Origin: Pseudomonadota bacterium
Lineage (GTDB): Bacteria; Desulfobacterota; Desulfarculia; Desulfarculales; Desulfarculaceae
NCBI GenBank assembly: GCA_018819925.1
Contig: JAHJPG010000087.1
Coordinates: 1 to 64,000 of the forward strand
Length of the DNA stretch: 64,000 nt
Direction: 5' to 3'
Shown one piece after another: positions 1 through 64,000 of this stretch (within the stretch, counting starts at the first letter, position 1; every line of letters starts with the position of its first letter). A model generated the notes under the pieces. It made no database searches, was not told where the DNA came from, and saw only the letters and a program-made list of their open reading frames with translations. Both the position numbers and the translations under genes were made by a program.

Positions 1-51
1 AAAAAGGACCGGAGGCCCGGTTTCCCCGATGGGAAGAACCTGAGCCTCCGG
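1..51 (-). terminator. Terminator of the RRM protein gene
   Basis: On the minus strand CCGGAGGC (bases 51-44) pairs with GCCTCCGG (16-9). An inner stem lies between the arms, and TCCTTTTT follows (8-1). It lies 36 bases past the stop of the RRM gene and is a typical intrinsic terminator. The T-run is cut by the window edge. Confidence 0.75.
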
Positions 52-86
52 TTTAGAACTGGGTGGCGGCCGCTAGCCGCCCGAAA

Positions 87-359
87 CTACCAGCGGGGGC
101 GAGGGGGCCGGGACTCGCGGGGCCGAGCCTCGTTCACCTTCAACTGCCTGCCGTCCAAATCGGCGCCATTCATGCCTGCGATGGCCTGGTCCGCGGCATC
201 GCCCTCCATCTCCACGAAGCCGAAACCGCGAGAGCGGCCGGTTTCACGGTCGGTAATCACCCGGGAAGACAGCACGGGGCCATACTGTTCAAAGGCCGCG
301 CGCAGGGTGTCTTCGTTGGAGTTGTAGGACAGGTTGCCCACGTAGATATTCTTTGCCAT
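87..359 (-). CDS. RRM-type RNA-binding protein
   Basis: This 90-residue protein is a single RNA recognition motif. It opens with the RNP2-like stretch KNIYVGNLSY and carries the RNP1-like stretch RSRGFGFVEM near the middle, followed by a short Arg/Pro tail. Proteins of this kind bind single-stranded RNA in the cytoplasm; in cyanobacteria and many proteobacteria they are often cold-induced, but the target here is unknown. The ATG at 359 is preferred over one at 407 because AAGGAG and further purines precede it, and the family starts with M-x-K-x-I-Y-V-G-N-L. The gene is monocistronic, with its own terminator downstream and a long leader holding a terminator-like hairpin, so conditional expression is likely. 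Confidence 0.9.
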   Translation of the reverse strand: MAKNIYVGNLSYNSNEDTLRAAFEQYGPVLSSRVITDRETGRSRGFGFVEMEGDAADQAIAGMNGADLDGRQLKVNEARPRESRPPRPRW

Positions 360-383
360 CTCTTCTCTTCTCACTCCTTCAGG

Positions 384-427
384 AAAAAAAACTAGCCCCT
401 CCCGCACTGGGAGGATGCTCCTAGGGG
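384..427 (-). terminator. Terminator-like hairpin inside the RRM gene leader
   Basis: On the minus strand CCTCCC (414-409) pairs with GGGAGG (403-398) around the loop AGTGC. An outer CTAG/CTAG pairing (424-421 with 395-392) extends it across an internal loop, and eight T residues follow (391-384). The RRM gene's ribosome binding site lies just beyond. Because the likely promoter is about 95 bases upstream, the element is inside the leader, which suits an attenuator. Confidence 0.6.
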
Positions 428-519
428 CCTTACGGGCCAGACTTTAGGCTTGGCTAGACATGCGAAAAGCAGGCTGGATCAAGCGGCTGGGTCGGGCTAT
501 AGGGCCAAATTCAAGAATT

Positions 520-547
520 AGCATACCCTATAAATACAGGTTGTCAA
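520..547 (-). promoter_or_regulatory. Likely sigma-70 promoter of the RRM gene
   Basis: On the minus strand TTGACA (547-542) is followed after 16 bases by TATGCT (525-520). The surroundings are AT-rich compared with the rest of the window. Transcription would start near base 513 and give a leader of about 150 nucleotides before the start codon at 359. Confidence 0.6.
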
Positions 548-834
548 CTGGTTTTTCGGGTGAAAAACAGCGCTGCCCGGCCGGCAAGAGGCTGCCAGGC
601 GGGTGGTTTTGCCGCTCCGGGGGCCGGGAAGCCCAAGGGGGAGCGCCTTGTGAGGTGAATCTATATATCACGGATGGAGGGAGCGGGCCACCCGGGGGGA
701 GCGGGTGGGTGACGTGGGTTGGGTTGAACCGAGCTAAACTCAACCTGAATATAGGATCGCCGGGCTTCAGCCCCTCGCCCTTCAACCCAGCCTGCACGAT
801 TGTTTAGACCACAGACCGGCCGCCCAACGCCAAT
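548..834. other. Intergenic stretch without a recognised gene
   Basis: Between the RRM promoter and the terminator of the XRE/cupin gene there are nearly 290 bases. Reading frames here encode proline- and arginine-rich strings with no family resemblance and no good ribosome binding site, so I do not call them genes. A short GGTTGA/TCAACC hairpin and a TATATA run are visible, but I recognise no known RNA family. Confidence 0.5.
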
Positions 835-861
835 AAAAAAGGGCGGGGACAAGCCCCGCCC
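835..861 (-). terminator. Terminator of the fabD-kor-xre operon
   Basis: On the minus strand GGGCGGGGC (861-853) and CCCCGCCC (848-841) form a strong stem around a TTGT loop, followed by six T residues (840-835). It lies 27 bases beyond the stop codon of the last gene of the operon. Confidence 0.9.
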
Positions 862-888
862 TTGCGTCGCTCAAAATGAGGCTCCCTC

Positions 889-1590
889 TTACTTCTCCTG
901 GCTGTAGATGACCGCCAGAATCTGCACCGGCTGGTCGCCGTGGGGGCGCAGCAAGTGGGGCGCCGTGGAGTCATAGTAGATGCTGTCGCCGGGGCTCAGT
1001 ATCTCCACCGTGTCGTCCACCAAGGCTTCCATCACTCCGTCCAACACGTAGATGAACTCCTGGCCGTCGTGGGCGGAGGGCGCCGCTTCCCCGCCGGCGG
1101 GCTGCAGGGTGACGATGAACGGTTCCATGGAGCGGTTGGTCTTGTGGGGGGCCAGGGTTTCGTAGGTATAGCCGTAGGTGGTGCCCTTTTGGCTGGCCTG
1201 GCGGCTCATCCGCTGGCGGTCCTTGACCCGCACCACGGTGTAGGTGCGGTCCCCGCCGCCGGAGATGAGGGCGCCCCAGCGCATGTCCAGGGCCTTGCCC
1301 AGCTTGACCAAAACACCCAGGGGTGGGGAGGCGGTTTCGTTTTCCACCTCGGCCAACATCTCTTGGGGCAGGCCGGTGCGCTGGGCCAAATCCTCCAGGC
1401 TCAGGCCCTTGCTCTCGCGGAACTGCCGGATTCGCTGGCCCACGGGCATGCCCGGGTCCACCGGAGCCTTTTGGCCGGCGGCCACCGCGTCCACTCCGTC
1501 CAGGAAGTCGCTCTCCCGGCTGTTGTTGCCCTCCATGCCCTGCATCTGGGACATGAGGTCGTGGTGTCCGTTTTCCCCCTCTCGCGCCAT
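889..1590 (-). CDS. XRE-family regulator with C-terminal cupin domain
   Basis: This 233-residue protein has a Cro/CI-type helix-turn-helix at about residues 50-107, where GQRIRQFRESKGLSLEDLA matches the usual first helices. A cupin_2 barrel occupies about 155-230, with His174, Glu178 and His212 as possible metal or ligand contacts. This architecture is common in regulators that sense a small metabolite. The first 45 residues are polar and probably disordered. AAGGAGG lies seven bases before the ATG. It is the last gene of the fabD-kor operon, so it probably responds to a metabolite of that pathway, perhaps as autoregulator; the ligand and operator are unknown. It could instead regulate genes elsewhere. 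Confidence 0.9.
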   Translation of the reverse strand: MAREGENGHHDLMSQMQGMEGNNSRESDFLDGVDAVAAGQKAPVDPGMPVGQRIRQFRESKGLSLEDLAQRTGLPQEMLAEVENETASPPLGVLVKLGKALDMRWGALISGGGDRTYTVVRVKDRQRMSRQASQKGTTYGYTYETLAPHKTNRSMEPFIVTLQPAGGEAAPSAHDGQEFIYVLDGVMEALVDDTVEILSPGDSIYYDSTAPHLLRPHGDQPVQILAVIYSQEK

Positions 1591-1602
1591 GGCGTTGCCT
1601 CC

Positions 1603-2166
1603 TTAGCCCTTTTTGGCGGCCTTTTGCTCGCTGATAAAGCGGGCCCCGGCCTTGAGCGCCCCGACGTTGGCCGGGATCATCTTATGATAGCGCGGGTCCA
1701 AGGCCCCGGAAAGGGCATCGGCCACCTGCTGTATGGTCAGCATACCGCCGCCCTGGACCACCGCCCCCAGCATGACCATGTTGGCCAAGCGGCGGTTGCC
1801 GATGTCGCTGGCCAACTCCATGGTGGGCACCCAGCACACCGTTTTGGCCCGGGTGGTGAACTGGCCCTCTTTGATCAGGCTGGCGTTTACGAAAACTTGC
1901 CCCTTTTTCTTGACCATGGGGCCGAATTTTTCCGCCGAGGGGCGGTTCATCACCACCGCGCTTACCGGCTCGTGAATGATGGGCGAGCCCACCGGGCGGT
2001 CGCTGATAACCACGGTGCAGTTGGCCGTGCCGCCGCGCATCTCCACCCCGTATACCGGCATGTAGGTGACCTGTTTGCCCGCGTGCATGGCGGCATAGGC
2101 CAAGACGTTGCCCATCAGCAGAACGCCCTGCCCGCCGAACCCGGCGATTATGGTGTCAAAATACAT
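1603..2166 (-). CDS. korC: 2-oxoacid:ferredoxin oxidoreductase, gamma subunit
   Basis: This 187-residue protein is a gamma-type subunit of the pyruvate/2-oxoacid ferredoxin oxidoreductase family. It begins FDTIIAGFGGQGVLLMGNVL, the family's glycine-rich signature. It also carries the stretch VYGVEMRGGTANCTVVIS, typical of the coenzyme-A-side domain. It acts with the alpha, beta and ferredoxin subunits encoded just upstream. The ATG at 2166 is chosen because the family starts there; a longer frame upstream overlaps korB. The acid oxidised (2-oxoglutarate or a branched-chain 2-oxoacid) cannot be settled from the sequence, so the kor name is by resemblance only. Confidence 0.9.
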   Translation of the reverse strand: MYFDTIIAGFGGQGVLLMGNVLAYAAMHAGKQVTYMPVYGVEMRGGTANCTVVISDRPVGSPIIHEPVSAVVMNRPSAEKFGPMVKKKGQVFVNASLIKEGQFTTRAKTVCWVPTMELASDIGNRRLANMVMLGAVVQGGGMLTIQQVADALSGALDPRYHKMIPANVGALKAGARFISEQKAAKKG

Positions 2167-2183
2167 CGTTGTCCTGCCCCTGG

Positions 2184-2945
2184 TCAATTGGCCCGGACGT
2201 CTTTGTAGACGCCCAGGGGGAAGTAATCGGCCATTTCCTTGCCCACCCGCGCGTTGGCTTCCTCGGGGGTCATCTTCCAGTTGGTGGGGCAAGAGGACAA
2301 AAACTCCACAAAGGAGAAGCCCCAGCCCTTGGTCTGGTAGGTGAAGGCGCGTTTGAGGGCCGCCTTGGCCTTTTTCAGATTTTTGATGTTGTCCACCGCC
2401 ACCCGGGCGGCAAAGGCGGTGCCCTCCAGGGTGGAGAGCATTTCGCAGACCCGGATGGGCAGGCCGGCCTCGGCCGCGCTGCGGCCATAGGGGCTGGTGG
2501 TGGTCACCTGGCCTTCCAGGGTGGTGGGGGCCATCTGGCCGCCGGTCATTCCGAACACCGCGTTGTTCACGAAGATCACGGTGATCTTCTCGCCCCGGTT
2601 GGCCGCATGCACGATCTCGGCGGTGCCGATGGCCGCCAGGTCGCCGTCCCCCTGATAGGTGAACACGAAGCTGTCGGGCTTGGCCCGCTTGAGGCCGGTG
2701 GCCACCGCCGCGGCCCGGCCATGGGGCGATTCCACGATATCCACGTCAAAGTAGTCGTACAACAAAACCGAACAGCCCACGCTGGCCGCGGCCAGGGTGC
2801 TTTCCTGTAGGCCGAAGGCGTCTATCTGCTCGGCCACCAGCCGGTGGATAAGCCCGTGGTGACAGCCGGGGCAGTAGTGATAGGGCACGTCCTTCAAGGA
2901 TTTGGGCCGGTCGAAGACCTGCTTCAGTTTGGGCTTGGCGCTCAT
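2184..2945 (-). CDS. korB: 2-oxoacid:ferredoxin oxidoreductase, beta (TPP) subunit
   Basis: This 253-residue protein carries the thiamine-diphosphate site of the complex. It has CPGCHHG near residue 24, the GDGD motif in TYQGDGDLAAIGTAE, and the paired asparagines of VIFVNNAVFGMTGGQ that close the TPP/magnesium motif. It decarboxylates the 2-oxoacid and passes electrons to the ferredoxin subunit while forming the acyl-CoA. The start at 2945 overlaps the korA stop by four bases (ATGA), which indicates translational coupling. A longer upstream frame lies inside korA and is rejected. Confidence 0.93.
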   Translation of the reverse strand: MSAKPKLKQVFDRPKSLKDVPYHYCPGCHHGLIHRLVAEQIDAFGLQESTLAAASVGCSVLLYDYFDVDIVESPHGRAAAVATGLKRAKPDSFVFTYQGDGDLAAIGTAEIVHAANRGEKITVIFVNNAVFGMTGGQMAPTTLEGQVTTTSPYGRSAAEAGLPIRVCEMLSTLEGTAFAARVAVDNIKNLKKAKAALKRAFTYQTKGWGFSFVEFLSSCPTNWKMTPEEANARVGKEMADYFPLGVYKDVRAN

Positions 2946-4003
2946 TTCAGGCCTCTTTTCCGCCATACTTTCATGGCTTCCTTGGCCAACTCGTCGGGGG
3001 TGGGGATGGAGCCCGGGGGGCGGCCGTAGAAATCCACCGGGCAGGCGCACTCGGCGGCCAGCTTCACGTCTTCCACCATTTGGCCAGTGTTGAGCTCCAT
3101 GACCATGAGCGCCTTGGCCTCCTCCGCCGCCTGGCGCACCGCCTGCTTGGGGAAGGGATACACGGTGATGGGCCGCAGCAGACCCACCGCCTTGCCCTTT
3201 TCGCGCAGGATGTCCACGCTGGTCTTTAGGATGCGCCCCACCGAGCCAAAGGCCACCAGCATCAGTTGGGCGTCCTCGGCGCGATAGGTTTCGAAGCGGA
3301 CCTCTTTTTCCATGCTCTTGTACTTTTTGGCCAGCATCCAGTTGTGGTCGGTCAACTCGCCGTCGGCCAGGAACAGGGATTTGAGAATCTGCCCGTGACG
3401 CCCCTTGGCCCCGGTGAGGGCCCAGGGTTTGTCCTGGGGTTTCTTGCGGTAGCTCTTAAGCTCCACCGGCTCCTTGATCTGACCGATCAGGGCGTCGCCC
3501 AAAATCATCACCGGGTTGCGGTACTTTTCGGCCAGGTCGAAGGCCAGCATGGTCAGGTCGTAGTTCTCCTGGGCGGTGGAGGGGGCCAGCACCAGGGTGC
3601 GGTAGTCGCCGTGGCCGCCGCCCCGGGTGGACTGGAAGTAGTCGCCCTGGGAGGGATGGATGCCTCCCAGGCCCGGGCCCGAGCGGCTCATGTTCACGAT
3701 GACCCCGGGAATCTGCGAACCGGCCAGGTAGCTGATGCCTTCTTGCTTGAGGCTGATGCCCGGGCTGGAGCTGGAGGTCATGACCCGGGCTCCCGTGGCC
3801 GCAGCGCCCAAGAGCATGTTGATGGAGGCCACCTCGCTCTCGGCCTGCAAAAAGGTGCCGCCCAGCTTGGGCATGGCCATGCTCATGTACTCGGGGATTT
3901 CGTTCTGGGGGGTGATGGGGTAGCCGAAGTAGAAGCGGCAGCCCGCTTCGATGGCCCCCATGGCGATGGCTTCATTTCCCTTGATCAATACCCGCCGGGC
4001 CAT
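2942..4003 (-). CDS. korA: 2-oxoacid:ferredoxin oxidoreductase, alpha subunit
   Basis: This 353-residue protein resembles KorA/VorB alpha subunits. The N-terminal pyrimidine-binding domain opens with KGNEAIAMGAIEAGCRFYFG and YPITPQNEIPEYM. The central part holds ESEVASINMLLGAAATGAR, typical for this family, and a transketolase-C-like domain follows near residues 240-340. It forms the heterotetramer with korB, korC and korD and yields reduced ferredoxin, expected in anaerobic 2-oxoacid oxidation or its reductive reversal. The ATG at 4003 lies one base beyond the korD stop; the longer frame overlapping korD is rejected. Confidence 0.93.
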   Translation of the reverse strand: MARRVLIKGNEAIAMGAIEAGCRFYFGYPITPQNEIPEYMSMAMPKLGGTFLQAESEVASINMLLGAAATGARVMTSSSSPGISLKQEGISYLAGSQIPGVIVNMSRSGPGLGGIHPSQGDYFQSTRGGGHGDYRTLVLAPSTAQENYDLTMLAFDLAEKYRNPVMILGDALIGQIKEPVELKSYRKKPQDKPWALTGAKGRHGQILKSLFLADGELTDHNWMLAKKYKSMEKEVRFETYRAEDAQLMLVAFGSVGRILKTSVDILREKGKAVGLLRPITVYPFPKQAVRQAAEEAKALMVMELNTGQMVEDVKLAAECACPVDFYGRPPGSIPTPDELAKEAMKVWRKRGLK

Positions 4004-4004
4004 C

Positions 4005-4220
4005 TTAGGATCGCTCCTCTTTGTAGGGCCTGAGGGCCATGTCCGGGCAAAGCTCGGCGCAGAAAGCGCAGCCGGTGCATTTGCCGTCGGAGTTGAAGGT
4101 GACGTAGGCATAACCCTGGGCGTTGTATTCCTTGCCCAGGGCCAGATTGTTCTTGGGACAAGCCAGCACGCACAGGCCGCAGCCCTTGCAGCGCTCGCTT
4201 ATTACCTTGACCTGAGGCAT
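4005..4220 (-). CDS. korD: 2-oxoacid:ferredoxin oxidoreductase, 2[4Fe-4S] ferredoxin subunit
   Basis: This 71-residue protein has two classic C-x2-C-x2-C-x3-C-P clusters, CKGCGLCVLACP and CTGCAFCAELCP. It should hold two [4Fe-4S] centres that carry electrons from the TPP subunit to free ferredoxin. It is the first kor gene, 24 bases after fabD, and is followed directly by korA. AGGGG sits about eleven bases before the ATG. Confidence 0.95.
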   Translation of the reverse strand: MPQVKVISERCKGCGLCVLACPKNNLALGKEYNAQGYAYVTFNSDGKCTGCAFCAELCPDMALRPYKEERS

Positions 4221-4244
4221 CTTGTTGAGTCCCCTTTGCTTGGC

Positions 4245-5168
4245 TTATAAAACCGCGGCCACTTGGTCCAGGTCGCCCGGCTCCTGAACGTTGAGCACTG
4301 TGGTCCCGGCCGGCGCGGTTTTTTTGATCAGCCCGGCCAATACGTTCTTTGGCCCGGCCTCGATGAACACCTCCACGCCCTGATCCAAAAGGGCCTGGAT
4401 GGTCTGCACCCAGCGCACCGGCGCGGTGAGCTGCTTCATTAGCTGGTTTTTGATCACCGCCGCGTCGGCGGTGGGCTCTCCGGTGGTGTTGGGAACGTGC
4501 AGGCAGGCGGGCGCGGCGAACTCCAGGGGAGCCAAGGCCTCGGCCATGTCCCTGCCGGCGGCGGCGATGAGCGGGCTGTGCCAGGCGCCGGACACCTTCA
4601 AGGGTATGGCCTTGAAGCCCCGCTCCTTGGCCAGGGCCCCGGCGGCGGCCACCGCCTGGCGCTCCCCGGTTATCACCGTCTGGGCCGGAGTGTTGTAATT
4701 GGCCGGCTGCACCTCGCCCTCCACTTCCTGGCACAGGGCGGCCACCTCCTCGGGGCCGGCGCCCATGATGGCGGCCATGGCCCCGGGGTTGGCAATGGCG
4801 TCGCGGTCCATTAGGCGGCCCCGCAGGGTGATGAGTTCCAGGCACTGGGCCGGACTCAAGACCCCGGCGGCGGCCAGGGCGGCGTATTCGCCGACGCTGT
4901 GGCCGGCCACGGCATGGGGCTTCACCCCGGCGGAAACCAGGCCCTGCCAGCAGCACAGGTCCACCGCTATGACGGCCGGCTGCAAGTTGACCGTGCGGGT
5001 CAACTCCTCCAAGGGGCCTTGTTGGCATAGCGTTATCAGAGGCAGCCCGCTGGCCTTTTCGGCCAGGGCGAAGATATCCTGGCCCGCCGGGCCGGCCTGA
5101 ATCCAGGCCTGGCCCATGCCCAAGCACTGCGATCCTTGCCCTGGAAACACAACGGCGACTTTGGGCAT
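4245..5168 (-). CDS. fabD: Malonyl-CoA:ACP transacylase
   Basis: This 307-residue protein transfers malonyl groups from CoA to acyl carrier protein for fatty acid synthesis. It has the N-terminal VVFPGQGSQ, the nucleophile motif GHSVGEYAAL with Ser91, and SGAWHSPL with the partner histidine. Length fits the family. GGAGAG precedes the ATG at 5168; the longer frame lacks a site. Other fab genes are not adjacent; instead the kor genes follow in the same direction, linking acyl-CoA production with malonyl loading in one transcript. A promoter and hairpin lie upstream. Confidence 0.95.
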   Translation of the reverse strand: MPKVAVVFPGQGSQCLGMGQAWIQAGPAGQDIFALAEKASGLPLITLCQQGPLEELTRTVNLQPAVIAVDLCCWQGLVSAGVKPHAVAGHSVGEYAALAAAGVLSPAQCLELITLRGRLMDRDAIANPGAMAAIMGAGPEEVAALCQEVEGEVQPANYNTPAQTVITGERQAVAAAGALAKERGFKAIPLKVSGAWHSPLIAAAGRDMAEALAPLEFAAPACLHVPNTTGEPTADAAVIKNQLMKQLTAPVRWVQTIQALLDQGVEVFIEAGPKNVLAGLIKKTAPAGTTVLNVQEPGDLDQVAAVL

Positions 5169-5193
5169 CGGCTTCTCTCCGGTGATGACACGG

Positions 5194-5214
5194 AAAAACC
5201 GCCGCAATCGGCGG
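5194..5214 (-). terminator. Hairpin with T-run between promoter and fabD
   Basis: On the minus strand CGCCGATTGCGGCG-type pairing is formed by CCGCCG (5214-5209) and CGGCGG (5204-5199) around a four-base loop, followed by five T residues (5198-5194). It lies 26 bases before the fabD start. The best promoter of the operon is upstream of it, so it belongs to the fabD leader. It could serve as attenuator, or as terminator for the upstream glgC operon. Confidence 0.6.
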
Positions 5215-5230
5215 TAAAAGCTAACAAAAT

Positions 5231-5259
5231 AATCTACCCAAACACTTGGTGGCTGTCAA
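5231..5259 (-). promoter_or_regulatory. Likely promoter of the fabD-kor-xre operon
   Basis: On the minus strand TTGACA (5259-5254) is followed after exactly 17 bases by TAGATT (5236-5231). The start would be near base 5224, giving a leader of about 56 bases that includes the hairpin at 5199-5214. Confidence 0.65.
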
Positions 5260-5290
5260 CGGTAAGGGGTTGCGATGCTCCAGATGAGCA

Positions 5291-7645
5291 TTACGCCCCC
5301 ACAAGAAAACTTTGGGCCCGCCGGGCCAGGGCTTGGCTGGCCAGGTTGATGCTCACCCTGAGCGCCTTGAGGCCGCGCACCCCGGGCAGGTCTTCCAGGT
5401 CGTGTTTTTCCACCTGGGGCTCTAGAAAGCCCAGCTCTTGCAGGTGTTCTATGTGGCGGCGCATCTCCCTGGCCTCCTCGGCGGAGGAGTAGACCAAGGC
5501 GATCTTGCCCGGCTGGGTCAGGCGCTCGCCGCCGCTGATTACCGCCTTGTCCAGGCGGGAACGGATGATCTCGTGGCGCACGTCATAGGCCCCGTCCACG
5601 TCGAAGCGCTTTTCGTCGTAACGAAAACGGATGTTCATGGGGGTTTCCTGCACCAAAATTAGGTGGGCGGTGTCCAGGGGGGCGGGCAACTCCTTTTTTA
5701 GCTGCTCCCCGTGCCAGGCCAGGCCGCAGGTGACCATGAGTTGCCATAGCCGGAAGTTGCTAAGATGCAGCCGGCTGAAAGCGCCGTCGGGGTTGAGGGA
5801 GGCGCCCAAATAGAGAAGGCAGTCCACCCCGTCGGTGCGGTGGCGTTCGTAGTAATGGGGCAGGGTGGCCTGCATGGCCTTTTCTTCCTGGTCCAGATAG
5901 GCGGCCAGGCGTTCGTTGAGCGCGGACACGCTGTCTTCAAAACGCCGGCGCTGGTGGTAGACCGTGCCAAGATGGGGGTCCACCTCTTCACGGTAGGCGG
6001 CGATGGCTTCGGCCACTTGCGGCCCCTGCTTGGCCAGGTCGGTGAAAACCGTCTCCACCTCGCGGCGCATGAAATCGGCCAGGCCGGTTTCGTCGCCGCT
6101 CTTGAGGGCGCCTTCCAGCCGGTCGCGCCGCCGCTCTATGCGCCCGGCCAATTCACCCAGGATGGGCATGGCCTTGATGCTCTGGGCCCGCTTGACCACC
6201 TCCAGGCCCAGATCCAGGTGGCGGGCCAGGTCCGCGGCTATTGCCCGGTTGCGCAGGCGCGAGGAGCCCCGAATGTCGCTGGTGGCGAACAGGGGATAGA
6301 CCTCGCTGAAGACTATGGGCTCCATGGCCTCGCTACGGCCTCGGCGCAGGCTCTCCAGGTGGCGCATGGCGGCCTGTTCGAAGCGCCATTCCACCGCCGG
6401 ATGCACCGCCGTGCACTGCTGCTTGATGACCGCCTGTATCTGCTGGTCCAGGTCGTTGAGGGCGTTTTTCACCGCCACGGTAAACAAGGGCTGTAGTTGG
6501 GTCATCAGGGCCGCATCGTTGGCCTTGAACTGATCCACCCCCGGAAGGCCCACCTCCAGCGAGCCGATGAAATCGCCCTGGTAGAGCAGGGGGGCTATCA
6601 ACAAGGAACGGATGTCGCTTTTGGTGTAGTCGGCGCTGAACTCGGCCAGGCCCGGCTCCGCCTGCACGTCGGGCACCACCACCATTTCACCGTTCTGGGA
6701 AAGCTTGTCGAACAGCGATCCCTTGAACTGCTCCATGGGCACCTGGTTGGTCTGGCCGAAGATGGAGCCTTCGTCTATATGGCATCCCACGTTCAGGAGC
6801 ATCACCTGGTCTTGGTGAACCGCGGCAAGCCCGGCCACCAGGTCGGCCCGGCCGAAATAGGTGCGCAGGCGCTCTTGCAGGCGCATGAAACCGGTCCGGC
6901 TCATCACGGTTTCTTGGTCTATGAGGTCCCGGCTCAAGGCGGATATGGTCTCGAAGGCCGTGACCTCCACCGCCCGCATGGTGGTGAAGCCGCTTAGGCG
7001 GAAACGCTCCGGCGGCAGCAGCTCGCGCAGGGCCTCGGGGTCGGTGATGTTTTTCTTGGCGAACTCAAGCTCCGCCTCGCTCAAGATGACCGGCTCGCCC
7101 ACCGCCTCCGGCCGCACAAAGCGAAAGTCCAGTTGAATGGCGAAATGCCGCTCCAGGCCGGTGGCCTCCTCCCGCACCACCATGGCCAGGGGGTAGTCCA
7201 TTTGCTGCTTCAGGCCGTAGAGGCTGTTCAGGATGAACATGTAGGCCTTTATGGTGCGGCCGTAAAGGAAGGTCGCCTCGTCGATGTTGCAGCGCACCAC
7301 CCGGCCGGCGGGCGGGTTCAGGAATATCTCCTGGTATTGCGGCGAGGCCATGAAGGGGGTCAGCACAAAGGGAACCACTGCGGCGAAGGCCTCGGTGTCC
7401 CATGCCGCCGGCGGGAACAGAAGGCTCATAAGGCGCAGCAGAAGCCCCTGATGTTTTTTCAGCACCTCCAGGTCCTGGATGGGACCTCTCAGTTCCGGGG
7501 CCTGGGCCAGCCTGTCCAGCAGGTCGTCGCCCAGTGGGTTGGCCGGCCACTGGCCGCTGGCCAGCTTCCGCTCCAGGAACTCGATGAGCGGCTCCAGACT
7601 GAGCACGCAATCAAAGGCGAATTGGCCGGAGCCGCTGGGTAGCAT
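5291..7645 (-). CDS. Large GAF-domain protein of unknown function
   Basis: This 784-residue soluble protein has a central GAF-like region at roughly residues 230-400, recognisable from DKLSQNGEMVVVPDVQAEPG and SLLIAPLLYQGDFIGSLEVG. The parts before and after are helical, without catalytic motifs I recognise; no histidine kinase, GGDEF, EAL, HD or HTH domain is visible and no membrane segment. It is the last gene of the leftward operon nit, AI-2E, glgC, 20 bases after glgC. GAF domains bind small ligands, so a sensor role is possible, but there is no output domain to name a function. GGGAG lies about eleven bases before the ATG. Confidence 0.8.
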   Translation of the reverse strand: MLPSGSGQFAFDCVLSLEPLIEFLERKLASGQWPANPLGDDLLDRLAQAPELRGPIQDLEVLKKHQGLLLRLMSLLFPPAAWDTEAFAAVVPFVLTPFMASPQYQEIFLNPPAGRVVRCNIDEATFLYGRTIKAYMFILNSLYGLKQQMDYPLAMVVREEATGLERHFAIQLDFRFVRPEAVGEPVILSEAELEFAKKNITDPEALRELLPPERFRLSGFTTMRAVEVTAFETISALSRDLIDQETVMSRTGFMRLQERLRTYFGRADLVAGLAAVHQDQVMLLNVGCHIDEGSIFGQTNQVPMEQFKGSLFDKLSQNGEMVVVPDVQAEPGLAEFSADYTKSDIRSLLIAPLLYQGDFIGSLEVGLPGVDQFKANDAALMTQLQPLFTVAVKNALNDLDQQIQAVIKQQCTAVHPAVEWRFEQAAMRHLESLRRGRSEAMEPIVFSEVYPLFATSDIRGSSRLRNRAIAADLARHLDLGLEVVKRAQSIKAMPILGELAGRIERRRDRLEGALKSGDETGLADFMRREVETVFTDLAKQGPQVAEAIAAYREEVDPHLGTVYHQRRRFEDSVSALNERLAAYLDQEEKAMQATLPHYYERHRTDGVDCLLYLGASLNPDGAFSRLHLSNFRLWQLMVTCGLAWHGEQLKKELPAPLDTAHLILVQETPMNIRFRYDEKRFDVDGAYDVRHEIIRSRLDKAVISGGERLTQPGKIALVYSSAEEAREMRRHIEHLQELGFLEPQVEKHDLEDLPGVRGLKALRVSINLASQALARRAQSFLVGA

Positions 7646-7665
7646 GTACCGGGGTTCTCCCGTTC

Positions 7666-8943
7666 TCAGGGTTTGAAATAGCCCCGGGGCACCACCGATA
7701 TCCCCCTGGAGGTGAGAGTGAAGCGCTCGGCGTCCTCGCGGGGGTTCAGGCCTATCTCGGTGCCCTCGGGCAGGTGGTTGTTTTTGTCGATGATGACCTT
7801 TTTTAGCTTGCAGTGCCGCCCGATGGTCACGTTGTCCAAAATAACGCTCTCATCCACCTGGCTCCAGGACTGCACCACCACGTTGGGACTGAGCACCGAG
7901 TTGCGCACCACCGAGCCGCTGATGATGCAGCCCTGGCCCACCAGGGAGTCCAGGGCCTTGCCCACCCGGGTGTTGCCGCCCGCCTCGGTGGCGAAGACGA
8001 ACTTGGCCGGTGGCAGTTGGCGGCGGTAGGTGCGCAGGGGCCAGAGTTGGCCATAGAGGTTGAAGTAGGGGTCCACGCCGCACAGGTCCATGTTGGCGTT
8101 CCAGTAGGCGTCCAGGCTGCCCACGTCGCGCCAGTAGCCGCTGTCGCCGGCGCTCTGCTGTAGCTCCAGGCTGCGTTTGCCCTGTTGGTCGGTGAGCCAT
8201 ACGTAGTCGCGGATGCGGTTGCGAGCCTTGTAGGGATAGGCCATCACCTTGTAACGCCCCAGCAGGGAGGGGATGATGTCGTGGCCGAAGTCCTTGCCCT
8301 CCATGTCCTGCAGGACCTCCAAGAGCACCCTCCGGTTGAACAGGTAGATTCCCATGGAGGCCAGGGAGTGGGCTTCGTCGCCGGGGATGCATACCGGGTC
8401 CTGGGGCTTTTCGTGGAAGTCCTTTATGGCGAAGCCGCCATCCACCTCCACCACCCCATAAGAGCAGGCGGTCTCCCGGTCCACCTCGATCACCGCGATG
8501 GAAACCTCGGCTCCGCTGTCCTCGTGGCTCTTGCGGAACTGGGAGTAGTCCATCTTGTAGACGTGGTCGCCCGAGAGGATGAGCACATGGCTCAGGCTTT
8601 GGTCGCGTTCCAGCAGGTAGCTGTTTTGGCGCACGCTGTCCGCCGTGCCCTCGTACCAGCGCTCGCCGGTGCGCATCTGGGGGCTGACCGTGCGCAGGTA
8701 GTGGCCCAGGTCATAGGAGAAGATGTTCCAGCCTGCCTCCAGGTGCTCAACCAGGGATTGGCTCTTGTACTGGGGCAGGACCATCATTTTATAGATGCCG
8801 CTGTTGATGGCGTTGCTCAGGGTGATATCGATGAGGCGATAGGCGCCGCCAAAGGGCACCGAGGGCTTGGAGCGGTCCCGGGTGAGGGGGAAGAGACGCT
8901 CTCCCTTGCCGCCCGCCATGATGATGGCCAGGGTGTCTTTCAT
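7666..8943 (-). CDS. glgC: Glucose-1-phosphate adenylyltransferase
   Basis: This 425-residue enzyme makes ADP-glucose from glucose-1-phosphate and ATP, the first committed step of glycogen synthesis. The nucleotidyltransferase signature GGKGERLFPLTRDRSKP is near residues 11-27, followed by VPFGGAYRLIDITLSNAINS. The substrate-site KDFHEKPQDP and a C-terminal left-handed helix region (SVVRNSVLSPNVVV onwards) are present. Length is normal. The start follows the preceding gene's stop by three bases, with AGGAG ten bases before it. No other glycogen gene is in the window. Confidence 0.95.
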   Translation of the reverse strand: MKDTLAIIMAGGKGERLFPLTRDRSKPSVPFGGAYRLIDITLSNAINSGIYKMMVLPQYKSQSLVEHLEAGWNIFSYDLGHYLRTVSPQMRTGERWYEGTADSVRQNSYLLERDQSLSHVLILSGDHVYKMDYSQFRKSHEDSGAEVSIAVIEVDRETACSYGVVEVDGGFAIKDFHEKPQDPVCIPGDEAHSLASMGIYLFNRRVLLEVLQDMEGKDFGHDIIPSLLGRYKVMAYPYKARNRIRDYVWLTDQQGKRSLELQQSAGDSGYWRDVGSLDAYWNANMDLCGVDPYFNLYGQLWPLRTYRRQLPPAKFVFATEAGGNTRVGKALDSLVGQGCIISGSVVRNSVLSPNVVVQSWSQVDESVILDNVTIGRHCKLKKVIIDKNNHLPEGTEIGLNPREDAERFTLTSRGISVVPRGYFKP

Positions 8944-8946
8944 GGC

Positions 8947-10092
8947 TTATTTCTCCTGAGGGGTGACGGCCGGCTCCGGCGGGGGCGCGGCGCAGGCCTG
9001 GACCTCGGCCTCGCGGGGCACGAAGTGCAGGCGGTAGACCTCCAGCAGGGAGAGCATGAGGGCCAGGACCATTGGCCCCAGCACCAACCCCACCACTCCG
9101 AAGAGAATGAGGCCGCCCAGCACCGCGAAGAAGATGATAAGAGGGTGCAGGTTGGTAACCTTGCCCAGCAGCTTGGGCCGAAGCAGGTTGTCGCAAACCA
9201 AGGACGAGACCAGGCACCAAACCATGACCCCCACCCCGGGTCCGGTCTGCCCGCTGAGTAGCAAGAAAAGCCCTCCGGGCAGCCACACCACCGCCGTGCC
9301 GAAGATGGGCACCACCGAGGCAAAAACCATCACCGTGCCCCAGAAGGGACTGTTGGGCACCCCGAAGATCCAAAAGCCAATGCCGCCCAAAATGCCCTGG
9401 ATCAGGGCTAGCACCACCGTGCCGGTGAGGGTGGCCCGCATGATGTTGAGCACCTCGTCCTTGATCTGGTTGTTCAGGCTGGAGGGCATGGGACTGAGCG
9501 CCAAAAGGCGGTCTGCGGCGTGGCGTCCGTCGATGAGCAAATAAAAAGACACGATGAGCATGAGTAAGAAGTCGATCACCAGGTTGGTGATGCCCTTGAG
9601 CAGGCCGGCCAGGTTGGAGTAGAGCAGGTTGCTCACCCGCCGCACCATCTCCCCCACCTGGGTGATCACATCGCCCTTGCTGATGCCCAACACTTCGTTG
9701 AGCCGGTCGAAAAAGGGGTTCAGCTGGTCCAGGCCATTTTTGAGGGTGTTTTGCAAGCCGCCTTCTTGGATCATGTGGCTTACCGTGTTGTACAGGTCCA
9801 GGGCCTGGGTGGTGATGATTCCGATAATGAAATAAAGGGGCAGCACGAGAATCAGGGCGAAGAGAAAAACCGTGATGGTGGCGGCCAGGTATTGGCGCTT
9901 GCTCCCCACCAGCCAAAGCACCCCCACGTGTAGTGGCCAGCCCACCACCACCAGCACCACGGCCAGGAATATGGGCAGTAAAAACGGCTGGATCAGCAAA
10001 TAGGCCAAGTAGAGGATCAGCACGGTGCTGATGCCGAAGAACCAACGGCTTATGGCCGTGGCGAAGAATTTCTTTTCCGGGTCCGGGCTCAT
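8947..10092 (-). CDS. AI-2E family (PerM/YdiK-like) membrane protein
   Basis: This 381-residue protein has an N-terminal pair of hydrophobic segments (about 15-60), another at about 70-95, and several in the C-terminal half. This is the layout of the AI-2E transporter superfamily of permease-like proteins. Members are linked to autoinducer-2 export, sodium/proton antiport or unknown transport, so the substrate is open. The start at 10092 is used because the longer frame runs into the upstream gene. It lies one base after the nitrilase stop and three before glgC, inside the same operon. Confidence 0.85.
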   Translation of the reverse strand: MSPDPEKKFFATAISRWFFGISTVLILYLAYLLIQPFLLPIFLAVVLVVVGWPLHVGVLWLVGSKRQYLAATITVFLFALILVLPLYFIIGIITTQALDLYNTVSHMIQEGGLQNTLKNGLDQLNPFFDRLNEVLGISKGDVITQVGEMVRRVSNLLYSNLAGLLKGITNLVIDFLLMLIVSFYLLIDGRHAADRLLALSPMPSSLNNQIKDEVLNIMRATLTGTVVLALIQGILGGIGFWIFGVPNSPFWGTVMVFASVVPIFGTAVVWLPGGLFLLLSGQTGPGVGVMVWCLVSSLVCDNLLRPKLLGKVTNLHPLIIFFAVLGGLILFGVVGLVLGPMVLALMLSLLEVYRLHFVPREAEVQACAAPPPEPAVTPQEK

Positions 10093-10093
10093 G

Positions 10094-10918
10094 CTAGAAG
10101 ACCTTGCCCCAGGCGGGGGGCAGCAGGCGGGCATGCTTGCTGGAGTCCAGTTTGCGCCGGGCCTTGGCCAGGCCACGTTCGTTTACCTCGGCCAGGGCCA
10201 CCCTGGGTCCGGGGCCGCACTGGGCCAGCACCTCGCCCCAGGGCCCCACGATCATGGCTTGGCCCCAGGAGCGCCGCCGGCCCCCGTGTTCGCCTTCCTG
10301 GGCCGCGGCCAGGACGTAGCAGGAGTTTTCCACCGCCCGGGCGCGCACCAACAGCTCCCAGTGGTCTTTGCCCGTGGCAAAGGTGAAGGCGGCGGGAGCG
10401 GCCAAGATCCCGGCCCCCTTTAGGCGCATACGGCGGTAAATCTCTGGAAAGCGCAAGTCGTAGCAGATGGTTAGGCCAACCCGTCCCACGGGAAGGTCTG
10501 CGGTGACCAGCCGGCGGCCGGGCTTTACATAGCGGGATTCCTCCCAGGTGGCCTGCCCGGGGATGGCCAGGTCGAACATGTGTATTTTGTCGTAGTGGGC
10601 CACCAGCGCGCCCTGGGGATCTATGACGGGGCAGGTGTTGTAACCGCGCGTGGGATCGTTGCTTTTACGCGAAAACGACCCGCCGATGATCCACAGGCCC
10701 AACTCCCTGGCCTGGCCGGAGAGGAAAGCCACAGTGGGGCCGCGCAAGGGCTCTGCCGCCTGGGGCATCTTTTCCATGGCCGCTAGAAAAGAAAAATGCT
10801 CCGGTAAAACCGCTAGCTGGGCTCCCTGAAGCTTTGCCTGGGCCAAGAGCCCGCCCGCCTGCTCCAGGTTGTCCTGGCGCCGGCCGGTGCTGTTCATCTG
10901 GATTACGGCTACTCGCAT
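10094..10918 (-). CDS. Nitrilase-family (carbon-nitrogen) hydrolase
   Basis: This 274-residue cytoplasmic amidohydrolase has the Glu-Lys-Cys triad: Glu40 in VLPEHFSF, Lys111 in HYDKIHMFD, and Cys152 in TICYDLRFPEIYR. The latter two stretches match the Nit1/Nit2 branch, which includes deaminated-glutathione amidase and omega-amidase; the exact amide substrate is not determined. It is first in the leftward operon with the AI-2E protein, glgC and the GAF protein, and divergent from the DUF484-like gene. Confidence 0.9.
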   Translation of the reverse strand: MRVAVIQMNSTGRRQDNLEQAGGLLAQAKLQGAQLAVLPEHFSFLAAMEKMPQAAEPLRGPTVAFLSGQARELGLWIIGGSFSRKSNDPTRGYNTCPVIDPQGALVAHYDKIHMFDLAIPGQATWEESRYVKPGRRLVTADLPVGRVGLTICYDLRFPEIYRRMRLKGAGILAAPAAFTFATGKDHWELLVRARAVENSCYVLAAAQEGEHGGRRRSWGQAMIVGPWGEVLAQCGPGPRVALAEVNERGLAKARRKLDSSKHARLLPPAWGKVF

Positions 10919-10980
10919 GGAGCCATTATAGGGCTTTTGAGGTTGTGGCCCAAGCCAAAAGAACCCAGTTTCCCGGTTAG

Positions 10981-11009
10981 TTGCCGTGAAAGTGAGGTTG
11001 TGCTAGCAT
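10981..11009 (+). promoter_or_regulatory. Possible promoter of the DUF484-like gene
   Basis: TTGCCG (10981-10986) and TAGCAT (11004-11009) are 17 bases apart in the divergent intergenic region. The start would fall near 11016, about 50 bases before the ATG at 11067. Confidence 0.45.
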
Positions 11010-11066
11010 GGCGCCAGTATCAGGGCGGCGCGGCGGGGGGCCACGCCCAACATTGAAAGGCAAGCC

Positions 11067-11882
11067 ATGCTCACCCCGGCGGATTTGGACGAGCTGCTCA
11101 CCCAGGCCAGGCGCAACGAAGAGATTCAATCCCGCCTGGACCAGGTGGAGGAGTTTTTGCTGGCCTCGCACGAGCCTGTCGAGTTGCTGGCCCAGTTGCC
11201 GCCCACGGTGAGCGGGGTCTACCGCCTGGAAGCGGTAACCGTGGCCCTTTTGGCCGACAACCGCCGCCTGGACGTGGTGTTCGACAGCCAGGGCCAGGGT
11301 CCGCCGGGCTGCTTCCGGCGGCGGCGCAAGGAAATGCGCCTGCTGTTGGGTGATCTGGAACAGCCCTTCATGGAGGACCAACCCAGCCGGGAACTGACCC
11401 AGTTTTTCTTTCCCCAGGGGCCCCGGGTCGCCTCCATGGCGGTGCTGCCCTTGTGGGTGGGCGGCGAGATGCTGGGCAGCCTCAACCTGGGAGCCCTGGC
11501 CAGCCGGCGCTACCAAAAGGGGTTGGACACCCATTTTCTAGAGCGCCTGGGGCGCAAGACGGCCTTTGGCCTCAACGCGGCCCTGCTCTTGGAGTTGGCC
11601 CGGCGCATGGAGCAGCGCCAAGCCATGCTGGAGATGGCCGGGGCCGCTTGCCACGAACTGGCCCAGCCCCTGGCCACCCTGGAGTTGGGCCTGGAAAAGC
11701 TGCGCCGCTCTTTGGGCGCGGACGAGCCCTTGCAACAGGAAATAGGGGGGCTAATGACCCAGGTGGAGCGCCTGGGGACCATGATTCAGCAAATAAGTCG
11801 AGTGAATGATTACGTAACCCGGCCCTATGCCCAGGGCCTACGCATAGTGGATCTAGATGCGGCCAGCGGCGAAACCAGTTAA
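11067..11882 (+). CDS. DUF484/GAF-like protein with orphan histidine-kinase phosphoacceptor helix
   Basis: This 271-residue protein starts with a DUF484-like segment (about residues 1-170). It contains SMAVLPLWVGGEMLGSLNLG, the typical core of that GAF-related fold. A helical segment at about 175-255 carries GAACHELAQPLATLELGL, which resembles the H-box of HisKA dimerisation domains with His196 as phosphoacceptor. The protein ends before any ATPase domain: no N, G1 or G2 box follows. It might be phosphorylated by a partner kinase or act by dimerisation only. The stop overlaps the space before the HIT gene by no bases; the two genes are 25 bases apart and may be co-transcribed. Confidence 0.75.
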   Translation: MLTPADLDELLTQARRNEEIQSRLDQVEEFLLASHEPVELLAQLPPTVSGVYRLEAVTVALLADNRRLDVVFDSQGQGPPGCFRRRRKEMRLLLGDLEQPFMEDQPSRELTQFFFPQGPRVASMAVLPLWVGGEMLGSLNLGALASRRYQKGLDTHFLERLGRKTAFGLNAALLLELARRMEQRQAMLEMAGAACHELAQPLATLELGLEKLRRSLGADEPLQQEIGGLMTQVERLGTMIQQISRVNDYVTRPYAQGLRIVDLDAASGETS

Positions 11883-11907
11883 CCGCTGCCGGGAGGGGTT
11901 GAAAAAA

Positions 11908-12330
11908 ATGAGCGAGGAAAGCTGCATCTTCTGCGAAATCGTGGCCGGCAAAATCCCCTGCTACAAAATTTATGAGGACGAGCGGACCTTGGCCTTCATG
12001 GACATCAACCCCGTCACCCCGGGGCACGTTCTGGTTGTCCCCAAAACCCACGTGGAGAACCTTCTGGAGATGGTTCCCGGCGACCTGGCCGCAGTGCATC
12101 AGACCACCCAGAAGATGGCCGCGGCCATCACCAAGGGCCTGAACCCCGGCGGCATCGCCATTCTGCAGCTCAACGGCAAGGGGGCCAACCAGGTGGTGAT
12201 GCACTATCACGTGCATCTGATCCCCCGCAACCGGCCCAAGGACAAGCTGAAGATACTGGAATGGGAGCCCAAAAAAGGCAACGTCAGGAGCATCAAGACC
12301 AAGATGGAGAAGATCAAGGACGCGATGTAG
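11908..12330 (+). CDS. HIT-family nucleotide-binding protein
   Basis: This 140-residue protein has the histidine triad HYHVHLIPR near residues 110-118 and the N-terminal CIFCEIVAGKIPCYKIYED. Both are characteristic of HinT-like nucleoside phosphoramidase or dinucleotide hydrolase enzymes. The natural substrate is unknown. The ATG at 11908 starts at the conserved family N-terminus. GGGAGGGG precedes it by several bases; a longer frame overlaps the upstream gene. Confidence 0.92.
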   Translation: MSEESCIFCEIVAGKIPCYKIYEDERTLAFMDINPVTPGHVLVVPKTHVENLLEMVPGDLAAVHQTTQKMAAAITKGLNPGGIAILQLNGKGANQVVMHYHVHLIPRNRPKDKLKILEWEPKKGNVRSIKTKMEKIKDAM

Positions 12331-12356
12331 GGGGCGTGGCGCCCAAGGCCGAGGAA

Positions 12357-12387
12357 TGGGCTGGGTGATGCATCCTAGCCCTTTTTC
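12357..12387 (+). terminator. Terminator after the HIT gene
   Basis: GGGCT (12358-12362) pairs with AGCCC (12377-12381) across a 14-base loop and is followed by TTTTT (12382-12386). It lies about 30 bases past the HIT stop. The stem is short, so it is moderate. Confidence 0.55.
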
Positions 12388-12422
12388 TTCGGACGCCACA
12401 TGGTTTCGCATGCGTTGTAAAC

Positions 12423-12455
12423 AAAAAAAGGGCAGGGGCCATGCGGCCCCCGCCC
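12423..12455 (-). terminator. Terminator of thi4
   Basis: On the minus strand GGGCGGGGGCC (12455-12445) pairs with GGCCCCTGCCC (12440-12430), with one mismatch, around a GCAT loop. Seven T residues follow (12429-12423). It is 25 bases after the thi4 stop. Confidence 0.9.
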
Positions 12456-12479
12456 TTGGCATTTAGCGCCTTGGCTCGA

Positions 12480-13262
12480 TTACTCGCCCTGTTTGAGCCT
12501 CTCGCCCACCTCGGCGGCGGCCTTTTCGCCGCTCAGGAGCATACCGCCGAACACCGGGCCCATGCGATAGGAGCCGAACACCGCATTGGCGCACATGCCT
12601 GCGGTGTAGACCCCGGGGAAGGCCTCCTTGGTGTTGTCCAGGGTGTCGTTCTCGGCCTGCTCGGCCCACAGGGAGCGCTCGCCCACCACCTGGCCGTTGC
12701 TGGTGTGCAGGCTGGCGTCCACCTTGCGGGCGATGACGTGCAGCACCTCGGCGGCGTGGCCCGTGGCGTCTATGACCCAATCGGCCTTTATGGTCAAGGG
12801 GTCCACGTGGAGCCCTCCCATGCCCACCGCGCTCCAGTTGATGACCAGGCCGATGACCCGGGCGTGGCGGATCATAACGTCCTCCATGCTCACCAGGTTG
12901 AAGATGGTCAGCCCGGCCTTGGTGGCCACCGAGCAAAGGGTGCTGGCGCACATCACGCTGTCGGCGGTGTAGTAGCCGGGCTCGAACTCCCGGCAGGGCA
13001 CGCCGAACTCGTCCAGGATGCGCTTGGCCTGCTGTTGCACCACGATTTCGTTGAACATCATGCCGCCGCCCCACATGCCCCCGCCGATGGAGAGCTTGCG
13101 CTCGAACATGGCCACTTTGTGGCCGGCCTCGGCCAGCTTCTTGCCGGCCACCAGGCCGGCTGGGCCGCCGCCCACGATGGCCACGTCCAACTCAAGGTGG
13201 TCTTCAAGTTTCTCCATGTAGCGGCGGATGATGGCTCTGGTGATGGTGACTTCTTCGAGCAT
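12480..13262 (-). CDS. thi4: Thi4-type thiazole synthase (sulfide-dependent type)
   Basis: This 260-residue protein forms the thiazole part of thiamine from NAD and glycine. The dinucleotide-binding loop [14 protein letters not shown] is at residues 27-40, with [17 protein letters not shown] after it and [20 protein letters not shown] near the end. In the region where yeast Thi4 has its sulfur-donating cysteine, this protein reads [16 protein letters not shown] with no cysteine. His175 falls about where the archaeal enzyme has His176. That supports the catalytic, sulfide-using type rather than the suicide type. AAGGA precedes the ATG, and a TPP riboswitch lies upstream in the leader. Confidence 0.93.
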
Positions 13263-13300
13263 GACTCACGGTCCTTTCTGCCGTCCCCGCCAAAAGCGGA

Positions 13301-13328
13301 GGGCCGGCTTCCGTAAGGAAACCGGCCC
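13301..13328 (-). promoter_or_regulatory. Hairpin between the TPP aptamer and thi4
   Basis: On the minus strand GGGCCGG (13328-13322) and CCGGCCC (13307-13301) pair, with further TTCC/GGAA pairing inside. It sits between the aptamer and the start codon, as an expression platform should. No clean T-run follows (TCCGCTTTTGG), so it could be an imperfect terminator or an element controlling access to the ribosome binding site. Confidence 0.6.
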
Positions 13329-13349
13329 CAATACACTGCGGCGCGGCGT

Positions 13350-13434
13350 GCTTCCCTACGCTGGCATTACCCAACAGGTTCAAGGGGTCTACACCGCCAA
13401 CCGGCGTACTCTCAGCCCATAAGGGGCTCCCCCA
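13350..13434 (-). promoter_or_regulatory. TPP (THI-box) riboswitch upstream of thi4
   Basis: The minus-strand RNA shows the conserved TPP aptamer elements in order: GGGGGAGCCCC, GGGCTGAGAGTACGCC, ACCCCTTGAACCTG, and GGGTAATGCCAGCGTAGGGAAG. Together they form the P1-P5 arrangement, with the CTGAGA pyrimidine-binding loop intact. It lies about 90 bases upstream of thi4. Thiamine diphosphate binding should reduce thi4 expression. Confidence 0.97.
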
Positions 13435-13599
13435 GCAACTCGCTATGGCCCGCGTCTTGGCGAACGTGTCTATGGCTTACCTCCGGGCGCGTGCTTTTGT
13501 CAAATGCAAAAAACGCTCGCAGCTTGAGCAGGAGGGCGGGCGATGATATATTCTGCCAGTTAACCCTTAAACTTCTAACCCATGGGAGACGAGCAAGCC

Positions 13600-14793
13600 A
13601 TGCAGCTTTCCCGCCGCGTGATGAGCATTCAGCCCTCGCCCACCCTTGCCCTGAACGCCAAGGCCGACGCCATGCGCGCTCAAGGGGTGGACATTATCAA
13701 CTTCGGGGCCGGACAGCCGGATTTCCCCACTCCGGCCAATATTTGCCAAGCGGCCATAAAAGCCATAAACGACGGCTTTACCCGCTACACCCCGGTGCCG
13801 GGCACTCCGGAGCTCAAACAGGCGGTGATCAACAAGTTCAAACGGGACAACGGCCTGGAATACTCCATGGACCAGGTGATGGTCAACGTGGGAGGCAAGC
13901 ACTCCAGCTATTTGATCATGCAGGCCCTGTTGGATGATGGCGACGAAGTCATCGTGCCCGCGCCCTATTGGGTGAGCTATCCGCCCATGGTCATCCTGGC
14001 CGGAGGCAAGCCGATTATCGTTCCCACCCGGGAGCAGGACGGCTTCAAGCTGCAAATGGCCGACCTGGAAAAGGCGGTGAGCCCCAAGACCAAGGCCATA
14101 TTCATCAACTCGCCCTCCAACCCCACCGGCGGGGTGTATAGCGAGGCCGAGCTTCGCCCCCTGGCCGAGTTCTGCGCGGCCAAGGGCATCCTGATCGTCA
14201 GCGACGAGATGTACGAGCCCATCCTTTTTGACGGGCGCAGTTTTACGGCCACCGCCGCCCTGAGCCCGGCGGTGTACGAGCACACCATCACCCTCAACGG
14301 GGTGTCCAAGGCCTACGCCATGACCGGCTGGCGCATTGGCTACATGGGCGGCCCGGCGGAGTTGGTCAAGGCCTGCTCCAAGATTCAGAGCCAGTCCACC
14401 TCCAACCCCACCTCCATCGCCCAAAAGGCGGCCGAGGAGGCGTTGAACGGTCCCCAGGAGATCGTGGGCGAGATGAACCAGAGCTTTGAGCGGCGGCGCA
14501 ACCTGATAATGGACCTTATCGCCGGCCTGCCGGGGGTCACCTGCTTCCGGCCCGAGGGCAGCTTCTACGCCTTCCCCAGCTTCCACGCCTATTATGGCAA
14601 GAAGTTCGGGGGCAAGGAGATCAAGGGCTCCCAGGACCTGGCCGACTACCTGCTGGATCAGGCCGCGGTGGCCGCGGTGCCTGGCATCGCCTTTGGCGAG
14701 GACGCCTGCATCCGCTTCTCCTTCGCCATCAGCGACGAGCAGATAGAAAAGGGCATGGCCTCGGTGAAGGCCGCCCTGGCCAAACTGAGCTGA
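13600..14793 (+). CDS. Class I aspartate/aromatic aminotransferase
   Basis: This 397-residue PLP enzyme has the fold-type I residues in place. The N-terminal NFGAGQPDFPTP matches the AspC-beta branch. Asn174 in SPSNPTGG, Asp202 in IVSDEMYEPI and the PLP lysine Lys237 in GVSKAYAMTGWRIGY are all present. It most likely transfers amino groups between aspartate and 2-oxoglutarate. GGGAG lies twelve bases before the ATG at 13600; the alternative ATG at 13582 has no site. It stands alone with its own strong terminator. Confidence 0.92.
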   Translation: MQLSRRVMSIQPSPTLALNAKADAMRAQGVDIINFGAGQPDFPTPANICQAAIKAINDGFTRYTPVPGTPELKQAVINKFKRDNGLEYSMDQVMVNVGGKHSSYLIMQALLDDGDEVIVPAPYWVSYPPMVILAGGKPIIVPTREQDGFKLQMADLEKAVSPKTKAIFINSPSNPTGGVYSEAELRPLAEFCAAKGILIVSDEMYEPILFDGRSFTATAALSPAVYEHTITLNGVSKAYAMTGWRIGYMGGPAELVKACSKIQSQSTSNPTSIAQKAAEEALNGPQEIVGEMNQSFERRRNLIMDLIAGLPGVTCFRPEGSFYAFPSFHAYYGKKFGGKEIKGSQDLADYLLDQAAVAAVPGIAFGEDACIRFSFAISDEQIEKGMASVKAALAKLS

Positions 14794-14815
14794 ACACGCC
14801 CCAAGGGGCGCTTGG

Positions 14816-14844
14816 CCGGACCGGGTTCGCCCGGTCCGGTTTTT
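14816..14844 (+). terminator. Terminator of the aminotransferase gene
   Basis: CCGGACCGGG (14816-14825) pairs perfectly with CCCGGTCCGG (14830-14839) around a UUCG tetraloop, followed by TTTTT (14840-14844). The T-run overlaps the stop codon region of the convergent DUF3365 gene. Confidence 0.95.
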
Positions 14845-15823
14845 ATTTGTCGGGCGGTTGGGGGTGCTCTAGGGACGGCGCGGCTTGGTAGGGGGGGACA
14901 TCGGGATAGTGCTCGGCAAGGCACTGTGGGCACAGGCCGTGGGAAAAGTCGGCCTCGGAGTGCCGGGCGATGTAGCTCTCCAGCTTTTGCCACTGGCCGT
15001 CGGCGTCGCGTATGCTTTTGCAATGGGAGCAGATGGGCAGCAGGCCGCTGAGGGTTTGCGCCTCCCGGCGGGCCTGGTCGCGCTCTGAGATGCGCCGTTG
15101 CAGTTTTACGGCCGCCACCAGCATGGCCAGCATGGTCGCGGCCCAAAGAAGCAAGTGGGTGAGGATCAGGCCCCTGATTTCCTGGCGCCCCTGGGCCAGT
15201 AAGACCCCCATGGGCACCGTGACGCCAAGACCGCCGCGCACCTGGCCCAAGGAATAGCCCTGGGCCTGGTGGCAGCGCAGGCAGGGCTTTTCCACGTAAA
15301 GCGGCTTGAGCAGCCGCAGGGCCGGCTGCCCGTCAATTTCCACTATTTCGTGGTGTTCCTTGGCTCCTCTTTCCACTTTCAGCAAGGCTTGCCGCTCCCA
15401 GGCGTCCGGGGCGTTGCCCGGGCGGATGGGATTGAGGCTGGTGATGTGTCCCCGCACCCCGGTGCCCTTGGCTTCCAGTTCATGCACTTGACGGGTCATG
15501 TAGGCCGGGTTGATCATGGTGAGGCTGCGGCCGGAGGGGCTCTGAATGTCGCGCTCTGGCACTTTGAGGTAGGGGTTGGGGGGAGCGGCAGGCCCCGTGG
15601 GGGCGTACACCCCCCCGAATTGGGAGTTCCAGCGCCGGTAGAATACGTCTTTTTGCAAGGTGGTGCGGGCCAGGGTGAGGGCGGTGTTTCTAAGCCCCCG
15701 CTGTTGCAGGGTTAGATTCCACCAAAGGGACAGCCCGAAGAGCAAGGTGCCCAGGACCGCCAAGGCCAGCACGTAAGGCCAAATTTGGGCGCTTTTCTGG
15801 CGAGGAGCAGGATTGCCCAGCAT
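14843..15823 (-). CDS. DUF3365 membrane sensor with c-haem motif and C-terminal Cys4 module
   Basis: This 326-residue protein has an N-terminal membrane anchor (about 14-36) and an extracytoplasmic DUF3365 domain (about 40-215). That domain contains the haem-attachment motif CLRCH at 181-185 and MINPAYMTRQVHE, typical of the family. A second membrane segment (about 218-240) leads into a cytoplasmic tail. The tail LPICSHCKSIRDADGQW (263-279) and FSHGLCPQC (293-301) is a Cys4 module also found at the ends of sensor kinases and response regulators. The protein probably senses redox state or a gas via haem. No kinase, cyclase or methyl-accepting domain follows, so the output is unknown. Confidence 0.85.
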   Translation of the reverse strand: MLGNPAPRQKSAQIWPYVLALAVLGTLLFGLSLWWNLTLQQRGLRNTALTLARTTLQKDVFYRRWNSQFGGVYAPTGPAAPPNPYLKVPERDIQSPSGRSLTMINPAYMTRQVHELEAKGTGVRGHITSLNPIRPGNAPDAWERQALLKVERGAKEHHEIVEIDGQPALRLLKPLYVEKPCLRCHQAQGYSLGQVRGGLGVTVPMGVLLAQGRQEIRGLILTHLLLWAATMLAMLVAAVKLQRRISERDQARREAQTLSGLLPICSHCKSIRDADGQWQKLESYIARHSEADFSHGLCPQCLAEHYPDVPPYQAAPSLEHPQPPDK

Positions 15824-15851
15824 GGTGTCGCCCTCCAGATAATATTAAGTA

Positions 15852-15864
15852 TTAGTTTAACTAA
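15852..15864. promoter_or_regulatory. AT-rich palindrome upstream of the DUF3365 gene
   Basis: TTAGTTTAACTAA is a perfect 13-base palindrome with a central T. It lies about 30 bases upstream of the DUF3365 start in a conspicuously AT-rich patch that probably also holds the promoter. It could be an operator; no regulator is assigned. Confidence 0.35.
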
Positions 15865-15930
15865 ATAGTAAGGCCAAAAACCATGAACTTATTGCGGCTG
15901 TTTTGTAATATGGAGCAGGACAGGGCCACG

Positions 15931-15960
15931 AAAAAAGCCCGGCCCCAAGAGGGGCCGGGC
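15931..15960 (-). terminator. Terminator of the PxxKW protein gene
   Basis: On the minus strand GCCCGGCCCC (15960-15951) pairs with GGGGCCGGGC (15946-15937) around a short loop, followed by six T residues (15936-15931). It lies 27 bases after the gene's stop codon. Confidence 0.92.
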
Positions 15961-15986
15961 CATGAAATTTGACGTCTTTGGGGCGG

Positions 15987-16268
15987 TTAGCGGGCGTGGG
16001 CCCTCTTGGAAGCCTTGATGGGGTTGAGGTTCTTGGGGCCTTCTTTGGCTTCGCCCTTGACGTGGGTGGCGAAGTTGCAGTTGCCATAGCGCCACTTGGC
16101 GGCCGGGTCGGGGTAGCTCTTGCAGTAGACCATGTCGCCCACGGTCACGTTGCGCTCGCAGCCCAGGCAAGGTTCAACCGCCGGATGACAGGTGCCGCCG
16201 TTGAAACCGCAGCCTTTTTTGCCCATGAAACCGCATTCCTGCCCAGCGCGGGTGGTGTTGCACAACAT
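15987..16268 (-). CDS. PxxKW family cysteine-rich protein
   Basis: This 93-residue protein has nine cysteines, in KGCGFNGGTC, EPCLGCERN, VYCKSYP and YGNCNFATH. It also has the family signature PDPAAKW near residue 62. The spacing suggests metal or iron-sulfur binding, but the role is unknown; the family is seen mainly in anaerobic delta-type proteobacteria. The ATG at 16268 is preceded by AAGGAG at a proper distance. An upstream ATG at 16316 lacks a site and adds a non-conserved leader. The gene is monocistronic with its own terminator. Confidence 0.85.
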   Translation of the reverse strand: MLCNTTRAGQECGFMGKKGCGFNGGTCHPAVEPCLGCERNVTVGDMVYCKSYPDPAAKWRYGNCNFATHVKGEAKEGPKNLNPIKASKRAHAR

Positions 16269-16352
16269 CTTCTTCAACTCCTTGCCGAATCGGTAACTAT
16301 AATAAGGCTCACCCAAGCCGTGGCGGCAGAGTGGCCCTTAAACACATAAACG

Positions 16353-16378
16353 GCGGGCTCGGCAAGGGCCGAGCCCGC
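16353..16378. repeat. Perfect 11-bp GC-rich hairpin
   Basis: GCGGGCTCGGC (16353-16363) pairs perfectly with GCCGAGCCCGC (16368-16378) around a four-base loop. It lies in the divergent gap between the PxxKW gene and lysS, where a terminator of either gene is not expected. Neither side carries a clean T-run. Confidence 0.6.
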
Positions 16379-16398
16379 ATGGCCATGAAGTATGGTTA

Positions 16399-16427
16399 GC
16401 AAACCCTTGCCTGTCAAGGGGCTTTTT
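16399..16427 (+). terminator. Terminator-like hairpin in the gap before lysS
   Basis: CCCTTG (16404-16409) pairs with CAAGGG (16415-16420), and AGC/GCT can extend it. GCTTTTT follows on the plus strand. No annotated plus-strand gene ends just before it, so it may end a short RNA that includes the hairpin at 16353-16378. Confidence 0.45.
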
Positions 16428-16453
16428 AAAAAAAATGCGGCAGGTATCCGATC

Positions 16454-16482
16454 TTGACAAAACCGGGGGGGCGGCGTAGATA
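16454..16482 (+). promoter_or_regulatory. Possible promoter of lysS and the envelope gene run
   Basis: TTGACA (16454-16459) is followed after 17 bases by TAGATA (16477-16482). Transcription would start close to 16489. The -35 box is perfect while the -10 box is weak. Confidence 0.5.
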
Positions 16483-16553
16483 AAGTAGCCTAGTTCATGA
16501 ACAAACCCGATGAAGCCCCGGCCGGGGCGGGCGGCGGGCGGATAGAGGCGGCA

Positions 16554-18089
16554 GTGGCAAAAAACCAGCAAAAATCAAATCAGGACCCCGCGCAGAACTC
16601 GGCCGGCGACGAAAACACCCTGGTCAAGCAACGGCGTCAGAAGGCCGAACAGATCAAGGAGTTGGGCTTAAGCCTCTACCCCAACACCTTTCGTCCCCGC
16701 GACTCCATCGGCGCCCTGATAAAGACTTGCGGCCAGCTGGACGCCGCCCGTCTGGAATCCCAGGAAGCTTTTAAATATTCCTTGGCCGGGCGGATCATGG
16801 CCATCCGCTCCTTTGGCAAGGCCGCTTTTTTAAAGATCACCGACCGCACCGGCAGCCTACAGCTACACCTGGAAAGGGACCTGCTGCCTCCCGAGCAGTT
16901 CAAGCTGTTCAAAAAGTTGGACGTGGGCGACATTATCGGGGTGATGGGCCACTTGTTCCGCACCCGCACCCGCGAACTCACCTTGAAGGTGGAGCAGCTC
17001 AACCTGGTGACCAAGGCCATGCGGCCGCTGCCCGAGAAGTTTCACGGGCTTACCGATGTGGAGCAGCGCTACCGCCAGCGTTATCTGGACCTCATCATGA
17101 ACGAGCAGGTCCGCTCCATTTTCCAGGCCCGTTCGACCATTGTTTCCACCTTGCGCAATTTCCTCACCGACCGGGATTTCCTGGAGGTGGAAACCCCCAT
17201 GATGCAGGCCATCCCCGGCGGAGCCACGGCCCGGCCCTTTGAAACCCACCACAACGCCTTGAACATGAAGCTTTACCTCCGGGTGGCCCCGGAGCTTTAC
17301 CTCAAGCGCCTGGTGGTGGGCGGTCTGGAGCGGGTGTTCGAACTCAACCGCAACTTCCGCAACGAGGGGGTGAGCGTCCGGCACAACCCCGAGTTCACCA
17401 TGCTGGAGTTCTATCAGGCCTACGCCACCTACGAAGACCTCATCACCATGACCGAGGAGATGTTCGGCAAGGTGGCCATGGCGGTGACCGGCTCCCTCAA
17501 GTTTGACTACCAGGGCCGGCCCATAGACCTGACCCCGCCTTGGCAGAGCATCGATTTCCGCAGCTCCCTGCTGGAAATGGGCGGGGTGCCGCCGGAGGTG
17601 CTCTTTGACCGGGAAAAGGCCCTGAACATGTCCACCTCGCTTGGCGGGGTGCATCAACGGGGAGATAACCTGGGCAAGGCCCTGGCCAAGATCTTCGACG
17701 TCACCGTGGAAACCAATCTGTGGCAGCCCACCTTTGTCACCGGCTTCCCCCGCGACATCAGCCCTCTGAGCCGCACCAGCGACCTGGACCCGGACATAGT
17801 GGACCGCTTCGAGTTCTTCATCGCCTGCCGGGAGATGGGCAACGGCTTCAGCGAGCTTAACGACCCCGACGACCAGCGCAGCCGCTTCAACGAGCAGGTG
17901 GCCCAGCGCGAGGCCGGTGACGACGAGGCCCAGTTCATGGATTTGGACTATGTCCGGGCCCTGGAGTTCGGTATGCCTCCCACCGCCGGCGAGGGTGTGG
18001 GCATAGACCGGCTGGTGATGCTCATGACCGATCAGCCCAGCATACGGGAGGTCATACTTTTCCCGTTGCTTAGGCTTGAGCAGGGGTAA
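16554..18089 (+). CDS. lysS: Lysyl-tRNA synthetase, class II
   Basis: This enzyme charges tRNA-Lys. It has an N-terminal OB fold (about residues 55-150) and a class II catalytic core: motif 2 in [20 protein letters not shown] and motif 3 in [20 protein letters not shown]. The frame is open from an ATG at 16497, but I place the start at the GTG at 16554. AGAGG precedes the GTG, the ATG would lie almost on the predicted transcription start, and the resulting 511 residues fit the usual length of about 505. The start remains uncertain. lolC begins at its stop codon, so lysS heads the envelope gene run. Confidence 0.93.
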
Positions 18090-19315
18090 TGCGGTTCGAG
18101 GTTTTTCTGGCCCTCCGCTTTCTGCGCGCCCGTCAGCATGCCTTTATCAATTTGATTACCGTCCTGTCTATGGCCGGGGTGTCTCTGGGGGTGTGCGCCC
18201 TTATCGTGGTGCTCAGCGTCATGAACGGGTTCCAGGACGAGTTCACCAAAAAAATCGTGGGCATGAACTCCCATGTCACGGTTTACAAGGCCGGCGGGGT
18301 CATTGAAAGACCCCAGGCGGTGGCGGACAAGCTGAACCAGATGCCCCAGGTGGAGGGCGTCTCGTCCATCATCTACGGCCAGGTGATGCTGGTGGCTCCG
18401 GCCGCGGCCAGCGGAGCCATCTTATATGGTCTTGACGCCCCGGATTCGCCCAAGGCGCGCGAACTGGCCGCCCACCTGGTGGAAGGCGATCTGGCCGCCC
18501 TGGCCCGGCCCACCCCGGGCGGGCTGTGGGGGGTGCTGGTGGGCTCGGCCCTGGCCCGGCGACTGGGCCTGGGAACCGGGTCGGTAGTCAACATAATCAA
18601 CCCGTTGGGTGAGGACACTCCGGTGGGGCGGGCCCCCAAGAGCGAGCCATTCCAGGTGGTGGGGCTCTTTGAGTCGGGCCTGTACCAGTTCGACTCCTCC
18701 ATCGTTTTCGTGGGTCTGGCCGCTGGCCAGCGCTTCCTGGGCCTGGGGCAGGGGGTCAGCGGCATGGAGGTGATGCTCAAGGATCTTTACCAGGCTCCCG
18801 TGATGGCCCAGGAAATAGGGCGCATCTTGGGGCCCATGTACTTCGCCCGCGACTGGATCAGCACCAACAAGAATCTTTTCGCGGCCCTGAAGCTGGAAAA
18901 GATCGCCATGTTCGTGATCCTAATACTCATCGTGTTCGTGGCCTCCTTCGGCATCGTGAGCAGCCTGATTATGATGGTGATGGTGAAAACCCGCGACATC
19001 GGCATATTGAAGGCCCTGGGGGCCACCCGGTCCAGCTTGAGGCGGGTGTTCGTGCTGCAAGGCCTGGTGATCGGCTTGGTCGGGACCGTGGTTGGAGTGG
19101 CCGGCGGGCTGGTGCTGTGCTGGCTTTTGTCCCGCTACCATTTCATCGAGCTGCCCAAGGCGGTGTATCCCATCAATACCCTGCCGGTGCAGGTGGATCC
19201 TCTGATGGTGGCCACCGTGGCCAGCGCGGCGGTGCTAATTAGCCTGTTGGCCACCATTTATCCCGCAAGAGTGGCCGGCGGCCTGGACCCGGTGAAGGCT
19301 CTGCGATATGAATAG
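18089..19315 (+). CDS. lolC: Lipoprotein-releasing system permease LolC/LolE-like
   Basis: This 408-residue inner-membrane protein belongs to the FtsX/MacB permease family. It has an N-terminal membrane segment (about 20-45), a large periplasmic domain (about 50-265) and three C-terminal segments near 270-300, 325-355 and 375-400. The end reads YPARVAGGLDPVKALRYE, as in LolC/E. With LolD it releases lipoproteins for transport to the outer membrane. Only one permease gene is present, so it may work as a homodimer in place of LolC-LolE. Its ATG overlaps the lysS stop by one base. Confidence 0.92.
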   Translation: MRFEVFLALRFLRARQHAFINLITVLSMAGVSLGVCALIVVLSVMNGFQDEFTKKIVGMNSHVTVYKAGGVIERPQAVADKLNQMPQVEGVSSIIYGQVMLVAPAAASGAILYGLDAPDSPKARELAAHLVEGDLAALARPTPGGLWGVLVGSALARRLGLGTGSVVNIINPLGEDTPVGRAPKSEPFQVVGLFESGLYQFDSSIVFVGLAAGQRFLGLGQGVSGMEVMLKDLYQAPVMAQEIGRILGPMYFARDWISTNKNLFAALKLEKIAMFVILILIVFVASFGIVSSLIMMVMVKTRDIGILKALGATRSSLRRVFVLQGLVIGLVGTVVGVAGGLVLCWLLSRYHFIELPKAVYPINTLPVQVDPLMVATVASAAVLISLLATIYPARVAGGLDPVKALRYE

Positions 19316-19348
19316 GGCCGGTAAACTGCTGATCCGAGGGGTCGAGAC

Positions 19349-20059
19349 TTGACAGACGAGCCCAGATACATTCATATAAAGCAGCTTAAAAAGACGTACT
19401 TTGGGCCACAAGACAAGGTCGAGGTGCTCAAGGGCGTCGACCTTACGGTGGCCAAGGGCGAAACTGTCGCGGTGGTGGGCGCCTCGGGAGTGGGCAAGTC
19501 CACCCTGTTACATATCTTGGGGGCCCTTGACCGGCCTACGGCTGGTCGGGTTATGGTGGGAGGGCGCGACGTTTTCCAAATGGATGAAGCGGCCTTGGCC
19601 GCCTTTCGAAACCGGCATGTTGGCTTTGTGTTCCAGTTCCATCACCTGCTGCCGGAGTTCAGCGCCTTGGAGAACGTTATGATGCCCGCTCTCATCGCCC
19701 GCCAGGACAAGGCCTGGGCCCAGGGGCGGGCCATGGAGCTATTGGACGAGGTGGGCTTGGCCGACCGCAGCTCCCACCGGGTGGGCCAACTGTCCGGGGG
19801 CGAGGCCCAGCGGGTGGCCTTGGCCCGGGCCCTGGTGTTGGAGCCCAGTCTGCTGTTGGCCGATGAGCCAACGGGCAACCTTGACGAAGGCACAGGAGAA
19901 AAGGTCCATCAATTGCTGGTGAGGCTCAACCAAAGCCATGGCCTCACCACCTTGGTGGCCACCCATAACGTACGGTTGGCCGAGGCGCTGGGGCGCCGGG
20001 TGCGGCTGGCCGATGGCAAGGCCTATAGCCTGGACCAGGCTGGGCCCAGCGAGGAATAG
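19349..20059 (+). CDS. lolD: Lipoprotein-releasing ABC transporter ATPase
   Basis: This 236-residue ATPase drives the LolC permease upstream. Walker A is GASGVGKS (44-51), the signature is [15 protein letters not shown] (from 148), and Walker B is [12 protein letters not shown] (from 168). All match the LolD/MacB subfamily. The start is a TTG at 19349, supported by GAGGGG seven bases upstream and the absence of a better ATG. The stop overlaps a possible GTG of bamA. Confidence 0.93.
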
Positions 20060-20067
20060 TGACGGTG

Positions 20068-22710
20068 ATGAGGAAAATTCTGCTGGCATTGGCCTTGGCC
20101 TTGCTGCTTCTGGCGCCGGCGGCGGCCCAGGCGGCCGAGGCTATGAAGGTGGTCGTCTTTCCTTTCCACGTCTTCAGCCGGGAGCCCCTGACCGACTTGC
20201 GCGGCGACGTGCAGAAGATGCTGGCGGAGCGGCTTTCCTCCATGGGGGTGACGGTTTTTCCCAACGAGGAGGTTAACCAAGCCCTCGCCGCGGCCGGACA
20301 GCCATTGGACCTGAGCCTGGCCCGCAAGGTGGCCGGGCGCCTGGGGGCGGATTTCGCCGTCACCGGATCCATCACCAAAATCGGCAACCGGGTCTCCCTG
20401 GACGCCAAGGTGCTGGATGTGCTGGGCATGCAAAGGCCCCAGTCGGTGTTCGTGGAGGGTGCGGGCCTGGATTCCATAGCCTCGCTCACCGAACGCATTT
20501 CCCGGGAGCTGGCGGTTCGGGTCAGCGGGCGGGAAAAGGTGGCCGAAGTAAAGATAGCCGGCAACCGCCGCATAGAATCCGATGCGGTCAAGGCGGCGCT
20601 CAAAACCAAGGATGGCGGCATTTTCTCGCCCCTGCTCCTGGACGAGGACCTCAGGGCCGTTTGGAAGTTGGGCTATTTTGACGACGTGAAGATCACCAGC
20701 GCCGACAGCCCCAAGGGCAAAGTGGTCACCATCACGGTCAAGGAAAAGCCCGTGGTGCGCGATGTGCGCTTTGAGGGCAACAAGGAGATCGACACCAAGG
20801 ACCTGCAGGACCAGATAGGTCTCAAGCGGTTCGCGGCGTACAAGCCGGCCGCCGTCAAGGAAGCCGAGCAGAAGATCATCCAGATGTACCGCGACAAGGG
20901 CTATTACGACGTCAAGGTGAACAGCCAGGTGATAACCCTGCCCAAGGGAGATTTGGGCATCAAGTTCACCATCGTCGAGGGCGAAAAGGTCTACGTTCAC
21001 AAGATCGAGATCAGGGGCAACAAGGCCTTCTCCGAAAAGGAGCTCAAGGAGATAATGAGCACCGGGGAGAAGGGGTGGCTTTCTTGGATCAAGGACGACC
21101 ACGTGCTTGAGTGGGCCAAGCTGGAGCAAGACGTCCAGAAGCTCAACGACTTCTACTACAACCAGGGCTACATGTCCGCCCGGGTGGGCAAGCCCGAGGT
21201 GACCCGGGCCAAGGACGGCCTGCTGGTTACCATCAATATCGATGAGGGGCCCCGTTTCAAGGTTGCCAGTGTGAGCGTCAGCGGTCAGCTCATCGTTCCC
21301 CAAAAAGAGCTGTTGGCCATGATAAAGACCAAGGCCGGCGGTTGGTACAACCGCGAACAGCTGCGCAACGACCTCACCGCCTTGCACGAACTCTACGCCA
21401 ACCGGGGCTTCGCCTACGTAGAGGTGCGTCCCCAGGTGCGGCAAAACATGAAAACCCACAGCGTGGCCCTGGACTTCCAGGTGAACAAGGGAGCCAAGGT
21501 CTACTTCGACCGCGTCATCATCAGCGGCAACACCCGCACCCGAGACAAGGTGATCCGCCGCGAGCTGGGGGTGTCCGAGGGCGATCTGTTCTCGGCCACC
21601 GCCATTCGCCAGGCCAACATGCGCCTGCACCGGCTCAACTTCTTCGAGGACATAACCATCAGTCCCAGCAAGGGCGGCGCGCCGGGGACCATGGACCTCA
21701 ACATCAAGGTCAAGGAAAAGCGCACCGGCCAGATTTCCTTCGGCGCCGGTTTCTCCACGCAGGATTCCTTCATGGTCATGGGCCAGGTCACCGAGTCCAA
21801 CCTTTTCGGCCGTGGTCAACAGGTTCAGCTCAAGGGCACCCTGGGCGGCAAGTCCACCCGATACACCCTTAGTTTCACCGAGCCTTGGCTGTTTGACCGG
21901 CCCATCAGCTTCGGCGTGGACATCTACGACTGGGAGCGCGAGTACATTCAGTACAACAAGACCGCCATCGGCGGGCGGTTGCGCTGGGGCTTCCCCACGC
22001 CCTTGGCCTACACCCGCTTCTACCTGTACTACAAGTTTGAAGAAGCCAACATCACCGACATCAACAAAAACGCCTCCTTGTACGTGCGCGACCAAGAGGG
22101 GTGGCACACCACCAGCAGCTTGAAGGGCATCATTCGCCGCGACACCCGCGACGCCAACTTCAACACCACCCGGGGTTCGGACAACAACCTGAGCACCGAG
22201 TGGGCCGGCGGCGTGCTGGGCGGCACCAACGCCTTCTACAAGATTATCGCCAACACCGGCTGGTACTTCCCCATGTGGTGGGAGACCGTGCTGGTGCTGC
22301 ACGGGCAGATAGGCTGGATGGAAGGTCACTCCGGCGGCGATCTGCCCATTTACGAGAAGTTCTTCCTGGGCGGCATCAACACCCTCCGGGGCTTCTCCTA
22401 CCAGTCGGTGAGCCCCAGGGACGAAAACGGCGACCTCATAGGTGGCGAGCGCATGTTCGTTGCCAACTTCGAGGTGCGTTTTCCATTGTTTAAAAAAGCG
22501 GGGCTGACAGGCGTGGTCTTCTACGATACAGGTAACGCCTGGACCGCGGATCAAGGATACGACTTCGGCATGCTGCGCAAGAGCGTGGGCTGCGGCATCC
22601 GCTGGATGTCGCCCATGGGGCCGTTGCGTCTTGAGTATGGCTATGTCCTGGACCCGGAGCCCGGCGACGACACCTCGAACTTTGAATTCACCGTAGGCGG
22701 GATGTTCTAA
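20068..22710 (+). CDS. bamA: Outer membrane assembly factor BamA with an extra N-terminal domain
   Basis: This outer-membrane protein of about 880 residues inserts beta-barrel proteins. A signal peptide (about 1-24, ending AAAQAAEA) is followed by an unusual domain at about 25-150, which begins MKVVVFPFHVFSREPLTDL and resembles TolB-N/FlgO-like folds. Then come POTRA repeats (from KVAEVKIAGNRRIESDAVK to about residue 490) and a 16-strand barrel with the conserved GGINTLRGFSYQSVSPRD. The C-terminus FEFTVGGMF ends in the expected aromatic residue. The start could be GTG at 20059 or 20065, or ATG at 20068; the last gives the cleanest signal peptide. It lies between lolD and skp, the usual place. 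Confidence 0.95.
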   Translation: MRKILLALALALLLLAPAAAQAAEAMKVVVFPFHVFSREPLTDLRGDVQKMLAERLSSMGVTVFPNEEVNQALAAAGQPLDLSLARKVAGRLGADFAVTGSITKIGNRVSLDAKVLDVLGMQRPQSVFVEGAGLDSIASLTERISRELAVRVSGREKVAEVKIAGNRRIESDAVKAALKTKDGGIFSPLLLDEDLRAVWKLGYFDDVKITSADSPKGKVVTITVKEKPVVRDVRFEGNKEIDTKDLQDQIGLKRFAAYKPAAVKEAEQKIIQMYRDKGYYDVKVNSQVITLPKGDLGIKFTIVEGEKVYVHKIEIRGNKAFSEKELKEIMSTGEKGWLSWIKDDHVLEWAKLEQDVQKLNDFYYNQGYMSARVGKPEVTRAKDGLLVTINIDEGPRFKVASVSVSGQLIVPQKELLAMIKTKAGGWYNREQLRNDLTALHELYANRGFAYVEVRPQVRQNMKTHSVALDFQVNKGAKVYFDRVIISGNTRTRDKVIRRELGVSEGDLFSATAIRQANMRLHRLNFFEDITISPSKGGAPGTMDLNIKVKEKRTGQISFGAGFSTQDSFMVMGQVTESNLFGRGQQVQLKGTLGGKSTRYTLSFTEPWLFDRPISFGVDIYDWEREYIQYNKTAIGGRLRWGFPTPLAYTRFYLYYKFEEANITDINKNASLYVRDQEGWHTTSSLKGIIRRDTRDANFNTTRGSDNNLSTEWAGGVLGGTNAFYKIIANTGWYFPMWWETVLVLHGQIGWMEGHSGGDLPIYEKFFLGGINTLRGFSYQSVSPRDENGDLIGGERMFVANFEVRFPLFKKAGLTGVVFYDTGNAWTADQGYDFGMLRKSVGCGIRWMSPMGPLRLEYGYVLDPEPGDDTSNFEFTVGGMF

Positions 22711-22744
22711 AACCCCATCCAAGAAGTCAAAGGGGAGACTAATA

Positions 22745-23275
22745 ATGTTGCAGTCCAAGCACAGCAAGTTTCCGATCTTTCTGGCGGTACTCCTGGCCGC
22801 GATTTGGCTGGCGCCCACTGCGGCCCTGGCCGAGGTCAAGATCGGTGTAATCAACATGGAGCAGGCGGTCAACGACTGCAAGCAGGGCAAGCGCTCCCAA
22901 GCCGAGTTGCGGCGCAAGGCGGCCAAGCTGGAGGATGAACTCAAGCAGCTTACCGAGGATGTGCAAAAACTACGCAAGGATCTTGAAAACACCGCCATGC
23001 TGCTCAAGCCAGAGGCCAAGCTGGCCAATGAGCGCGAGTTTGAGCGCAAGGCGCGGCGGCTCAACGACCGGCGCCGCGACGCCCAGCAGGAGATCCGCGA
23101 GGCCCAGCGCGACGCCTTCGCGCCCATCCTCCGGCGCATGCAGGAAGTTATCAAGGTGATCGGGGCCAAGGGCGGATACGCCCTCATAACCGAGTCGCGT
23201 AGCGCGCTTTTCTATCCCCAGAGCGCCGACATCACCAGCGCGGTTATCGCGGCCTACGACAAGAAGTTCCCGTAG
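22745..23275 (+). CDS. skp: Periplasmic chaperone Skp/OmpH
   Basis: This 176-residue periplasmic chaperone carries a signal peptide (about 1-29, ending ALAEVK). It then has [19 protein letters not shown] and a long coiled coil (about 50-135) rich in Lys, Glu and Arg, the tentacle helices of Skp. It escorts unfolded outer-membrane proteins to BamA. Length fits the family. It lies 34 bases after bamA and before lpxD, the classic bamA-skp-lpxD-fabZ-lpxA order. AGGGGAG precedes the ATG. Confidence 0.93.
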
Positions 23276-23286
23276 GGGTCAAGAGC

Positions 23287-24315
23287 GTGAATATCTCGCT
23301 GGGCCAACTGGCCCAACTTTTGGGCGGCAGCCTGGAAGGACCGGCCGAGCACGAGGTGTCGGGGCTCAAGGGCCTGGAAGATGCCGGCCCCGGGGACCTG
23401 TCTTTCCTGGCTAACCCCAAGTACGCCCCCCTGCTGGAGAAGTGCCAGGCCGGGGTGGTGCTGGTGGAGCGCGGCGTTAAGACCCCGGAAGGTCTGGCCG
23501 TGATTCGGGTGGACAACCCCTACCTTGCCTACGCCCAGGTCTTGACCCAGGCCATCGCCCGGCCCTATGAGCCCTTGGGGGTGCATCCCCGGGCGGTGGT
23601 GGAGCAGGGTGCCGTGGTGGGCAAGGACTGCTCCATCCATGCCATGGCCTACGTGGGCCCCGAGGTGGAGTTGGGCGAGCGGGTCGTGGTTCACCCCGGG
23701 GTGTACCTTGGCCGGGGAGTCCGGGTGGGCGCCGACACCGTGATCCACCCCAATGTGGTGGTGTACCACGGCTGCGTCATAGGCCAGCGGTGCATCATTC
23801 ACGGGGGAACCGTGATCGGGGCCGACGGCTACGGTTTTGTTTTCGACGGCGCGCGTCACTACAAGATTCCCCAGATCGGCATCGTGCAGATAGACGATGA
23901 CGTGGAACTGGGGGCGGGCAACACCATTGACCGCGCGGCCAACGGCCGCACCTGGATCCAAACCGGGGTGAAGACCGATGACCAGGTGCACATCGCCCAC
24001 GGCTGCACCATCGGCGAAAACTGCCTACTGGTGGCCCAGGTGGGCATCAGCGGCTCCAGCAAGTTGGGCAAGGGCGTGGTGCTGGGGGGCAAGGTGGGGG
24101 TGATTGGCCACATCACCATAGGCGACGGAGCCATGGTGGGCGGCGGTTCGGGAGTGGCCCAGCCGGTTGAAGCCGGCGCGGTGGTCAGTGGCTACCCGGC
24201 CATACCACATCGCCTGTGGCTGCGCACCAGGGGGCTGGTAAAGCGCCTGCCTGAGTTGTTCAGCCGGGTCAAGGACTTGGAAGCGCGCCTGCCACAAGGC
24301 CGGGAAGAGGAATAA
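23287..24315 (+). CDS. lpxD: UDP-3-O-acylglucosamine N-acyltransferase
   Basis: This 342-residue acyltransferase adds the N-linked acyl chain in lipid A synthesis (third step). It has the uridine-binding N-terminal domain (about 1-100, with [13 protein letters not shown]) and a left-handed helix of hexapeptide repeats (about 105-310). His238 in [12 protein letters not shown] matches the catalytic histidine of the family. The start is a GTG at 23287, eight bases after AGGGG. It lies 11 bases after skp. Confidence 0.95.
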
Positions 24316-24327
24316 AGGAGCGGTTAC

Positions 24328-24768
24328 ATGCCTCAAGGAGTCCTGAACCTCACTGATATCCTGGAGATACTGCCCCACCGCTATCCCCTGCTCTTGGTCG
24401 ACCGGGTCTTGGAGCTGAACCCCCCGGAGTACGTGAAGGCCCTTAAAAACGTGACCTATAACGAAGCCTTTTTCCAGGGGCACTTCCCCGGCCAGCCGGT
24501 GATGCCCGGCGTGTTGGTTATCGAGGCCATGGCCCAGACCGGGGGCATATTGGCCTATCAATCCCATCCCGAGGCCAGGGACCGCTTGTTCTACTTCCTG
24601 GGCATGGATAAAGTTAAATTTCGCCGGCCGGTGGTGCCCGGCGACCAGTTGATAATGGAGCTTACCGCCGTGCATCGCTCCCCCCGAGCCTGGAAGATGA
24701 TCGGCAAGGCCTTTGTTGACGATAAATTGGCCGTGCAGGCCGAGTTGACCGCGGCCCTGGTGCAATAG
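24328..24768 (+). CDS. fabZ: 3-hydroxyacyl-ACP dehydratase
   Basis: This 146-residue hot-dog enzyme dehydrates 3-hydroxyacyl-ACP in fatty acid elongation and competes with LpxA/LpxD for the same acyl-ACP. The active-site stretch is GHFPGQPVMPGVLVIEAMAQ with His52 and Glu66; the N-terminal ILEILPHRYPLLLVDRV is also typical. Its place between lpxD and lpxA is the common one. AAAGGAG precedes the ATG. Confidence 0.96.
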   Translation: MPQGVLNLTDILEILPHRYPLLLVDRVLELNPPEYVKALKNVTYNEAFFQGHFPGQPVMPGVLVIEAMAQTGGILAYQSHPEARDRLFYFLGMDKVKFRRPVVPGDQLIMELTAVHRSPRAWKMIGKAFVDDKLAVQAELTAALVQ

Positions 24769-24823
24769 GTTCCGGCCGGCGCCGGCCCCAAGTTTTTCTC
24801 TGAGCGCGGGAATAAGGTTTTTC

Positions 24824-25597
24824 ATGGAGATACATCCCACCGCGGTGGTTCACGAGAGCGCCCAACTGGCCCCCGGGGTCCAGGTGGGGGCCTACGCCTA
24901 CATCGGGCCCGAGGTCTCCATCGGGCCCGGCACCAGGGTTGACCACCACGCCGGCATAGAATGCCTCACCACCATCGGGGCCGACTGTCATGTCTGGCCC
25001 TTCGCCTCCATCGGCACCGACCCCCAGGACCTGAAGTTCGGTGGCGAGCGTACCTCCTTGCAGATCGGCGACCGGGTTCAGATCCGCGAATTCGTCACCA
25101 TGAACCGGGGGACCGGCGAGGGCGGAGGCGTGACCCGGGTGGGCGATGATTGCCTGTTCATGTCCTACTCCCACGTGGCCCACGACTGCCAATTGGGACA
25201 ACGGGTTATCATGGCCAACTCGGCAACCCTGGCCGGCCACGTGCATGTGGAGGACTTTGTCAACATCGGCGGCCTGGTGGCCATCCATCAGTTCACCCGA
25301 TTGGGCACCCGCGCCTTCATCGGAGGCATGAGCGGGGTGGCCCAGGACCAGCCCCCCTATTGCCTGTGCGAGGGCAACCGCTGCAAGCCCCACGGCATGA
25401 ACGTGATCGGACTGAGAAGGGCGGGTTTTGCCACCGAGACCATCGACGCCCTCAAGACCGCCTATCGTATTATCTTCCGCACCCACACCCCCATCCAAAA
25501 GGCCATGGACCAGGTGCGCGCCGAGGTTTCCGGCGTGCCCGAAGTGGACCACCTGCTGGATTTCATCGCCTCCAGTGAGCGGGGGGTTGCCCGCTAG
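24824..25597 (+). CDS. lpxA: UDP-N-acetylglucosamine acyltransferase
   Basis: This 257-residue enzyme performs the first step of lipid A synthesis. Hexapeptide repeats cover about residues 1-185 and a helical C-terminal domain follows. His120 in SYSHVAHDCQLG matches the catalytic histidine, and CEGNRCKPHGMNVIGLRR is the usual domain junction. Some relatives acylate the 3-amino sugar UDP-GlcNAc3N, a possibility here because of the Gfo/Idh gene downstream. The stop codon lies inside the left arm of the inverted-repeat element. Confidence 0.95.
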   Translation: MEIHPTAVVHESAQLAPGVQVGAYAYIGPEVSIGPGTRVDHHAGIECLTTIGADCHVWPFASIGTDPQDLKFGGERTSLQIGDRVQIREFVTMNRGTGEGGGVTRVGDDCLFMSYSHVAHDCQLGQRVIMANSATLAGHVHVEDFVNIGGLVAIHQFTRLGTRAFIGGMSGVAQDQPPYCLCEGNRCKPHGMNVIGLRRAGFATETIDALKTAYRIIFRTHTPIQKAMDQVRAEVSGVPEVDHLLDFIASSERGVAR

Positions 25598-25824
25598 CCT
25601 GGATATTTCATGAAGGCTGGGCGGTATTGAAAACTAATAAGTGTTTATGCGGTCTTCATGAATAACGCGTTTGCCTTATCCGGGAATTGCTCGTACCTGA
25701 GCCCGGCACAGCCAGCCGTCGGCAGACAAGGCGTCCGGCAAGCGAGGGCCATAGTCGTAGCCAAGGCTACGTCGAGGCCCGAGCGCAGCCGGACGCACGG
25801 CCTTCATGAAATATCCGGGCTAAC
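25593..25824. repeat. Inverted-repeat element (MITE-like) between lpxA and lpxI
   Basis: The left arm (25593-25619) and right arm (25798-25824) are 27-base inverted copies with three mismatches, sharing the core GGATATTTCATGAAGGC. Inside is a layered hairpin: GCGTCCGGC (25731-25739) with GCCGGACGC (25788-25796), GGGCC with GGCCC, and CGTAGCC with GGCTACG around AA. No reading frame of note is present. The element starts two bases before the lpxA stop codon and ends directly before the lpxI ribosome binding site, GGAGGG. This suits a non-autonomous mobile repeat, or a structured RNA element inside the operon. Confidence 0.75.
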
Positions 25825-25833
25825 GGAGGGAAG

Positions 25834-26643
25834 ATGGCAGGGCGCACCATAGGCCTGATCGCGGGCAAGAGCCAATTCCCCCTGCTTTTCGCCCGGGCCG
25901 CCCGGGCCCAAGGCCATCGGGTGGTGGCCGTGGCCTTCAAGGGCGAAGCCCTGCCCGCCTTGGAGCGGGAGGTGGACAGCATCACCTGGGTGAAGCTGGG
26001 CCAGTTGGGCACGCTGCTCAAGGCCTTCAAGAGCCAGGGAGTTGGCCAGGCGGCCATGTGCGGCGGGGTGACCAAGCCGCGCATGTTCGATATCAAGCCC
26101 GACCTCAAGGCGCTGGGGTTGCTCAAGAAGATTCGCCACATGGCCGACGACGGCATTTTGCGCGCCTTTGCCGCCTATCTGGGCGAGCAGGGCATAGAAA
26201 TATTGCCCAGCCACGAGCTGGTGCCCGAGCTGCTGGCCCGCCAGGTACGCTACACTTCCCGGGGGCCCAGCGCGCAGGAGCGGGATGACATCGAGGTGGG
26301 CTGGCAGGTGGCCGGTGAATTGGGCAAACTGGACATAGGCCAGTGCGTGGTGGTGCGGGGCAGGGCGGTGGTGGCGGTGGAGGCCATGGAGGGCACGGAC
26401 CAGTGCATTCGCCGGGGAGGCGAGTTGGCCGGCGGCCGGGAGGCGGTGGTCATCAAGCGCTGCAAACCCAACCAGGACCGCCGCTTCGACCTGCCTTCGG
26501 TGGGAGCCGACACCGTGGCGGTGATGGCCGCGGCCGGAGCTTCCTGTCTGGTGGTGGAGGCGGGGCGCACCTTGTTCTTCGATCCCAAGCAGGCCGTCCA
26601 ACTGGCCGAGGCCTCGGGCATCTGCATCCTGGGCCGGAATTAA
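25834..26643 (+). CDS. lpxI: UDP-2,3-diacylglucosamine diphosphatase LpxI
   Basis: This 269-residue protein (DUF1009) hydrolyses UDP-2,3-diacylglucosamine to lipid X, the fourth lipid A step. It replaces LpxH in bacteria that lack it. It opens GLIAGKSQFPLLFARAAR and contains the conserved KRCKPNQDRRFDLPSVG toward the C-terminus. Its position between lpxA and lpxB supports the call. GGAGGG precedes the ATG at 25834. Confidence 0.93.
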   Translation: MAGRTIGLIAGKSQFPLLFARAARAQGHRVVAVAFKGEALPALEREVDSITWVKLGQLGTLLKAFKSQGVGQAAMCGGVTKPRMFDIKPDLKALGLLKKIRHMADDGILRAFAAYLGEQGIEILPSHELVPELLARQVRYTSRGPSAQERDDIEVGWQVAGELGKLDIGQCVVVRGRAVVAVEAMEGTDQCIRRGGELAGGREAVVIKRCKPNQDRRFDLPSVGADTVAVMAAAGASCLVVEAGRTLFFDPKQAVQLAEASGICILGRN

Positions 26644-26654
26644 AAGGAGGCCGC

Positions 26655-27662
26655 GTGAGCGCGCCGGTGAAAATAGCAGTGGTGGGAGTGGGCTACTTGG
26701 GCCGCTTCCACGCCGAAAAATTGGCCCGCCTGAGTCAGGCCGATCTGGTGGGGGTGGTGGACGCCGACCTCGCCCAGGCCCAGACGGTGGGCAAGGCGGT
26801 GGGCTGTCCCAGCTTCGGCGACCACCGCGAGCTTTTGGGCCGGGTGGAGGCGGTGAGCGTGGTCACTCCCACGGTGAGCCACCACGCCGTGGCCAAGGAT
26901 TTCTTGGCCGCCGGGGCGGACGTCATGTGCGAAAAGCCCATGACCGCCACCTTGGAGGAGGCCGACGAACTTATCGCCTTGGCCCAGGAAAAGGGACGCA
27001 TATTGCAGGTGGGCCACTTGGAGCGCTTCAACCCGGCGGTGGAAGGCATGTTTGAGCGGGCGGGGCGGCCCATGTTCATCGAGGTCAACCGCATCGCCCC
27101 CTTCAAGGCCCGGGCCACCGACGTGGATGTGACCCTGGATCTGATGATCCACGACCTGGACATCATCCTGGCCCTGGTGGGGACCGAGCCGGTGGAGGTG
27201 CGGGCCAAGGGGGTGCCGGTCTTGGGGCCCCACGCCGATCTGGTCAACGCCCGGCTGGAGTTTGCCGGGGGCTGCGTGGCCAACGTAACCGCCAGCCGCC
27301 TGGCCCTCAAGGACGAGCGCAAGATGCGCCTGTTCCAGCCGGACGCCTATTTTTCCCTGGACTTCCGCAAGCGCAAGCTGCTGGTGGTCAGCGGGGTGGA
27401 GTACCGCCCGGGCAAGATCCCCAAGGTCAAGGCCGAACGGCCCCGGTTCCCCAAGAGCGATCCCTTGGAAAAAGAACTCAGCGCCTTTCTGGACTCGGTG
27501 CGCACCCGCCAGGCCCCCCGGGTGGACGGCCAGGCCGGCCGCCGGGCCCTGGCCTGCGCCATGAGGGTGCGGGCCTGCGTGGACGAGGGCCTGGGCCAGT
27601 ATCAGGATGTGTTGCAGGCCTCGCCCCGCTGGGTGGAGGCCCGATCCCCCGAGGAAGGCTAG
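26655..27662 (+). CDS. Gfo/Idh/MocA oxidoreductase in the lipid A cluster (possibly GnnA-like)
   Basis: This 335-residue NAD(P)-dependent oxidoreductase has the N-terminal Rossmann motif VVGVGYLGRFHAEKLA and the family signature CEKPMTATLEEADELI near residue 95. The C-terminal sugar-binding half follows. It starts at a GTG (26655) with AAAGGAGG before it and ends directly against the lpxB ATG. In Acidithiobacillus and Leptospira, GnnA of this family oxidises UDP-GlcNAc, and the aminotransferase GnnB then makes the 3-amino sugar used by LpxA. No gnnB is in the window, so the role stays open. Confidence 0.85.
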   Translation: MSAPVKIAVVGVGYLGRFHAEKLARLSQADLVGVVDADLAQAQTVGKAVGCPSFGDHRELLGRVEAVSVVTPTVSHHAVAKDFLAAGADVMCEKPMTATLEEADELIALAQEKGRILQVGHLERFNPAVEGMFERAGRPMFIEVNRIAPFKARATDVDVTLDLMIHDLDIILALVGTEPVEVRAKGVPVLGPHADLVNARLEFAGGCVANVTASRLALKDERKMRLFQPDAYFSLDFRKRKLLVVSGVEYRPGKIPKVKAERPRFPKSDPLEKELSAFLDSVRTRQAPRVDGQAGRRALACAMRVRACVDEGLGQYQDVLQASPRWVEARSPEEG

Positions 27663-28796
27663 ATGGCCCCGGGCCGGTCAGTGGTGCTGGTGGCCGGCGA
27701 GGCCAGCGGCGATCAGCATGCGGCCAAGCTGGCCCGCCAACTGAGCCAGTTGGACCCGGATGTGGCCATCAGCGGCATCGGCGGGCCGGAGATGGAGGCC
27801 GCCGGGGTCGAGTTGCTCTATCGCTCCGAGGATCTGGCCCTGGTGGGCGTGGCCGAGGTGCTGCCCAAGCTCAAGGTCATCCTGGGGGCCATCAGGGGCA
27901 TGAAGCGCCACTTCAAGAGCACCCGGCTCGATGTGGTGATCCTGGTGGATTTCCCGGATTTCAACTTTCGCCTGGGCAAGGCGGCCAAGAAGCTGGGCCT
28001 CAAAGTTCTTTATTACATCAGCCCCCAGGTGTGGGCCTGGCGCCCCAAGCGCGCCCAGAAGATGGCTTCTTTCGTGGACCATCTGGCCTGCGTGTTTCCT
28101 TTTGAGCCTGAATTTTTCCGCCTTAACGCTCCGGAGTTGCCGGTGAGCTTCGTGGGCCATCCCTCACTGGACGATCCGCCCCAAGACTGGAACGAGCCCC
28201 TGCCGGTGCCCCGGGAAGCCGAACTGGTGGGCCTGTTGCCCGGCAGCCGCATGTCCGAGATAAGCCGCTTGTTGCCCTTGCTGCTGGCCTCGGCCCGGCT
28301 AATGCAGAAACAGCGGCCGGACCTGCACTTCGTGCTTCCCCTGGCCCCGGGCCTGCGCCGGGAGCAGGTGGAGCCTTATTTGCAAAACACCCCCCGGGGC
28401 CTTACCGTCATCGCCGGCCGCTCCCGCCAGGTCATGGCCCAGGCGCGCCTTTTGCTGGTGGCCTCGGGCACGGCCACTTTGCAGGCCGCACTGGCCGGCA
28501 CCCCCGGGGTGGTGGTATACAAGACCGGAGGATTCAACTACCTGGTGGCGCGCTCCCTGATAAAGGTGGAGCACATCGCCATGCCCAATTTAATCGCCGG
28601 CCGCCGCCTGTTGCCCGAGTTGATCCAGGGCGATGCCACCCCGGAAAGGGTGAGCGCCGAGGGCCTTTCGCTGCTGGCCGATGATGAGCGCCGGGGGCGG
28701 GTGATCCAGGGCCTGAACGAGGTCCGCGCCAAATTGGGCGGGCCGGGAGCTAGCCGCCGGGTGGCCGAATTGGCCCTGGGCATGATGAAGGGATAA
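27663..28796 (+). CDS. lpxB: Lipid-A-disaccharide synthase
   Basis: This 377-residue GT19 glycosyltransferase joins lipid X and UDP-2,3-diacylglucosamine. Recognisable parts are VAGEASGDQHAAKLARQL at the N-terminus, YYISPQVWAWRPKRAQKM, FVGHPSLDD, LLPGSRMSEI and ASGTATLQAALAGTPGVVVY. Length is normal. The ATG follows the preceding stop codon without a gap. The next gene is msbA. Confidence 0.96.
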   Translation: MAPGRSVVLVAGEASGDQHAAKLARQLSQLDPDVAISGIGGPEMEAAGVELLYRSEDLALVGVAEVLPKLKVILGAIRGMKRHFKSTRLDVVILVDFPDFNFRLGKAAKKLGLKVLYYISPQVWAWRPKRAQKMASFVDHLACVFPFEPEFFRLNAPELPVSFVGHPSLDDPPQDWNEPLPVPREAELVGLLPGSRMSEISRLLPLLLASARLMQKQRPDLHFVLPLAPGLRREQVEPYLQNTPRGLTVIAGRSRQVMAQARLLLVASGTATLQAALAGTPGVVVYKTGGFNYLVARSLIKVEHIAMPNLIAGRRLLPELIQGDATPERVSAEGLSLLADDERRGRVIQGLNEVRAKLGGPGASRRVAELALGMMKG

Positions 28797-28801
28797 CCGG
28801 T

Positions 28802-30613
28802 TTGACTGAGCGGGCCCAAAAACGCCAACGCGACATTGAACACGCCAAACGCCTGCTGCGCATGGTGCGCCCCTACTGGAAGCGCCTGGCCGGGGCCATG
28901 ATTCTCATGGTCCTGGTGGGGGTCTCCACCTCGGCCATGGCCTTCTTGGTCAAGCCGGTGATGGACAAGATCTTCGTGGCCAAGGACGCCGGCCTGTTGA
29001 TGTTGATGCCCATCGCCATAGTGGTGCTCTACATGGTCAAAGGGCTGGCCTCCTACGGCCAAACCTATTTGATGCAGTACGTGGGCCAGCGCATAGTCAC
29101 CCAGTTTCGCATCGATCTCTACGCCCATTTGCAGCGCCTGAGCCTGAGCTACTACGACCGCACCCCCACCGGCGAGTTGATGAGCCGCATCACCAACGAC
29201 GTGAACCAGATGCAGGGCGCGGTGTCGAGCGTGGTCACCGGCGTGCTCAAGGATCTGTTCACCATCGTGGGCCTCATCGCGGTTATCATCTACCGTGACT
29301 GGTTTTTGGCGGTGTTCGCCCTGGGGGTGTTCCCCCTGTGTGTCATCCCCCTGGTCAAGTTCGGCCGTAGGCTGCGCAAGATTTCCCACCGCTCCCAGGA
29401 GACCATGGCCGACGTCACCGTGCTCTTGCACGAAACCATTGCCGGCGCCCGCATCGTCAAGGGCTTTTGCCGGGAAGACCACGAGACCAAGCGTTTTACT
29501 GACGAGGCCTTCCGCCTGTTCCGCCTGCGCATGAAGGACATCTCCACCCGGGCCATGTCCAGCCCGCTCATGGAGTTTTTGGGCGGCCTGGGCATCGCGG
29601 GCATCCTGTTCTACGGCGGCTGGCAGGTTATAAACGGCGTGTCCACCCCGGGCACCTTCTTCTCCTTCCTCACCGCCCTTATCCTGCTCTACGAGCCGGT
29701 CAAGCGCCTGAGCAGCATGAACAACGACGTGCAAAACGGCTTGGCCGCCGCCGAGCGGGTCTACCGGGTCTTGGACGAGCCGGTGGAGATAGCCGAGCTG
29801 GCCGGCGCGGTGGAACTTCCTCCGCTGCAAAATGAGATTCGCTACGCCAAGGTGAGCTTCGCCTACCGGCCCGGCGAGCCGGTGCTCAGGGAAATAGACC
29901 TCATCGTGCCCAAGGGCCAGGCGGTGGCCCTGGTGGGCACCAGCGGCGGAGGCAAGACCACCCTGGTCAACCTGCTGCCCCGTTTCTACGAAGTGACCGG
30001 CGGGGCTATCCTCATAGACGGGGTGGACATCCGCCAGGCCTCGCTAAACAGCCTGCGCGGCCAGATCGCCATCGTCACTCAGCAGACCATCCTGTTCAAC
30101 GACACGGTGCGCAACAACATCGCCTATGGCCGGCCCGAGGCCAGCGAGGACGAGGTGCGCGCCGCCGCCGAGGCGGCCTACGCCACCAAGTTCATAGAGC
30201 GCATGCCCAAGGGGCTGGACACCATGATCGGCGAGGGCGGGGTGCTGCTCTCCGGAGGCGAGCGCCAGCGCCTGTCCATTGCCCGGGCCTTGTTGGCCGA
30301 CCGGCCCATCCTCATCTTGGACGAAGCCACCAGCAGCCTGGACACCGAGAGCGAGATGTACGTGCAAAAGGCCCTGGAAAACCTCATGGCCGGACGCACC
30401 ACTTTTGTCATCGCCCACCGTTTGTCCACGGTGCAGCGGGCCGACCGCATTTTGGTGATCAGCGGGGGGCGCATCGTGGAGGAGGGCCGCCACGAGCAAC
30501 TGGTGGCCCTGGGCGGGGTGTACACCCGCCTGCACAGCATGCAGTTCGCCATCGATCAAGGGCTGGAAGCCATCACCCCCGAGGCCGCGAACCGGGCCGG
30601 GGAGGGGAGCTAG
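28802..30613 (+). CDS. msbA: Lipid A export ABC transporter
   Basis: This 603-residue half-transporter flips lipid A-core across the inner membrane. The membrane domain (about 25-325) has six helices and the typical LSYYDRTPTGELMSRITNDV loop. The nucleotide-binding domain has Walker A GTSGGGKTT, signature LLSGGERQRLSIARALL, and Walker B ILILDEATSSLD. The start appears to be a TTG at 28802, six bases after the lpxB stop, with AAGGG upstream; no ATG is nearby. Confidence 0.93.
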   Translation: MTERAQKRQRDIEHAKRLLRMVRPYWKRLAGAMILMVLVGVSTSAMAFLVKPVMDKIFVAKDAGLLMLMPIAIVVLYMVKGLASYGQTYLMQYVGQRIVTQFRIDLYAHLQRLSLSYYDRTPTGELMSRITNDVNQMQGAVSSVVTGVLKDLFTIVGLIAVIIYRDWFLAVFALGVFPLCVIPLVKFGRRLRKISHRSQETMADVTVLLHETIAGARIVKGFCREDHETKRFTDEAFRLFRLRMKDISTRAMSSPLMEFLGGLGIAGILFYGGWQVINGVSTPGTFFSFLTALILLYEPVKRLSSMNNDVQNGLAAAERVYRVLDEPVEIAELAGAVELPPLQNEIRYAKVSFAYRPGEPVLREIDLIVPKGQAVALVGTSGGGKTTLVNLLPRFYEVTGGAILIDGVDIRQASLNSLRGQIAIVTQQTILFNDTVRNNIAYGRPEASEDEVRAAAEAAYATKFIERMPKGLDTMIGEGGVLLSGGERQRLSIARALLADRPILILDEATSSLDTESEMYVQKALENLMAGRTTFVIAHRLSTVQRADRILVISGGRIVEEGRHEQLVALGGVYTRLHSMQFAIDQGLEAITPEAANRAGEGS

Positions 30614-30619
30614 GACCCC

Positions 30620-31258
30620 ATGCCTGCCCGCCCATTCGCCCAAGCCGATTCCGGTCTGCTGGCCCGCAGGGGGTTGGTTTTGGCGCTGGTGTTGGGGGCC
30701 ATGGGCGGGGCGATGCTGTTGGGATGGGACCAATCCCTGCGCCAGACCCTGGGGCGCTTCGGGCAAAGCGGCTTTGGCTGGGCCTGGGGAGAGAGCGCCT
30801 ATTGGATGGGCCTGGGGGGGATCCAACTGGCCGGGGCGGCAATGGTGATCGGCTTGGCGCTGTGGGCGCATAGCCTGAAATGGCGCAGGGTGGGACTGGG
30901 CTGCCTTTGGGCCGTGGCCGTCTCCGGGCTTTTGGTCCAGGTGATCAAACACCTGGTGGGGCGGGCCCGCCCCCGCACGGGTTTGACGCCTGACATTTTG
31001 GTGGGCCTCACCATGGATAGCGACATGCACTCCTTCCCCTCGGGGCACGTGACCACCAGCTTCGCCCTGGCCGCCTGGCTCACCACACGCTGGCCTCAAT
31101 ACGGAGTGGTGTTCTACGCGCTGGCCGCCTTCATTTCCCTGGGCCGGGTGATCAGCGGGTCGCATTATCTCAGCGACGTGCTGGGGGGCATGGCCCTGGG
31201 CCTGTTGGTGGGTTGGGTGATGGATTTCAGGCGGCGGGCCAAGGAGGCTTCGGCATGA
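30620..31258 (+). CDS. PAP2-family membrane phosphatase
   Basis: This 212-residue integral membrane protein has the three PAP2 motifs: KHLVGRARPRT, FPSGHVTTS and GRVISGSHYLSDVLGG. Hydrophobic helices surround them. PAP2 enzymes remove phosphate from lipid phosphates; here the substrate could be undecaprenyl diphosphate or a lipid A phosphate (LpxE/LpxF-like). It lies seven bases after msbA and overlaps the next gene by four. Confidence 0.88.
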   Translation: MPARPFAQADSGLLARRGLVLALVLGAMGGAMLLGWDQSLRQTLGRFGQSGFGWAWGESAYWMGLGGIQLAGAAMVIGLALWAHSLKWRRVGLGCLWAVAVSGLLVQVIKHLVGRARPRTGLTPDILVGLTMDSDMHSFPSGHVTTSFALAAWLTTRWPQYGVVFYALAAFISLGRVISGSHYLSDVLGGMALGLLVGWVMDFRRRAKEASA

Positions 31259-33153
31259 AGGGCAAATCGAACCTGAAGGGCGCCTTAGCCCTGTTGTTGG
31301 TGCTGGCCGCGGCCGGGGCCCTGTTCTTGGCCGGGCTGGGGGAGATGGCCCTCACCGACCGCGACGAGGGCGAATACGCCGCCGCAGTGGCGGCCATGCG
31401 CGCCAGCGGCGATTGGGTGGTACCCACCCTCAACGGCCGCCTGTACCTGGAAAAGCCCATCCTGGTCTACTGGGTCATGGCCGGCAGCCAGGCCCTGCTG
31501 GGCCCGGGCGAGGCCGGGGCGCGCCTGCCCTCGGCCCTGGCCGCCTTTGCCTTGGTGCTGGCCGTGGGGCTCATGGTCTGGCGTAGCGGTAAGCGGGCCT
31601 CCCTGGGGGCCCTGGCCGCCGCAGCCCTGGCCTTCAGTCCCCTGTTCGTGCTGGTGGGCCGGGCCTGCCTTACCGACGCGCTGCTCAGTTTGTGGACCAC
31701 CTTGGCCCTGATGGCGGTCTTTCTGGCCCTGGAGGGCGAGGCTCCGGCGGGGCGCAAATGGTGGCTCATCGCCTGGGCCGCCCTGGGCCTGGGCTTTCTC
31801 ACCAAGGGGCCGGTGGCCCTGGCCGTGGTGCTGCCCAGCGCGGCCATCTACGCCATCATCCAGGGCCGCTTTTTCCTGGCCCTGCGCAGCGCCCGCTGGC
31901 TGTGGGGCATATTGATCTTTTTGGTCATCAACCTGCCCTGGTACGGCCTGGTGTGGTGGAAGCTGGGCGACCGGTTCATCGACGCCTTCTTCATTTCCCA
32001 GAACCTGCGCCGCTTTTCCGAGACTCTGCTGGGGCACGGGGGAGGGCTGTTCTACTACCTGCCCGTGCTTCTGCTGGGAGCTTTCCCCTTTGCCGCCGCG
32101 GCCCTGCCCGAGCTGGGCCGGGCTCTGTTCCATAACCCCCGGGCCCAGCGGGAGGCGGACCCCCTGAGCCGCCTGCACATGCTGGCCGCCGTGTCTCTGC
32201 TGGTGGTGCTGGTGGTGTTCAGCCTGGCCGCCACCAAGCAGATCAACTACATCCTGCCCGCCTTGCCCTTCTTGGCCATGCTGGCCGCCTGCCAGATGGG
32301 TCGCCTGGCCGAGGGCCAGGCCCATGGCCGTCTGGCCTGGCCGGTGTTTTGGGCGGCCCTTTGGGTGTCGGGGGGCATATTGGTGGTGGCCCTGGCCGCC
32401 GTCCCGGCGGCTTTGCCGCTTTTCTGGGACAAGATACTTGGCTCCATCCGCTTCGACTCCAGCGAGTACGCCCTGCCCGCCCAGGCTCCGGTGATGATCC
32501 TATGGCCCCTGCTGGCCGCCTTGACCGCCGGGGCCGGCATCTACCTGGCCTCTTGGGCCGCCAGGCGGCAGCACGGCTTCATGGCGGCATGGTCCCTGGC
32601 CGTGGCATCGGCCCTGTTCTGCGGGGTGGTGTTCCTGGGCCTGCTGCCCCAGGCCGCCGGGGTCATCCAGCAGCCGGCCAAGGAGTTGGCCCAGGAGCTG
32701 AAGCGCCGGGCCGGGGAGCAGTCCAAGGTGGTCACCTACGGCCTGTGGAAGCCCAGCCTCATCTTTTACACCGGGCGCGGCCTGCCCCGGCTCAAGGTGG
32801 AGCAGGGGGCGGAACTGGCCAAGGAGTTGTCCGCCGCCGCGCCGGTGTACGTGATAAGCCGGGTGCGCCTCACGGACAAGCTGGGCCAGGCCCCGGGCTT
32901 CGCGGTTTTGGCCAGCCGGGAGGGCTATCTGGTGGGCGGCAACCAGGCCGCCGCCGCCCAGTGGCGGGGCGATGCCCCACCGCCGGTTACGCTTAGTCCG
33001 CCCCCCCAGGCCGCCCCGCCGGCGCAGGCGACTCCACCTAAACAAACCAGCCCGCCGGTGCAGGCAACCCCGCCGGAGAAGGCAACACCGCCGGCGCAGA
33101 GCGCTCCGCCGGAGCAAGCCGCCCCACCGGTAAAGGACAAGGAATCCTTGTGA
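31255..33153 (+). CDS. GT39/ArnT-like membrane glycosyltransferase with a repeat tail
   Basis: This 632-residue protein has the ArnT/PMT family start: a first membrane helix followed by ALTDRDEGEYAAAVAAM, with the catalytic acidic pair Asp-Glu, then NGRLYLEKPILVYW. About eleven more helices follow. It transfers a sugar from a polyprenyl phosphate donor, probably to lipid A or core. The C-terminus has seven tandem hexapeptides of the form x-[A/S/T]-P-P-x-[Q/K], which is not part of the family fold. The ATG at 31255 overlaps the PAP2 stop. A related paralogue follows. Confidence 0.85.
   Translation: MKGKSNLKGALALLLVLAAAGALFLAGLGEMALTDRDEGEYAAAVAAMRASGDWVVPTLNGRLYLEKPILVYWVMAGSQALLGPGEAGARLPSALAAFALVLAVGLMVWRSGKRASLGALAAAALAFSPLFVLVGRACLTDALLSLWTTLALMAVFLALEGEAPAGRKWWLIAWAALGLGFLTKGPVALAVVLPSAAIYAIIQGRFFLALRSARWLWGILIFLVINLPWYGLVWWKLGDRFIDAFFISQNLRRFSETLLGHGGGLFYYLPVLLLGAFPFAAAALPELGRALFHNPRAQREADPLSRLHMLAAVSLLVVLVVFSLAATKQINYILPALPFLAMLAACQMGRLAEGQAHGRLAWPVFWAALWVSGGILVVALAAVPAALPLFWDKILGSIRFDSSEYALPAQAPVMILWPLLAALTAGAGIYLASWAARRQHGFMAAWSLAVASALFCGVVFLGLLPQAAGVIQQPAKELAQELKRRAGEQSKVVTYGLWKPSLIFYTGRGLPRLKVEQGAELAKELSAAAPVYVISRVRLTDKLGQAPGFAVLASREGYLVGGNQAAAAQWRGDAPPPVTLSPPPQAAPPAQATPPKQTSPPVQATPPEKATPPAQSAPPEQAAPPVKDKESL
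33010..33135 (+). repeat. Seven 18-bp tandem repeats encoding Pro-rich hexapeptides
   Basis: Seven in-frame 18-base units encode AAPPAQ, ATPPKQ, TSPPVQ, ATPPEK, ATPPAQ, SAPPEQ and AAPPVK, residues 586-627 of the GT39 protein. The DNA of the units differs, so the array is not recently expanded. The tail follows directly after the enzyme's folded C-terminal domain. Confidence 0.9.
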
Positions 33154-34853
33154 ACAACTGGTTGCAAAACCCGCTCTGGCAGCGCCGCCTTTATGTGCTG
33201 GTGCTGCTGGCGGTGTGCGCCCTGTTGTTCTTTTCGCTGGGGGGCATGCGCGACCTGTGGGAGAGCGACGAGACCCGCTACGCCGAGCTGGGCCGGGAGA
33301 TGCTGGACTCGGGCTCCTTCAGCCATTGGGTGATCCCCCGCCTGAACTACGTGATTTACCTGGAGAAGCCTCCTCTGTATTACTGGCTCACCGCCCTTAG
33401 CTTCGCCCTGTTCGGGGTGTGCGAGGCGGCGGCCCGCCTGGTGCCGGCGGTTTTCGGCACCTTGAGCGTCTTGATCGCCTTCGCCTTGGGCCGGGAGATG
33501 TGGGGCGATGAAAAGGCCGGTTTCTGGTCCGGCCTGGTGCTGGCCACCTCGCTGATGTTTTTCGCCCTTAGCCGGGTGATCCTGGTGGACATGGTGCTGT
33601 GCTTCGGGATCATGTTGGCCGTATGGGGGGCCTGGAGCCTCAGGGCCGGGCGGGACTGGGGGCTGTACGCCTTTTGGGCGGGCTGCGCCATCGGCTTTCT
33701 CACCAAGGGGGTGCTGGGGCCGGGCCTGGCGGCCATGGCCGTGGTGCTCTTCGCGGCCCTGGCCGGGGAGTGGCGTCTCTTGGGACGTCTGCTGGACTGG
33801 CGGGGGCCGGCCCTGTTCGCGCTGCTCTGCGCTCCCTGGGTGGTGGCCGCCGCCCTTTTGCACAAGGGATTCCTCACCTACTTTTTCTGGGACGAGCAGG
33901 TGGGCCGGCTGCTCACCACCAAGCACCAGCGCTTTCAGCCCTGGTGGTTCTATTTCGCGCTGATTCCCGGGGCCTTCTTCCCCTGGATAGCCCTGCTGCC
34001 CTGGGCCCTGGGCCGCACCTTCCCCTGGGGGGCCTGGCGCGCGCCCGAGGCTCGGCCCTGGCTCTTGGCCGCGGTTTGGTTCGTGGCCTTTTTCCTGTTC
34101 CTCACCCTGTCGCGCTCCAAGATGCTGCACTACGCCCTGCCCATGCTGCCCCCCCTGGCCCTGCTGGTGGGGCGGCCCTTGAGCGGGGTGATGTCCTGGC
34201 CCAGGGGCGCGGCCGCCCCGGCCGGGCTCAAGGCCAGCATCAGCGCCCTGGCCGCCCTATGCCTGGTGGCCGGCCTGGCCCTGCTGGTGGTCCCGGCCAC
34301 CAACCCGGACATCGGCTACGCTCACGGCGGGGCCCTGCTTTTCGCCGGGCCGGTGTTTTTGGCACTGCTGGCCCTGGGGGTCTATTGGGTAAGGAATCGG
34401 GCCTGGGCCGCGGCCTGCGCGCCCCTGGCCGTGTTTTTGCTCTTGGTGCTGGGGGCGGCGGCGGCCACGCCCACCCTGGACCGCTACCGCTCGCTGGGCC
34501 CGCTCCTCAAGCCCCTGGCCGCCCAACTCAAGCCCGGCGACCTGGTGGCCACCCTGGGGGACTATTGGCACGGCGCGGCCTTTTACACCCGCCGCAGGGT
34601 GGCCGTGGCCGACAACTGGGGGGAGTTGGATTTCGGCCGGCGCCTGGCTCCGGACCGGGACCAATGGTTTCTCAAGGGCAACCAGGGGCTGTTAAAGCTG
34701 ATGGGAGGACAGCGGCGGGTGTTCGCCATCGCCGAGACGCCCCGCTACAAGCGCTTTCACGCCCTGGCTCAGAAACGGCCCCAGGCCCTGCCCCTGTTCG
34801 CCTGGGCCACGGTGGGGGACAAGACCTTGTTCAGCAACCGTCCCCCGGGCTAA
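33150..34853 (+). CDS. Second GT39/ArnT-like membrane glycosyltransferase
   Basis: This 567-residue polytopic protein is a paralogue of the preceding gene. It has the same motif LWESDETRYAELGREML with an acidic pair, followed by NYVIYLEKPPLYYW. The DET motif matches ArnT, which attaches 4-amino-4-deoxy-L-arabinose to lipid A. It begins at a GTG that overlaps the preceding stop by four bases. With arnC and arnD downstream an ArnT role is reasonable for one of the two paralogues. Which one, and what the other transfers, is open. Confidence 0.85.
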   Translation: MNNWLQNPLWQRRLYVLVLLAVCALLFFSLGGMRDLWESDETRYAELGREMLDSGSFSHWVIPRLNYVIYLEKPPLYYWLTALSFALFGVCEAAARLVPAVFGTLSVLIAFALGREMWGDEKAGFWSGLVLATSLMFFALSRVILVDMVLCFGIMLAVWGAWSLRAGRDWGLYAFWAGCAIGFLTKGVLGPGLAAMAVVLFAALAGEWRLLGRLLDWRGPALFALLCAPWVVAAALLHKGFLTYFFWDEQVGRLLTTKHQRFQPWWFYFALIPGAFFPWIALLPWALGRTFPWGAWRAPEARPWLLAAVWFVAFFLFLTLSRSKMLHYALPMLPPLALLVGRPLSGVMSWPRGAAAPAGLKASISALAALCLVAGLALLVVPATNPDIGYAHGGALLFAGPVFLALLALGVYWVRNRAWAAACAPLAVFLLLVLGAAAATPTLDRYRSLGPLLKPLAAQLKPGDLVATLGDYWHGAAFYTRRRVAVADNWGELDFGRRLAPDRDQWFLKGNQGLLKLMGGQRRVFAIAETPRYKRFHALAQKRPQALPLFAWATVGDKTLFSNRPPG

Positions 34854-34867
34854 CACTCCGGGGCGAC

Positions 34868-34901
34868 TTGATTTATTCCCCCTTGCCTGCCATAGTATAA
34901 A
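34868..34901 (+). promoter_or_regulatory. Weak internal promoter candidate before arnC
   Basis: The 92-base gap before arnC is longer than most gaps in this run. It holds TTGATT (34868) and a TAGTATAAA stretch (34893-34901), with a long 19-base spacer. It could be an internal promoter, but the match is poor. Confidence 0.25.
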
Positions 34902-34945
34902 CCCGCGAGCACCCAGTTTTGGCATCACCCAATGCGGAGAGGCCC

Positions 34946-35905
34946 ATGCCCCCGGCAGCCACGGAAAACCAGCCCTATCTATCAGTGGTTATCCCTGTCT
35001 TCAACGAAGAGGAAAACCTGGCGGAGCTTCAGGCCCGCCTGGCCCTGGCCCTGGGCGCCTCTCCCTGGAGCTGGGAGGTGATCTACGTGGACGACGGCTC
35101 CAAGGACAGCTCTTGGGAACTTTTGGGCCGCATACAGGCCCAGGACCCCCACGTGCGCCTGGTGCGCTTCAACCGGAACTACGGCCAGCACATGGCCATT
35201 TTCGCGGGTTTTGAAAGTGTGCGAGGGCAGGTGGTGGTGACCCTGGACGCGGACCTGCAAAACCCCCCCGAGGAGGTGCCCAAGCTGGTGGCCAAGCTGG
35301 AGGAGGGGTTTGACGTGGTCAGCGGCTGGCGGCAGAATCGCCACGACTCGGTGCTGCGCAAGATACCCACCTGGATGGTGGCCAAGCTCACCAGCCGGGT
35401 GGTGGGAGTGCACCTCAAGGACTACGGCTGCATGCTCAGGGCCTATCGCCGCGAGGTGGTCGAGGCCATGTGCGCCTCCCAGGAGACATCTTCCTACATC
35501 CCCGCCCTGGCCAATCTCTACGCGGCCAGCGTGGCCGAGATTCCCGTGGCTCACGCCGAGCGCTCGGCCGGCCAGTCCAAATACGGCCTGCTCAAGCTCA
35601 TCAAACTGAATTTCGACCTGATGACCGGCTTTTCGGTGCTGCCCATCCAGATGGTGAGCGTTTTGGGGGTGCTCATCGCCCTGATGGGCCTGGCATTCGG
35701 CCTGTTCTTGTTCGTCCGCCGCCTGGTGGTGGGCCCGGAGGTGGGCGGGGTGTTCACCCTGTTCGCCATCCTTTTCGTCTTCGTGGGCCTGCAAATCCTG
35801 GTGGTGGGGCTCATGGGCGAATACCTGGGCCGCATCTATCGCGAGGTGCGCCGCAGGCCCCGCTTCGTCATCCGCGAGACCAGGGACCCCGAAGCCGGGT
35901 CATAA
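34946..35905 (+). CDS. arnC: ArnC-like undecaprenyl-phosphate aminosugar transferase (GT2)
   Basis: This 319-residue protein closely follows E. coli ArnC. It has SVVIPVFNEEENL, VDDGSKDSS, RNYGQHMAIFAGF, TLDADLQNPPEEVPKLVAKL and KDYGCMLRAYRREVVEAM. Two membrane helices lie near 230-300, and the end reads LMGEYLGRIYREVRRRPRF. ArnC links 4-deoxy-4-formamido-L-arabinose to undecaprenyl phosphate. The ATG at 34946 has GGAG before it; a TTG 27 bases upstream is less likely. The next gene is arnD. Confidence 0.88.
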   Translation: MPPAATENQPYLSVVIPVFNEEENLAELQARLALALGASPWSWEVIYVDDGSKDSSWELLGRIQAQDPHVRLVRFNRNYGQHMAIFAGFESVRGQVVVTLDADLQNPPEEVPKLVAKLEEGFDVVSGWRQNRHDSVLRKIPTWMVAKLTSRVVGVHLKDYGCMLRAYRREVVEAMCASQETSSYIPALANLYAASVAEIPVAHAERSAGQSKYGLLKLIKLNFDLMTGFSVLPIQMVSVLGVLIALMGLAFGLFLFVRRLVVGPEVGGVFTLFAILFVFVGLQILVVGLMGEYLGRIYREVRRRPRFVIRETRDPEAGS

Positions 35906-35907
35906 TC

Positions 35908-36855
35908 ATGGTCATCAAACGGTTCGAGCCCTTACCGGCCGCCACCCGCCTGGTCCTCAAGGTGGACATAGACACCAAGGTGGGGCTGCTATCGGGCGTG
36001 CCCCGCCTAATGGACATCTTCGCCCGGGCCGGAGTGAAGGCCTCCTTTTACATCGCCATGGGGCCGGACAACTCGGGAAGGGCATTGGCCCGCCTGGTCA
36101 AGCCGGGCTTTTTAAAAAAGCAGCTCCGTTCCGGCGCCGCCGGGGCCTATGGCCTGACCACCATGCTCTACGGCGTGGCCCTGCCCGGGCCCATCATCGC
36201 CCAGGCCGGGCCCCACCTGTTGCGCGAGCTTTTGTCCCAGGGCCACGAGGTGGGGCTGCACGGCTGGGACCACGTGTTCTGGCACGACCGCATGCGCCGC
36301 CTGCCGGCAGGGCGCATCCGGGCCCACCTGGGCCGGGCCTGGCGGCTCTATAAACACATCACCGGCCAGGCTCCGGCCAGCTTCGCCTCGCCGGGCTGGC
36401 AGATAACCCCCACCGCCTACCAGGCCCTGGCCGGCATGGGCATCACCCACGTTTCCTGCGCCAGGGGGCGCAGCCCCTTCCGGCCTCTGGCGGATGGCCG
36501 CCCCTTGCCCCTGGTGGAACTGCCCACCACCCTGCCCACCCTGGACGAGATATTGGGCCGGGACGGCATAACCCTGGGCACCGCCGCCGCCTGGCTGGCC
36601 GGCCAGGTGCGCCCCGGCGCGCTCAACGTCTACACCCTGCACGGCGAGGTGGAAGGCAGGGCCCAGGCCCCGGTGTTGGAGAGCCTCATCGCCCGCTTGC
36701 AGGACCGGGGCGTTGTTTTTCACCGCCTTTTGGACGCTGCCGTCCAGGAGGCGTCTCGGGATGTGCCGGTGGATGAGGTGGCCTGGGGCCAAGTGCCGGG
36801 GCGGGCCGGGCAGGTGGCCTGGCAGGCCTCGGAGTTGGCCAAGGGGGCGGCGTGA
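35908..36855 (+). CDS. arnD: ArnD-like polysaccharide deacetylase (deformylase)
   Basis: This 315-residue protein has the NodB-type deacetylase signature. It shows LKVDIDTKVGLLSGVPRL with the paired aspartates, HEVGLHGWDHVFWHDRM with the metal histidines, and ASFASPGWQITPTAYQAL. It matches ArnD, which removes the formyl group from undecaprenyl-bound Ara4FN. It starts two bases after arnC, and its stop overlaps waaA. No arnA or arnB is seen in this window. Confidence 0.88.
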   Translation: MVIKRFEPLPAATRLVLKVDIDTKVGLLSGVPRLMDIFARAGVKASFYIAMGPDNSGRALARLVKPGFLKKQLRSGAAGAYGLTTMLYGVALPGPIIAQAGPHLLRELLSQGHEVGLHGWDHVFWHDRMRRLPAGRIRAHLGRAWRLYKHITGQAPASFASPGWQITPTAYQALAGMGITHVSCARGRSPFRPLADGRPLPLVELPTTLPTLDEILGRDGITLGTAAAWLAGQVRPGALNVYTLHGEVEGRAQAPVLESLIARLQDRGVVFHRLLDAAVQEASRDVPVDEVAWGQVPGRAGQVAWQASELAKGAA

Positions 36856-38141
36856 AGCGCACCTTGTACAGCCTGGCCCTGGGCCTGGGGGCGGCGGTGG
36901 CCTCGCCCTTCATCGCCGCCCGCCTGTTGCGCCCTCCCAAGCGCCGTGCCACCCTGGCCCGCTTGGGCCTGGGCCCCCTGGCCCGGCCGCCGCGCCTGGA
37001 GTCCGGCGGCATCTGGCTGCACGCCCTGAGCGTGGGCGAGTCGGTTTCGGCCTTGCCCTTGGTGCGCGGCCTGCGCCGGCGTTTTCCCGCCAAGCCCATC
37101 GCCTTTTCCTGCGGCACCGGGCAAGGCCTGGCCACGGCCCGGGAGAAATTGGCCCATCAAGTCGACGCCATCTTCATCCGCCCCCTGGAGTTGCCCTGGG
37201 TCGTGGGTCCGGTGCTAGGGGCCCTGCGCCCCGGTCTGGCCATCCTGGTGGAAGGTGACCTGTGGCCCGGCTGGCAATGGGCCCTGGCCGAACGTGGGGT
37301 TCCCCGCATGCTGGTCAACGGCCGGGTGAGCCCGCGCACCCTGCGGGGCTACCGCCGCCTGGGGCCCCTGGCCCGGGAGTTGTGGCGGGGCTTGGACCTG
37401 GTGCTGGTGCAGACCGCCACCGACCGGGAGCGCCTGCTCGGCGTGGGGGTGGACCCTGGCCGGGTGCGGGTGGGCGGCAACCTCAAGTTCGACAGCGCGC
37501 CGGCGGCCCTGAACCTGGAGCAGCGCCGCGCCCTGGCCGATGAGCTGGGCTTGGCGGGCCGCACCGTGCTGGTGGCCGGCTCCACTCACGCCGGGGAGGA
37601 GGAGCCCTGCCTGGCGGCCTACGCCCAGATCAAGGAGCGTGTGGCGGAGTTGACCCTGCTCATCGCGCCCCGGGAGGTGGAGCGGGGCCCGGCGGTGGCC
37701 CGCCTGGCTCAGGAGCGCGGGTTCAGCGTGACCCGGCTTTCCCAGGAGCCGGCCCCGCCAGGCAGCCAGGTGGTGGTATTGGACCTTTTGGGCAAGCTGG
37801 CAGCCGTCTACGCCCTGGGAGCGGCGTCGTTCGTGGGCGGCTCCCTGGTGGCGGTGGGTGGGCACAACCTCTTGGAGCCAGCCGCCCAGGGCGTGCCGGT
37901 GGTGTTCGGCCCCCGCACCCACAATTTTTTGGAGATGGCCCAGGACCTGGAAGAGGCCGGGGGCGGCCTGCGCATTGCCACTGGCGCGGATTTGGCCGCG
38001 GCCTGGGGAAGCCTGTTGGCCAATCCGGACCAAGCCCGGGCCATGGGCCAAGCGGCCCGTGAGTTCGTGGACGCCCATCATGGGGCGGTGGACCGGGCCG
38101 TGGATGCGGCGGCCGAGCTTCTGGTGGGTGGCCATGCCTAA
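36852..38141 (+). CDS. waaA: 3-deoxy-D-manno-octulosonic acid transferase
   Basis: This 429-residue GT30 enzyme attaches Kdo to lipid IVA. It has an N-terminal anchor, LHALSVGESVSALPLVRGLR, EGDLWPGWQWALAERGVP, LVNGRVSPRTLRGYRRL and GGHNLLEPAAQGVPVVFGP. The start is a GTG at 36852 overlapping the arnD stop. Whether it adds one or two Kdo residues is not visible. No kds genes are in the window. Confidence 0.94.
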   Translation: MKRTLYSLALGLGAAVASPFIAARLLRPPKRRATLARLGLGPLARPPRLESGGIWLHALSVGESVSALPLVRGLRRRFPAKPIAFSCGTGQGLATAREKLAHQVDAIFIRPLELPWVVGPVLGALRPGLAILVEGDLWPGWQWALAERGVPRMLVNGRVSPRTLRGYRRLGPLARELWRGLDLVLVQTATDRERLLGVGVDPGRVRVGGNLKFDSAPAALNLEQRRALADELGLAGRTVLVAGSTHAGEEEPCLAAYAQIKERVAELTLLIAPREVERGPAVARLAQERGFSVTRLSQEPAPPGSQVVVLDLLGKLAAVYALGAASFVGGSLVAVGGHNLLEPAAQGVPVVFGPRTHNFLEMAQDLEEAGGGLRIATGADLAAAWGSLLANPDQARAMGQAAREFVDAHHGAVDRAVDAAAELLVGGHA

Positions 38142-39246
38142 GCGTGCCGAGGCCCTGTGGCGCAGGATATTGGGCGACGAGCCCGGCCCCGCCTGGCTTG
38201 GAGCCCTCAGGGCCGGGGCCACGGTGGCCAGCGGGCTCTACGGGGCCGGGGTGTGGCTAAACAACACCGCCTTTGAGTTGGGCTTCAAGCCCTCGCGCTG
38301 TTTGCACGTGCCGGTGATCGGGGTGGGCAACCTGGCCGTGGGCGGCACGGGCAAAACTCCGCTGACCATGGCTGTGGTGAGGGCCCTGCAAGAGCTGGGT
38401 CTGCCCGCCGGGGTCATCAGCCGGGGCTATGGCCGCCAGGGCAAACAGCCCCTTTTGGTGAGCGACGGGGAGCGCATCTTGGCCAACGTGGACCAGGCCG
38501 GCGACGAACCCCTGCTGTTGGCCCGCCGCCTGGGGGTGCCGGTGGCCGTGGGGGCCTCGCGCTACCAGGCCGGGCTGCTGCTCCTCAAACGCTGCGGCGC
38601 GCGGGTGCTGGTGGGCGACGACCTTTTGCAACACCGGGCCCTGTACCGTGACCTGAACTTGGTGGCCTTGGACGCGGCCGACCCCCTGGCGGGTGAGTGC
38701 CTCTTGCCCAGGGGCCGCCTGCGCGAAGGCCCGGGGGCCCTGAAGCGGGCCAACGCGGTGGTGCTCACCCGGGTGCGGGACGCGGCCCAGGCCCGCCGGG
38801 CCCAGGAGTCGCTGGCCTGGCGGCTGGGCAACAAGCCGGTCTTTGCCTGCCGCTATGTGCTGGAGGGCCTGGAGGACGCCAAGGGCCGCGCTCTGGAGGA
38901 CGAGTCCTGGCAAGGAGAGCCGGTGTACGCCTTTTGCGGCCTGGCCCGCCCCGAGAGCTTCCGGCAAAGCCTGCGCCAGGCCGGGCTCACCGTGCTGGGC
39001 CTGGAATCATTTGGGGACCACCACCGTTTCACTATCGACGAGCTGGCCGGTCTTTGGGGCCGCGCCCAGACTCTATCCGCCAGGGCCCTGGTGTGCTCGG
39101 GCAAGGACGCGGTGCGCCTGCCCGCCGGCCTGCCCGGAGACATCCCCGTGTGGAGCACCCGTTTGGCTCTGGAGTTTCTGGAAGGGCCCCGGGCCCTGCC
39201 GCGCCTGCTGGGGCACGCCTTGGCCGGCTGGAGAGGGGCGGCATGA
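38134..39246 (+). CDS. lpxK: Tetraacyldisaccharide 4'-kinase
   Basis: This 370-residue kinase phosphorylates the 4' position of the lipid A disaccharide. The P-loop lies in IGVGNLAVGGTGKTPLTMAV, followed by GVISRGYGRQGKQPLLVSDG and DAGDEP-like QAGDEPLLLARRL. The C-terminal part reads FGDHHRFTIDELAGL. The ATG at 38134 overlaps the waaA end by eight bases. Confidence 0.94.
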   Translation: MPKRAEALWRRILGDEPGPAWLGALRAGATVASGLYGAGVWLNNTAFELGFKPSRCLHVPVIGVGNLAVGGTGKTPLTMAVVRALQELGLPAGVISRGYGRQGKQPLLVSDGERILANVDQAGDEPLLLARRLGVPVAVGASRYQAGLLLLKRCGARVLVGDDLLQHRALYRDLNLVALDAADPLAGECLLPRGRLREGPGALKRANAVVLTRVRDAAQARRAQESLAWRLGNKPVFACRYVLEGLEDAKGRALEDESWQGEPVYAFCGLARPESFRQSLRQAGLTVLGLESFGDHHRFTIDELAGLWGRAQTLSARALVCSGKDAVRLPAGLPGDIPVWSTRLALEFLEGPRALPRLLGHALAGWRGAA

Positions 39247-40145
39247 GCTTTGCCGACCAAGCGCTCCACGCCGGGGTGTGGACTTTGTCCCTGCCGCCGC
39301 TGGGCCTCAGCCGGGCGGTGGGGCGCGGCCTGGGCCGTTTGGCCATGGCCCTGGACCAGCGCCACCGGCGGATCGTGCTGGACAACCTGAGCGTCTCTTT
39401 CCCGGAAAAGGACCAGGCCTGGGTTCAGGACACCGGCCGCAAGGTCTTTGAGCACATCGCCCAAGTGGCGGTGGAGATCCCCCGCCTGGTGCGCCTGAGC
39501 CCGGAGAAGATTCTCGCCCATGCCCGCTGCCACGGCCTGGACAACGTGCGCCGGGCCCTAGCCAAGGGCAATGGGCTGATTCTGCTAACCGGCCACTTCG
39601 GCAATTGGGAGTGGGGCAACATAGCCGGTTCCATGTGCCTGGGTTTCGGAGCCCTTATCGTGGCCCGGCCCATCGACTGGCTACCGGCCGACCGCTTGGT
39701 CAACGGCTGGCGCACCAAGAGCTGTGACAGCGAGGTGGTGCCCAAAAGCCGCTCGGCCCGGGCCCTGCTGCGGGGCATCAAGCAAAACCGTATGCTGGGG
39801 CTGCTGATGGACCAGAACGTGGATTGGTACGACGGCGAGTGGGTGGATTTTTTCGGCCGCCCGGCCTGCACCAACAAGGGTCTGGCCCTGCTGGCCCGCT
39901 CCACCGGGGCGCCGGTGATTCCTTATCACAACTGGCGGGCCGAGGACGGCAAGTTCGACGTGTACTTCGGCGAGGAGGTGCCCCTGGTCAAGACCAGCGA
40001 CAAGACCATGGACATCTGGCAAAACACCCAAAATTACACCAAGGTGCTGGAAGACATCATCCGCCAGAAGCCCGAGCAGTGGTTCTGGCTGCACCAGCGC
40101 TGGAAGACCAAGCCCAGCCAGTTCTGGCCACGGGAGAGGCGCTGA
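39243..40145 (+). CDS. Lipid A acyltransferase (LpxL/LpxM-type)
   Basis: This 300-residue membrane-associated acyltransferase adds a secondary acyl chain to lipid A. The H-x4-E motif is in LLTGHFGNWEWGNIAG with His118 and Glu123. QNVDWYDGEWVDFFGRPA follows, as in LpxL/HtrB relatives. The ATG overlaps the lpxK stop by four bases. It is the only such gene in the window; position specificity is not clear. Confidence 0.9.
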   Translation: MSFADQALHAGVWTLSLPPLGLSRAVGRGLGRLAMALDQRHRRIVLDNLSVSFPEKDQAWVQDTGRKVFEHIAQVAVEIPRLVRLSPEKILAHARCHGLDNVRRALAKGNGLILLTGHFGNWEWGNIAGSMCLGFGALIVARPIDWLPADRLVNGWRTKSCDSEVVPKSRSARALLRGIKQNRMLGLLMDQNVDWYDGEWVDFFGRPACTNKGLALLARSTGAPVIPYHNWRAEDGKFDVYFGEEVPLVKTSDKTMDIWQNTQNYTKVLEDIIRQKPEQWFWLHQRWKTKPSQFWPRERR

Positions 40146-41218
40146 TGCGCCCCCTGGACCAGGCCGCGCCCCGGCGCATCCTGCTGCGGGCCACCAACTG
40201 GGTGGGCGATGCGGTGATGACCCTGCCCGCCCTGGCCGCCCTGCACCAGGCCTGCCCCCAGGCCCAAATAGAGGTGCTGGCCCGGCCCTGGGCGGCGGCG
40301 GTGTACGGCGCACAACCGGGGGTGAGCCGGGTGCTGGCCTATGATAAATCTGGCGGGCACGAAGGGGCCGGCGGCCTGCTGGGCCTGGCCCGGCAGCTAA
40401 AAGCGCGGCGCTACGATTGGGCGGTGCTGCTGCAAAACGCCTTCGAGGCGGCGCTCTTGGCCTGGCTGGCCCGAGTGCCGGTGCGCCTGGGCTACTCCCG
40501 GGACGGCCGGGGGATGCTGCTCACCCACCGGGCCCGCCTGAGCCCGGAGCTGCGCCGGGTGCATGAAACCAGCTACTACTTGTATATTTTACGCCAGGCA
40601 GGGCTTTTGCCCGCCGACCCTCCCAAAGAGGGGGTGCGCCCCGAGCTGCACCTTGCTGGCGAAGACCAGGCCTGGGCCGCCGATTATCTGGAGCGCCAGG
40701 GCTTGAGCGGTGCCCGGCTCCTGGGCTTGGCTCCGGGCGCGGCCTTTGGCCCGGCCAAGCAGTGGCCAGCCGGCCGCTTCGCCGCCGCGGCCAGGGATCT
40801 GGCCGATAGCTTCGACGCGGTGCTCTTGTTCGGCAGCCGGGGCGAGGCCGCCGCCTGCGCCGCTGTGGCCAAAGACCTGCATGGCCTGGCCGTGCGCGAT
40901 TTGGCCGGGGCCACCGATTTGGGCCAAGCCCTGTCCCTGGTGGAGCGCATGGGATTGTTCATCACCAACGACAGCGGGCTGATGCACGCCGCCGCCGCCC
41001 TGGGGCGGCCCACGGTGGCCGTGTTCGGCTCCACCAATCCGGTGACCACCGGCCCCTTGGGGCCGCTCACCGCCCTGGTGCGCACCCCGGTGGAGTGCGG
41101 CCCCTGCCTGAAGCCCCAGTGCCCCACGGGCGATCTGAAGTGCTTCACGGCCATCGGCCCGGAGATAGTGGTCCTGGCGGCGCGGGAGCTTTTGGCCCGG
41201 CAAGGGGAGGGGGCCTGA
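40145..41218 (+). CDS. waaF: Heptosyltransferase II-like (GT9)
   Basis: This 357-residue GT9 enzyme resembles WaaF. It begins RRILLRATNWVGDAVMTLPA, the NWVGD signature of heptosyltransferase II, and has GLAPGAAFGPAKQWPAGRFA and TNDSGLMHAAAALGRPTVAV. It adds a heptose to the inner core. It overlaps the acyltransferase stop by one base (TGATG) and the gmhB start by one. Confidence 0.9.
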   Translation: MRPLDQAAPRRILLRATNWVGDAVMTLPALAALHQACPQAQIEVLARPWAAAVYGAQPGVSRVLAYDKSGGHEGAGGLLGLARQLKARRYDWAVLLQNAFEAALLAWLARVPVRLGYSRDGRGMLLTHRARLSPELRRVHETSYYLYILRQAGLLPADPPKEGVRPELHLAGEDQAWAADYLERQGLSGARLLGLAPGAAFGPAKQWPAGRFAAAARDLADSFDAVLLFGSRGEAAACAAVAKDLHGLAVRDLAGATDLGQALSLVERMGLFITNDSGLMHAAAALGRPTVAVFGSTNPVTTGPLGPLTALVRTPVECGPCLKPQCPTGDLKCFTAIGPEIVVLAARELLARQGEGA

Positions 41219-41796
41219 TGCGGCGGGTGGTTTTCTTGGACCGCGATGGCACCATCAACAAAGATGTGGGCTACATCCACCAGCCGGCCAAGGTGCGCCT
41301 GCTGCCCGGGGCGGCCCAGGCCATCGTCAGCATTCGGGAGGCCGGTTTGGCGGTGGTGGTGGTGAGCAACCAGTCGGGCATCGCCCGGGGCCGCTTCGGC
41401 CTGGAGGACCTGTTGGCCGTGCAGGCCGAGGTGGAGCGCCAACTACAGGAGGCCGGAGCCTGGTTGGACGGCTTCTACTACTGCCCCCACCACCCCGAGG
41501 GAGTGGTGGAGCCCTTTGCGGCGGTGTGCGGTTGCCGCAAGCCGGCCACCGGGCTCCTGGAGCGGGCGGCGCGTGAGCTGGGTCTCAGCCTGGAAGGCTC
41601 CTTCATGGTGGGCGACAAGCGCAGCGACGTGGCCTGCGGGTATTACGCCGGGCTCACCAGCCTGCTGGTGACCAGCGGCATGCCCCTGGAGCCGGCGGCC
41701 TCCCCGGCCGAGGAGCCGGCCCACATCCTGCCGGACCTGGCCGCCGCGGCCAAGTGGATTCTGGGGCGCTGGGCCGGCCTGGAGCCGCTACGGTGA
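41218..41796 (+). CDS. gmhB: D-glycero-D-manno-heptose 1,7-bisphosphate 7-phosphatase
   Basis: This 192-residue HAD phosphatase makes heptose-1-phosphate for ADP-heptose. The catalytic motif is VVFLDRDGTINKD with Asp8 and Asp10. VVSNQSGIARGRF and the zinc-binding loop CPHHPEG...CGCRKP are as in GmhB. It lies between two heptosyltransferase genes and overlaps both. Confidence 0.94.
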   Translation: MRRVVFLDRDGTINKDVGYIHQPAKVRLLPGAAQAIVSIREAGLAVVVVSNQSGIARGRFGLEDLLAVQAEVERQLQEAGAWLDGFYYCPHHPEGVVEPFAAVCGCRKPATGLLERAARELGLSLEGSFMVGDKRSDVACGYYAGLTSLLVTSGMPLEPAASPAEEPAHILPDLAAAAKWILGRWAGLEPLR

Positions 41797-42821
41797 AGGT
41801 GCTCATCGTCAAGCTCTCGGCCCTGGGCGACGTGGTTCAGAGTCTGCCCGTGGCCATGGCCATTCGTTGCCAGGCGCCCCGGGCCCAGATAGACTGGTTG
41901 GTGGAGCGGCCTTCGGCCGGATTGCTAAAGGGCCATCCGGCCCTGGACCGGGTTTTGGTGAGCCCCCGGCACCAGATGGCCGAGGCTGACGGCCTGCCGC
42001 TCACGCCTCTCACCGGCTTTGGCCGCGAGCTGCGCTCGGTGCGCTACGACGCGGTGGTCGACTTGCAGGGGCTAATGAAAAGTGCTATCTGTGTGGCCCT
42101 GAGCCGTGGGTCGCGCAAGATCGGTTGGCGGGGGGGCAAGGAGGCCCTGGCCGCCTGGGCCTACAAAGAGCGCATGGCTCCCTTTGACCCCGACCGCCCG
42201 GCCCTGGAGCGCTACCTGGACATGCTGGAGCCCCTGGGCCTGGAGCGTCCGGCCAAAGTGGAGTTTGGCCTGACCCCCGAGCCCGCCGCCCTGGATGCGG
42301 CCCGGGCCCTGTTGCCCGGGTTGGACGGCGGACGCCCCCTGGTGGTGCTGCATCCCATGGCCAAGTGGGACTCCAAACTCTGGCCCCTGGCCCACTGGGT
42401 GGAGTTGGCCAAGCTCTTGGGCGAACAGGGAGCGCGCCTGGTGGTCAGTGGATCTGGCGAAGACGCCAAGATAGGGCGGCTGATAGCCAACCGGGCCGGC
42501 CTGGGCCCGGATTTGATGGACCTGACCGGCCGCACCGGGCTCAAGGAACTGGCGGCCCTGTTGTCCCTGGCCGATGCGGTGGTATGCACCGACACCGGCG
42601 TGATGCACCTGGCCGCGGCCATGGGAACCAAGGTGGTGGCCCTGTTCGGACCGACCGCTCCCTGGCGAACCGGACCTTTTGGCCAGAACCATATAATCCT
42701 GCGGGCCGGGCTGGAGTGCAGCCCCTGCTTTGAACGCTTTTGCCCCGAGCTCAAGTGCATGGAGCAGATAAGCCCCGCTCAGGCGGCCCAGGCCGCCTCG
42801 CAGCTGGTATCCGGGAGATGA
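41793..42821 (+). CDS. waaC: Heptosyltransferase I-like (GT9)
   Basis: This 342-residue GT9 protein resembles WaaC. It begins VLIVKLSALGDVVQSLPVAM, then YDAVVDLQGLMKSAICVAL and CTDTGVMHLAAAMGTKVVAL. It probably adds the first heptose to Kdo. The start is a GTG at 41793 overlapping the gmhB stop by four bases. No ATG fits. Confidence 0.88.
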   Translation: MKVLIVKLSALGDVVQSLPVAMAIRCQAPRAQIDWLVERPSAGLLKGHPALDRVLVSPRHQMAEADGLPLTPLTGFGRELRSVRYDAVVDLQGLMKSAICVALSRGSRKIGWRGGKEALAAWAYKERMAPFDPDRPALERYLDMLEPLGLERPAKVEFGLTPEPAALDAARALLPGLDGGRPLVVLHPMAKWDSKLWPLAHWVELAKLLGEQGARLVVSGSGEDAKIGRLIANRAGLGPDLMDLTGRTGLKELAALLSLADAVVCTDTGVMHLAAAMGTKVVALFGPTAPWRTGPFGQNHIILRAGLECSPCFERFCPELKCMEQISPAQAAQAASQLVSGR

Positions 42822-42828
42822 GTTAGGC

Positions 42829-43788
42829 ATGAACATTCTGGTCACCGGCGCGGCGGGCTTCATCGGCTCGCGCCTGGCGGAACGCTTGCTGGAGTTGGGT
42901 CACCGCGTGCGGGGGATCGACAGCTTCACCGACTACTATCCACGGGCCCTCAAGGAGGGCAACCTTCTTGGCCTGCGGGGTCAAGGGGGCTTCGATTTGG
43001 TGGAGGCCGACATCCTGTCCGTGGAGCCCGGCGTGCTATTGGACGGGGTGGAGGCGGTGGTGCATCTGGCGGCCCAAGCCGGGGTGCGCCGCTCCTGGGG
43101 GGACAACTTCGCCATCTACACCCATAACAACCTGCTCACCACCCAGCATTTGCTGGAGGCGGGCAAGAAGCTGGGCCTGGGCCGGATGGTCTACGCAAGT
43201 TCATCCAGCGTGTACGGCGACACCCAGGACCTGCCCATGCGCGAAACCAGCGCCTGCTGGCCGGTTTCACCCTACGGGGTCACCAAGCTGGCCGCCGAGC
43301 ACCTCTGCGGCCTGTACCACCGGAACTTCGGGATGAATACGGCCAGCCTGCGCTACTTCACGGTCTACGGCCCCCGCCAGCGGCCGGACATGGCCTTCCA
43401 CCGTTTCATCCGGGCCCTGCTGGAGGGCGGCACCATCCGTCTGTTCGGCGACGGCGGCCAGTCCCGGGACTTCACTTTTGTGGACGACGTGGTGGCCGCC
43501 ACCATCGCCGCCATCTTCACCCCCGAGGCCAAGGGCCAGGTGTTCAACGTGGGCGGCGGCTCCCGGGTCAGCGTGAATCAGGTCATCGCCATGCTGGAGG
43601 AGATCACCGGGCGCGAGGCCAAGGTGGAGCGTCTGGAGGTGGCCAAGGGCGATGTGCGCGACACCGAGGCCGATTGCGGCAAGGCCCGCGAGATATTGGG
43701 CTATGCTCCCCAGGTGAGCCTGGCCCAGGGCTTGGCCGCCGAGGAGCAATGGGTGCGCGACCATCTAAAGCTGTTGCAGGAGGTGTAA
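42829..43788 (+). CDS. NAD-dependent sugar-nucleotide epimerase/dehydratase (SDR)
   Basis: This 319-residue extended SDR has the Rossmann motif LVTGAAGFIGSRLAERLL and the catalytic Tyr-x3-Lys in SPYGVTKLAAEHL, with YASSSSVYGD before it. FTDYYPRALKEGNL resembles UDP-glucuronate or UDP-glucose 4-epimerases. The exact sugar is not clear; ugd further down supplies UDP-glucuronate, a candidate substrate. It lies seven bases after waaC and two before the Trm112-like gene. Confidence 0.85.
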   Translation: MNILVTGAAGFIGSRLAERLLELGHRVRGIDSFTDYYPRALKEGNLLGLRGQGGFDLVEADILSVEPGVLLDGVEAVVHLAAQAGVRRSWGDNFAIYTHNNLLTTQHLLEAGKKLGLGRMVYASSSSVYGDTQDLPMRETSACWPVSPYGVTKLAAEHLCGLYHRNFGMNTASLRYFTVYGPRQRPDMAFHRFIRALLEGGTIRLFGDGGQSRDFTFVDDVVAATIAAIFTPEAKGQVFNVGGGSRVSVNQVIAMLEEITGREAKVERLEVAKGDVRDTEADCGKAREILGYAPQVSLAQGLAAEEQWVRDHLKLLQEV

Positions 43789-43790
43789 GC

Positions 43791-43964
43791 ATGGCCTTGC
43801 GGCCCGATCTTTTGGAGATTTTGGCCTGCCCCCAGTGCAAGCAGTCCGTGGAGCTTGGCCCGGACGGAGCCTGGCTGATCTGCGCGGCCTGCGGCCTGCG
43901 CTACCCCGTGCGGGACGACATCCCCATCATGTTGCCGGACGAGGCCCAGCCTCTGGAGACGTAA
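43791..43964 (+). CDS. Trm112-like small zinc protein
   Basis: This 57-residue protein has the zinc ribbon C-x2-C...C-x2-C (Cys13, Cys16, Cys31, Cys34) in LACPQCKQSV and ICAACGLRYPV. The ending VRDDIPIMLPDEA is characteristic of the Trm112/YcaR family. Eukaryotic Trm112 activates methyltransferases; the bacterial role is unknown. YcaR is often beside lpxK or kdsB, so an envelope link fits. AGGAGG precedes the ATG. Confidence 0.92.
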   Translation: MALRPDLLEILACPQCKQSVELGPDGAWLICAACGLRYPVRDDIPIMLPDEAQPLET

Positions 43965-43966
43965 GC

Positions 43967-45034
43967 TTGCCGATCGCCCTGACCAGCGCCCCCCGCCGCG
44001 CCCTGGTGATTAAGCTGGGGCACATCGGCGACGTGCTGGTGAGCACCCCAGTTATCACCGCCCTAAAGGAGCGCTGGCCCGCCCTGGCCGTGGACATGGT
44101 GGTCAATCCGGGCACCGAGGCCATGGTGGCCCACAACCCCCTGCTCAACCAGGTGCTGGTGCTCAAACGCGGCCACCCCGGAGCCCTGACCGCGGCGGCC
44201 TGGCATTTGGGCTTTTTGCGGGGTTTGCGCGGGGCGGGATACGACCTTTCCCTGGAGCTGTCCGAGGGCGACCGGGGGGCTTTTCTTTCCTGGGCCTCCG
44301 GGGCCCGCCTGCGGGTGGGTTTTCGCCCCAAGACGCCGCGCATGCGGGGCAGGGCCTACCACGTCTTGGCCCCCCGCTGGGACGATGAGCGCCACATGGT
44401 CCAGGCCTTCCTGGGCCAGGCAGAGGCCCTAGGCCTGGAGCCCCGGGACACGGGCCTGAAGTTCGAGCCCGGCCCCCAGGGCAGGGCGGAGGCCGCGCGC
44501 CTTCTGGCCCAAGCCGGCCTGGAGCCCGGCGCCTACGCCCTGGTGCATCCCACCTCCCGCTGGATGTTCAAGTCATGGACGCCTGGGGGCAACGCAGCCT
44601 TGATAAACCACCTGGCCGCCCGTGGGCTCAAGGTGGTGCTCACCTCTGGCCCGGACCCCAAGGAAATGGATCTGGTGGAGCAGATCAAGGCCCAGGCCGA
44701 TCCCGGCACGGTTGCCCTGGATTTGAGCGGCCGCCTGGATCTGTATTCCCTGGGCGGACTCATCGCCTCGGCCCGTGTCTTTGCCGGGGTGGACAGCGCG
44801 CCAATGCACATGGCCGCCGCCCTGGGGGTGCCGGTGCTCACCATCTTCGGCCCTTCGGGGGAGCGCATGTGGGGGCCCTGGCAAACCCGGGCCGAGGTGC
44901 TGGCGGGCGATTGCCCGGAGCATCCCTGCGGCCGCGACGGCTGCGAGGGCAGCAAGGTGAGCCGCTGCCTGGTGGAGATGCCCCCGGAGCGGGTGACCGA
45001 GGCGGCGGACCGCCTGCTGCAAGGGACGGGCTAA
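43967..45034 (+). CDS. GT9 heptosyltransferase-type protein (WaaQ-like)
   Basis: This 355-residue GT9 protein begins RALVIKLGHIGDVLVSTPVI and has HPTSRWMFKSWTPGGNAALI and GVDSAPMHMAAALGVPVLTI. These match heptosyltransferase III (WaaQ) relatives. The start is a TTG at 43967, eight bases after GGAG and two after the Trm112-like stop; a longer frame overlaps other genes. The acceptor is unknown. Confidence 0.85.
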   Translation: MPIALTSAPRRALVIKLGHIGDVLVSTPVITALKERWPALAVDMVVNPGTEAMVAHNPLLNQVLVLKRGHPGALTAAAWHLGFLRGLRGAGYDLSLELSEGDRGAFLSWASGARLRVGFRPKTPRMRGRAYHVLAPRWDDERHMVQAFLGQAEALGLEPRDTGLKFEPGPQGRAEAARLLAQAGLEPGAYALVHPTSRWMFKSWTPGGNAALINHLAARGLKVVLTSGPDPKEMDLVEQIKAQADPGTVALDLSGRLDLYSLGGLIASARVFAGVDSAPMHMAAALGVPVLTIFGPSGERMWGPWQTRAEVLAGDCPEHPCGRDGCEGSKVSRCLVEMPPERVTEAADRLLQGTG

Positions 45035-45036
45035 AC

Positions 45037-46122
45037 ATGCGCCTGGGGATCATCCGCTACAAATACGATTTCACCGGAGGAGCCGAGCGGGTGCTGGGCC
45101 TTCTGGCCCGGGGGCTGGCCGCCCGGGGGCATCAGGTGCAGGTGATGGCCTCGGCCTGGCAGGGCGGGGCGCCCGAGGGGGTGAGCCTGCACCGGGTGAA
45201 GCCGGCCAAGCCCGCCGCCTGGGCCGCCGCCGCCCTGGATGCGGCCCGGAAGCTGAACCTGGACTCGTTTCTGAGCATGGAGCGGGTGCCGGGCAGCCCG
45301 GTGTTCCGGGCCGGTGACGGGGTGCATGCCGCCTGGCTGGAGCGCCGCGCTCCCTACGAGAGCCGTCTCAAGCGCCTGAGCTTTGGCCTGAACCCCAAGC
45401 ATCGGGCCCTGTTGGCCTTGGAGCGGCGCACCCTGGCCGCCCCGGAGCTGCGCTGGGTGATCGCCATAAGCCGCATGGTGGCCGAGGAGTTTCAGCGCTA
45501 TTATCGGGTGCCGCCGGAAAAGATCCGGGTGGTCTACAACGCCGTGGACGAGGCGGACCTGGCCCCGGCCCGCCTGCCCCAGACCCGGGAGCAGGCTCGG
45601 GAGGATCTGGGGCTGGAGCAAGGACGGCCGGTGCTGTTGTTCCTGGGCTCCGGTTGGGAGCGCAAGGGCCTGGCCTTCGCCCTGGGCGCCCTGGCTCGCC
45701 TGCCCCAGGCCATGCTTTTGGTGGCCGGGCGGGACCGCGTGAAGCCATGGCAGGATAAGGCCCGGGCCCTGGGCGTGGAGCGGCGGGTTGTTTTCCTGGG
45801 CCTACAACCACAGGTGGCTCCTTTGCTGGCCGCTGCCGACGCCATGGTGCTGCCCACCATCTACGATCCCTGCTCAATCGCCTGCCTGGAGTCCCTGTAC
45901 GCTGGCACCCCGGTGGTGACCACTGCGGCGGCCGGGGCCAGCGAACTGGTGGAGGAGGGGGTGAGCGGGGTGGTGGTTTCGGCCGCCGGCGAGGTGGAGG
46001 AGTTGGCCGTGGCCTGCCAAAGGGCCTTTGGCCTGGCCAAGGGATTCGCCCATAAGGTGCCCGGCCAGGAGCAGTGGCTGGGCCAGACCATGGAGCTGTT
46101 GGAGAGGGCGGCCCGTGGATAG
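45037..46122 (+). CDS. GT4 glycosyltransferase (WaaG-like)
   Basis: This 361-residue GT4 protein has the N-terminal IRYKYDFTGGAERVLGLLA, the middle VIAISRMVAEEFQRYY with KIRVVYNAVDEADL, and the donor-side ADAMVLPTIYDPCSIACLES with the E-x7-E pattern. It resembles WaaG-type core glucosyltransferases. It is two bases after the GT9 gene and is followed by an AT-rich gap. Confidence 0.87.
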   Translation: MRLGIIRYKYDFTGGAERVLGLLARGLAARGHQVQVMASAWQGGAPEGVSLHRVKPAKPAAWAAAALDAARKLNLDSFLSMERVPGSPVFRAGDGVHAAWLERRAPYESRLKRLSFGLNPKHRALLALERRTLAAPELRWVIAISRMVAEEFQRYYRVPPEKIRVVYNAVDEADLAPARLPQTREQAREDLGLEQGRPVLLFLGSGWERKGLAFALGALARLPQAMLLVAGRDRVKPWQDKARALGVERRVVFLGLQPQVAPLLAAADAMVLPTIYDPCSIACLESLYAGTPVVTTAAAGASELVEEGVSGVVVSAAGEVEELAVACQRAFGLAKGFAHKVPGQEQWLGQTMELLERAARG

Positions 46123-46388
46123 GCCGGCATAATAGTTAAAGTTAATTATTAGTAAACCAGCCTATCATAACAACAATTAAGGATATATGTCGCAGGGACT
46201 GGGTGAGGGCCATTTCACGGGAGCCATGCAACCTCCTCAAATGTTTTGCACCCTTGGAGGTTGCCCGGCGCGGGCCCGGTCTGGCTTAATGGCTAAGTTG
46301 TGCTATATTTTTTCATTCTACCCCGGGCGGGATATGTTTTCCGGCCTAACCGGCCCCACAGGGCCAACGCGGGAGAGATGATTATCTA
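46123..46388 (+). other. AT-rich intergenic region with a hairpin and an extended -10
   Basis: These 266 bases interrupt the otherwise tightly packed run. The first 70 bases are AT-rich. GCAACCTCC (46228-46236) pairs perfectly with GGAGGTTGC (46256-46264) and would bury a GGAGG stretch. An extended -10, TGCTATATT, is at 46301-46309. A 30-codon frame (46289-46381) starting MAKLCYIFSFYPG runs to just before the next gene, but nothing shows that it is translated. I see a likely internal promoter and no firm gene. Confidence 0.5.
46301..46309 (+). promoter_or_regulatory. Extended -10 promoter candidate
   Basis: TGCTATATT fits an extended -10 box. The -35 region is weak. It would start transcription about 70 bases before the next GT9 gene. 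Confidence 0.35.
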
Positions 46389-47381
46389 ATGAGCCGTCCC
46401 CGGGTTCTGGCCGCCTGCACCACGGCCATTGGCGACACCATGTTCTGCAGCCCGGCCCTCATCGCCCTGGGCCGCAGCTTTGATGTGGATGTACTGGTCC
46501 ATCAAAAGCGGCGTCCCCTGCTGCAGGAAAATCCCTACATAAGCAGCATCTACCCCTACCGAAACAACGGCTTCAGCCGCACCTACCTGGCCGCGGCTCT
46601 GTCCGGGCGGCGCTACCAAAGCCTGGTGGTGCTGCACGCCAACGATGACCTGATCAAGCTTATGCCCCGCCTGCGCTATGAGCGGGCGGTGAACATCCAG
46701 GGCTGGCAGAACCCCAAACTGCGCCTGGAAGCCCTGCCTCGCAATCCCAAGGTGCATGCCGTGGACGAGCGTCTGCGTCTGGCCCAGTGGGCCGGGGCCG
46801 AGATACAACTCCAAGACCGCTTCATGCGCATGTTTTTGCGCCCCGAGGAGGGGGAGTACGCCGAGAGCTGGCTGCGCAAGCTGGGCATGCGGCCCGACCG
46901 GCTGCGGGTGGGGCTGGTGCTGGGGGCCTCGGCTCAATACCGCCGCTGGCAGGCCGAGCGCTTCGGAAAGGTCGCCGCGGCCTTGTATGACAAGGGCGTG
47001 GAGGTGATCCACATCGGGGACAGCTCTGAGCGCGACCTGGCCCGCCGGGCCGAGGCGGCGGCTGGGCGCCACTTTCACAAGGGCTACAACCTGAGCCTGC
47101 GTCTGCTGGGCGCGGTGCTCAGCCGTCTGGATCTGGTGATAAGCAACGACACCGGCCCCCTGCACTTGGGACAGGCGGTGCAGACCCCGGTGCTGGGGCT
47201 GTTCGGCCCCACCGACCCCGCCAAGGTGGGCCCCCGGGGGCCCCGCGACCGGGTGCTAAAGGTGCCGGCCACCTGCGATCCCTGCGCGGACAAGGGATGC
47301 CTGGACCCGGTGTGCATGGAGCAGATCCACGAAGATATGGTTATCGAAACCACCCTGGAAATGCTGGGGATAAAGGCCTGA
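46389..47381 (+). CDS. GT9 glycosyltransferase
   Basis: This 330-residue protein is a GT9 member. It shows VLAACTTAIGDTMFCSPALI at the N-terminus and SNDTGPLHLGQAVQTPVLGL and FGPTDPAKVGP in the donor domain. The C-terminus has a Cys cluster (CDPCADKGCLDPVC), common in GT9 proteins. The usual KxxxxGD start is altered to TTAIGD. It probably adds a core or O-antigen sugar. It opens the second part of the core cluster after the AT-rich gap. Confidence 0.85.
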   Translation: MSRPRVLAACTTAIGDTMFCSPALIALGRSFDVDVLVHQKRRPLLQENPYISSIYPYRNNGFSRTYLAAALSGRRYQSLVVLHANDDLIKLMPRLRYERAVNIQGWQNPKLRLEALPRNPKVHAVDERLRLAQWAGAEIQLQDRFMRMFLRPEEGEYAESWLRKLGMRPDRLRVGLVLGASAQYRRWQAERFGKVAAALYDKGVEVIHIGDSSERDLARRAEAAAGRHFHKGYNLSLRLLGAVLSRLDLVISNDTGPLHLGQAVQTPVLGLFGPTDPAKVGPRGPRDRVLKVPATCDPCADKGCLDPVCMEQIHEDMVIETTLEMLGIKA

Positions 47382-47391
47382 GGCGGTTTTT

Positions 47392-48495
47392 TTGTCCTGG
47401 CTGTCTTTTATAATGAATCCCCTGGTGCTGGGGAGGCTGAGGGATCGGCCCGGCCCCTTTGACCCCTCCTTGGTCAAGAGCATCCTGGTGGTGCGCAACG
47501 ACAACATCGGCGACGTGTTGTGCACCACTCCGGCCATCCAGGCGCTACGCCAGGCATTTCCCCGGGCCCACATCGCCGCCCTGGTCTGCACCCTCAGCCA
47601 GGCGGCCATTGAGGGCCACCCCGCCCTGGACGAGCTTTTCGTCTACCCCAAGGCCAAGCACCGCCACTACGGCACGGTGGAGTCCCTGAGCCGCATGGCC
47701 CGTATGCTGGGCCGGGTGCGGCGGCGGCGTTTTGACTTGGCGGTGGCCTTTAGGGACAGCTTCTCCAATTCCCAGGCCTGGCTGACCTATGCCTCCGGAG
47801 CCCGTTGGCGTTTGGGGCCCGAGGTCCGGGGCAAGAAAAAACGTTTGGGGTTTTATTACAATTTGGCCGCTCCCTGGCCCCCGGCCCAGGACCACGAGGT
47901 GTTGCGCTGCATGTCCCTTTTGCGCCACATCGGCCTTGACAGCCCCCCTGGTAGGCTGTATCTCAAGGTACCCGAGGACTCCCGGGCCAAGGTAGCGGAA
48001 TTGTTTGCCACTTACGCTTTGGACCCGGGCCGTCCTCCGGTGGTGCTCAACGTAACCCGCTGGGCCTACCGCCCCGAATGCACCTGGCCCGGCGACAAGT
48101 ACCGCCGCTTGGCCCAGGAGTTGTCCCGGCGTCCCGGCGGGGTAGTGATTACCCATGCTCCGGGCGATGAACCCTGGGTGAGGGAAATTTTGGCAGGCCT
48201 GGAACCCACGGTGCCGGTGTTCTGCTCGCCCAGCCTCAAGGACTTCGCGGCCATGATCGCGGCCGGGCGGGCCTTTATAACCCCGGAGGGAGGGCCCATG
48301 CACTTCGCGGCGGCGGTGCATAAACCCCTGGTGGTAATGTGGTCCAGCACCCCCTTGTGCAACTGGCGGCCCTGGGGAGTGCCCTGCCAGGTGCTGGGAG
48401 CCGCCGGACCCATAGAGCCGATTGAGGTTGACGAGGTGTTGGCCGCCCTGGAGCGGCTGGACCAGGGCGATAGCCCGGGGAAAACGAGCCCATGA
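47392..48495 (+). CDS. GT9 glycosyltransferase
   Basis: This 367-residue protein is another GT9 member. KSILVVRNDNIGDVLCTTPA gives the acceptor-domain start and ITPEGGPMHFAAAVHKPLVV the donor site. The start appears to be a TTG at 47392 with GAGG nine bases upstream; an ATG at 47413 has no site. It overlaps the hldE1 start by four bases, which suggests coupling to heptose supply. Confidence 0.83.
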   Translation: MSWLSFIMNPLVLGRLRDRPGPFDPSLVKSILVVRNDNIGDVLCTTPAIQALRQAFPRAHIAALVCTLSQAAIEGHPALDELFVYPKAKHRHYGTVESLSRMARMLGRVRRRRFDLAVAFRDSFSNSQAWLTYASGARWRLGPEVRGKKKRLGFYYNLAAPWPPAQDHEVLRCMSLLRHIGLDSPPGRLYLKVPEDSRAKVAELFATYALDPGRPPVVLNVTRWAYRPECTWPGDKYRRLAQELSRRPGGVVITHAPGDEPWVREILAGLEPTVPVFCSPSLKDFAAMIAAGRAFITPEGGPMHFAAAVHKPLVVMWSSTPLCNWRPWGVPCQVLGAAGPIEPIEVDEVLAALERLDQGDSPGKTSP

Positions 48496-49508
48496 CCTAC
48501 AGTTTCGACTTGGAGCGCCTCCAGGCGGCGGTGCAGCGTTTCAGTCAGGCCCGCATCCTGGTGTTGGGCGACGTGATGCTCGACGAGTTCATATGGGGCA
48601 GGGTGGAGCGCATCAGCCCGGAGGCCCCGGTGCCCGTGGTCAACGTGGAAAGCGAGACCTACATGCTGGGCGGTGCGGCCAACGTGGTGCACAATCTCAT
48701 CGCCCTGGGATGCCAGGCCGGGCTTTGCGGCCTGGTGGGAGACGACCGGGCCGGCAAGCTGGTCTTGGAGCTTCTGGACCAGCTGGAGGTTTCCAGGGAT
48801 GGGGTGACGGTAAGCGCCGAGCGCCCCACCACGGTCAAAACCAGGGTGGTGGCTCACAGTCAGCAGGTGGTGCGGGTGGACCGCGAGAGCCGGAGGGAAT
48901 GCCCCCCCGAGGAAATGGCCAGCATGCAGGCCTACCTGGAGGCGGAGCTGCTCAACTGCGACGCGGTAATCATAAGCGACTACGCCAAGGGCGTGATAAA
49001 CCGAGGGCTTCTGGGCCCCATGCTGCAGCGGGCCCGGGCCGGTAACCTGGTGGTGAGCGTGGACCCCAAAGTGGCCAACATGCCGCTGTACGCCGGGGCC
49101 ACCGTCATCACCCCCAACCACTACGAGGCCATGGCAGCCGCCCGGATTAGTCCCGGGGGGCCCGGGGCGGTGGAGCGGGCCGGGCGCTTGCTCTTGCAGG
49201 AATTGGGGGCCGGGGCCATCCTCATCACCCAGGGAGAAAGGGGCATGACCCTGATCACCCCCGAGGGCATGGATCATGTGCCCACCATGGCCAAGCGGGT
49301 ATACGATGTCACCGGAGCCGGGGACACGGTAATCAGCACTCTCACCCTGGCTCTGGTCAGCGGCCTTACCCTGTCCGAGGCCGCCATAATGGCCAACGTG
49401 GCCGCCGGGGTGGTGGTGGGCGAGGTGGGCACCTCGGCGGTGACCGCCGGGCGCCTCTCCCAAGCCTTGGAGCAGGACGTGCGCTCTCTCAACCGCAGGA
49501 ATAATTAA
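48492..49508 (+). CDS. hldE1: D-glycero-beta-D-manno-heptose-7-phosphate kinase
   Basis: This 338-residue PfkB-family kinase corresponds to domain I of HldE/RfaE. It has DVMLDEFIWGRVERISPEAP, PVVNVESETYMLGGAANVV and the catalytic VTGAGDTVISTLTLAL. It makes heptose-1,7-bisphosphate, the substrate of gmhB upstream. Domain II (the nucleotidyltransferase) is absent and must be a separate gene elsewhere. It overlaps both neighbours. Confidence 0.93.
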   Translation: MTYSFDLERLQAAVQRFSQARILVLGDVMLDEFIWGRVERISPEAPVPVVNVESETYMLGGAANVVHNLIALGCQAGLCGLVGDDRAGKLVLELLDQLEVSRDGVTVSAERPTTVKTRVVAHSQQVVRVDRESRRECPPEEMASMQAYLEAELLNCDAVIISDYAKGVINRGLLGPMLQRARAGNLVVSVDPKVANMPLYAGATVITPNHYEAMAAARISPGGPGAVERAGRLLLQELGAGAILITQGERGMTLITPEGMDHVPTMAKRVYDVTGAGDTVISTLTLALVSGLTLSEAAIMANVAAGVVVGEVGTSAVTAGRLSQALEQDVRSLNRRNN

Positions 49509-50467
49509 TGACAACCTATTTGATCACGGGCGGGGCCGGTTTCATCGGCTCCCACCTGGCCCAGGTTTTATCCGCCCGGGGCGAGACGGTGCGCGTGCTG
49601 GACAATCTCGCTTCCGGCAAGCTGCAAAACCTGGAGCCGGCTCGCCAGGGCAAGGGCGAGTTCAGCTTCCTGGAGGGCGACATCCGCGACCTGGCCACCT
49701 GCCGGGAGGCCATGGAGGGCGTGGACTACGTGTTGCACCAGGCGGCCCGTCCCAGCGTGCAGCGCTCCATAGAGGACCCCCTGGCCACTCACTCCGTCAA
49801 CGCCACCGGCAGCCTAAACCTGCTTTGGGCCGCCAAGGAGGCGGGGGCCAAGCGGGTGGTGGTGGCCAGCAGTTCCTCGATCTATGGCGACGTGGAACCG
49901 GCCGACGCGCCCAAGGAAGAGACCCTGCCCCCCCGGCCCCTGAGCCCCTACGCGGTGAGCAAGGTGGCCATGGAGAACTACTGCGCCGCCTTTTACAAGG
50001 TCTATGGCCTGGAAACGGTGTGCTTGCGCTATTTCAACGTGTTCGGGCCCCGGCAAGACCCGGACTCGCCCTACGCGGCGGTGGTGCCCAAGTTTTTGTT
50101 CGCCCTGAACTCCGGTCAGGCTCCCACGGTTTTTGGCGATGGCCGCCAGAACCGTGATTTCACCTATGTGGACAACGTGGTGGCCGCCAACTTGGCCGCC
50201 TGCACCGCACCCGAGGCCCCCGGGCTGGCCATCAACGTGGCCGCCGGGGTGAGCCACGACCTCATCGACCTGCTGGAGGTGCTGGGCGAGCTTACCGGGG
50301 GCGCGGCCCAGCCCACTTTTGGACCTCCCCGCGCCGGCGAAGTGCGCTACAGCCTGGCCTCTCTGGACCGGGCGCGCCGGGTGTTGGGCTACGAGCCTTT
50401 GGTGGACTTCCGCGAGGGTCTGGCCCGCCTGGCCGAACTGGCCCGCCAAGGCAGGTACTTGTCCTGA
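49508..50467 (+). CDS. UDP-sugar 4-epimerase (SDR, GalE/WbpP-like)
   Basis: This 319-residue SDR has YLITGGAGFIGSHLAQVL, the serine stretch VVASSSSIYGD, and Tyr-x3-Lys in SPYAVSKVAMENY. It also has LRYFNVFGPRQDPDSPYAAV, typical of UDP-GlcNAc or UDP-glucose 4-epimerases for O-antigen. The substrate is not certain. It overlaps hldE1 by one base and the ligase gene by one. Confidence 0.87.
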   Translation: MTTYLITGGAGFIGSHLAQVLSARGETVRVLDNLASGKLQNLEPARQGKGEFSFLEGDIRDLATCREAMEGVDYVLHQAARPSVQRSIEDPLATHSVNATGSLNLLWAAKEAGAKRVVVASSSSIYGDVEPADAPKEETLPPRPLSPYAVSKVAMENYCAAFYKVYGLETVCLRYFNVFGPRQDPDSPYAAVVPKFLFALNSGQAPTVFGDGRQNRDFTYVDNVVAANLAACTAPEAPGLAINVAAGVSHDLIDLLEVLGELTGGAAQPTFGPPRAGEVRYSLASLDRARRVLGYEPLVDFREGLARLAELARQGRYLS

Positions 50468-51777
50468 TGAGCGCTTCTCGCCTCAGCGCCGTGCTCTTCG
50501 AGGGGCACCCCGGCCTGGCCGATCTTTTCTACCGCCTGGCCCGGATCTTCGCCCTGAGCCTGGTGTTCATTCTCCCCTTGGAGGCCATCACCGCCGCTCG
50601 GGAGATGGCGGCGGCGGGGATGGCGCTTTTTCTGGTCCTGTTCTTTTGGGCCCGCCACCAGTTCAGCTTCCGCTCCACGGTGCTTTTCTGGCCCCTGATC
50701 TTCTATGTGGCCACCACGGTGTTCAGCCTGTTCACAGCCGTGGACATGGCCTACACCCTCAAGGAGCTCAGAGCCGAGGTGCTCAAGGGCCTGATCGTCT
50801 TCTATGTCGGGGTGCATCTGATCCAGGACCAGGAAAACCTCAAGCAGTTCTGGGGCGTGATCCTGGTCGGACTCGCCGTGATGACCATGGCCGGGCTGGT
50901 GTTTTTTTTCCGCGAAGGCGGCTCGCTGCTCAATCACGCGGTGCGGGCCGGCTCCATGCACAGCGGCTACGGCACCTTGGGCACCTATTTGGTTATGGTG
51001 TGGCCCTATATGCTGCTGGCGCCCTTGCTGTGGCCCCAGCCCTGGGCCCGCTGGCCCTGGCTGGCCTTGACCCTGGCTGCCGCCCTGCTGACCTACGCCA
51101 CCTACAACCGGGCCGCCTGGCTGGCGATTCTATTGCAGACCGCCCTGTGCCTGGTGATGCTGTCGCGGCGGCGCCTGCGCACCGTGCTGCTGGTGGGCCT
51201 GGCCGCCCTGGTGGTGGCTGGGCTGATGTTCACCGCCCCGGGCTCGCGCCACGGCGAACGCTGGGACCGGCTGGTGACCAACCCCCTGAAAACCGGGGGC
51301 ACCGCCGGGGATCTCCTGGCTCTGTGGAACTACTCCTACAAGCAGATCAAGGAGGATCCCTTCCGGGGCATAGGCTTGGGGCGGCACAGTTTTTCCAAGG
51401 CCTACCCGGAGTTCAGGCGCACCCACCAGCCCCTGCTGTGGCACGCTCACAACATGTTCGTGGACCTGACCCTCCAACTGGGGGTGCAGGGGCTGGCGGC
51501 CATTGTACTGATAATGGCAGTGCTGATATGGGCCTTGTGGCCCCATTCGCCGCCGATTGGCGGCCAGGCGGCTCAGGCCTTCGGGGCGGCCACTGCGGCC
51601 ATGGTGGCGGGCTTTTGCCTGCGCAACCTGTTTGACGATTTTTTCGTGGACGACACGGGTATGATGTTTTGGCTGCTGGCCGGCTTGGCCCTGGGGGGGC
51701 GGGAGCTGATCCGGGGCAAGGCCAAAGCGCTGGGAAATAACCGCCCAGAGGCGGCGATGACGGGAATAACGGCATGA
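50467..51777 (+). CDS. O-antigen ligase/polymerase (Wzy_C family)
   Basis: This 436-residue polytopic membrane protein has about eleven hydrophobic segments. A large periplasmic loop near residues 255-330 contains FRGIGLGRHSFSKAYPEF and LLWHAHNMFVDLTLQLGVQG, the signature of the O-antigen ligase family. It probably joins O-antigen to lipid A-core (WaaL), or polymerises repeat units. The C-terminus DDFFVDDTGMMFWLLAGLAL is also typical. It overlaps ugd by four bases. Confidence 0.87.
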   Translation: MSASRLSAVLFEGHPGLADLFYRLARIFALSLVFILPLEAITAAREMAAAGMALFLVLFFWARHQFSFRSTVLFWPLIFYVATTVFSLFTAVDMAYTLKELRAEVLKGLIVFYVGVHLIQDQENLKQFWGVILVGLAVMTMAGLVFFFREGGSLLNHAVRAGSMHSGYGTLGTYLVMVWPYMLLAPLLWPQPWARWPWLALTLAAALLTYATYNRAAWLAILLQTALCLVMLSRRRLRTVLLVGLAALVVAGLMFTAPGSRHGERWDRLVTNPLKTGGTAGDLLALWNYSYKQIKEDPFRGIGLGRHSFSKAYPEFRRTHQPLLWHAHNMFVDLTLQLGVQGLAAIVLIMAVLIWALWPHSPPIGGQAAQAFGAATAAMVAGFCLRNLFDDFFVDDTGMMFWLLAGLALGGRELIRGKAKALGNNRPEAAMTGITA

Positions 51778-53078
51778 ATATCTGCATGGTTGGCGTGGGA
51801 TACGTGGGACTGGTCACAGGCACCTGCTTCGCCGAATTCGGCATCAACGTGGTGTGCGTGGACAAGGTCCAGGACAAGATCGACATGCTCAAGCAGGGCA
51901 AGGTGCCCATCTACGAGCCGGGCCTGGAAGAGCTGGTGGCCAAGAACATGCGCGAGGGCCGCTTGAGCTTCACCACCGACCTCAACGAGGGCATCAAGAA
52001 TTCGCTGGTCATATTCATCGCCGTGGGCACTCCCCAGGGCAACGACGGGGCGGCCGACCTCAAGTACGTGGAGCAGGTGGCCAAGAGCATCGGCCAGACC
52101 ATGACCGACTACAAGGTGGTGGTCACCAAGTCCACGGTGCCGGTGGGCACGGGGCAAAAGGTGGCGGCCATCATCAAGGCCAACCAGAAAGCCCCGGTGG
52201 ATTTCGATGTGGTGAGCAATCCCGAGTTTTTGCGCGAGGGATCGGCCATCGAGGACTTCATGCGCCCCAACCGGGTGGTGGTGGGCACGGGCAGCGAGCG
52301 GGCCCAGGCGGTCATGCGCGACCTGTACGCCCCCCTGTATCTCATCGAGACCCCCTTCGTGCTCACCAACGTGGAAACCGCGGAGATGATCAAGTACGCC
52401 TCCAACGCCTTTTTGGCCACCAAGATCAGCTTCATAAACGAGATGGCCAACATCTGCGAAAAGGTGGGGGCGGACGTGAACTTGGTGGCCAAGGGCATGG
52501 GCCTGGACCGGCGCATCGGCTCCAAGTTTTTGCACGCCGGCCCGGGCTACGGCGGCTCCTGCTTTCCCAAGGACACCGAGGCCATCGCCCACATCGCCAA
52601 GGACCACGACTACCGCTTTGCCATCGTGGAGGCGGTGATCGAGGTCAACCGCCTTCAGCGCGAGTTGATGAGCCTGAAAATCGCCAAGGCCGTGGGCGGG
52701 GAGCTTCGGGGCAAGGTGGTGGCCTGCTTGGGGCTCACCTTCAAGCCCAACACCGACGACATGCGCGAGTCGCCCAGCCTGGTCATCCTGCCCTCCTTGA
52801 TGAAGCGGGGTGCCGTGGTGCGGGCCTACGACCCGGCGGGCATGGCCGAGGCCAAGGAGATGATGCCCGGCCTGGTGGCCTGCGACAACGCCTACCATGC
52901 CGCCGAGGGGGCCGACTGCCTGGTGCTCATGACCGAGTGGAACCAGTTCCGCAACCTGGACTGGGAGCGGCTCAAGGGAGCCATGCGGGAGAAGGTGGTG
53001 GTGGACTTGCGCAACGTGTACCAGCCCGAGAAGGTGCGCCAAGCCGGATTCACCTACTCCAGCGTGGGACGCCTCTAG
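51774..53078 (+). CDS. ugd: UDP-glucose 6-dehydrogenase
   Basis: This 434-residue enzyme oxidises UDP-glucose to UDP-glucuronate. It starts MNICMVGVGYVGLVTGTCFA and has the catalytic cysteine in GYGGSCFPKDTEAIAHIA. LGLTFKPNTDDMRESPSLVI lies in the C-terminal domain. UDP-glucuronate feeds Ara4N synthesis, epimerisation or capsule building, and the arn genes upstream fit this. The length is normal. Confidence 0.96.
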   Translation: MNICMVGVGYVGLVTGTCFAEFGINVVCVDKVQDKIDMLKQGKVPIYEPGLEELVAKNMREGRLSFTTDLNEGIKNSLVIFIAVGTPQGNDGAADLKYVEQVAKSIGQTMTDYKVVVTKSTVPVGTGQKVAAIIKANQKAPVDFDVVSNPEFLREGSAIEDFMRPNRVVVGTGSERAQAVMRDLYAPLYLIETPFVLTNVETAEMIKYASNAFLATKISFINEMANICEKVGADVNLVAKGMGLDRRIGSKFLHAGPGYGGSCFPKDTEAIAHIAKDHDYRFAIVEAVIEVNRLQRELMSLKIAKAVGGELRGKVVACLGLTFKPNTDDMRESPSLVILPSLMKRGAVVRAYDPAGMAEAKEMMPGLVACDNAYHAAEGADCLVLMTEWNQFRNLDWERLKGAMREKVVVDLRNVYQPEKVRQAGFTYSSVGRL

Positions 53079-53088
53079 GAGCGCGGCC

Positions 53089-53631
53089 ATGGGTGCCGCG
53101 CCTCGGCCGGCCCGTCTGGTGGTAAGCCTGTTGGCCGGGCATGAACAACCGCGGGCCCAGGCCCTGCGGCGTCTGGCCTCGGCCCTGGGGCGGGTGGTAT
53201 CCTATTCCGAGCCCATTAATTTTACGAAGAGCGCATACTACACTTCGGAGATGGGCCCCGGTCTGGACAGACGGTTGGCCGCCCTGGAGGACTTGCGCCT
53301 GCCCGGCGAATTGGCCGGCATCAAATGCCTGTGCCAGCAGATCGAGACCGATTTGTCCCTCGGGGGCCGGCGGCAAGTCAACCTGGACCCCGGCCTCTTG
53401 GACCGGGACAGCCTGGTGCTGGCCACCCACAAGTTTTCCGGGCACCGCCTGGAGCTGGCGCCGGGCATATACGGCGAAGTGACCCTTTATTACATGGGCG
53501 GTGGCTACAAGGCCTTGCCCTGGACCTACCCCGACTACGCCGGGGAGCAAATGCGCGACCTGCTGGAGCATCTGCGCGGCCGCCTCTTGTGGCAAGGCCA
53601 ACAACAGCAGGCGCGGGGAGATATTTTTTGA
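53089..53631 (+). CDS. DUF4416 family protein
   Basis: This 180-residue protein belongs to DUF4416, a family of unknown function in delta-type proteobacteria and relatives. Typical parts are YSEPINFTKSAYYTSEMGP and DPGLLDRDSLVLATHKFSGH, with EVTLYYMGGGYKALPWTYPD near the end. No signal or membrane segment is visible. It lies next to yicC, remA and gmk, a common arrangement. Its stop overlaps the yicC start. Confidence 0.88.
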   Translation: MGAAPRPARLVVSLLAGHEQPRAQALRRLASALGRVVSYSEPINFTKSAYYTSEMGPGLDRRLAALEDLRLPGELAGIKCLCQQIETDLSLGGRRQVNLDPGLLDRDSLVLATHKFSGHRLELAPGIYGEVTLYYMGGGYKALPWTYPDYAGEQMRDLLEHLRGRLLWQGQQQQARGDIF

Positions 53632-54506
53632 TCAAGTCCATGACCGGCTATGGCCGCGGCCAGAGCGCCGTCGGCGAGGGAAGCTGGGTGGCGGAGCTCA
53701 AGACCGTGAACTCCCGCTACCTGGATTTCCACCTGCGCCTGCCCGCGGGGCTCACCGCCCTGGAGGAGCGCATCAAAAAGTTCGTGGGCGCGCGCCTCAC
53801 CCGGGGCCGCGTGAGCCTGAGCATCGCCGCCAGCGGCGCGGTGGGGGCTGCTCCGCGCCTGGTGCTAAACCGGCCCCTGGTGCGCGAATACCGCCGGGTG
53901 CTGGCCGAGCTGCAACAGGAGCTGGGCATCACCCAGGACCCGGGCATCGCGCCCTTTCTCCACAACCGCGACCTGATCCTGAGCCAGGAGGAGGGGCCCG
54001 ACCCCGAGGCCCTGTGGTCCCAGCTTGAGCCCGCCTTGGCCCAGGCCCTGGACGAACTGGAGGCCATGCGCGCCGCCGAGGGCAGGGCCCTGGCCGATGA
54101 CCTGGCCGCCCGTCTGGAGGTGGTGGGGCGTCTGTTCAGCGAGGCGGCGGCCCGCTCCCCCCAGGTGGTGGCCGGCTACCAGGAGCGCCTGCGGGAACGC
54201 ATCGCCTTTCTCACCGGCGAAACCGAGCCCGACCCCCAGCGCCTGGCCATGGAGGTGGCGGTCATCGCCGACAAGGCGGACATCACCGAAGAGGCGGTGC
54301 GCGCGGCCAGCCATCTGGAGCAACTCAGGCAGTTCTTGCAAAGCTCCGAGCCGGTGGGGCGCAAGCTGGATTTCCTGATGCAGGAGCTCAACCGCGAGGC
54401 CAACACCATGGGCTCCAAGACCCCGGACGCCGAGGCGGGCCAGACCATCGTGGAACTCAAGGCCGAGTTGGAGCGCATCCGGGAGCAGGTGCAAAACATT
54501 GAGTAG
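53628..54506 (+). CDS. yicC: YicC family protein (RNase-like stress factor)
   Basis: This 292-residue protein starts IKSMTGYGRGQ and continues VAELKTVNSRYLDFHLRLP, the YicC hallmark. The C-terminal part is highly conserved: GRKLDFLMQELNREANTMG and SKTPDAEAGQTIVELKAELE. E. coli YicC has been linked to RNA decay. I place the start at a TTG (53628), seven bases after GGGGAG; the ATG at 53640 is too far from that site. It overlaps DUF4416 by four bases. Confidence 0.92.
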   Translation: MIKSMTGYGRGQSAVGEGSWVAELKTVNSRYLDFHLRLPAGLTALEERIKKFVGARLTRGRVSLSIAASGAVGAAPRLVLNRPLVREYRRVLAELQQELGITQDPGIAPFLHNRDLILSQEEGPDPEALWSQLEPALAQALDELEAMRAAEGRALADDLAARLEVVGRLFSEAAARSPQVVAGYQERLRERIAFLTGETEPDPQRLAMEVAVIADKADITEEAVRAASHLEQLRQFLQSSEPVGRKLDFLMQELNREANTMGSKTPDAEAGQTIVELKAELERIREQVQNIE

Positions 54507-54521
54507 GAACGAGAGGCACCC

Positions 54522-54809
54522 ATGGCCGGCAAGCTGATGAGCCTGGGCTTTAGCAACACCGTGGCCGCCCGGCGGGTGGTGGCCATCCTGAATCCGGCCA
54601 GCGCGCCCATGAAGCGCCTGCGCGAGGAGGCCCGCCAGGCGGGCCGCCTGCTGGACGCCACCCAGGGGCGGCGCACCCGAAGCATCGTGATTACCGATTC
54701 GGGCCATGTGCTGCTCTCGGCCATACAGCCGGACACCATGGCCCAGCGCTACGAGTCCACCAGCTTTGAGGACACGCCTTTGGGACTGAGCGAGGAGGAG
54801 CCGGCATGA
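54522..54809 (+). CDS. remA: RemA-like regulator (DUF370)
   Basis: This 95-residue protein belongs to the RemA/DUF370 family. It has [20 protein letters not shown] and [20 protein letters not shown]. RemA of Bacillus subtilis is a DNA-binding regulator of matrix genes; in Gram-negatives it is usually next to gmk, with an unknown role. It overlaps gmk by four bases. Confidence 0.92.
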
Positions 54810-55414
54810 GCCAGGCTGGCCAGATATTCGTGCTTTCGGGTCCCCCCGGGGCGGGCAAGAGCAGCATCGCCGCCCGGGTGCGGGCGGACATGCCCGACCT
54901 GGCCTATTCGGTGAGCCTGACCACCCGGCCACCCCGGCCCGGAGAGCGCGACGGGGTGGACTATTACTTCGTCACCCGCCAGGAATTCCAGCGGCGCATC
55001 GCCGCCGGAGAGATGGCCGAGCACGAGGAGATATTCGGCAACCTCTACGGCACCTCGCAAAAGGTGGTGGGCCAGGTGTTGGAGCAGGGTCAGGATTTGT
55101 TTCTGGACACCGACGTAAACGGGGCCGAGCAGCTCCAGAAGCGTTTTCCCGAAGGGGTGTTCATTTTCCTGTTGCCCCCCAGCCGCAAGGTTTTGGAAGA
55201 GCGCTTGCGGGGCCGGGCCACCGAAGAAGAGTCCCAGGTGCGCCAGCGCCTGGAGCGGGTGCGCTACGAGCTGACCAAGGCCAAGAACTACACCCACCTG
55301 GTGGTCAACGATAATCTGGAAAAGGCCGTGGCCGAGGTGGAGGCCATCATCACCGCCAGCCGCCGCCGCACCCAGCGGCATCTGAAGCTGCTGGAAGAAT
55401 TTCAGGCGTCCTAG
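54806..55414 (+). CDS. gmk: Guanylate kinase
   Basis: This 202-residue enzyme phosphorylates GMP to GDP. The P-loop is [14 protein letters not shown]. The GMP-binding part is [20 protein letters not shown] with FEEIFGN-like [13 protein letters not shown]. The length is normal. It follows remA with a four-base overlap; rlmB follows one base later. Confidence 0.96.
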
Positions 55415-55415
55415 A

Positions 55416-56174
55416 ATGGCAAACGAAGATAACAGCGTTATCGTGGGCCGCCACGCCGTGGCCCAGGCCCTGGCCGAGCAGCCGGAGATGGCCGGCGAAC
55501 TGCTCTTGGCCGCCGGCGACAGCGGCCCGGCCCTGGGCCGCCTGGCCGAGGCGGCCCGGGTGGTGGGCATCAAAGTGCGCCGGGCCCCCCGGGCGCGGCT
55601 CAACGAGTTGGCCGGAGGCGCGGCCCACCAGGGCGTGGCCTTGATGATGGCCGCCTACCCCTATGCCGACTTTGAGCAGATCATCGCCGCAGCCCAGGCC
55701 GCCGGGGACCGGGCCCTGGTGGTTGTCGCCGACCACATCCAGGACCCCCACAACCTGGGGGCCATTTTGCGCAGCGCTGCCACCGCCGGGGCCCAAGGTT
55801 TGGTCATGCCCAAGGACCGGGCCTGCCCCCTGACCCCGGCCGCGCTCAAGGCCGCCGCCGGGGCCGCCTCCCTGGTGCCGGTGGCCCGGGTGACCAACCT
55901 AAGCGCCGCCGCCCAGGAGCTGAAGGAGGCGGGCCTGTGGCTTCTGGCCGCGGCCACCCGCCAGGCCCCGCCGCCTTGGGAGCACGACCTGGTGCGGCCC
56001 GTGGCCCTGGTGGTGGGGGGAGAGCACAAGGGCGTGGGCCCGCGCCTCTTGTCCCTGTGCGACATGAGCGCCAGCCTGCCCCTGGCCCCTGGGGTGGAGA
56101 GCCTCAACGCCTCGGTGGCCGCCGGGGCGCTGCTGTTCGAGATAGTGCGCCAACGCCAGAGCGGCCGGGGATAA
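55416..56174 (+). CDS. rlmB: 23S rRNA 2'-O-methyltransferase (RlmB/TrmH family)
   Basis: This 252-residue SPOUT methyltransferase probably methylates G2251 of 23S rRNA. It has an N-terminal L7Ae-like substrate domain (about 1-80). The three SPOUT motifs are DHIQDPHNLGAILRSAATAG, PVALVVGGEHKGVGPRLLS and PLAPGVESLNASVAAGALLF. It ends the long plus-strand run; the next gene is convergent. Confidence 0.92.
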   Translation: MANEDNSVIVGRHAVAQALAEQPEMAGELLLAAGDSGPALGRLAEAARVVGIKVRRAPRARLNELAGGAAHQGVALMMAAYPYADFEQIIAAAQAAGDRALVVVADHIQDPHNLGAILRSAATAGAQGLVMPKDRACPLTPAALKAAAGAASLVPVARVTNLSAAAQELKEAGLWLLAAATRQAPPPWEHDLVRPVALVVGGEHKGVGPRLLSLCDMSASLPLAPGVESLNASVAAGALLFEIVRQRQSGRG

Positions 56175-56222
56175 ACCCGGCCGCCGCGCTGCAAGGGGCG
56201 GGACCGCCCCGTCTAATTATGT

Positions 56223-56912
56223 CTAAGTGTAATCCCGCTCGCCAAAGATGGCCGTGCCCACGCGCACCAGGGTGGCCCCCTCGGAGATTGCCGCTTCGTA
56301 GTCGCCGCTCATGCCCATGGACAGATGCCGCATGGCGCCGGGCGGCAGGTCGCGGCCTATTTCTTCGGCTAGGCGGCGCAATGCGGCGAACATGGGGCGG
56401 GCCCGCTCGGGGTCGTTGAAAAACGGCGGCATGGTCATCAGCCCGCTCAACTCCAGGTGCTCCAGGGCGGCCACCTCCTGGGCCAGGGCGGCGGCATGCT
56501 CCGGGGCGCAGCCCGCCTTTTGGGCCTCGCCGCCCACGTTGACCTGTAAGAGCACCCCCAAACGCCGTCCCAACTCGCCGGCCCGGCGGTCCAGGGCCCG
56601 GGCCAGCTTGATGCGGTCCACGCTTTGGATCACGTCGAACAGCTCGGCGGCCACCCGGGCCTTGTTGCTCTGCAAATGGCCGATGAAATGCCAGGAGGGG
56701 CCCGGTCCCACCGCCGCGATCTTGTCCTGGGCCTCTTGCACGTAGTTTTCGCCGAAGAGAATCTGACCGGCGCTCTGGGCGGCCTTCACCGCCTCGGGGC
56801 CGTGGGTCTTGCTAACGGCCACCAGGCGCACCTGTTCGGGCTTGCGGCCCGAGGCGCGGGCGGCCTCGGCGATGCGGGCGGTGACACGGGCCAGGTTGGC
56901 GGCGATGCTCAT
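56223..56912 (-). CDS. yggS: YggS-type PLP homeostasis protein
   Basis: This 229-residue protein has the alanine-racemase-like fold with the PLP lysine Lys35 in RLVAVSKTHGPEAVKAA. FGENYVQEAQDK and WHFIGHLQSNKARVA follow, and LSMGMSGDYEAAISEGATLV is near the end. It maintains free PLP and shows no clear catalysis. The ATG overlaps the maf stop by four bases; the longer frame is rejected. It ends a five-gene leftward operon. Confidence 0.95.
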   Translation of the reverse strand: MSIAANLARVTARIAEAARASGRKPEQVRLVAVSKTHGPEAVKAAQSAGQILFGENYVQEAQDKIAAVGPGPSWHFIGHLQSNKARVAAELFDVIQSVDRIKLARALDRRAGELGRRLGVLLQVNVGGEAQKAGCAPEHAAALAQEVAALEHLELSGLMTMPPFFNDPERARPMFAALRRLAEEIGRDLPPGAMRHLSMGMSGDYEAAISEGATLVRVGTAIFGERDYT

Positions 56913-57508
56913 GCGCTCCCTCCCCAGGGTTGTATCAAATCTTTGGCCAGCATCAGCTCGATCACCGCCGCCAGGGGCAGGCCCACCACGTTGGTGTAGG
57001 AGCCGCTCACCCGCTTGACCAAAGCCGCGCCCAGTCCCTGCACCGCGTAGGCCCCGGCCTTGTCCATGGGCTCGCCGCTGGCCACGTAGGCCGCGATCTC
57101 TCCGGCGCTCAGGGTGCGAAAGGTGACCCGGCTCTGGCCCAGGCCCACTTCCCGGTCGGAGCCGCTTTGCAGGCAATAGCCGGTGAGCACCAGGTGCTCG
57201 GCTCCGGAAAGGCGCCGTAGCATCCGGGCCGCTTCTTCCGGGTCTTGGGGCTTGCCCATTATTTCCTCGCCCAACACCACCAGGGTGTCGGCGGCCAGCA
57301 CCGTGTCGTTGGGAGCTACCCGCACCGCCGCCGCCTTGGCCGCGGCCAGGCGCTGGGCAGCCTGGGCGGCGCTTTCGCCGGGGAGCAGGCGTTCGTCTAT
57401 CTCGGCCGGGGCCAGGCGGAAATCCAGGCCCAGGCGCGAAAGCATCTCCCGGCGGCGCGGCGAAGCCGAGGCCAAGACCAGGCCCCGCCCTGGGGTAAGG
57501 CGGTACAT
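56909..57508 (-). CDS. maf: Maf-family nucleotide pyrophosphatase
   Basis: This 199-residue protein has the Maf signature LVLASASPRRREMLSRLGL at the N-terminus. AADTLVVLGEEIMGKPQDP and SGSYTNVVGLPLAAV follow. Maf proteins hydrolyse non-canonical or canonical NTPs to monophosphates and are linked to division arrest. It starts two bases after the tatD stop; the longer frame upstream is rejected. Confidence 0.94.
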   Translation of the reverse strand: MYRLTPGRGLVLASASPRRREMLSRLGLDFRLAPAEIDERLLPGESAAQAAQRLAAAKAAAVRVAPNDTVLAADTLVVLGEEIMGKPQDPEEAARMLRRLSGAEHLVLTGYCLQSGSDREVGLGQSRVTFRTLSAGEIAAYVASGEPMDKAGAYAVQGLGAALVKRVSGSYTNVVGLPLAAVIELMLAKDLIQPWGGSA

Positions 57509-57510
57509 GG

Positions 57511-58284
57511 CTAGTCTTCCATGTGGGGCAGGCTGAACAGGCGGCGCGCGTTGTCCGTGGTCACCGAGGCCACCTCCTCGGGGGTGATCCCCAAGGCCTT
57601 GGCCAAGGCCTGGTGGGTGTAACTCACATAGGCCGGCTCGTTGGGCTTGCCGCGATAGGGCTCGGGGCTCAGGTAGGGGCAATCGGTCTCGATGAGCAGC
57701 TTGGTCAGGGGCACGGTCTTCACCAGGGAGCGCAGCTCGTCTGATTTTTTGTAGGTAATCACTCCGGTGATGCCCAGGCTGAAGCCCAGCGAGACCACCT
57801 CGGCGGCCAGGGAGGCGTCGCCGCTGAAGCAGTGCACCACCCCGCCCACCCGCTCGGCACCGCTTTTGGCCAGCGTGTTCAAGACCTCGGCGTGAGCATC
57901 GCGGTCATGCACCACCAGGGGCAGCCCCAGGTCCAGGGCCAGTCCGATCTGGGCGGCGAAGGCTTCGCGTTGCAGGTGCCGGGGGGAGAGGTCACGATAA
58001 AAATCCAGGCCGCATTCGCCCACCGCGACCGCCGAGGCGGTCAGGGCCAAGCGCTTCAGTTCACCCCAAAGCTTGGGGCTGGCCTTGGCGGCCTCGTGGG
58101 GGTGCAGACCCACGGTGCAAAACACGCCGGGCAGCTCGCGGCTGAAATCGGCGGCGCGGCGGGAGGAGTCCAGATCGATGCCCACGGTGACGACCTGGCC
58201 CACGCCGGCTTTTTGGGCGCGGTCCAGGGCTGCCGCCGGGTCGTTCAGCAAATCCAGATGGGCGTGAGTGTTGATGAGCTTCAT
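57511..58284 (-). CDS. tatD: TatD-family metal-dependent hydrolase
   Basis: This 257-residue TIM-barrel hydrolase has NTHAHLDLL at the N-terminus (His7, His9). Its metal ligands continue in VGECGLDFYRDLSP and LVVHDRDAHAEVL, and in LLIETDCPYLSPEPYRGKPN. The family includes 3'-5' DNA exonucleases. The ATG overlaps the peptidase stop by four bases. Confidence 0.94.
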   Translation of the reverse strand: MKLINTHAHLDLLNDPAAALDRAQKAGVGQVVTVGIDLDSSRRAADFSRELPGVFCTVGLHPHEAAKASPKLWGELKRLALTASAVAVGECGLDFYRDLSPRHLQREAFAAQIGLALDLGLPLVVHDRDAHAEVLNTLAKSGAERVGGVVHCFSGDASLAAEVVSLGFSLGITGVITYKKSDELRSLVKTVPLTKLLIETDCPYLSPEPYRGKPNEPAYVSYTHQALAKALGITPEEVASVTTDNARRLFSLPHMED

Positions 58285-58814
58285 GAAGTTAATTCCTTGC
58301 CAAGGGCCCGCCGGGAAACAAGACGGGCCAAGTCATCCGCTGCGATGGGAGCGGGAGAGCGCTGCCCTTGGCTAACGTAGAGCCTTGGAGGTGACGCGCC
58401 GGGGCCGGCCAAATCGATATGCAGCCAGTCCTTGGGGAAATTATACAGGATGATTTGCCCGCAGGGCAGGTTGGCCCTGGCCCAAAGGGCCAGAAGCGGC
58501 GTCTCCACCCCCGGGGCCAAGGGCCTGATGTCCGCCGCCTCGCCCCGGCAGTGCCGGCTGGTGCGGTTCAGGGAGACGTACCAGTTGAGCTCCGGCGAGC
58601 GGTAGCCGCTGGTCACCTTGATGGCCCCGAAGCGCATGCGCAGGGGCTCCAGCACCAGGCGGGCCAGTTGTAGCAGGCGCTCAAGGGCGGCGGGTGAAGG
58701 GGTGTTGTCCAGGCCGTAGTTTTGGGCGGTGCTGGAAAAGACTAGCTCGCTTAGGGTGAAGTGGGGCGCGCTGGGAAGGGGGCGGTCCAGGGGCGGCGGG
58801 GACGGGGGGCTCAC
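58281..58814 (-). CDS. Peptidase M15-type D-Ala-D-Ala carboxypeptidase-like protein
   Basis: This 177-residue protein has the zinc motifs of family M15A: HCRGEAADI and WLHIDL. The N-terminal HFTLSELVFSSTAQNYGLDN matches this group. No signal peptide is visible after the chosen GTG start (58814), which overlaps the methyltransferase stop by four bases. It may cut peptidoglycan peptides; such domains also occur in phage endolysins, but nothing phage-like is nearby. How it would reach the periplasm is unclear. Confidence 0.82.
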   Translation of the reverse strand: MSPPSPPPLDRPLPSAPHFTLSELVFSSTAQNYGLDNTPSPAALERLLQLARLVLEPLRMRFGAIKVTSGYRSPELNWYVSLNRTSRHCRGEAADIRPLAPGVETPLLALWARANLPCGQIILYNFPKDWLHIDLAGPGASPPRLYVSQGQRSPAPIAADDLARLVSRRALGKELTS

Positions 58815-59599
58815 GGCGCGAACTCTCCCGGGGCGAAGATGCCTTGGCCCTGAAAGACCCGCAGCAAACGGGCAAGGCGCATCAGCTCGGGGTTCAGGGC
58901 GTCCATCATTACCACCTCCAGGCCCGCTCCCATGGCGGCGGCCAGGTAAGGCGCGGCGGCGAAATCGGCCCGGGCCCCGGCGCTGGCGGTGACCAGATTG
59001 CTCAGGGCGATGAGCCGGCGGGGAGGCGGGTCGAAAAGCTGGGGCAGGGTGCGCAGGGTGGCCAGCACCGCCGCTGCGTGGGCCTCGCCGCCGGACAAGG
59101 CCAGGGGCATGGCCATGGGGTCCAGGATAAGCTGGCCGCCGGTTATGCCCCGGCTGGACGCTTCCTGCACGATAAGGGCGGCCAGGGCCAGGCGCTCCTC
59201 GGCGCTGGGGGGCACGGTGGCGGTCATGGTGGCGGCGATCACCTCCAGGCGGTGATGGGCGGCGATGTCCAGCACCGGGCCCAGGCGAGCCTGTTCGGCG
59301 GTGGCCATGTTCAGCACCGGCGGCCGGGTGCAAAAACCCAGGGCCAGATCCAGGGAGGCCGCGTCGGCCGCGTCCAGGATCAGCTTGGCCGAGCAGGAGG
59401 CTTCGGCGGTCCCCACCAGCCAGGCCCAGGTGTCTCTGCGCCGGGCCGGGGGCAGATAGCCGGGGTTAAGGTCGATCCAGGCGGCCCCGGATTGCTCCAG
59501 GCCCTGGCACAGGCGGCTGATAAAGGCCTCGTCGCGTGCCTCCAGGGCGCGGCGCACCGAGGGGCGGGAGGCGGTGAGGTTGTCGGCGGCTACCATCAT
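58811..59599 (-). CDS. Pterin-binding (AcsE/MetH-like) methyltransferase domain protein
   Basis: This 262-residue protein has the TIM-barrel pterin-binding fold. It shows MMVAADNLTASRPSVRRAL, AAWIDLNPGYLPP, GGQLILDPMAMPLALSGG and LIALSNLVTASAG. It resembles the methyltetrahydrofolate:corrinoid methyltransferase AcsE and the matching MetH domain. No corrinoid protein or acetyl-CoA synthase gene is adjacent. It heads the leftward operon; start at 59599 or three bases later. Confidence 0.78.
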   Translation of the reverse strand: MMVAADNLTASRPSVRRALEARDEAFISRLCQGLEQSGAAWIDLNPGYLPPARRRDTWAWLVGTAEASCSAKLILDAADAASLDLALGFCTRPPVLNMATAEQARLGPVLDIAAHHRLEVIAATMTATVPPSAEERLALAALIVQEASSRGITGGQLILDPMAMPLALSGGEAHAAAVLATLRTLPQLFDPPPRRLIALSNLVTASAGARADFAAAPYLAAAMGAGLEVVMMDALNPELMRLARLLRVFQGQGIFAPGEFAP

Positions 59600-59663
59600 G
59601 GCCGCAAGTCTAATCCGCCCGGGGAGGCCTTGCAAGGGAAGGGGCTCACCCAAAGGGCGCCGC

Positions 59664-59692
59664 TTGACACCTGGCGGTCTGGACGGTTCAAT
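59664..59692 (+). promoter_or_regulatory. Likely promoter of the dGTPase gene
   Basis: TTGACA (59664-59669) is followed after 17 bases by TTCAAT (59687-59692). Transcription would start near 59699, which rules out the in-frame ATG at 59691 and supports the TTG start at 59721. Confidence 0.6.
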
Positions 59693-59720
59693 GGGGCCAG
59701 CCCATTTTTTAGGAGCGCCC

Positions 59721-60908
59721 TTGGCCCAGGATCATTTGCTGACCGGCTTGCGCCGCCGTTTACAAGAGCAGGAAGAGCGGAGGCTCTCGCCTTTGGCCTG
59801 CCCCAGCCGGCGTGCCCTGCGCCGCCGGAGCGACCCCCTGGCCGAACAGGGCCACCGCCTGCCCTTCGCGGTGGACGCCGACCGGGTGCTGCATTCGTTG
59901 GCCTACACCCGCTACATAGACAAGACCCAGGTTTTTTCTTTGGTGGACAACGACCAGATTTCCCACCGGGTGCTGCACGTGCAGCTGGTCAGTAAGATCG
60001 CCAGAGGCCTGGGGCGCATGCTGGGGCTCAACGAGGACCTCATCGAGGCCATCGCCCTGGCTCACGACCTGGGCCATCCGCCCTTTGGCCACGATGGAGA
60101 ACGCTTCCTTAGCGCCAAATGCCTGGAGCACGGCCTGGGGCCCTTCATGCACAACCTGCAATCGGTGCACTTCTTGGAGCGCCTGGAAAGGGGAGGGCGC
60201 GGACTCAACCTGAGCTTGCAGGTGCTGGACGGAGTGCTCACCCACGATGGCGAGATACACACCGTGGACCTGTCCCCGAGCCGGGGCAAGGACTTCGCCA
60301 CCCTGGAGGCCCAGATGGCCGCCAAACGGGCCGACCCCTCGCTGGAGCTGCTTCCCATGACCTTGGAAGGATGCCTGGTGCGGGTGGCCGACAGCATTGC
60401 CTACGTGGGCCGCGATCTGGAAGACGCCATTGTTCTGGGCTTGGTGAGCCGCGACATGCTTCCCAGCGAGGTCAGAGAGGTTTTGGGAGAGAGCAACGGC
60501 ACCATTGTCTACCGCCTGGTGGAGGATGTGGCTGCGGCCAGCCTTGACCATGACCGCATATCTTTCAGTCCTACGGTGGCCCAGGCCTTGGGCCGGCTGA
60601 AGGCGTTCAACCTGGAGTACATCTACACCAACCCCGCCATCAAGACCGAGCATCCCAAGATAGCCGCCGCCTTTGACCTACTCTTCGAGAGGTACCTGGA
60701 CGACCTCCGTTCCCATCGGCTTGAGAGTCCGGTGTACCGCGATTTTTTGGACCGGTTGGACCCGGCTTATAAAGATGAAACGCCACCCGGGGGGGTGGTC
60801 CGGGATTTTTTGGCCGGCATGACCGATGAATTTTTTTTGAAACGCCATGCGGAGCTTGTGTCTCCCCGGCGCCTGCCCGGCCAGCTAAATACGGTTCATT
60901 CCACATAA
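59721..60908 (+). CDS. dGTPase-like HD-domain triphosphohydrolase
   Basis: This protein of 395 residues has the HD superfamily motifs of deoxyguanosine triphosphate triphosphohydrolases. The first histidine is in QISHRVLHVQLVSKIARG and the HD pair is in ALAHDLGHPPFGHDGERFL. VADSIAYVGRDLEDAI is the third motif. It hydrolyses dNTPs to nucleosides and triphosphate. The start is a TTG with AGGAG five bases before it. Confidence 0.88.
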   Translation: MAQDHLLTGLRRRLQEQEERRLSPLACPSRRALRRRSDPLAEQGHRLPFAVDADRVLHSLAYTRYIDKTQVFSLVDNDQISHRVLHVQLVSKIARGLGRMLGLNEDLIEAIALAHDLGHPPFGHDGERFLSAKCLEHGLGPFMHNLQSVHFLERLERGGRGLNLSLQVLDGVLTHDGEIHTVDLSPSRGKDFATLEAQMAAKRADPSLELLPMTLEGCLVRVADSIAYVGRDLEDAIVLGLVSRDMLPSEVREVLGESNGTIVYRLVEDVAAASLDHDRISFSPTVAQALGRLKAFNLEYIYTNPAIKTEHPKIAAAFDLLFERYLDDLRSHRLESPVYRDFLDRLDPAYKDETPPGGVVRDFLAGMTDEFFLKRHAELVSPRRLPGQLNTVHST

Positions 60909-60909
60909 A

Positions 60910-60923
60910 ACTGAGCGCTCAGT
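60910..60923. promoter_or_regulatory. Perfect 14-bp palindrome (operator candidate)
   Basis: ACTGAGCGCTCAGT is a perfect 14-base palindrome located two bases past the dGTPase stop codon. It lies at the upstream end of the gap before the LivG-type gene. It resembles TetR-family operators in form. It has no T-run, so it is a poor terminator. Confidence 0.45.
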
Positions 60924-61183
60924 CGGCACAATTAGTATCGGCTCGGTCGGCATTTGGGCCATATTTCACAAATGCTGAGATTGCAAGCAGTTTTGGTTAT
61001 TTTGGGGTTGTGTTGGAGGGCCACGGTATCATATGATAAGTCCACGGTCAGAGTGCCACTTGGCGCAAAATTCAGACAGAAAGGCCGATTTTCAGCGTTG
61101 CGCATGAAGCCGGACCTTACGTGATTCAGCCGTCACTTTAACCTGACGCCGCTTGAATATGCGCGTCTGGCTGAGGAGGAGAT
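60924..61183 (+). other. Regulatory region before the livG-acyl-CoA synthetase unit
   Basis: This intergenic stretch is less GC-rich than the genes around it and holds no convincing reading frame. TTGTGT (61008-61013) and TATGAT (61032-61037), 18 bases apart, form a possible promoter. TATCATATGATA (61027-61038), a perfect 12-base palindrome, overlaps the -10 box and is flanked by direct CCACGG repeats. A leader of about 140 bases would follow. Confidence 0.45.
61027..61038. promoter_or_regulatory. Perfect 12-bp palindrome overlapping a possible -10 box
   Basis: TATCATATGATA reads the same on both strands. It is framed by CCACGG at 61021-61026 and again at 61042-61047. Its overlap with the candidate -10 box fits repressor binding. 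Confidence 0.4.
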
Positions 61184-62029
61184 ATGCCGTCGCCAAGCAC
61201 TGCTGGGCGGGAGCAAAGGACGGGATCGGGTGCCACGCAACCCCTATTGATAATAGAAGACTTACACCTACGGTTCGGCGGGCTGAACGCTCTTAGCGGT
61301 GTCAGCTTCAAGGTGCAAGAGGGCCACATACAGGCTATCATCGGACCCAACGGGGCCGGCAAGACCTGCATCCTCAACTGCATCTGCCGTTTCTACCATC
61401 CCCACCAAGGCCGCATAACCTTCGCGGGCAAAGACATCTCCAAGGTTCCCACCCACCGGGTGGCGGAGTTGGGCATAGCCCGCAGCTTCCAAAACATAGA
61501 GCTCTTCCGCGGCATGACCGTGCTGGACAACATCAAGTTGGGCCATCACGTGCACATGCACTCGGGGTTTTTGTCCGGAGGCATCTACCTGGGCAAGGCC
61601 AGGAAAGAAGAGATGCGGGTGCGCGCCGAGATCGAGGAGCGCATCATCGACCTCTTGGAGATCGAGGCCATCCGTAAGCAAGTGGTGGGCACCTTGCCCT
61701 ATGGCTTGCAAAAGAGGGTGGAGTTGGCCCGCGCCCTGGCCATGCGCCCCAAGGTTCTGCTCTTGGATGAGCCCATGGCCGGCATGAACCTGGAGGAGAC
61801 CGAGGACATGGCCCGCTTCATCCTCGACGTGAACGAGGAGTGGGGAGTGACCGTGGTCCTAATCGAACACGACATGGGTGTGGTCATGGACATCTCGGAC
61901 AACGTGGTCGTGCTGGACTTCGGCACCAAGATCGCCCAAGGCAGCCCCAAGGATGTAAGCAAAAATCCCCACGTCATCGAGGCCTACCTGGGCGCCGACG
62001 ACGCGGCCCATTCCAAATTGGGTTTGTAG
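61184..62029 (+). CDS. Branched-chain amino acid-type ABC transporter ATPase (LivG-like)
   Basis: This 281-residue ATPase has Walker A IIGPNGAGKTCILN. LGIARSFQNIELFRGMTVLD is typical of LivG. The signature is LPYGLQKRVELARALAMRP and Walker B is VLLLDEPMAGMN. The C-terminal VVVLDFGTKIAQGSPKDV is also LivG-like. The substrate is unlikely to be only amino acids, since the next gene is an acyl-CoA synthetase; such clusters often import aromatic or fatty acids. GAGGAGGAG precedes the ATG. Permease genes are expected beyond the window. Confidence 0.9.
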   Translation: MPSPSTAGREQRTGSGATQPLLIIEDLHLRFGGLNALSGVSFKVQEGHIQAIIGPNGAGKTCILNCICRFYHPHQGRITFAGKDISKVPTHRVAELGIARSFQNIELFRGMTVLDNIKLGHHVHMHSGFLSGGIYLGKARKEEMRVRAEIEERIIDLLEIEAIRKQVVGTLPYGLQKRVELARALAMRPKVLLLDEPMAGMNLEETEDMARFILDVNEEWGVTVVLIEHDMGVVMDISDNVVVLDFGTKIAQGSPKDVSKNPHVIEAYLGADDAAHSKLGL

Positions 62030-62050
62030 AGCTAGCTGGGAGAAGCGCCT

Positions 62051-64000
62051 GTGCCCCAGAAGACCTTTTTGCAAGCCGAGACCACCGGAGCCGACATCGG
62101 CCGCGACACCATGCCGCTGCTGCTCCAGCGCAACGCCCGTAAATACGGTGACGGCAAGGTTGCGCTCAGGGAAAAGGAGTACGGCATCTGGCAGTCGTAC
62201 ACTTGGCGGCAGTACTACGAGCATGTGAAGTACTTCGCCTTGGGCCTGGCCTCCCTTGGTTTCGCCGACGACGACGCCCTGGCCATCATCGGCGACAACC
62301 GCCCGGAGTGGGTGTTTGCCGAATTGGCCGCTCAAAGCCTTAAGGGGCGGCCTCTGGGCATCTATCAAGACTCCATACTCAACGAGGTGGCCTACGTCAT
62401 AGATCACTCCGGAGCCACCTTCGTGGTGGCCGAGGACCAGGAGCAGGCCGACAAGGTCCTGGACATGAAAAAGGAGCTGCCCGGGGTCAAGAAGATCATC
62501 TTCACCGATCCCAAGGGCATGCGCGACTACGACGACCCGCTGTTGGTGTTCTTGCCCGACGTTGAGGAGATGGGCCACCAATTCGAAAAGGACAACCCCA
62601 ACTATTTCGAGGCGTCCATTGAGCGTCTGACCCCCGAGGACATAGCCCTGGTGGCCTACACTTCGGGCACCACCGGCGCCCCCAAGGGCTCTCTGCTCAC
62701 CCATCGCAACATGCTCAAAATGGCCCTCAACCTGGCCCTGGTGGATCCCAAGTACGAGGACGACGAGTTTGTTTCCTTTCTGCCGCTGCCCTGGATCGGC
62801 GAGCAGATGATGAGCGTTTCCACCGCCCTGGCCATCGGCTTCACGGTCAACTTCCCCGAGGAGCCCGAGACGGCCATGGCCGACCTGTACGAGATCGGCC
62901 CCAACGTGGTTTTCAGCCCGCCCCGGGTATGGGAGCAACAGGCCCGCTCGGTTATCGTCAAGCACCTGGACGCCTCCCGGTTCAAGCGTTTCGTCTACCG
63001 TTTGTGCATGCCCATCGGCTATCAGCTGGCCGACTTCCACTTCGAAAAAAAGAACCCGCCCTGGTACTGGCATCTCATGTACTCCCTGAGCTACGTCATG
63101 CTCTTCAGGGCCCTCAAGGACCGCCTGGGCTTTGCCAACGTCCGTAGCGCCTCCACCGGCGGCGCGGCCCTGGGTCCGGACGTGTTCCGCTTTTTCCACG
63201 CCTGCGGGGTGAACCTGAAGCAGATCTACGGCCAAACCGAGATCAGCGGCATCAGCTGCATCCACCGCGAGGGCAAGGTGGACTTCACCAGCGTGGGCGA
63301 GCCCATCCCCGAGACCGAAGTGAAGATCGACCAGCCCGATCCCGAGGGGGTTGGCGGGATCATCTCCCGCTCCCCGGCCCTGTTTCGGGGATACCTGAAA
63401 AACGACGAAGCCACCGCCGAGACCATCGTTGATGGTTGGCTGCACTCGGGCGACGCCGGCTACATCACTGAAAATAACCAGTTGGTGTGCATCGACCGGG
63501 TCAAGGATCTGATGCGGCTCACCAGCGGGGCCCGTTTCTCGCCCATGTTCATCGAGAACAAGCTCAAGTTCTGCCCCTATATCGTCGAGCCTTGCGTGCT
63601 GGGCCACGACCGCAAATACGTTACCGCCATCATCTGCATCGACTACAAGCACACCGGCAAGTGGGCCGAGGATCACCGCATCGGCTACACCACCTACACC
63701 GACTTGACCTCCAAGCCCGAGGTGTACGACCTTATCGAAAAAGAGGTGGTGCGGGTGAATCGCCACCTGCCCGATGCGGCGCGCATCCAAAGATTCTTGC
63801 TCTTGTACAAGGAGTTCGACCCGGACGACGGCGAGTTGACCCGCACCCGCAAGCTGCGGCGGCGCTTCATCGCCGAGCGCTACGCTGCGGAGATAGAGGC
63901 CCTGTACCAAGACGTGGACCAGGTTCACGTGGAGAGCGAGATCAAGTACCAGGACGGCAAGACCGCCACCATCGTAACAGATCTGCAAATCCGCAAAATG
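62051..64000 (+). CDS. AMP-forming acyl-CoA synthetase (cut at the right edge)
   Basis: The visible 650 codons encode an AMP-dependent acyl-CoA ligase similar to long-chain fatty acid-CoA ligases. The adenylate motif is in VAYTSGTTGAPKGSLLTHRN (about residues 200-220), followed by LPLPWIGEQMMS. The A5 motif is LKQIYGQTEISG, and LHSGDAGYI with DRVKDLMRLTSG gives the A8 hinge. It starts at a GTG (62051) with GGGAG about nine bases before it. It lies 21 bases after the LivG-type gene, suggesting that an imported acid is activated to its CoA ester. The stop codon lies beyond the window. Confidence 0.92.
   Translation, partial: MPQKTFLQAETTGADIGRDTMPLLLQRNARKYGDGKVALREKEYGIWQSYTWRQYYEHVKYFALGLASLGFADDDALAIIGDNRPEWVFAELAAQSLKGRPLGIYQDSILNEVAYVIDHSGATFVVAEDQEQADKVLDMKKELPGVKKIIFTDPKGMRDYDDPLLVFLPDVEEMGHQFEKDNPNYFEASIERLTPEDIALVAYTSGTTGAPKGSLLTHRNMLKMALNLALVDPKYEDDEFVSFLPLPWIGEQMMSVSTALAIGFTVNFPEEPETAMADLYEIGPNVVFSPPRVWEQQARSVIVKHLDASRFKRFVYRLCMPIGYQLADFHFEKKNPPWYWHLMYSLSYVMLFRALKDRLGFANVRSASTGGAALGPDVFRFFHACGVNLKQIYGQTEISGISCIHREGKVDFTSVGEPIPETEVKIDQPDPEGVGGIISRSPALFRGYLKNDEATAETIVDGWLHSGDAGYITENNQLVCIDRVKDLMRLTSGARFSPMFIENKLKFCPYIVEPCVLGHDRKYVTAIICIDYKHTGKWAEDHRIGYTTYTDLTSKPEVYDLIEKEVVRVNRHLPDAARIQRFLLLYKEFDPDDGELTRTRKLRRRFIAERYAAEIEALYQDVDQVHVESEIKYQDGKTATIVTDLQIRKM

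Follow-up and report, generated by a model that had tools for sequence, protein, structure and literature searches.

What governs the expression of a small RNA-binding protein gene that begins behind a leader of about 150 bases? The gene lies on the minus strand (ATG at 359, stop at 87-89) of the 64,000-nucleotide stretch of DNA analysed here (hereafter the window), the start of which is a contig end. Its product, an RRM protein, scores 113 bits against NF058537 (Rbp_regulator), over the curated cut-off of 100, and has matches in 40 of 40 genomes searched. The preceding same-strand gene ends at 889 and has a terminator-like site of its own at 863-839, and the RRM gene therefore probably forms a transcription unit by itself. 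The features of the gene and its leader are as follows.

87..359, minus strand: gene of a 90-aa Rbp-type single-RRM protein (PF00076, 75.3 bits; NCBIfam NF058537)
374..379, minus strand: Shine-Dalgarno sequence AAGGAG, followed by the ATG (from the sequence)
384..391, minus strand: T8 tract, beginning 2 nt past the stem
394..419, minus strand: GC-rich terminator-like hairpin, -15.0 kcal/mol
426..506, minus strand: conserved structured RNA arm, ~82 nt (covariance model R1 67.7 bits, R2 60.3 bits; covariation; fold)
520..525, minus strand: -10 element TATGCT with a 16-nt spacer, ending 13 nt before the arm (sequence scan)
542..547, minus strand: -35 element TTGACA (sequence scan), kept upstream of the arm in its copies

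The initial annotation had described the TTGACA-16-TATGCT promoter and the GC hairpin with eight T residues just before the ribosome binding site, and both are indeed present (547..520, and 419..394 with 391..384, respectively). The promoter scores 10/12, the 3 kb scanned containing 3 promoter-like sites against 0.5 ± 0.7 in shuffles, and transcription is predicted from the sequence to start near 513, ~6 nt before the arm. The core hairpin, TCCTCCC-AGTGC-GGGAGGG at 415-397, can be extended to 419-394 and is followed by AG. The window leader has the layout of an intrinsic terminator, namely a promoter, a GC hairpin, a T8 tract 2 nt past the stem, and the gene. Terminator-like sites in the 3-kb stretch were only weakly above chance (7 against 3.5 ± 1.9), and the fold of the whole window leader was no better than those of its shuffles (z = 0.08); thus, the single window sequence would prove little, and the proof is supplied by conservation. 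Elsewhere in the window, a TPP riboswitch (RF00059, 62 bits) was seen at 13336-13443 on the minus strand, directly before a gene (13262..12480) that looks by eye like a Thi4-type thiazole synthase.

A covarying RNA arm upstream of the hairpin

Two things had escaped the initial annotation: a conserved arm, placed immediately behind the predicted start, and a helicase branch in the regulon described below. The arm comprises P1a/P1b/P1c, P2 with a bulge, the apical hairpin P3, an unpaired CC, and an A-rich box. The outer helix P1 consists of GRCCA/UGGYC, an internal loop, AGCC/GGCU, and then two pairs, and P2, which has a bulged U, is formed by GCUnGA/UCUnAGC. Among the unpaired positions, conservation is highest at the CC immediately 5' of P2 and at the A-rich box 3' of P2; the weakest helix is P3, with 61% of cells paired among 32 model-aligned members.

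Leaders of homologues of the RRM protein within the family have in common a TTGACA promoter, a conserved block, and a hairpin with a T-run. The structure was named, and the covariance model built, from 18 trimmed sequences (alignment A4, MAFFT). The second alignment (A7, 32 rows, with L012 left out as below the cut) is model-fitted and leans towards the structure; in it, two-sided changes were found at 17 of the 22 pairs, with 60 compensated cells against 26.0 ± 4.1 in shuffles, none of 500 shuffles reaching 60. In A4, the two-sided cells likewise numbered 27, compared with 14.2 ± 2.8 in shuffles, and every measure fell in both alignments when the partners were slid by 1-3 columns. Covariation among related leaders, which the initial annotation had proposed looking for, was thus found in the upstream arm. 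RNAalifold returned no pairs on a plain 29-row MAFFT alignment, because the helices slip in that alignment, a fault cured by trimming to the arm. The G-U and A-C cells revealed no strand bias (41 and 33 in A7, 18 and 23 in A4, respectively), so that covariation alone is no proof that RNA is the acting molecule.

Genes and genomes that carry the arm

In total, 33 copies of the arm were kept, 28 of them at E ≤ 1.2e-6 and five from a class search (two in G017, one in G018, and two in G019). The class search gave matches at E ≤ 0.01 in 18 of 63 genomes and, after removal of G036 and G047, whose matches look like chance, in 16, all in the family or order of the window. A search of the phylum, with stricter filters by which weak matches were lost, found matches in 8 of 395 genomes, all in the family, and model R2 run on 80 RRM loci drawn from all phyla gave a single match, a Desulfarculaceae locus (L074). 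The element is therefore confined to one bacterial family (Desulfarculaceae-like) and its order. Among the discarded candidates, G036:C200 looks coding, G047:C260 has no clear gene, and the weak matches G000:C3 and G005:C1:755420 fall within an acyl-CoA-synthetase-like ORF; G020:C585, G006:C1:249975, and G009:C1:2270768 had E > 0.01 and were dropped, and a reverse-strand echo in G002 was discarded as well.

Downstream of the 33 copies lie an RRM gene in 26 cases, all of the Rbp type, a gene of an RhlE-like DEAD-box helicase without an intervening RRM gene in 5 (G006:C1, G007:C61, G020:C329, G019:C48, and G017:C162), neither an RRM nor a helicase gene in one orphan, and a contig end in one. In the window's own genome, the arm precedes 3 of the 4 RRM genes. 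Moreover, the RRM gene is followed ~125-145 nt later by the helicase gene in six genomes; five of these tandems have a strong arm and are counted among the 26 RRM copies, and the sixth (G010:C301, L049) has a weak arm score.

Several other leaders were noted in passing. An orphan arm with its hairpin (L186, G020:C54:154-234) lies before a sensor-like gene, without a promoter and without an RRM or helicase gene, and is perhaps a relic after gene loss. Another group of RRM paralogues in the same genus (L003, L054, L069, and L071) has a different leader lacking the arm. Divergent RRM leaders (L048, L050, L051, L018, L023, and L049) keep by eye a P1-like helix, for example UCCAA..GGUU/AACC..UUGGA in L048, with a low or nil model score, and the true extent of the arm class may exceed what the model captures. 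Nine RRM loci of Fermentibacteria/Sabulitectum (L078, L079, L080, L084, L085, L086, L088, L089, and L094) have another common leader, ~120 nt before the RRM gene, in which a nearly invariant CCGGGCTTCTTTT.TGTC.TC..GAAGATTCGG lies downstream of a hairpin of variable sequence; this is possibly a second, unrelated class of RRM leader.

Hairpin, T-run, and candidate switching

Of the 33 copies, 31 have a promoter that matches at least 8 of 12 positions; the -10 element of 30 of them ends 6-14 nt before the arm, so that transcripts should open with the arm. A hairpin lies between the arm and the ATG in every one of the 26 RRM leaders (-8 to -18 kcal/mol, 0-9 nt past the arm); the best such hairpin averaged -13.3 kcal/mol against -7.7 in shuffled sequences, and in 25 of 26 leaders its energy was better than the mean of the shuffles. 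A run of at least 4 T follows 0-12 nt past the stem in 24 of 26, adjoining the stem in part of them. The hairpin and T-run are thus conserved in relatives, as the initial annotation required of its reading, and a strict terminator-like pattern occurred in 25 of 34 leaders of the arm type, compared with 41 of 136 shuffled sequences. Terminators before RRM genes of other phyla showed no clear enrichment (18 of the 76 loci that were scored, compared with 50 of 304 shuffles; 79 loci, 3 unscored).

Conditional attenuation, which the initial annotation had expected, still accounts best for the window, but a simple intrinsic terminator is not the whole story: in the clade of L001, L013, L036, and L042, the T-run begins 7-8 nt past the stem, a greater distance than a textbook terminator allows, and the helicase-only copies keep the hairpin, with only one of five (L190) having a T-run of 5 or longer close to it.

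Cognate-against-swapped tests found no general antiterminator pairing, candidate pairings being seen in two clades only. A long-range P0 helix between the 5' end and the post-hairpin segment and the reuse of the P1 3' strand with that segment both appeared promising on visual inspection in some clades, and both failed the test (p = 0.22 and p = 0.77, respectively). Pairing of the arm with the post-hairpin segment gave p = 0.017 (0.0005 when the full post segment was used), the clearest single examples coming from one clade. In the clade of L013, L036, and L042, arm (P2) bases AGUGA..AAGC can pair with GCUU..UCACU beside the Shine-Dalgarno sequence, and in that of L017 and L020, according to sequence and folds, the P1 3' strand can double as part of the lower terminator stem UGGUC/GACCA; clades may therefore differ in how the arm and hairpin communicate.

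The L017/L020 arrangement, together with a compact arm that carries a conserved unpaired CC and an A-rich internal loop before a terminator-like hairpin, is what an orphan riboswitch would offer, the arm binding a small molecule or ion and the hairpin serving as the expression platform. We consider this very unlikely, since mutually exclusive pairing is not general and since the restriction to one family and its order, and to RNA-remodelling genes, better fits a protein regulator. Pairing beside the ribosome binding site bears on another alternative, namely translational control, in which access to the Shine-Dalgarno sequence, rather than termination, would be governed by the conserved A-rich box together with the hairpin/U-tract region. 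The MFE fold of the window leader pairs UUUUUUUUCC with the Shine-Dalgarno stretch, which places U8CC against the purine-rich ribosome binding site, and the L013/L036/L042 arm bases could act similarly; however, the purine-rich Shine-Dalgarno sequence of the window is peculiar to three leaders (L005-L007), and none of the pairings with the post-hairpin segment is clearly general, which makes this explanation unlikely.

In the MFE fold of the window leader, the arm and hairpin coexist, and the predicted MFE structure of the leader is unchanged from 10 to 55 °C, so that no simple RNA thermometer is seen; nor do the 26 leaders have a conserved short upstream ORF in common that could encode a leader peptide. 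A single predicted fold and a compatible arm and hairpin would also suit a fixed 5' stabiliser or a partial terminator of fixed strength, without condition-dependent control. Such an element is likewise improbable in our estimate, as compensatory change has kept the pairing of the arm, and the arm occurs also before helicase genes without an RRM gene, both of which go beyond the needs of a generic stabiliser.

Proposed regulation and known systems

Collectively, our tentatively preferred explanation is that the leader is a lineage-restricted cis-regulatory RNA of an RNA-chaperone/helicase regulon, acting by attenuation and probably autogenous. A strong promoter would start the transcript ~6 nt upstream of the ~82-nt folded arm, with the GC hairpin directly past the arm, usually then a U-tract, and then the ribosome binding site. 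A share of transcripts would end at the hairpin/U-tract, and a factor reading the arm would set the amount of read-through. Because one leader appears to control both Rbp-type RRM proteins and an RhlE-like DEAD-box helicase, the likeliest input would be the RNA-chaperone capacity of the cell, and feedback by RNA-remodelling proteins would be the most economical regulator of such targets. Presumably, the Rbp proteins themselves would bind and regulate, giving autogenous control as well as cross control between paralogues, with repression relieved when RNA is over-structured, for example in the cold. A bolder form of this proposal, which we regard as doubtful, is a new RNA class that senses RNA-chaperone capacity, in which one arm-plus-hairpin is wired to single-RRM proteins and the RhlE helicase and the arm is read by Rbp or by RNA polymerase; put-type antiterminator RNAs are read by RNA polymerase itself.

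Bacterial single-RRM proteins are common, and little is known of how their dose is set. If the proposal is true, the arm would be a defined RNA element by which bacterial RRM proteins control a regulon including themselves. The covarying leader common to paralogous RRM genes and an RNA helicase is a concrete target for testing self-control of RNA remodelling, and it illustrates a regulatory RNA class limited to one bacterial family and its order.

No family of Rfam 15 gave a match to the window leader at a threshold as lax as E ≤ 5, or to 20 related loci at gathering scores; this holds for any cold-shock leader or thermometer model in Rfam 15, and the Chlorobi-RRM model (RF01697) gave no match at gathering, nor at E ≤ 5 for the window leader. 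In a literature search that covered few subscription papers, no title or abstract opening among the papers listed described the arm, the Chlorobi-RRM motif, which precedes RRM genes, being nearest in kind. That motif likewise takes its name from RRM genes and is a candidate structured RNA, given as likely cis-regulatory (RF01697, Weinberg et al. 2010; PMC2864571, cited in part), but in the part cited it is listed for Chlorobi only, and the window leader is without an Rfam match.

Autogenous attenuators (ribosomal-protein leaders and the PyrR type) share the premature-terminator architecture, whereas in the arm leaders no general antiterminator was found and protein binding is putative; Naville and Gautheret propose attenuation-based self-regulation of RNA-binding proteins, the main text of their paper making no mention of RRM (PMC2965389). 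Bacteroides RbpB, a homologous RRM-1 protein, crosslinks to its own mRNA and has a binding site there, but it belongs to another phylum, and the part of the report cited describes no arm-type leader for it (PMC11697453). The CrhR helicase is autoregulated (PMC3485376, cited in part). These cases, like the following one, are analogies to the arm leader rather than tests of it. In Caulobacter crescentus, long 5' UTRs are likewise found on the genes of cold-shock RNA chaperones (cspA/cspB) and of the RhlE helicase: transcription attenuation keeps cspA low at the optimal temperature, and rhlE needs its 186-nt 5' UTR for full expression and appears self-regulated (PMC5472812, cited in part). For the arm leaders, a cold response is a prediction; moreover, the cspA/cspB element is reported, in the part cited, to be absent from rhlE (PMC5472812), in contrast to the arm, which is common to RRM and helicase genes.

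Follow-up and report, generated by a model that had tools for sequence, protein, structure and literature searches.

The stretch of DNA analysed here, referred to as the window, spans 64,000 nucleotides and contains a lipid A gene cluster in which lpxD, fabZ, lpxA, lpxI, lpxB and msbA were all matched by profiles, with a short non-coding element lying at the lpxA-lpxI junction. The open reading frame of lpxA (24824-25597, plus strand) matched TIGR01852 at 3.1e-104 and ends in a TAG stop at 25595-25597, which is also the target site of the element. The gene downstream (25834-26643, plus strand) encodes a homologue of LpxI (UDP-2,3-diacylglucosamine diphosphatase), with a match to NF047836 at 7.6e-42 that falls under the curated cut-off of this model. 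Both matches confirm the neighbours named in a first-pass annotation of the window. That annotation had given the element as 232 bp at 25593-25824; family alignment and a census of copies corrected this to a plus-strand copy of 224 bp at 25597-25820, of a MITE with a consensus of 257 bp. Alternative bounds of 25598-25819 result if CTAG and CTAA are taken as a 4-bp target duplication.

Comparison of the two arms placed the left terminal inverted repeat, with IS1380-type ends, at 25597-25623 on the plus strand and the right one at 25794-25820 on the minus strand. Over these positions the repeats measure 27 bp with three mismatches, as first described, and the longer arms (33 nt each, at 25591-25623 and 25794-25826) reach 88% complementarity. 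The left target duplication, CTAG at 25594-25597, includes the lpxA stop and was assigned from the CTAG or TTAG found in empty sites of congeners and from YTAR duplications in other phyla. The right one, CTAA at 25820-25823, was assigned by comparison with the empty sites and differs from CTAG by one change. The left arm had been thought to supply the lpxA stop; the stop was there before, since insert-free congeners carry it within CTAG or TTAG, and what the insertion did was to duplicate it. The right arm had been read as ending at the lpxI Shine-Dalgarno sequence CGGAGG (25824-25829, plus strand); its right end stops 3 bases short of it. This sequence is retained from the empty site, as seen in the empty allele CTAGCGGAGGAAATATG in L094.

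The element has terminal inverted repeats and no transposase gene. As RNA it folds at -127.6 kcal/mol, compared with -87.9 kcal/mol for shuffled sequences (z = -8.0; none of 200 shuffles was as low), and the Rfam covariance models gave no match to it up to E = 1. Its interior holds a nested core palindrome (25703-25792; 122 bp in the consensus), which was delimited by the alignment, by solo cores with unrelated flanks and by a model census. From the core of the window copy 33 bp are missing, between two GCGCAGCC repeats. No other terminal inverted repeat was found in the window, in agreement with the first reading that it holds no second copy, and the nearest relative, a solo core, lies shortly beyond its edge at contig position 69839.

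Elsewhere the element proved to be abundant. The genome of origin contains 92 matching pieces, among them more than 20 near-complete copies with 72-84% identity. A search of 60 relatives was positive for the congeners (7 of 7) and Desulfocarbo indianensis alone, with 51 other relatives negative. The first-pass annotation had reasoned that a mobile element should have copies elsewhere, and the 72 full-length copies extracted from nine genomes of the host genus and Desulfocarbo exclude a sequence confined to this locus. Exactly 257 bp were found for 46 of the 72, and deletion forms shorter than the window copy also occur. Two pairs of copies are near-identical (L065 and L071 in G007; L077 and L086 in G010), which suggests, from their similarity, that the family was active comparatively recently in both genomes.

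Insert-free junctions, the comparison that the first annotation had proposed, were present in six congeners, where the lpxA TAG stop (in CTAG or TTAG) is directly followed by the lpxI start region, and likewise in Desulfocarbo; no relative examined has the insert here. For twelve other copies the joined flanks were searched within the genus, and uninterrupted alleles were found in relatives at most of these sites (e.g. L020, 95% identical to G004). The sequence before insertion was usually a stop codon in a CTAG, CTAA, TTAG or CTGA context. In two of the regions, L403 and L404, G001 carries the element too: the copy in L404 is an independent insertion at a position clearly different from that of the G000 copy, and the one in L403 may be either an independent insertion or of common origin with the G000 copy, both being compatible with the data. 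Outside the host family Desulfarculaceae, 29 of 44 elements among the matches listed had identical 4-bp flanks, all YTAR (CTAG, CTAA, TTAG or TTAA), compared with a mean of 14 in shuffles, 0 of 5000 of which came as high. Within Desulfarculaceae drift has commonly altered the 4-bp flanks (e.g. CTAG/CTAA), and the empty site of L010 reads CTGA; a 2-bp or irregular duplication may also be compatible with these drifted flanks and the CTGA site. Several copies (L001, L016, L020) show CTAA as the right target copy where the empty site has CTAG, possibly reflecting avoidance of CTAG.

The consensus of the terminal repeat, TAGCCCG(C/G)ATATTTCATGA, is present in several other phyla. Scanning 84,980 genomes with TAGCCCGSATATTTCATGARGG yielded at least 111 matching stretches, where by our estimate about one chance match is expected from composition. 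Taxa among the matches listed are Gammaproteobacteria, Magnetococcales, Neomarinimicrobiota, Fermentibacteria, Nitrospirota, Phycisphaerae, Verrucomicrobiales and Desulfarculaceae, and most complete end pairs among them lie 245-264 bp apart with differing interiors. In three cases these repeats bound IS1380 transposases (NF033539/PF13701): a 1565-bp element in Magnetococcales (L180; both ends exact, CTAA/CTAA flanks, PF13701 at 1e-107, reading frame interrupted), a 1679-bp element in Lysobacterales (L258; TTAG/TTAG flanks, transposase frame open) and a 1623-bp element with one exact end (L255). A full transposon with the same ends, also proposed as a check at the outset, thus exists in other taxa; in the host genus no intact IS1380 transposase was found, only fragments without these ends. 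Two decayed C-terminal transposase fragments lie in the host genome at G000:C5:46968-47237 (L233) and G000:C41:27656-27943 (L249). Among the other matches, a gammaproteobacterial MAG carries a 70-bp element made up of nearly just both terminal repeats, a perfect hairpin with CTAG/CCAG flanks (L172:2581-2650), and unrelated MITE interiors from different taxa (L123, L124, L151, L165, L195) have a TAGC...GCTA hairpin at their centre (CATAGCCGTAGCTATG, CGTAGCCAAAGCTACG and the like). No description of the terminal repeat was found in the literature searched. The element is a MITE family with IS1380-type ends, and the family is new. The number of copies, their constant length, the precise empty sites and the target duplications support the initial view of a non-coding, miniature transposable element, as do the terminal repeats shared with IS1380 elements that carry a transposase.

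In 51 of the 72 copies an end of the element serves as the stop codon for an adjoining gene (35 at the left end, 18 at the right), as counted with gene calls from our own uncurated method based on ORFs and GC by position. The window, at 65% GC, contains 142 YTAR sites, 80 of them within genes, 45 intergenic and 17 at stop codons. That YTAR is so often a stop codon in this GC-rich genome accounts for how precisely the element fits between lpxA and lpxI. Choice of target, together with elimination of harmful insertions, is enough to explain such a position with no special function in the lpx operon, and a preference for CTAG may raise the share of stop codons further.

The 122-bp palindrome (CCGGCACAGCCAGCC...GGCTGGCGCAGCCGG) occurs in full copies and also solo with unrelated flanks (L315, L317, L320, L321, L332 and L027-L030). 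A covariance model found at least 28-59 cores per genome in the nine positive genomes and none in other genomes; at most 59 candidates per genome were scored, and most congeners came close to that number. Having a second dispersed palindrome as its interior, the element is nested. Simple decay of full copies as the origin of the solo cores was ruled out, since their match to the consensus is about 84-97% and their flanks are mostly unrelated, a few having some 17 bp in common on the left side of the core; no obvious target duplication surrounds them. In Lysobacterales, 252-bp MITE copies are enlarged by inserted palindromic modules (GGCGCAGCCGC...; L129:4157-4481, L160:4853-5404, L161:419-899), so that nesting also occurs outside Desulfarculaceae.

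In an alignment of 44 copies, 96.5% of the pair cells were paired and changes on both sides were seen in 21 of 54 pairs, compared with 6.2 in shuffles. When the arms of all 72 copies were paired geometrically, G-U exceeded A-C by 191 to 24 cells and by 20 to 3 sites; the copies share ancestry, so that the cell counts overstate the evidence and the site counts are safer. Strand-biased mutation as the source of the G-U excess was ruled out by the balance of C>T and G>A changes at unpaired sites (0.074 versus 0.071 in one count, 0.108 versus 0.093 in another). The plus strand gave the more stable fold in 65 of 72 copies, and in the alignment-fold consensus the minus strand was much weaker (-26.9 versus -50.1 kcal/mol), single-copy folds being closer (-135 versus -122). 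The closing pair beside the TA was G-C, A-U or G-U, and A-C in 0 of 72 copies, though CTAA targets exist. With respect to neighbouring genes, 42 copies lie in sense and 14 in antisense orientation. The rare-state bias of G-U over A-C was alike in antisense (17:7) and sense copies (37:11), and the constraint therefore belongs to the element family and not to this operon. These patterns suggest that a plus-strand RNA fold of the family has been maintained, and we infer, from sequence comparison, selection on that fold.

Taken together, we consider it about 90% probable that the insert is a non-autonomous IS1380-type MITE that entered the CTAG of the lpxA stop, spread by means of a transposase supplied in trans and carries a dispersed core. 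The observations behind this reading are the multicopy family, the empty sites, the YTAR duplications in other phyla, the ends shared with IS1380, the placement at stop codons, the nested core and the strand-biased covariation; mobilisation of this MITE in trans by an IS1380 transposase is presumed. Most described bacterial MITEs are of the TA-target type, and a MITE of another family (IS630/Tc1-mariner or IS5/IS427 type) duplicating TA within a CTAG target would yield an identical sequence; L002, with an empty TTAG and a filled TTAG...CTAG, fits TA exactly. We nevertheless regard such an origin as improbable, given that the ends bound IS1380-family genes, that one insertion lies in CTGA and that elements of other phyla show 4-bp duplications including CTAA/CTAA and TTAG/TTAG, copies which also do not favour a duplication of TA only. 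Even less credible is that a RAYT (Y1) transposase moved a REP/BIME-type repeat. In favour of this, the solo cores are palindromic and lack evident duplications; against it, long terminal repeats bound the complete element and its family shows YTAR duplications, both typical of DDE elements. For the core alone, a REP/BIME-type origin could apply.

The strong covariation, the G-U excess in the arms at balanced C>T and G>A and the predominance of sense copies would also be in keeping with a domesticated host RNA regulating the lipid A operon, through lpxI expression or mRNA stability. This appears unlikely, as the relatives examined do without the insert at this junction, the window copy has the 33-bp deletion in its core and the G-U excess, similar in both orientations, is a property of the family; selection on the RNA within the host operon finds no support in the orientation of copies. 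For the IS1380-type MITE, DDE transposition into CTAG at the lpxA stop would have duplicated YTAR, the left duplicate retaining the stop and the lpxI ribosome-binding site staying intact beyond the right duplicate. The element would then have spread in the host genus and Desulfocarbo with a transposase acting in trans, since lost or unsampled, and the independently dispersed 122-bp palindromic core would have travelled inside it. As a tentative extension, the MITE may be one that seeks stop codons and has a selected plus-strand fold, insertion sparing the upstream gene and leaving a structured RNA spacer in the operon that is tolerated or useful.

The transposon piggyBac, for which IS1380 transposases have served as an outgroup, targets TTAA and variants that include CTAA and TTAG (PMC10813416), and the YTAR duplication of the MITE family resembles that TTAA. 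The MITE repeat CCCGGATATTTCATGA is identical or nearly so at IS1380 ends in Magnetococcales and Lysobacterales genomes; the MITE differs from these elements in having no transposase and in its length, 224-257 bp against their roughly 1.6 kb. For IS1247, an IS1380 element of Paracoccus, the listed duplication is 5-bp (PMC3281130). Like the enterobacterial ERIC/IRU and YPAL, which are intergenic MITEs co-transcribed with their neighbours as long stem-loop RNA and for which orientation matters (PMC2229807), the present element has a stable fold next to genes, but ERIC measures 127 bp, has TA ends and is unrelated in sequence to our element. Correia/NEMIS of Neisseria is also a MITE, with terminal repeats of about 25 bp and an RNA hairpin, that adjoins genes and can form part of their transcripts (PMC2229807); it has TA at its ends and unrelated terminal repeats. 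The pneumococcal RUP, BOX and SPRITE are small repeats that insert into each other (PMC10969869), yet their sequences are unrelated, and the nested form described here has become fixed and has multiplied as a single unit of 257 bp.

The asymmetry between G-U and A-C offers a cheap, generally applicable way of testing if a palindrome in DNA has been retained as RNA. The finding links a widespread terminal repeat of MITEs from several phyla to the IS1380/piggyBac-like group, and it provides a simple rule by which a YTAR target, overlapping TAA and TAG stops, leads to seamless placement between the genes of an operon.
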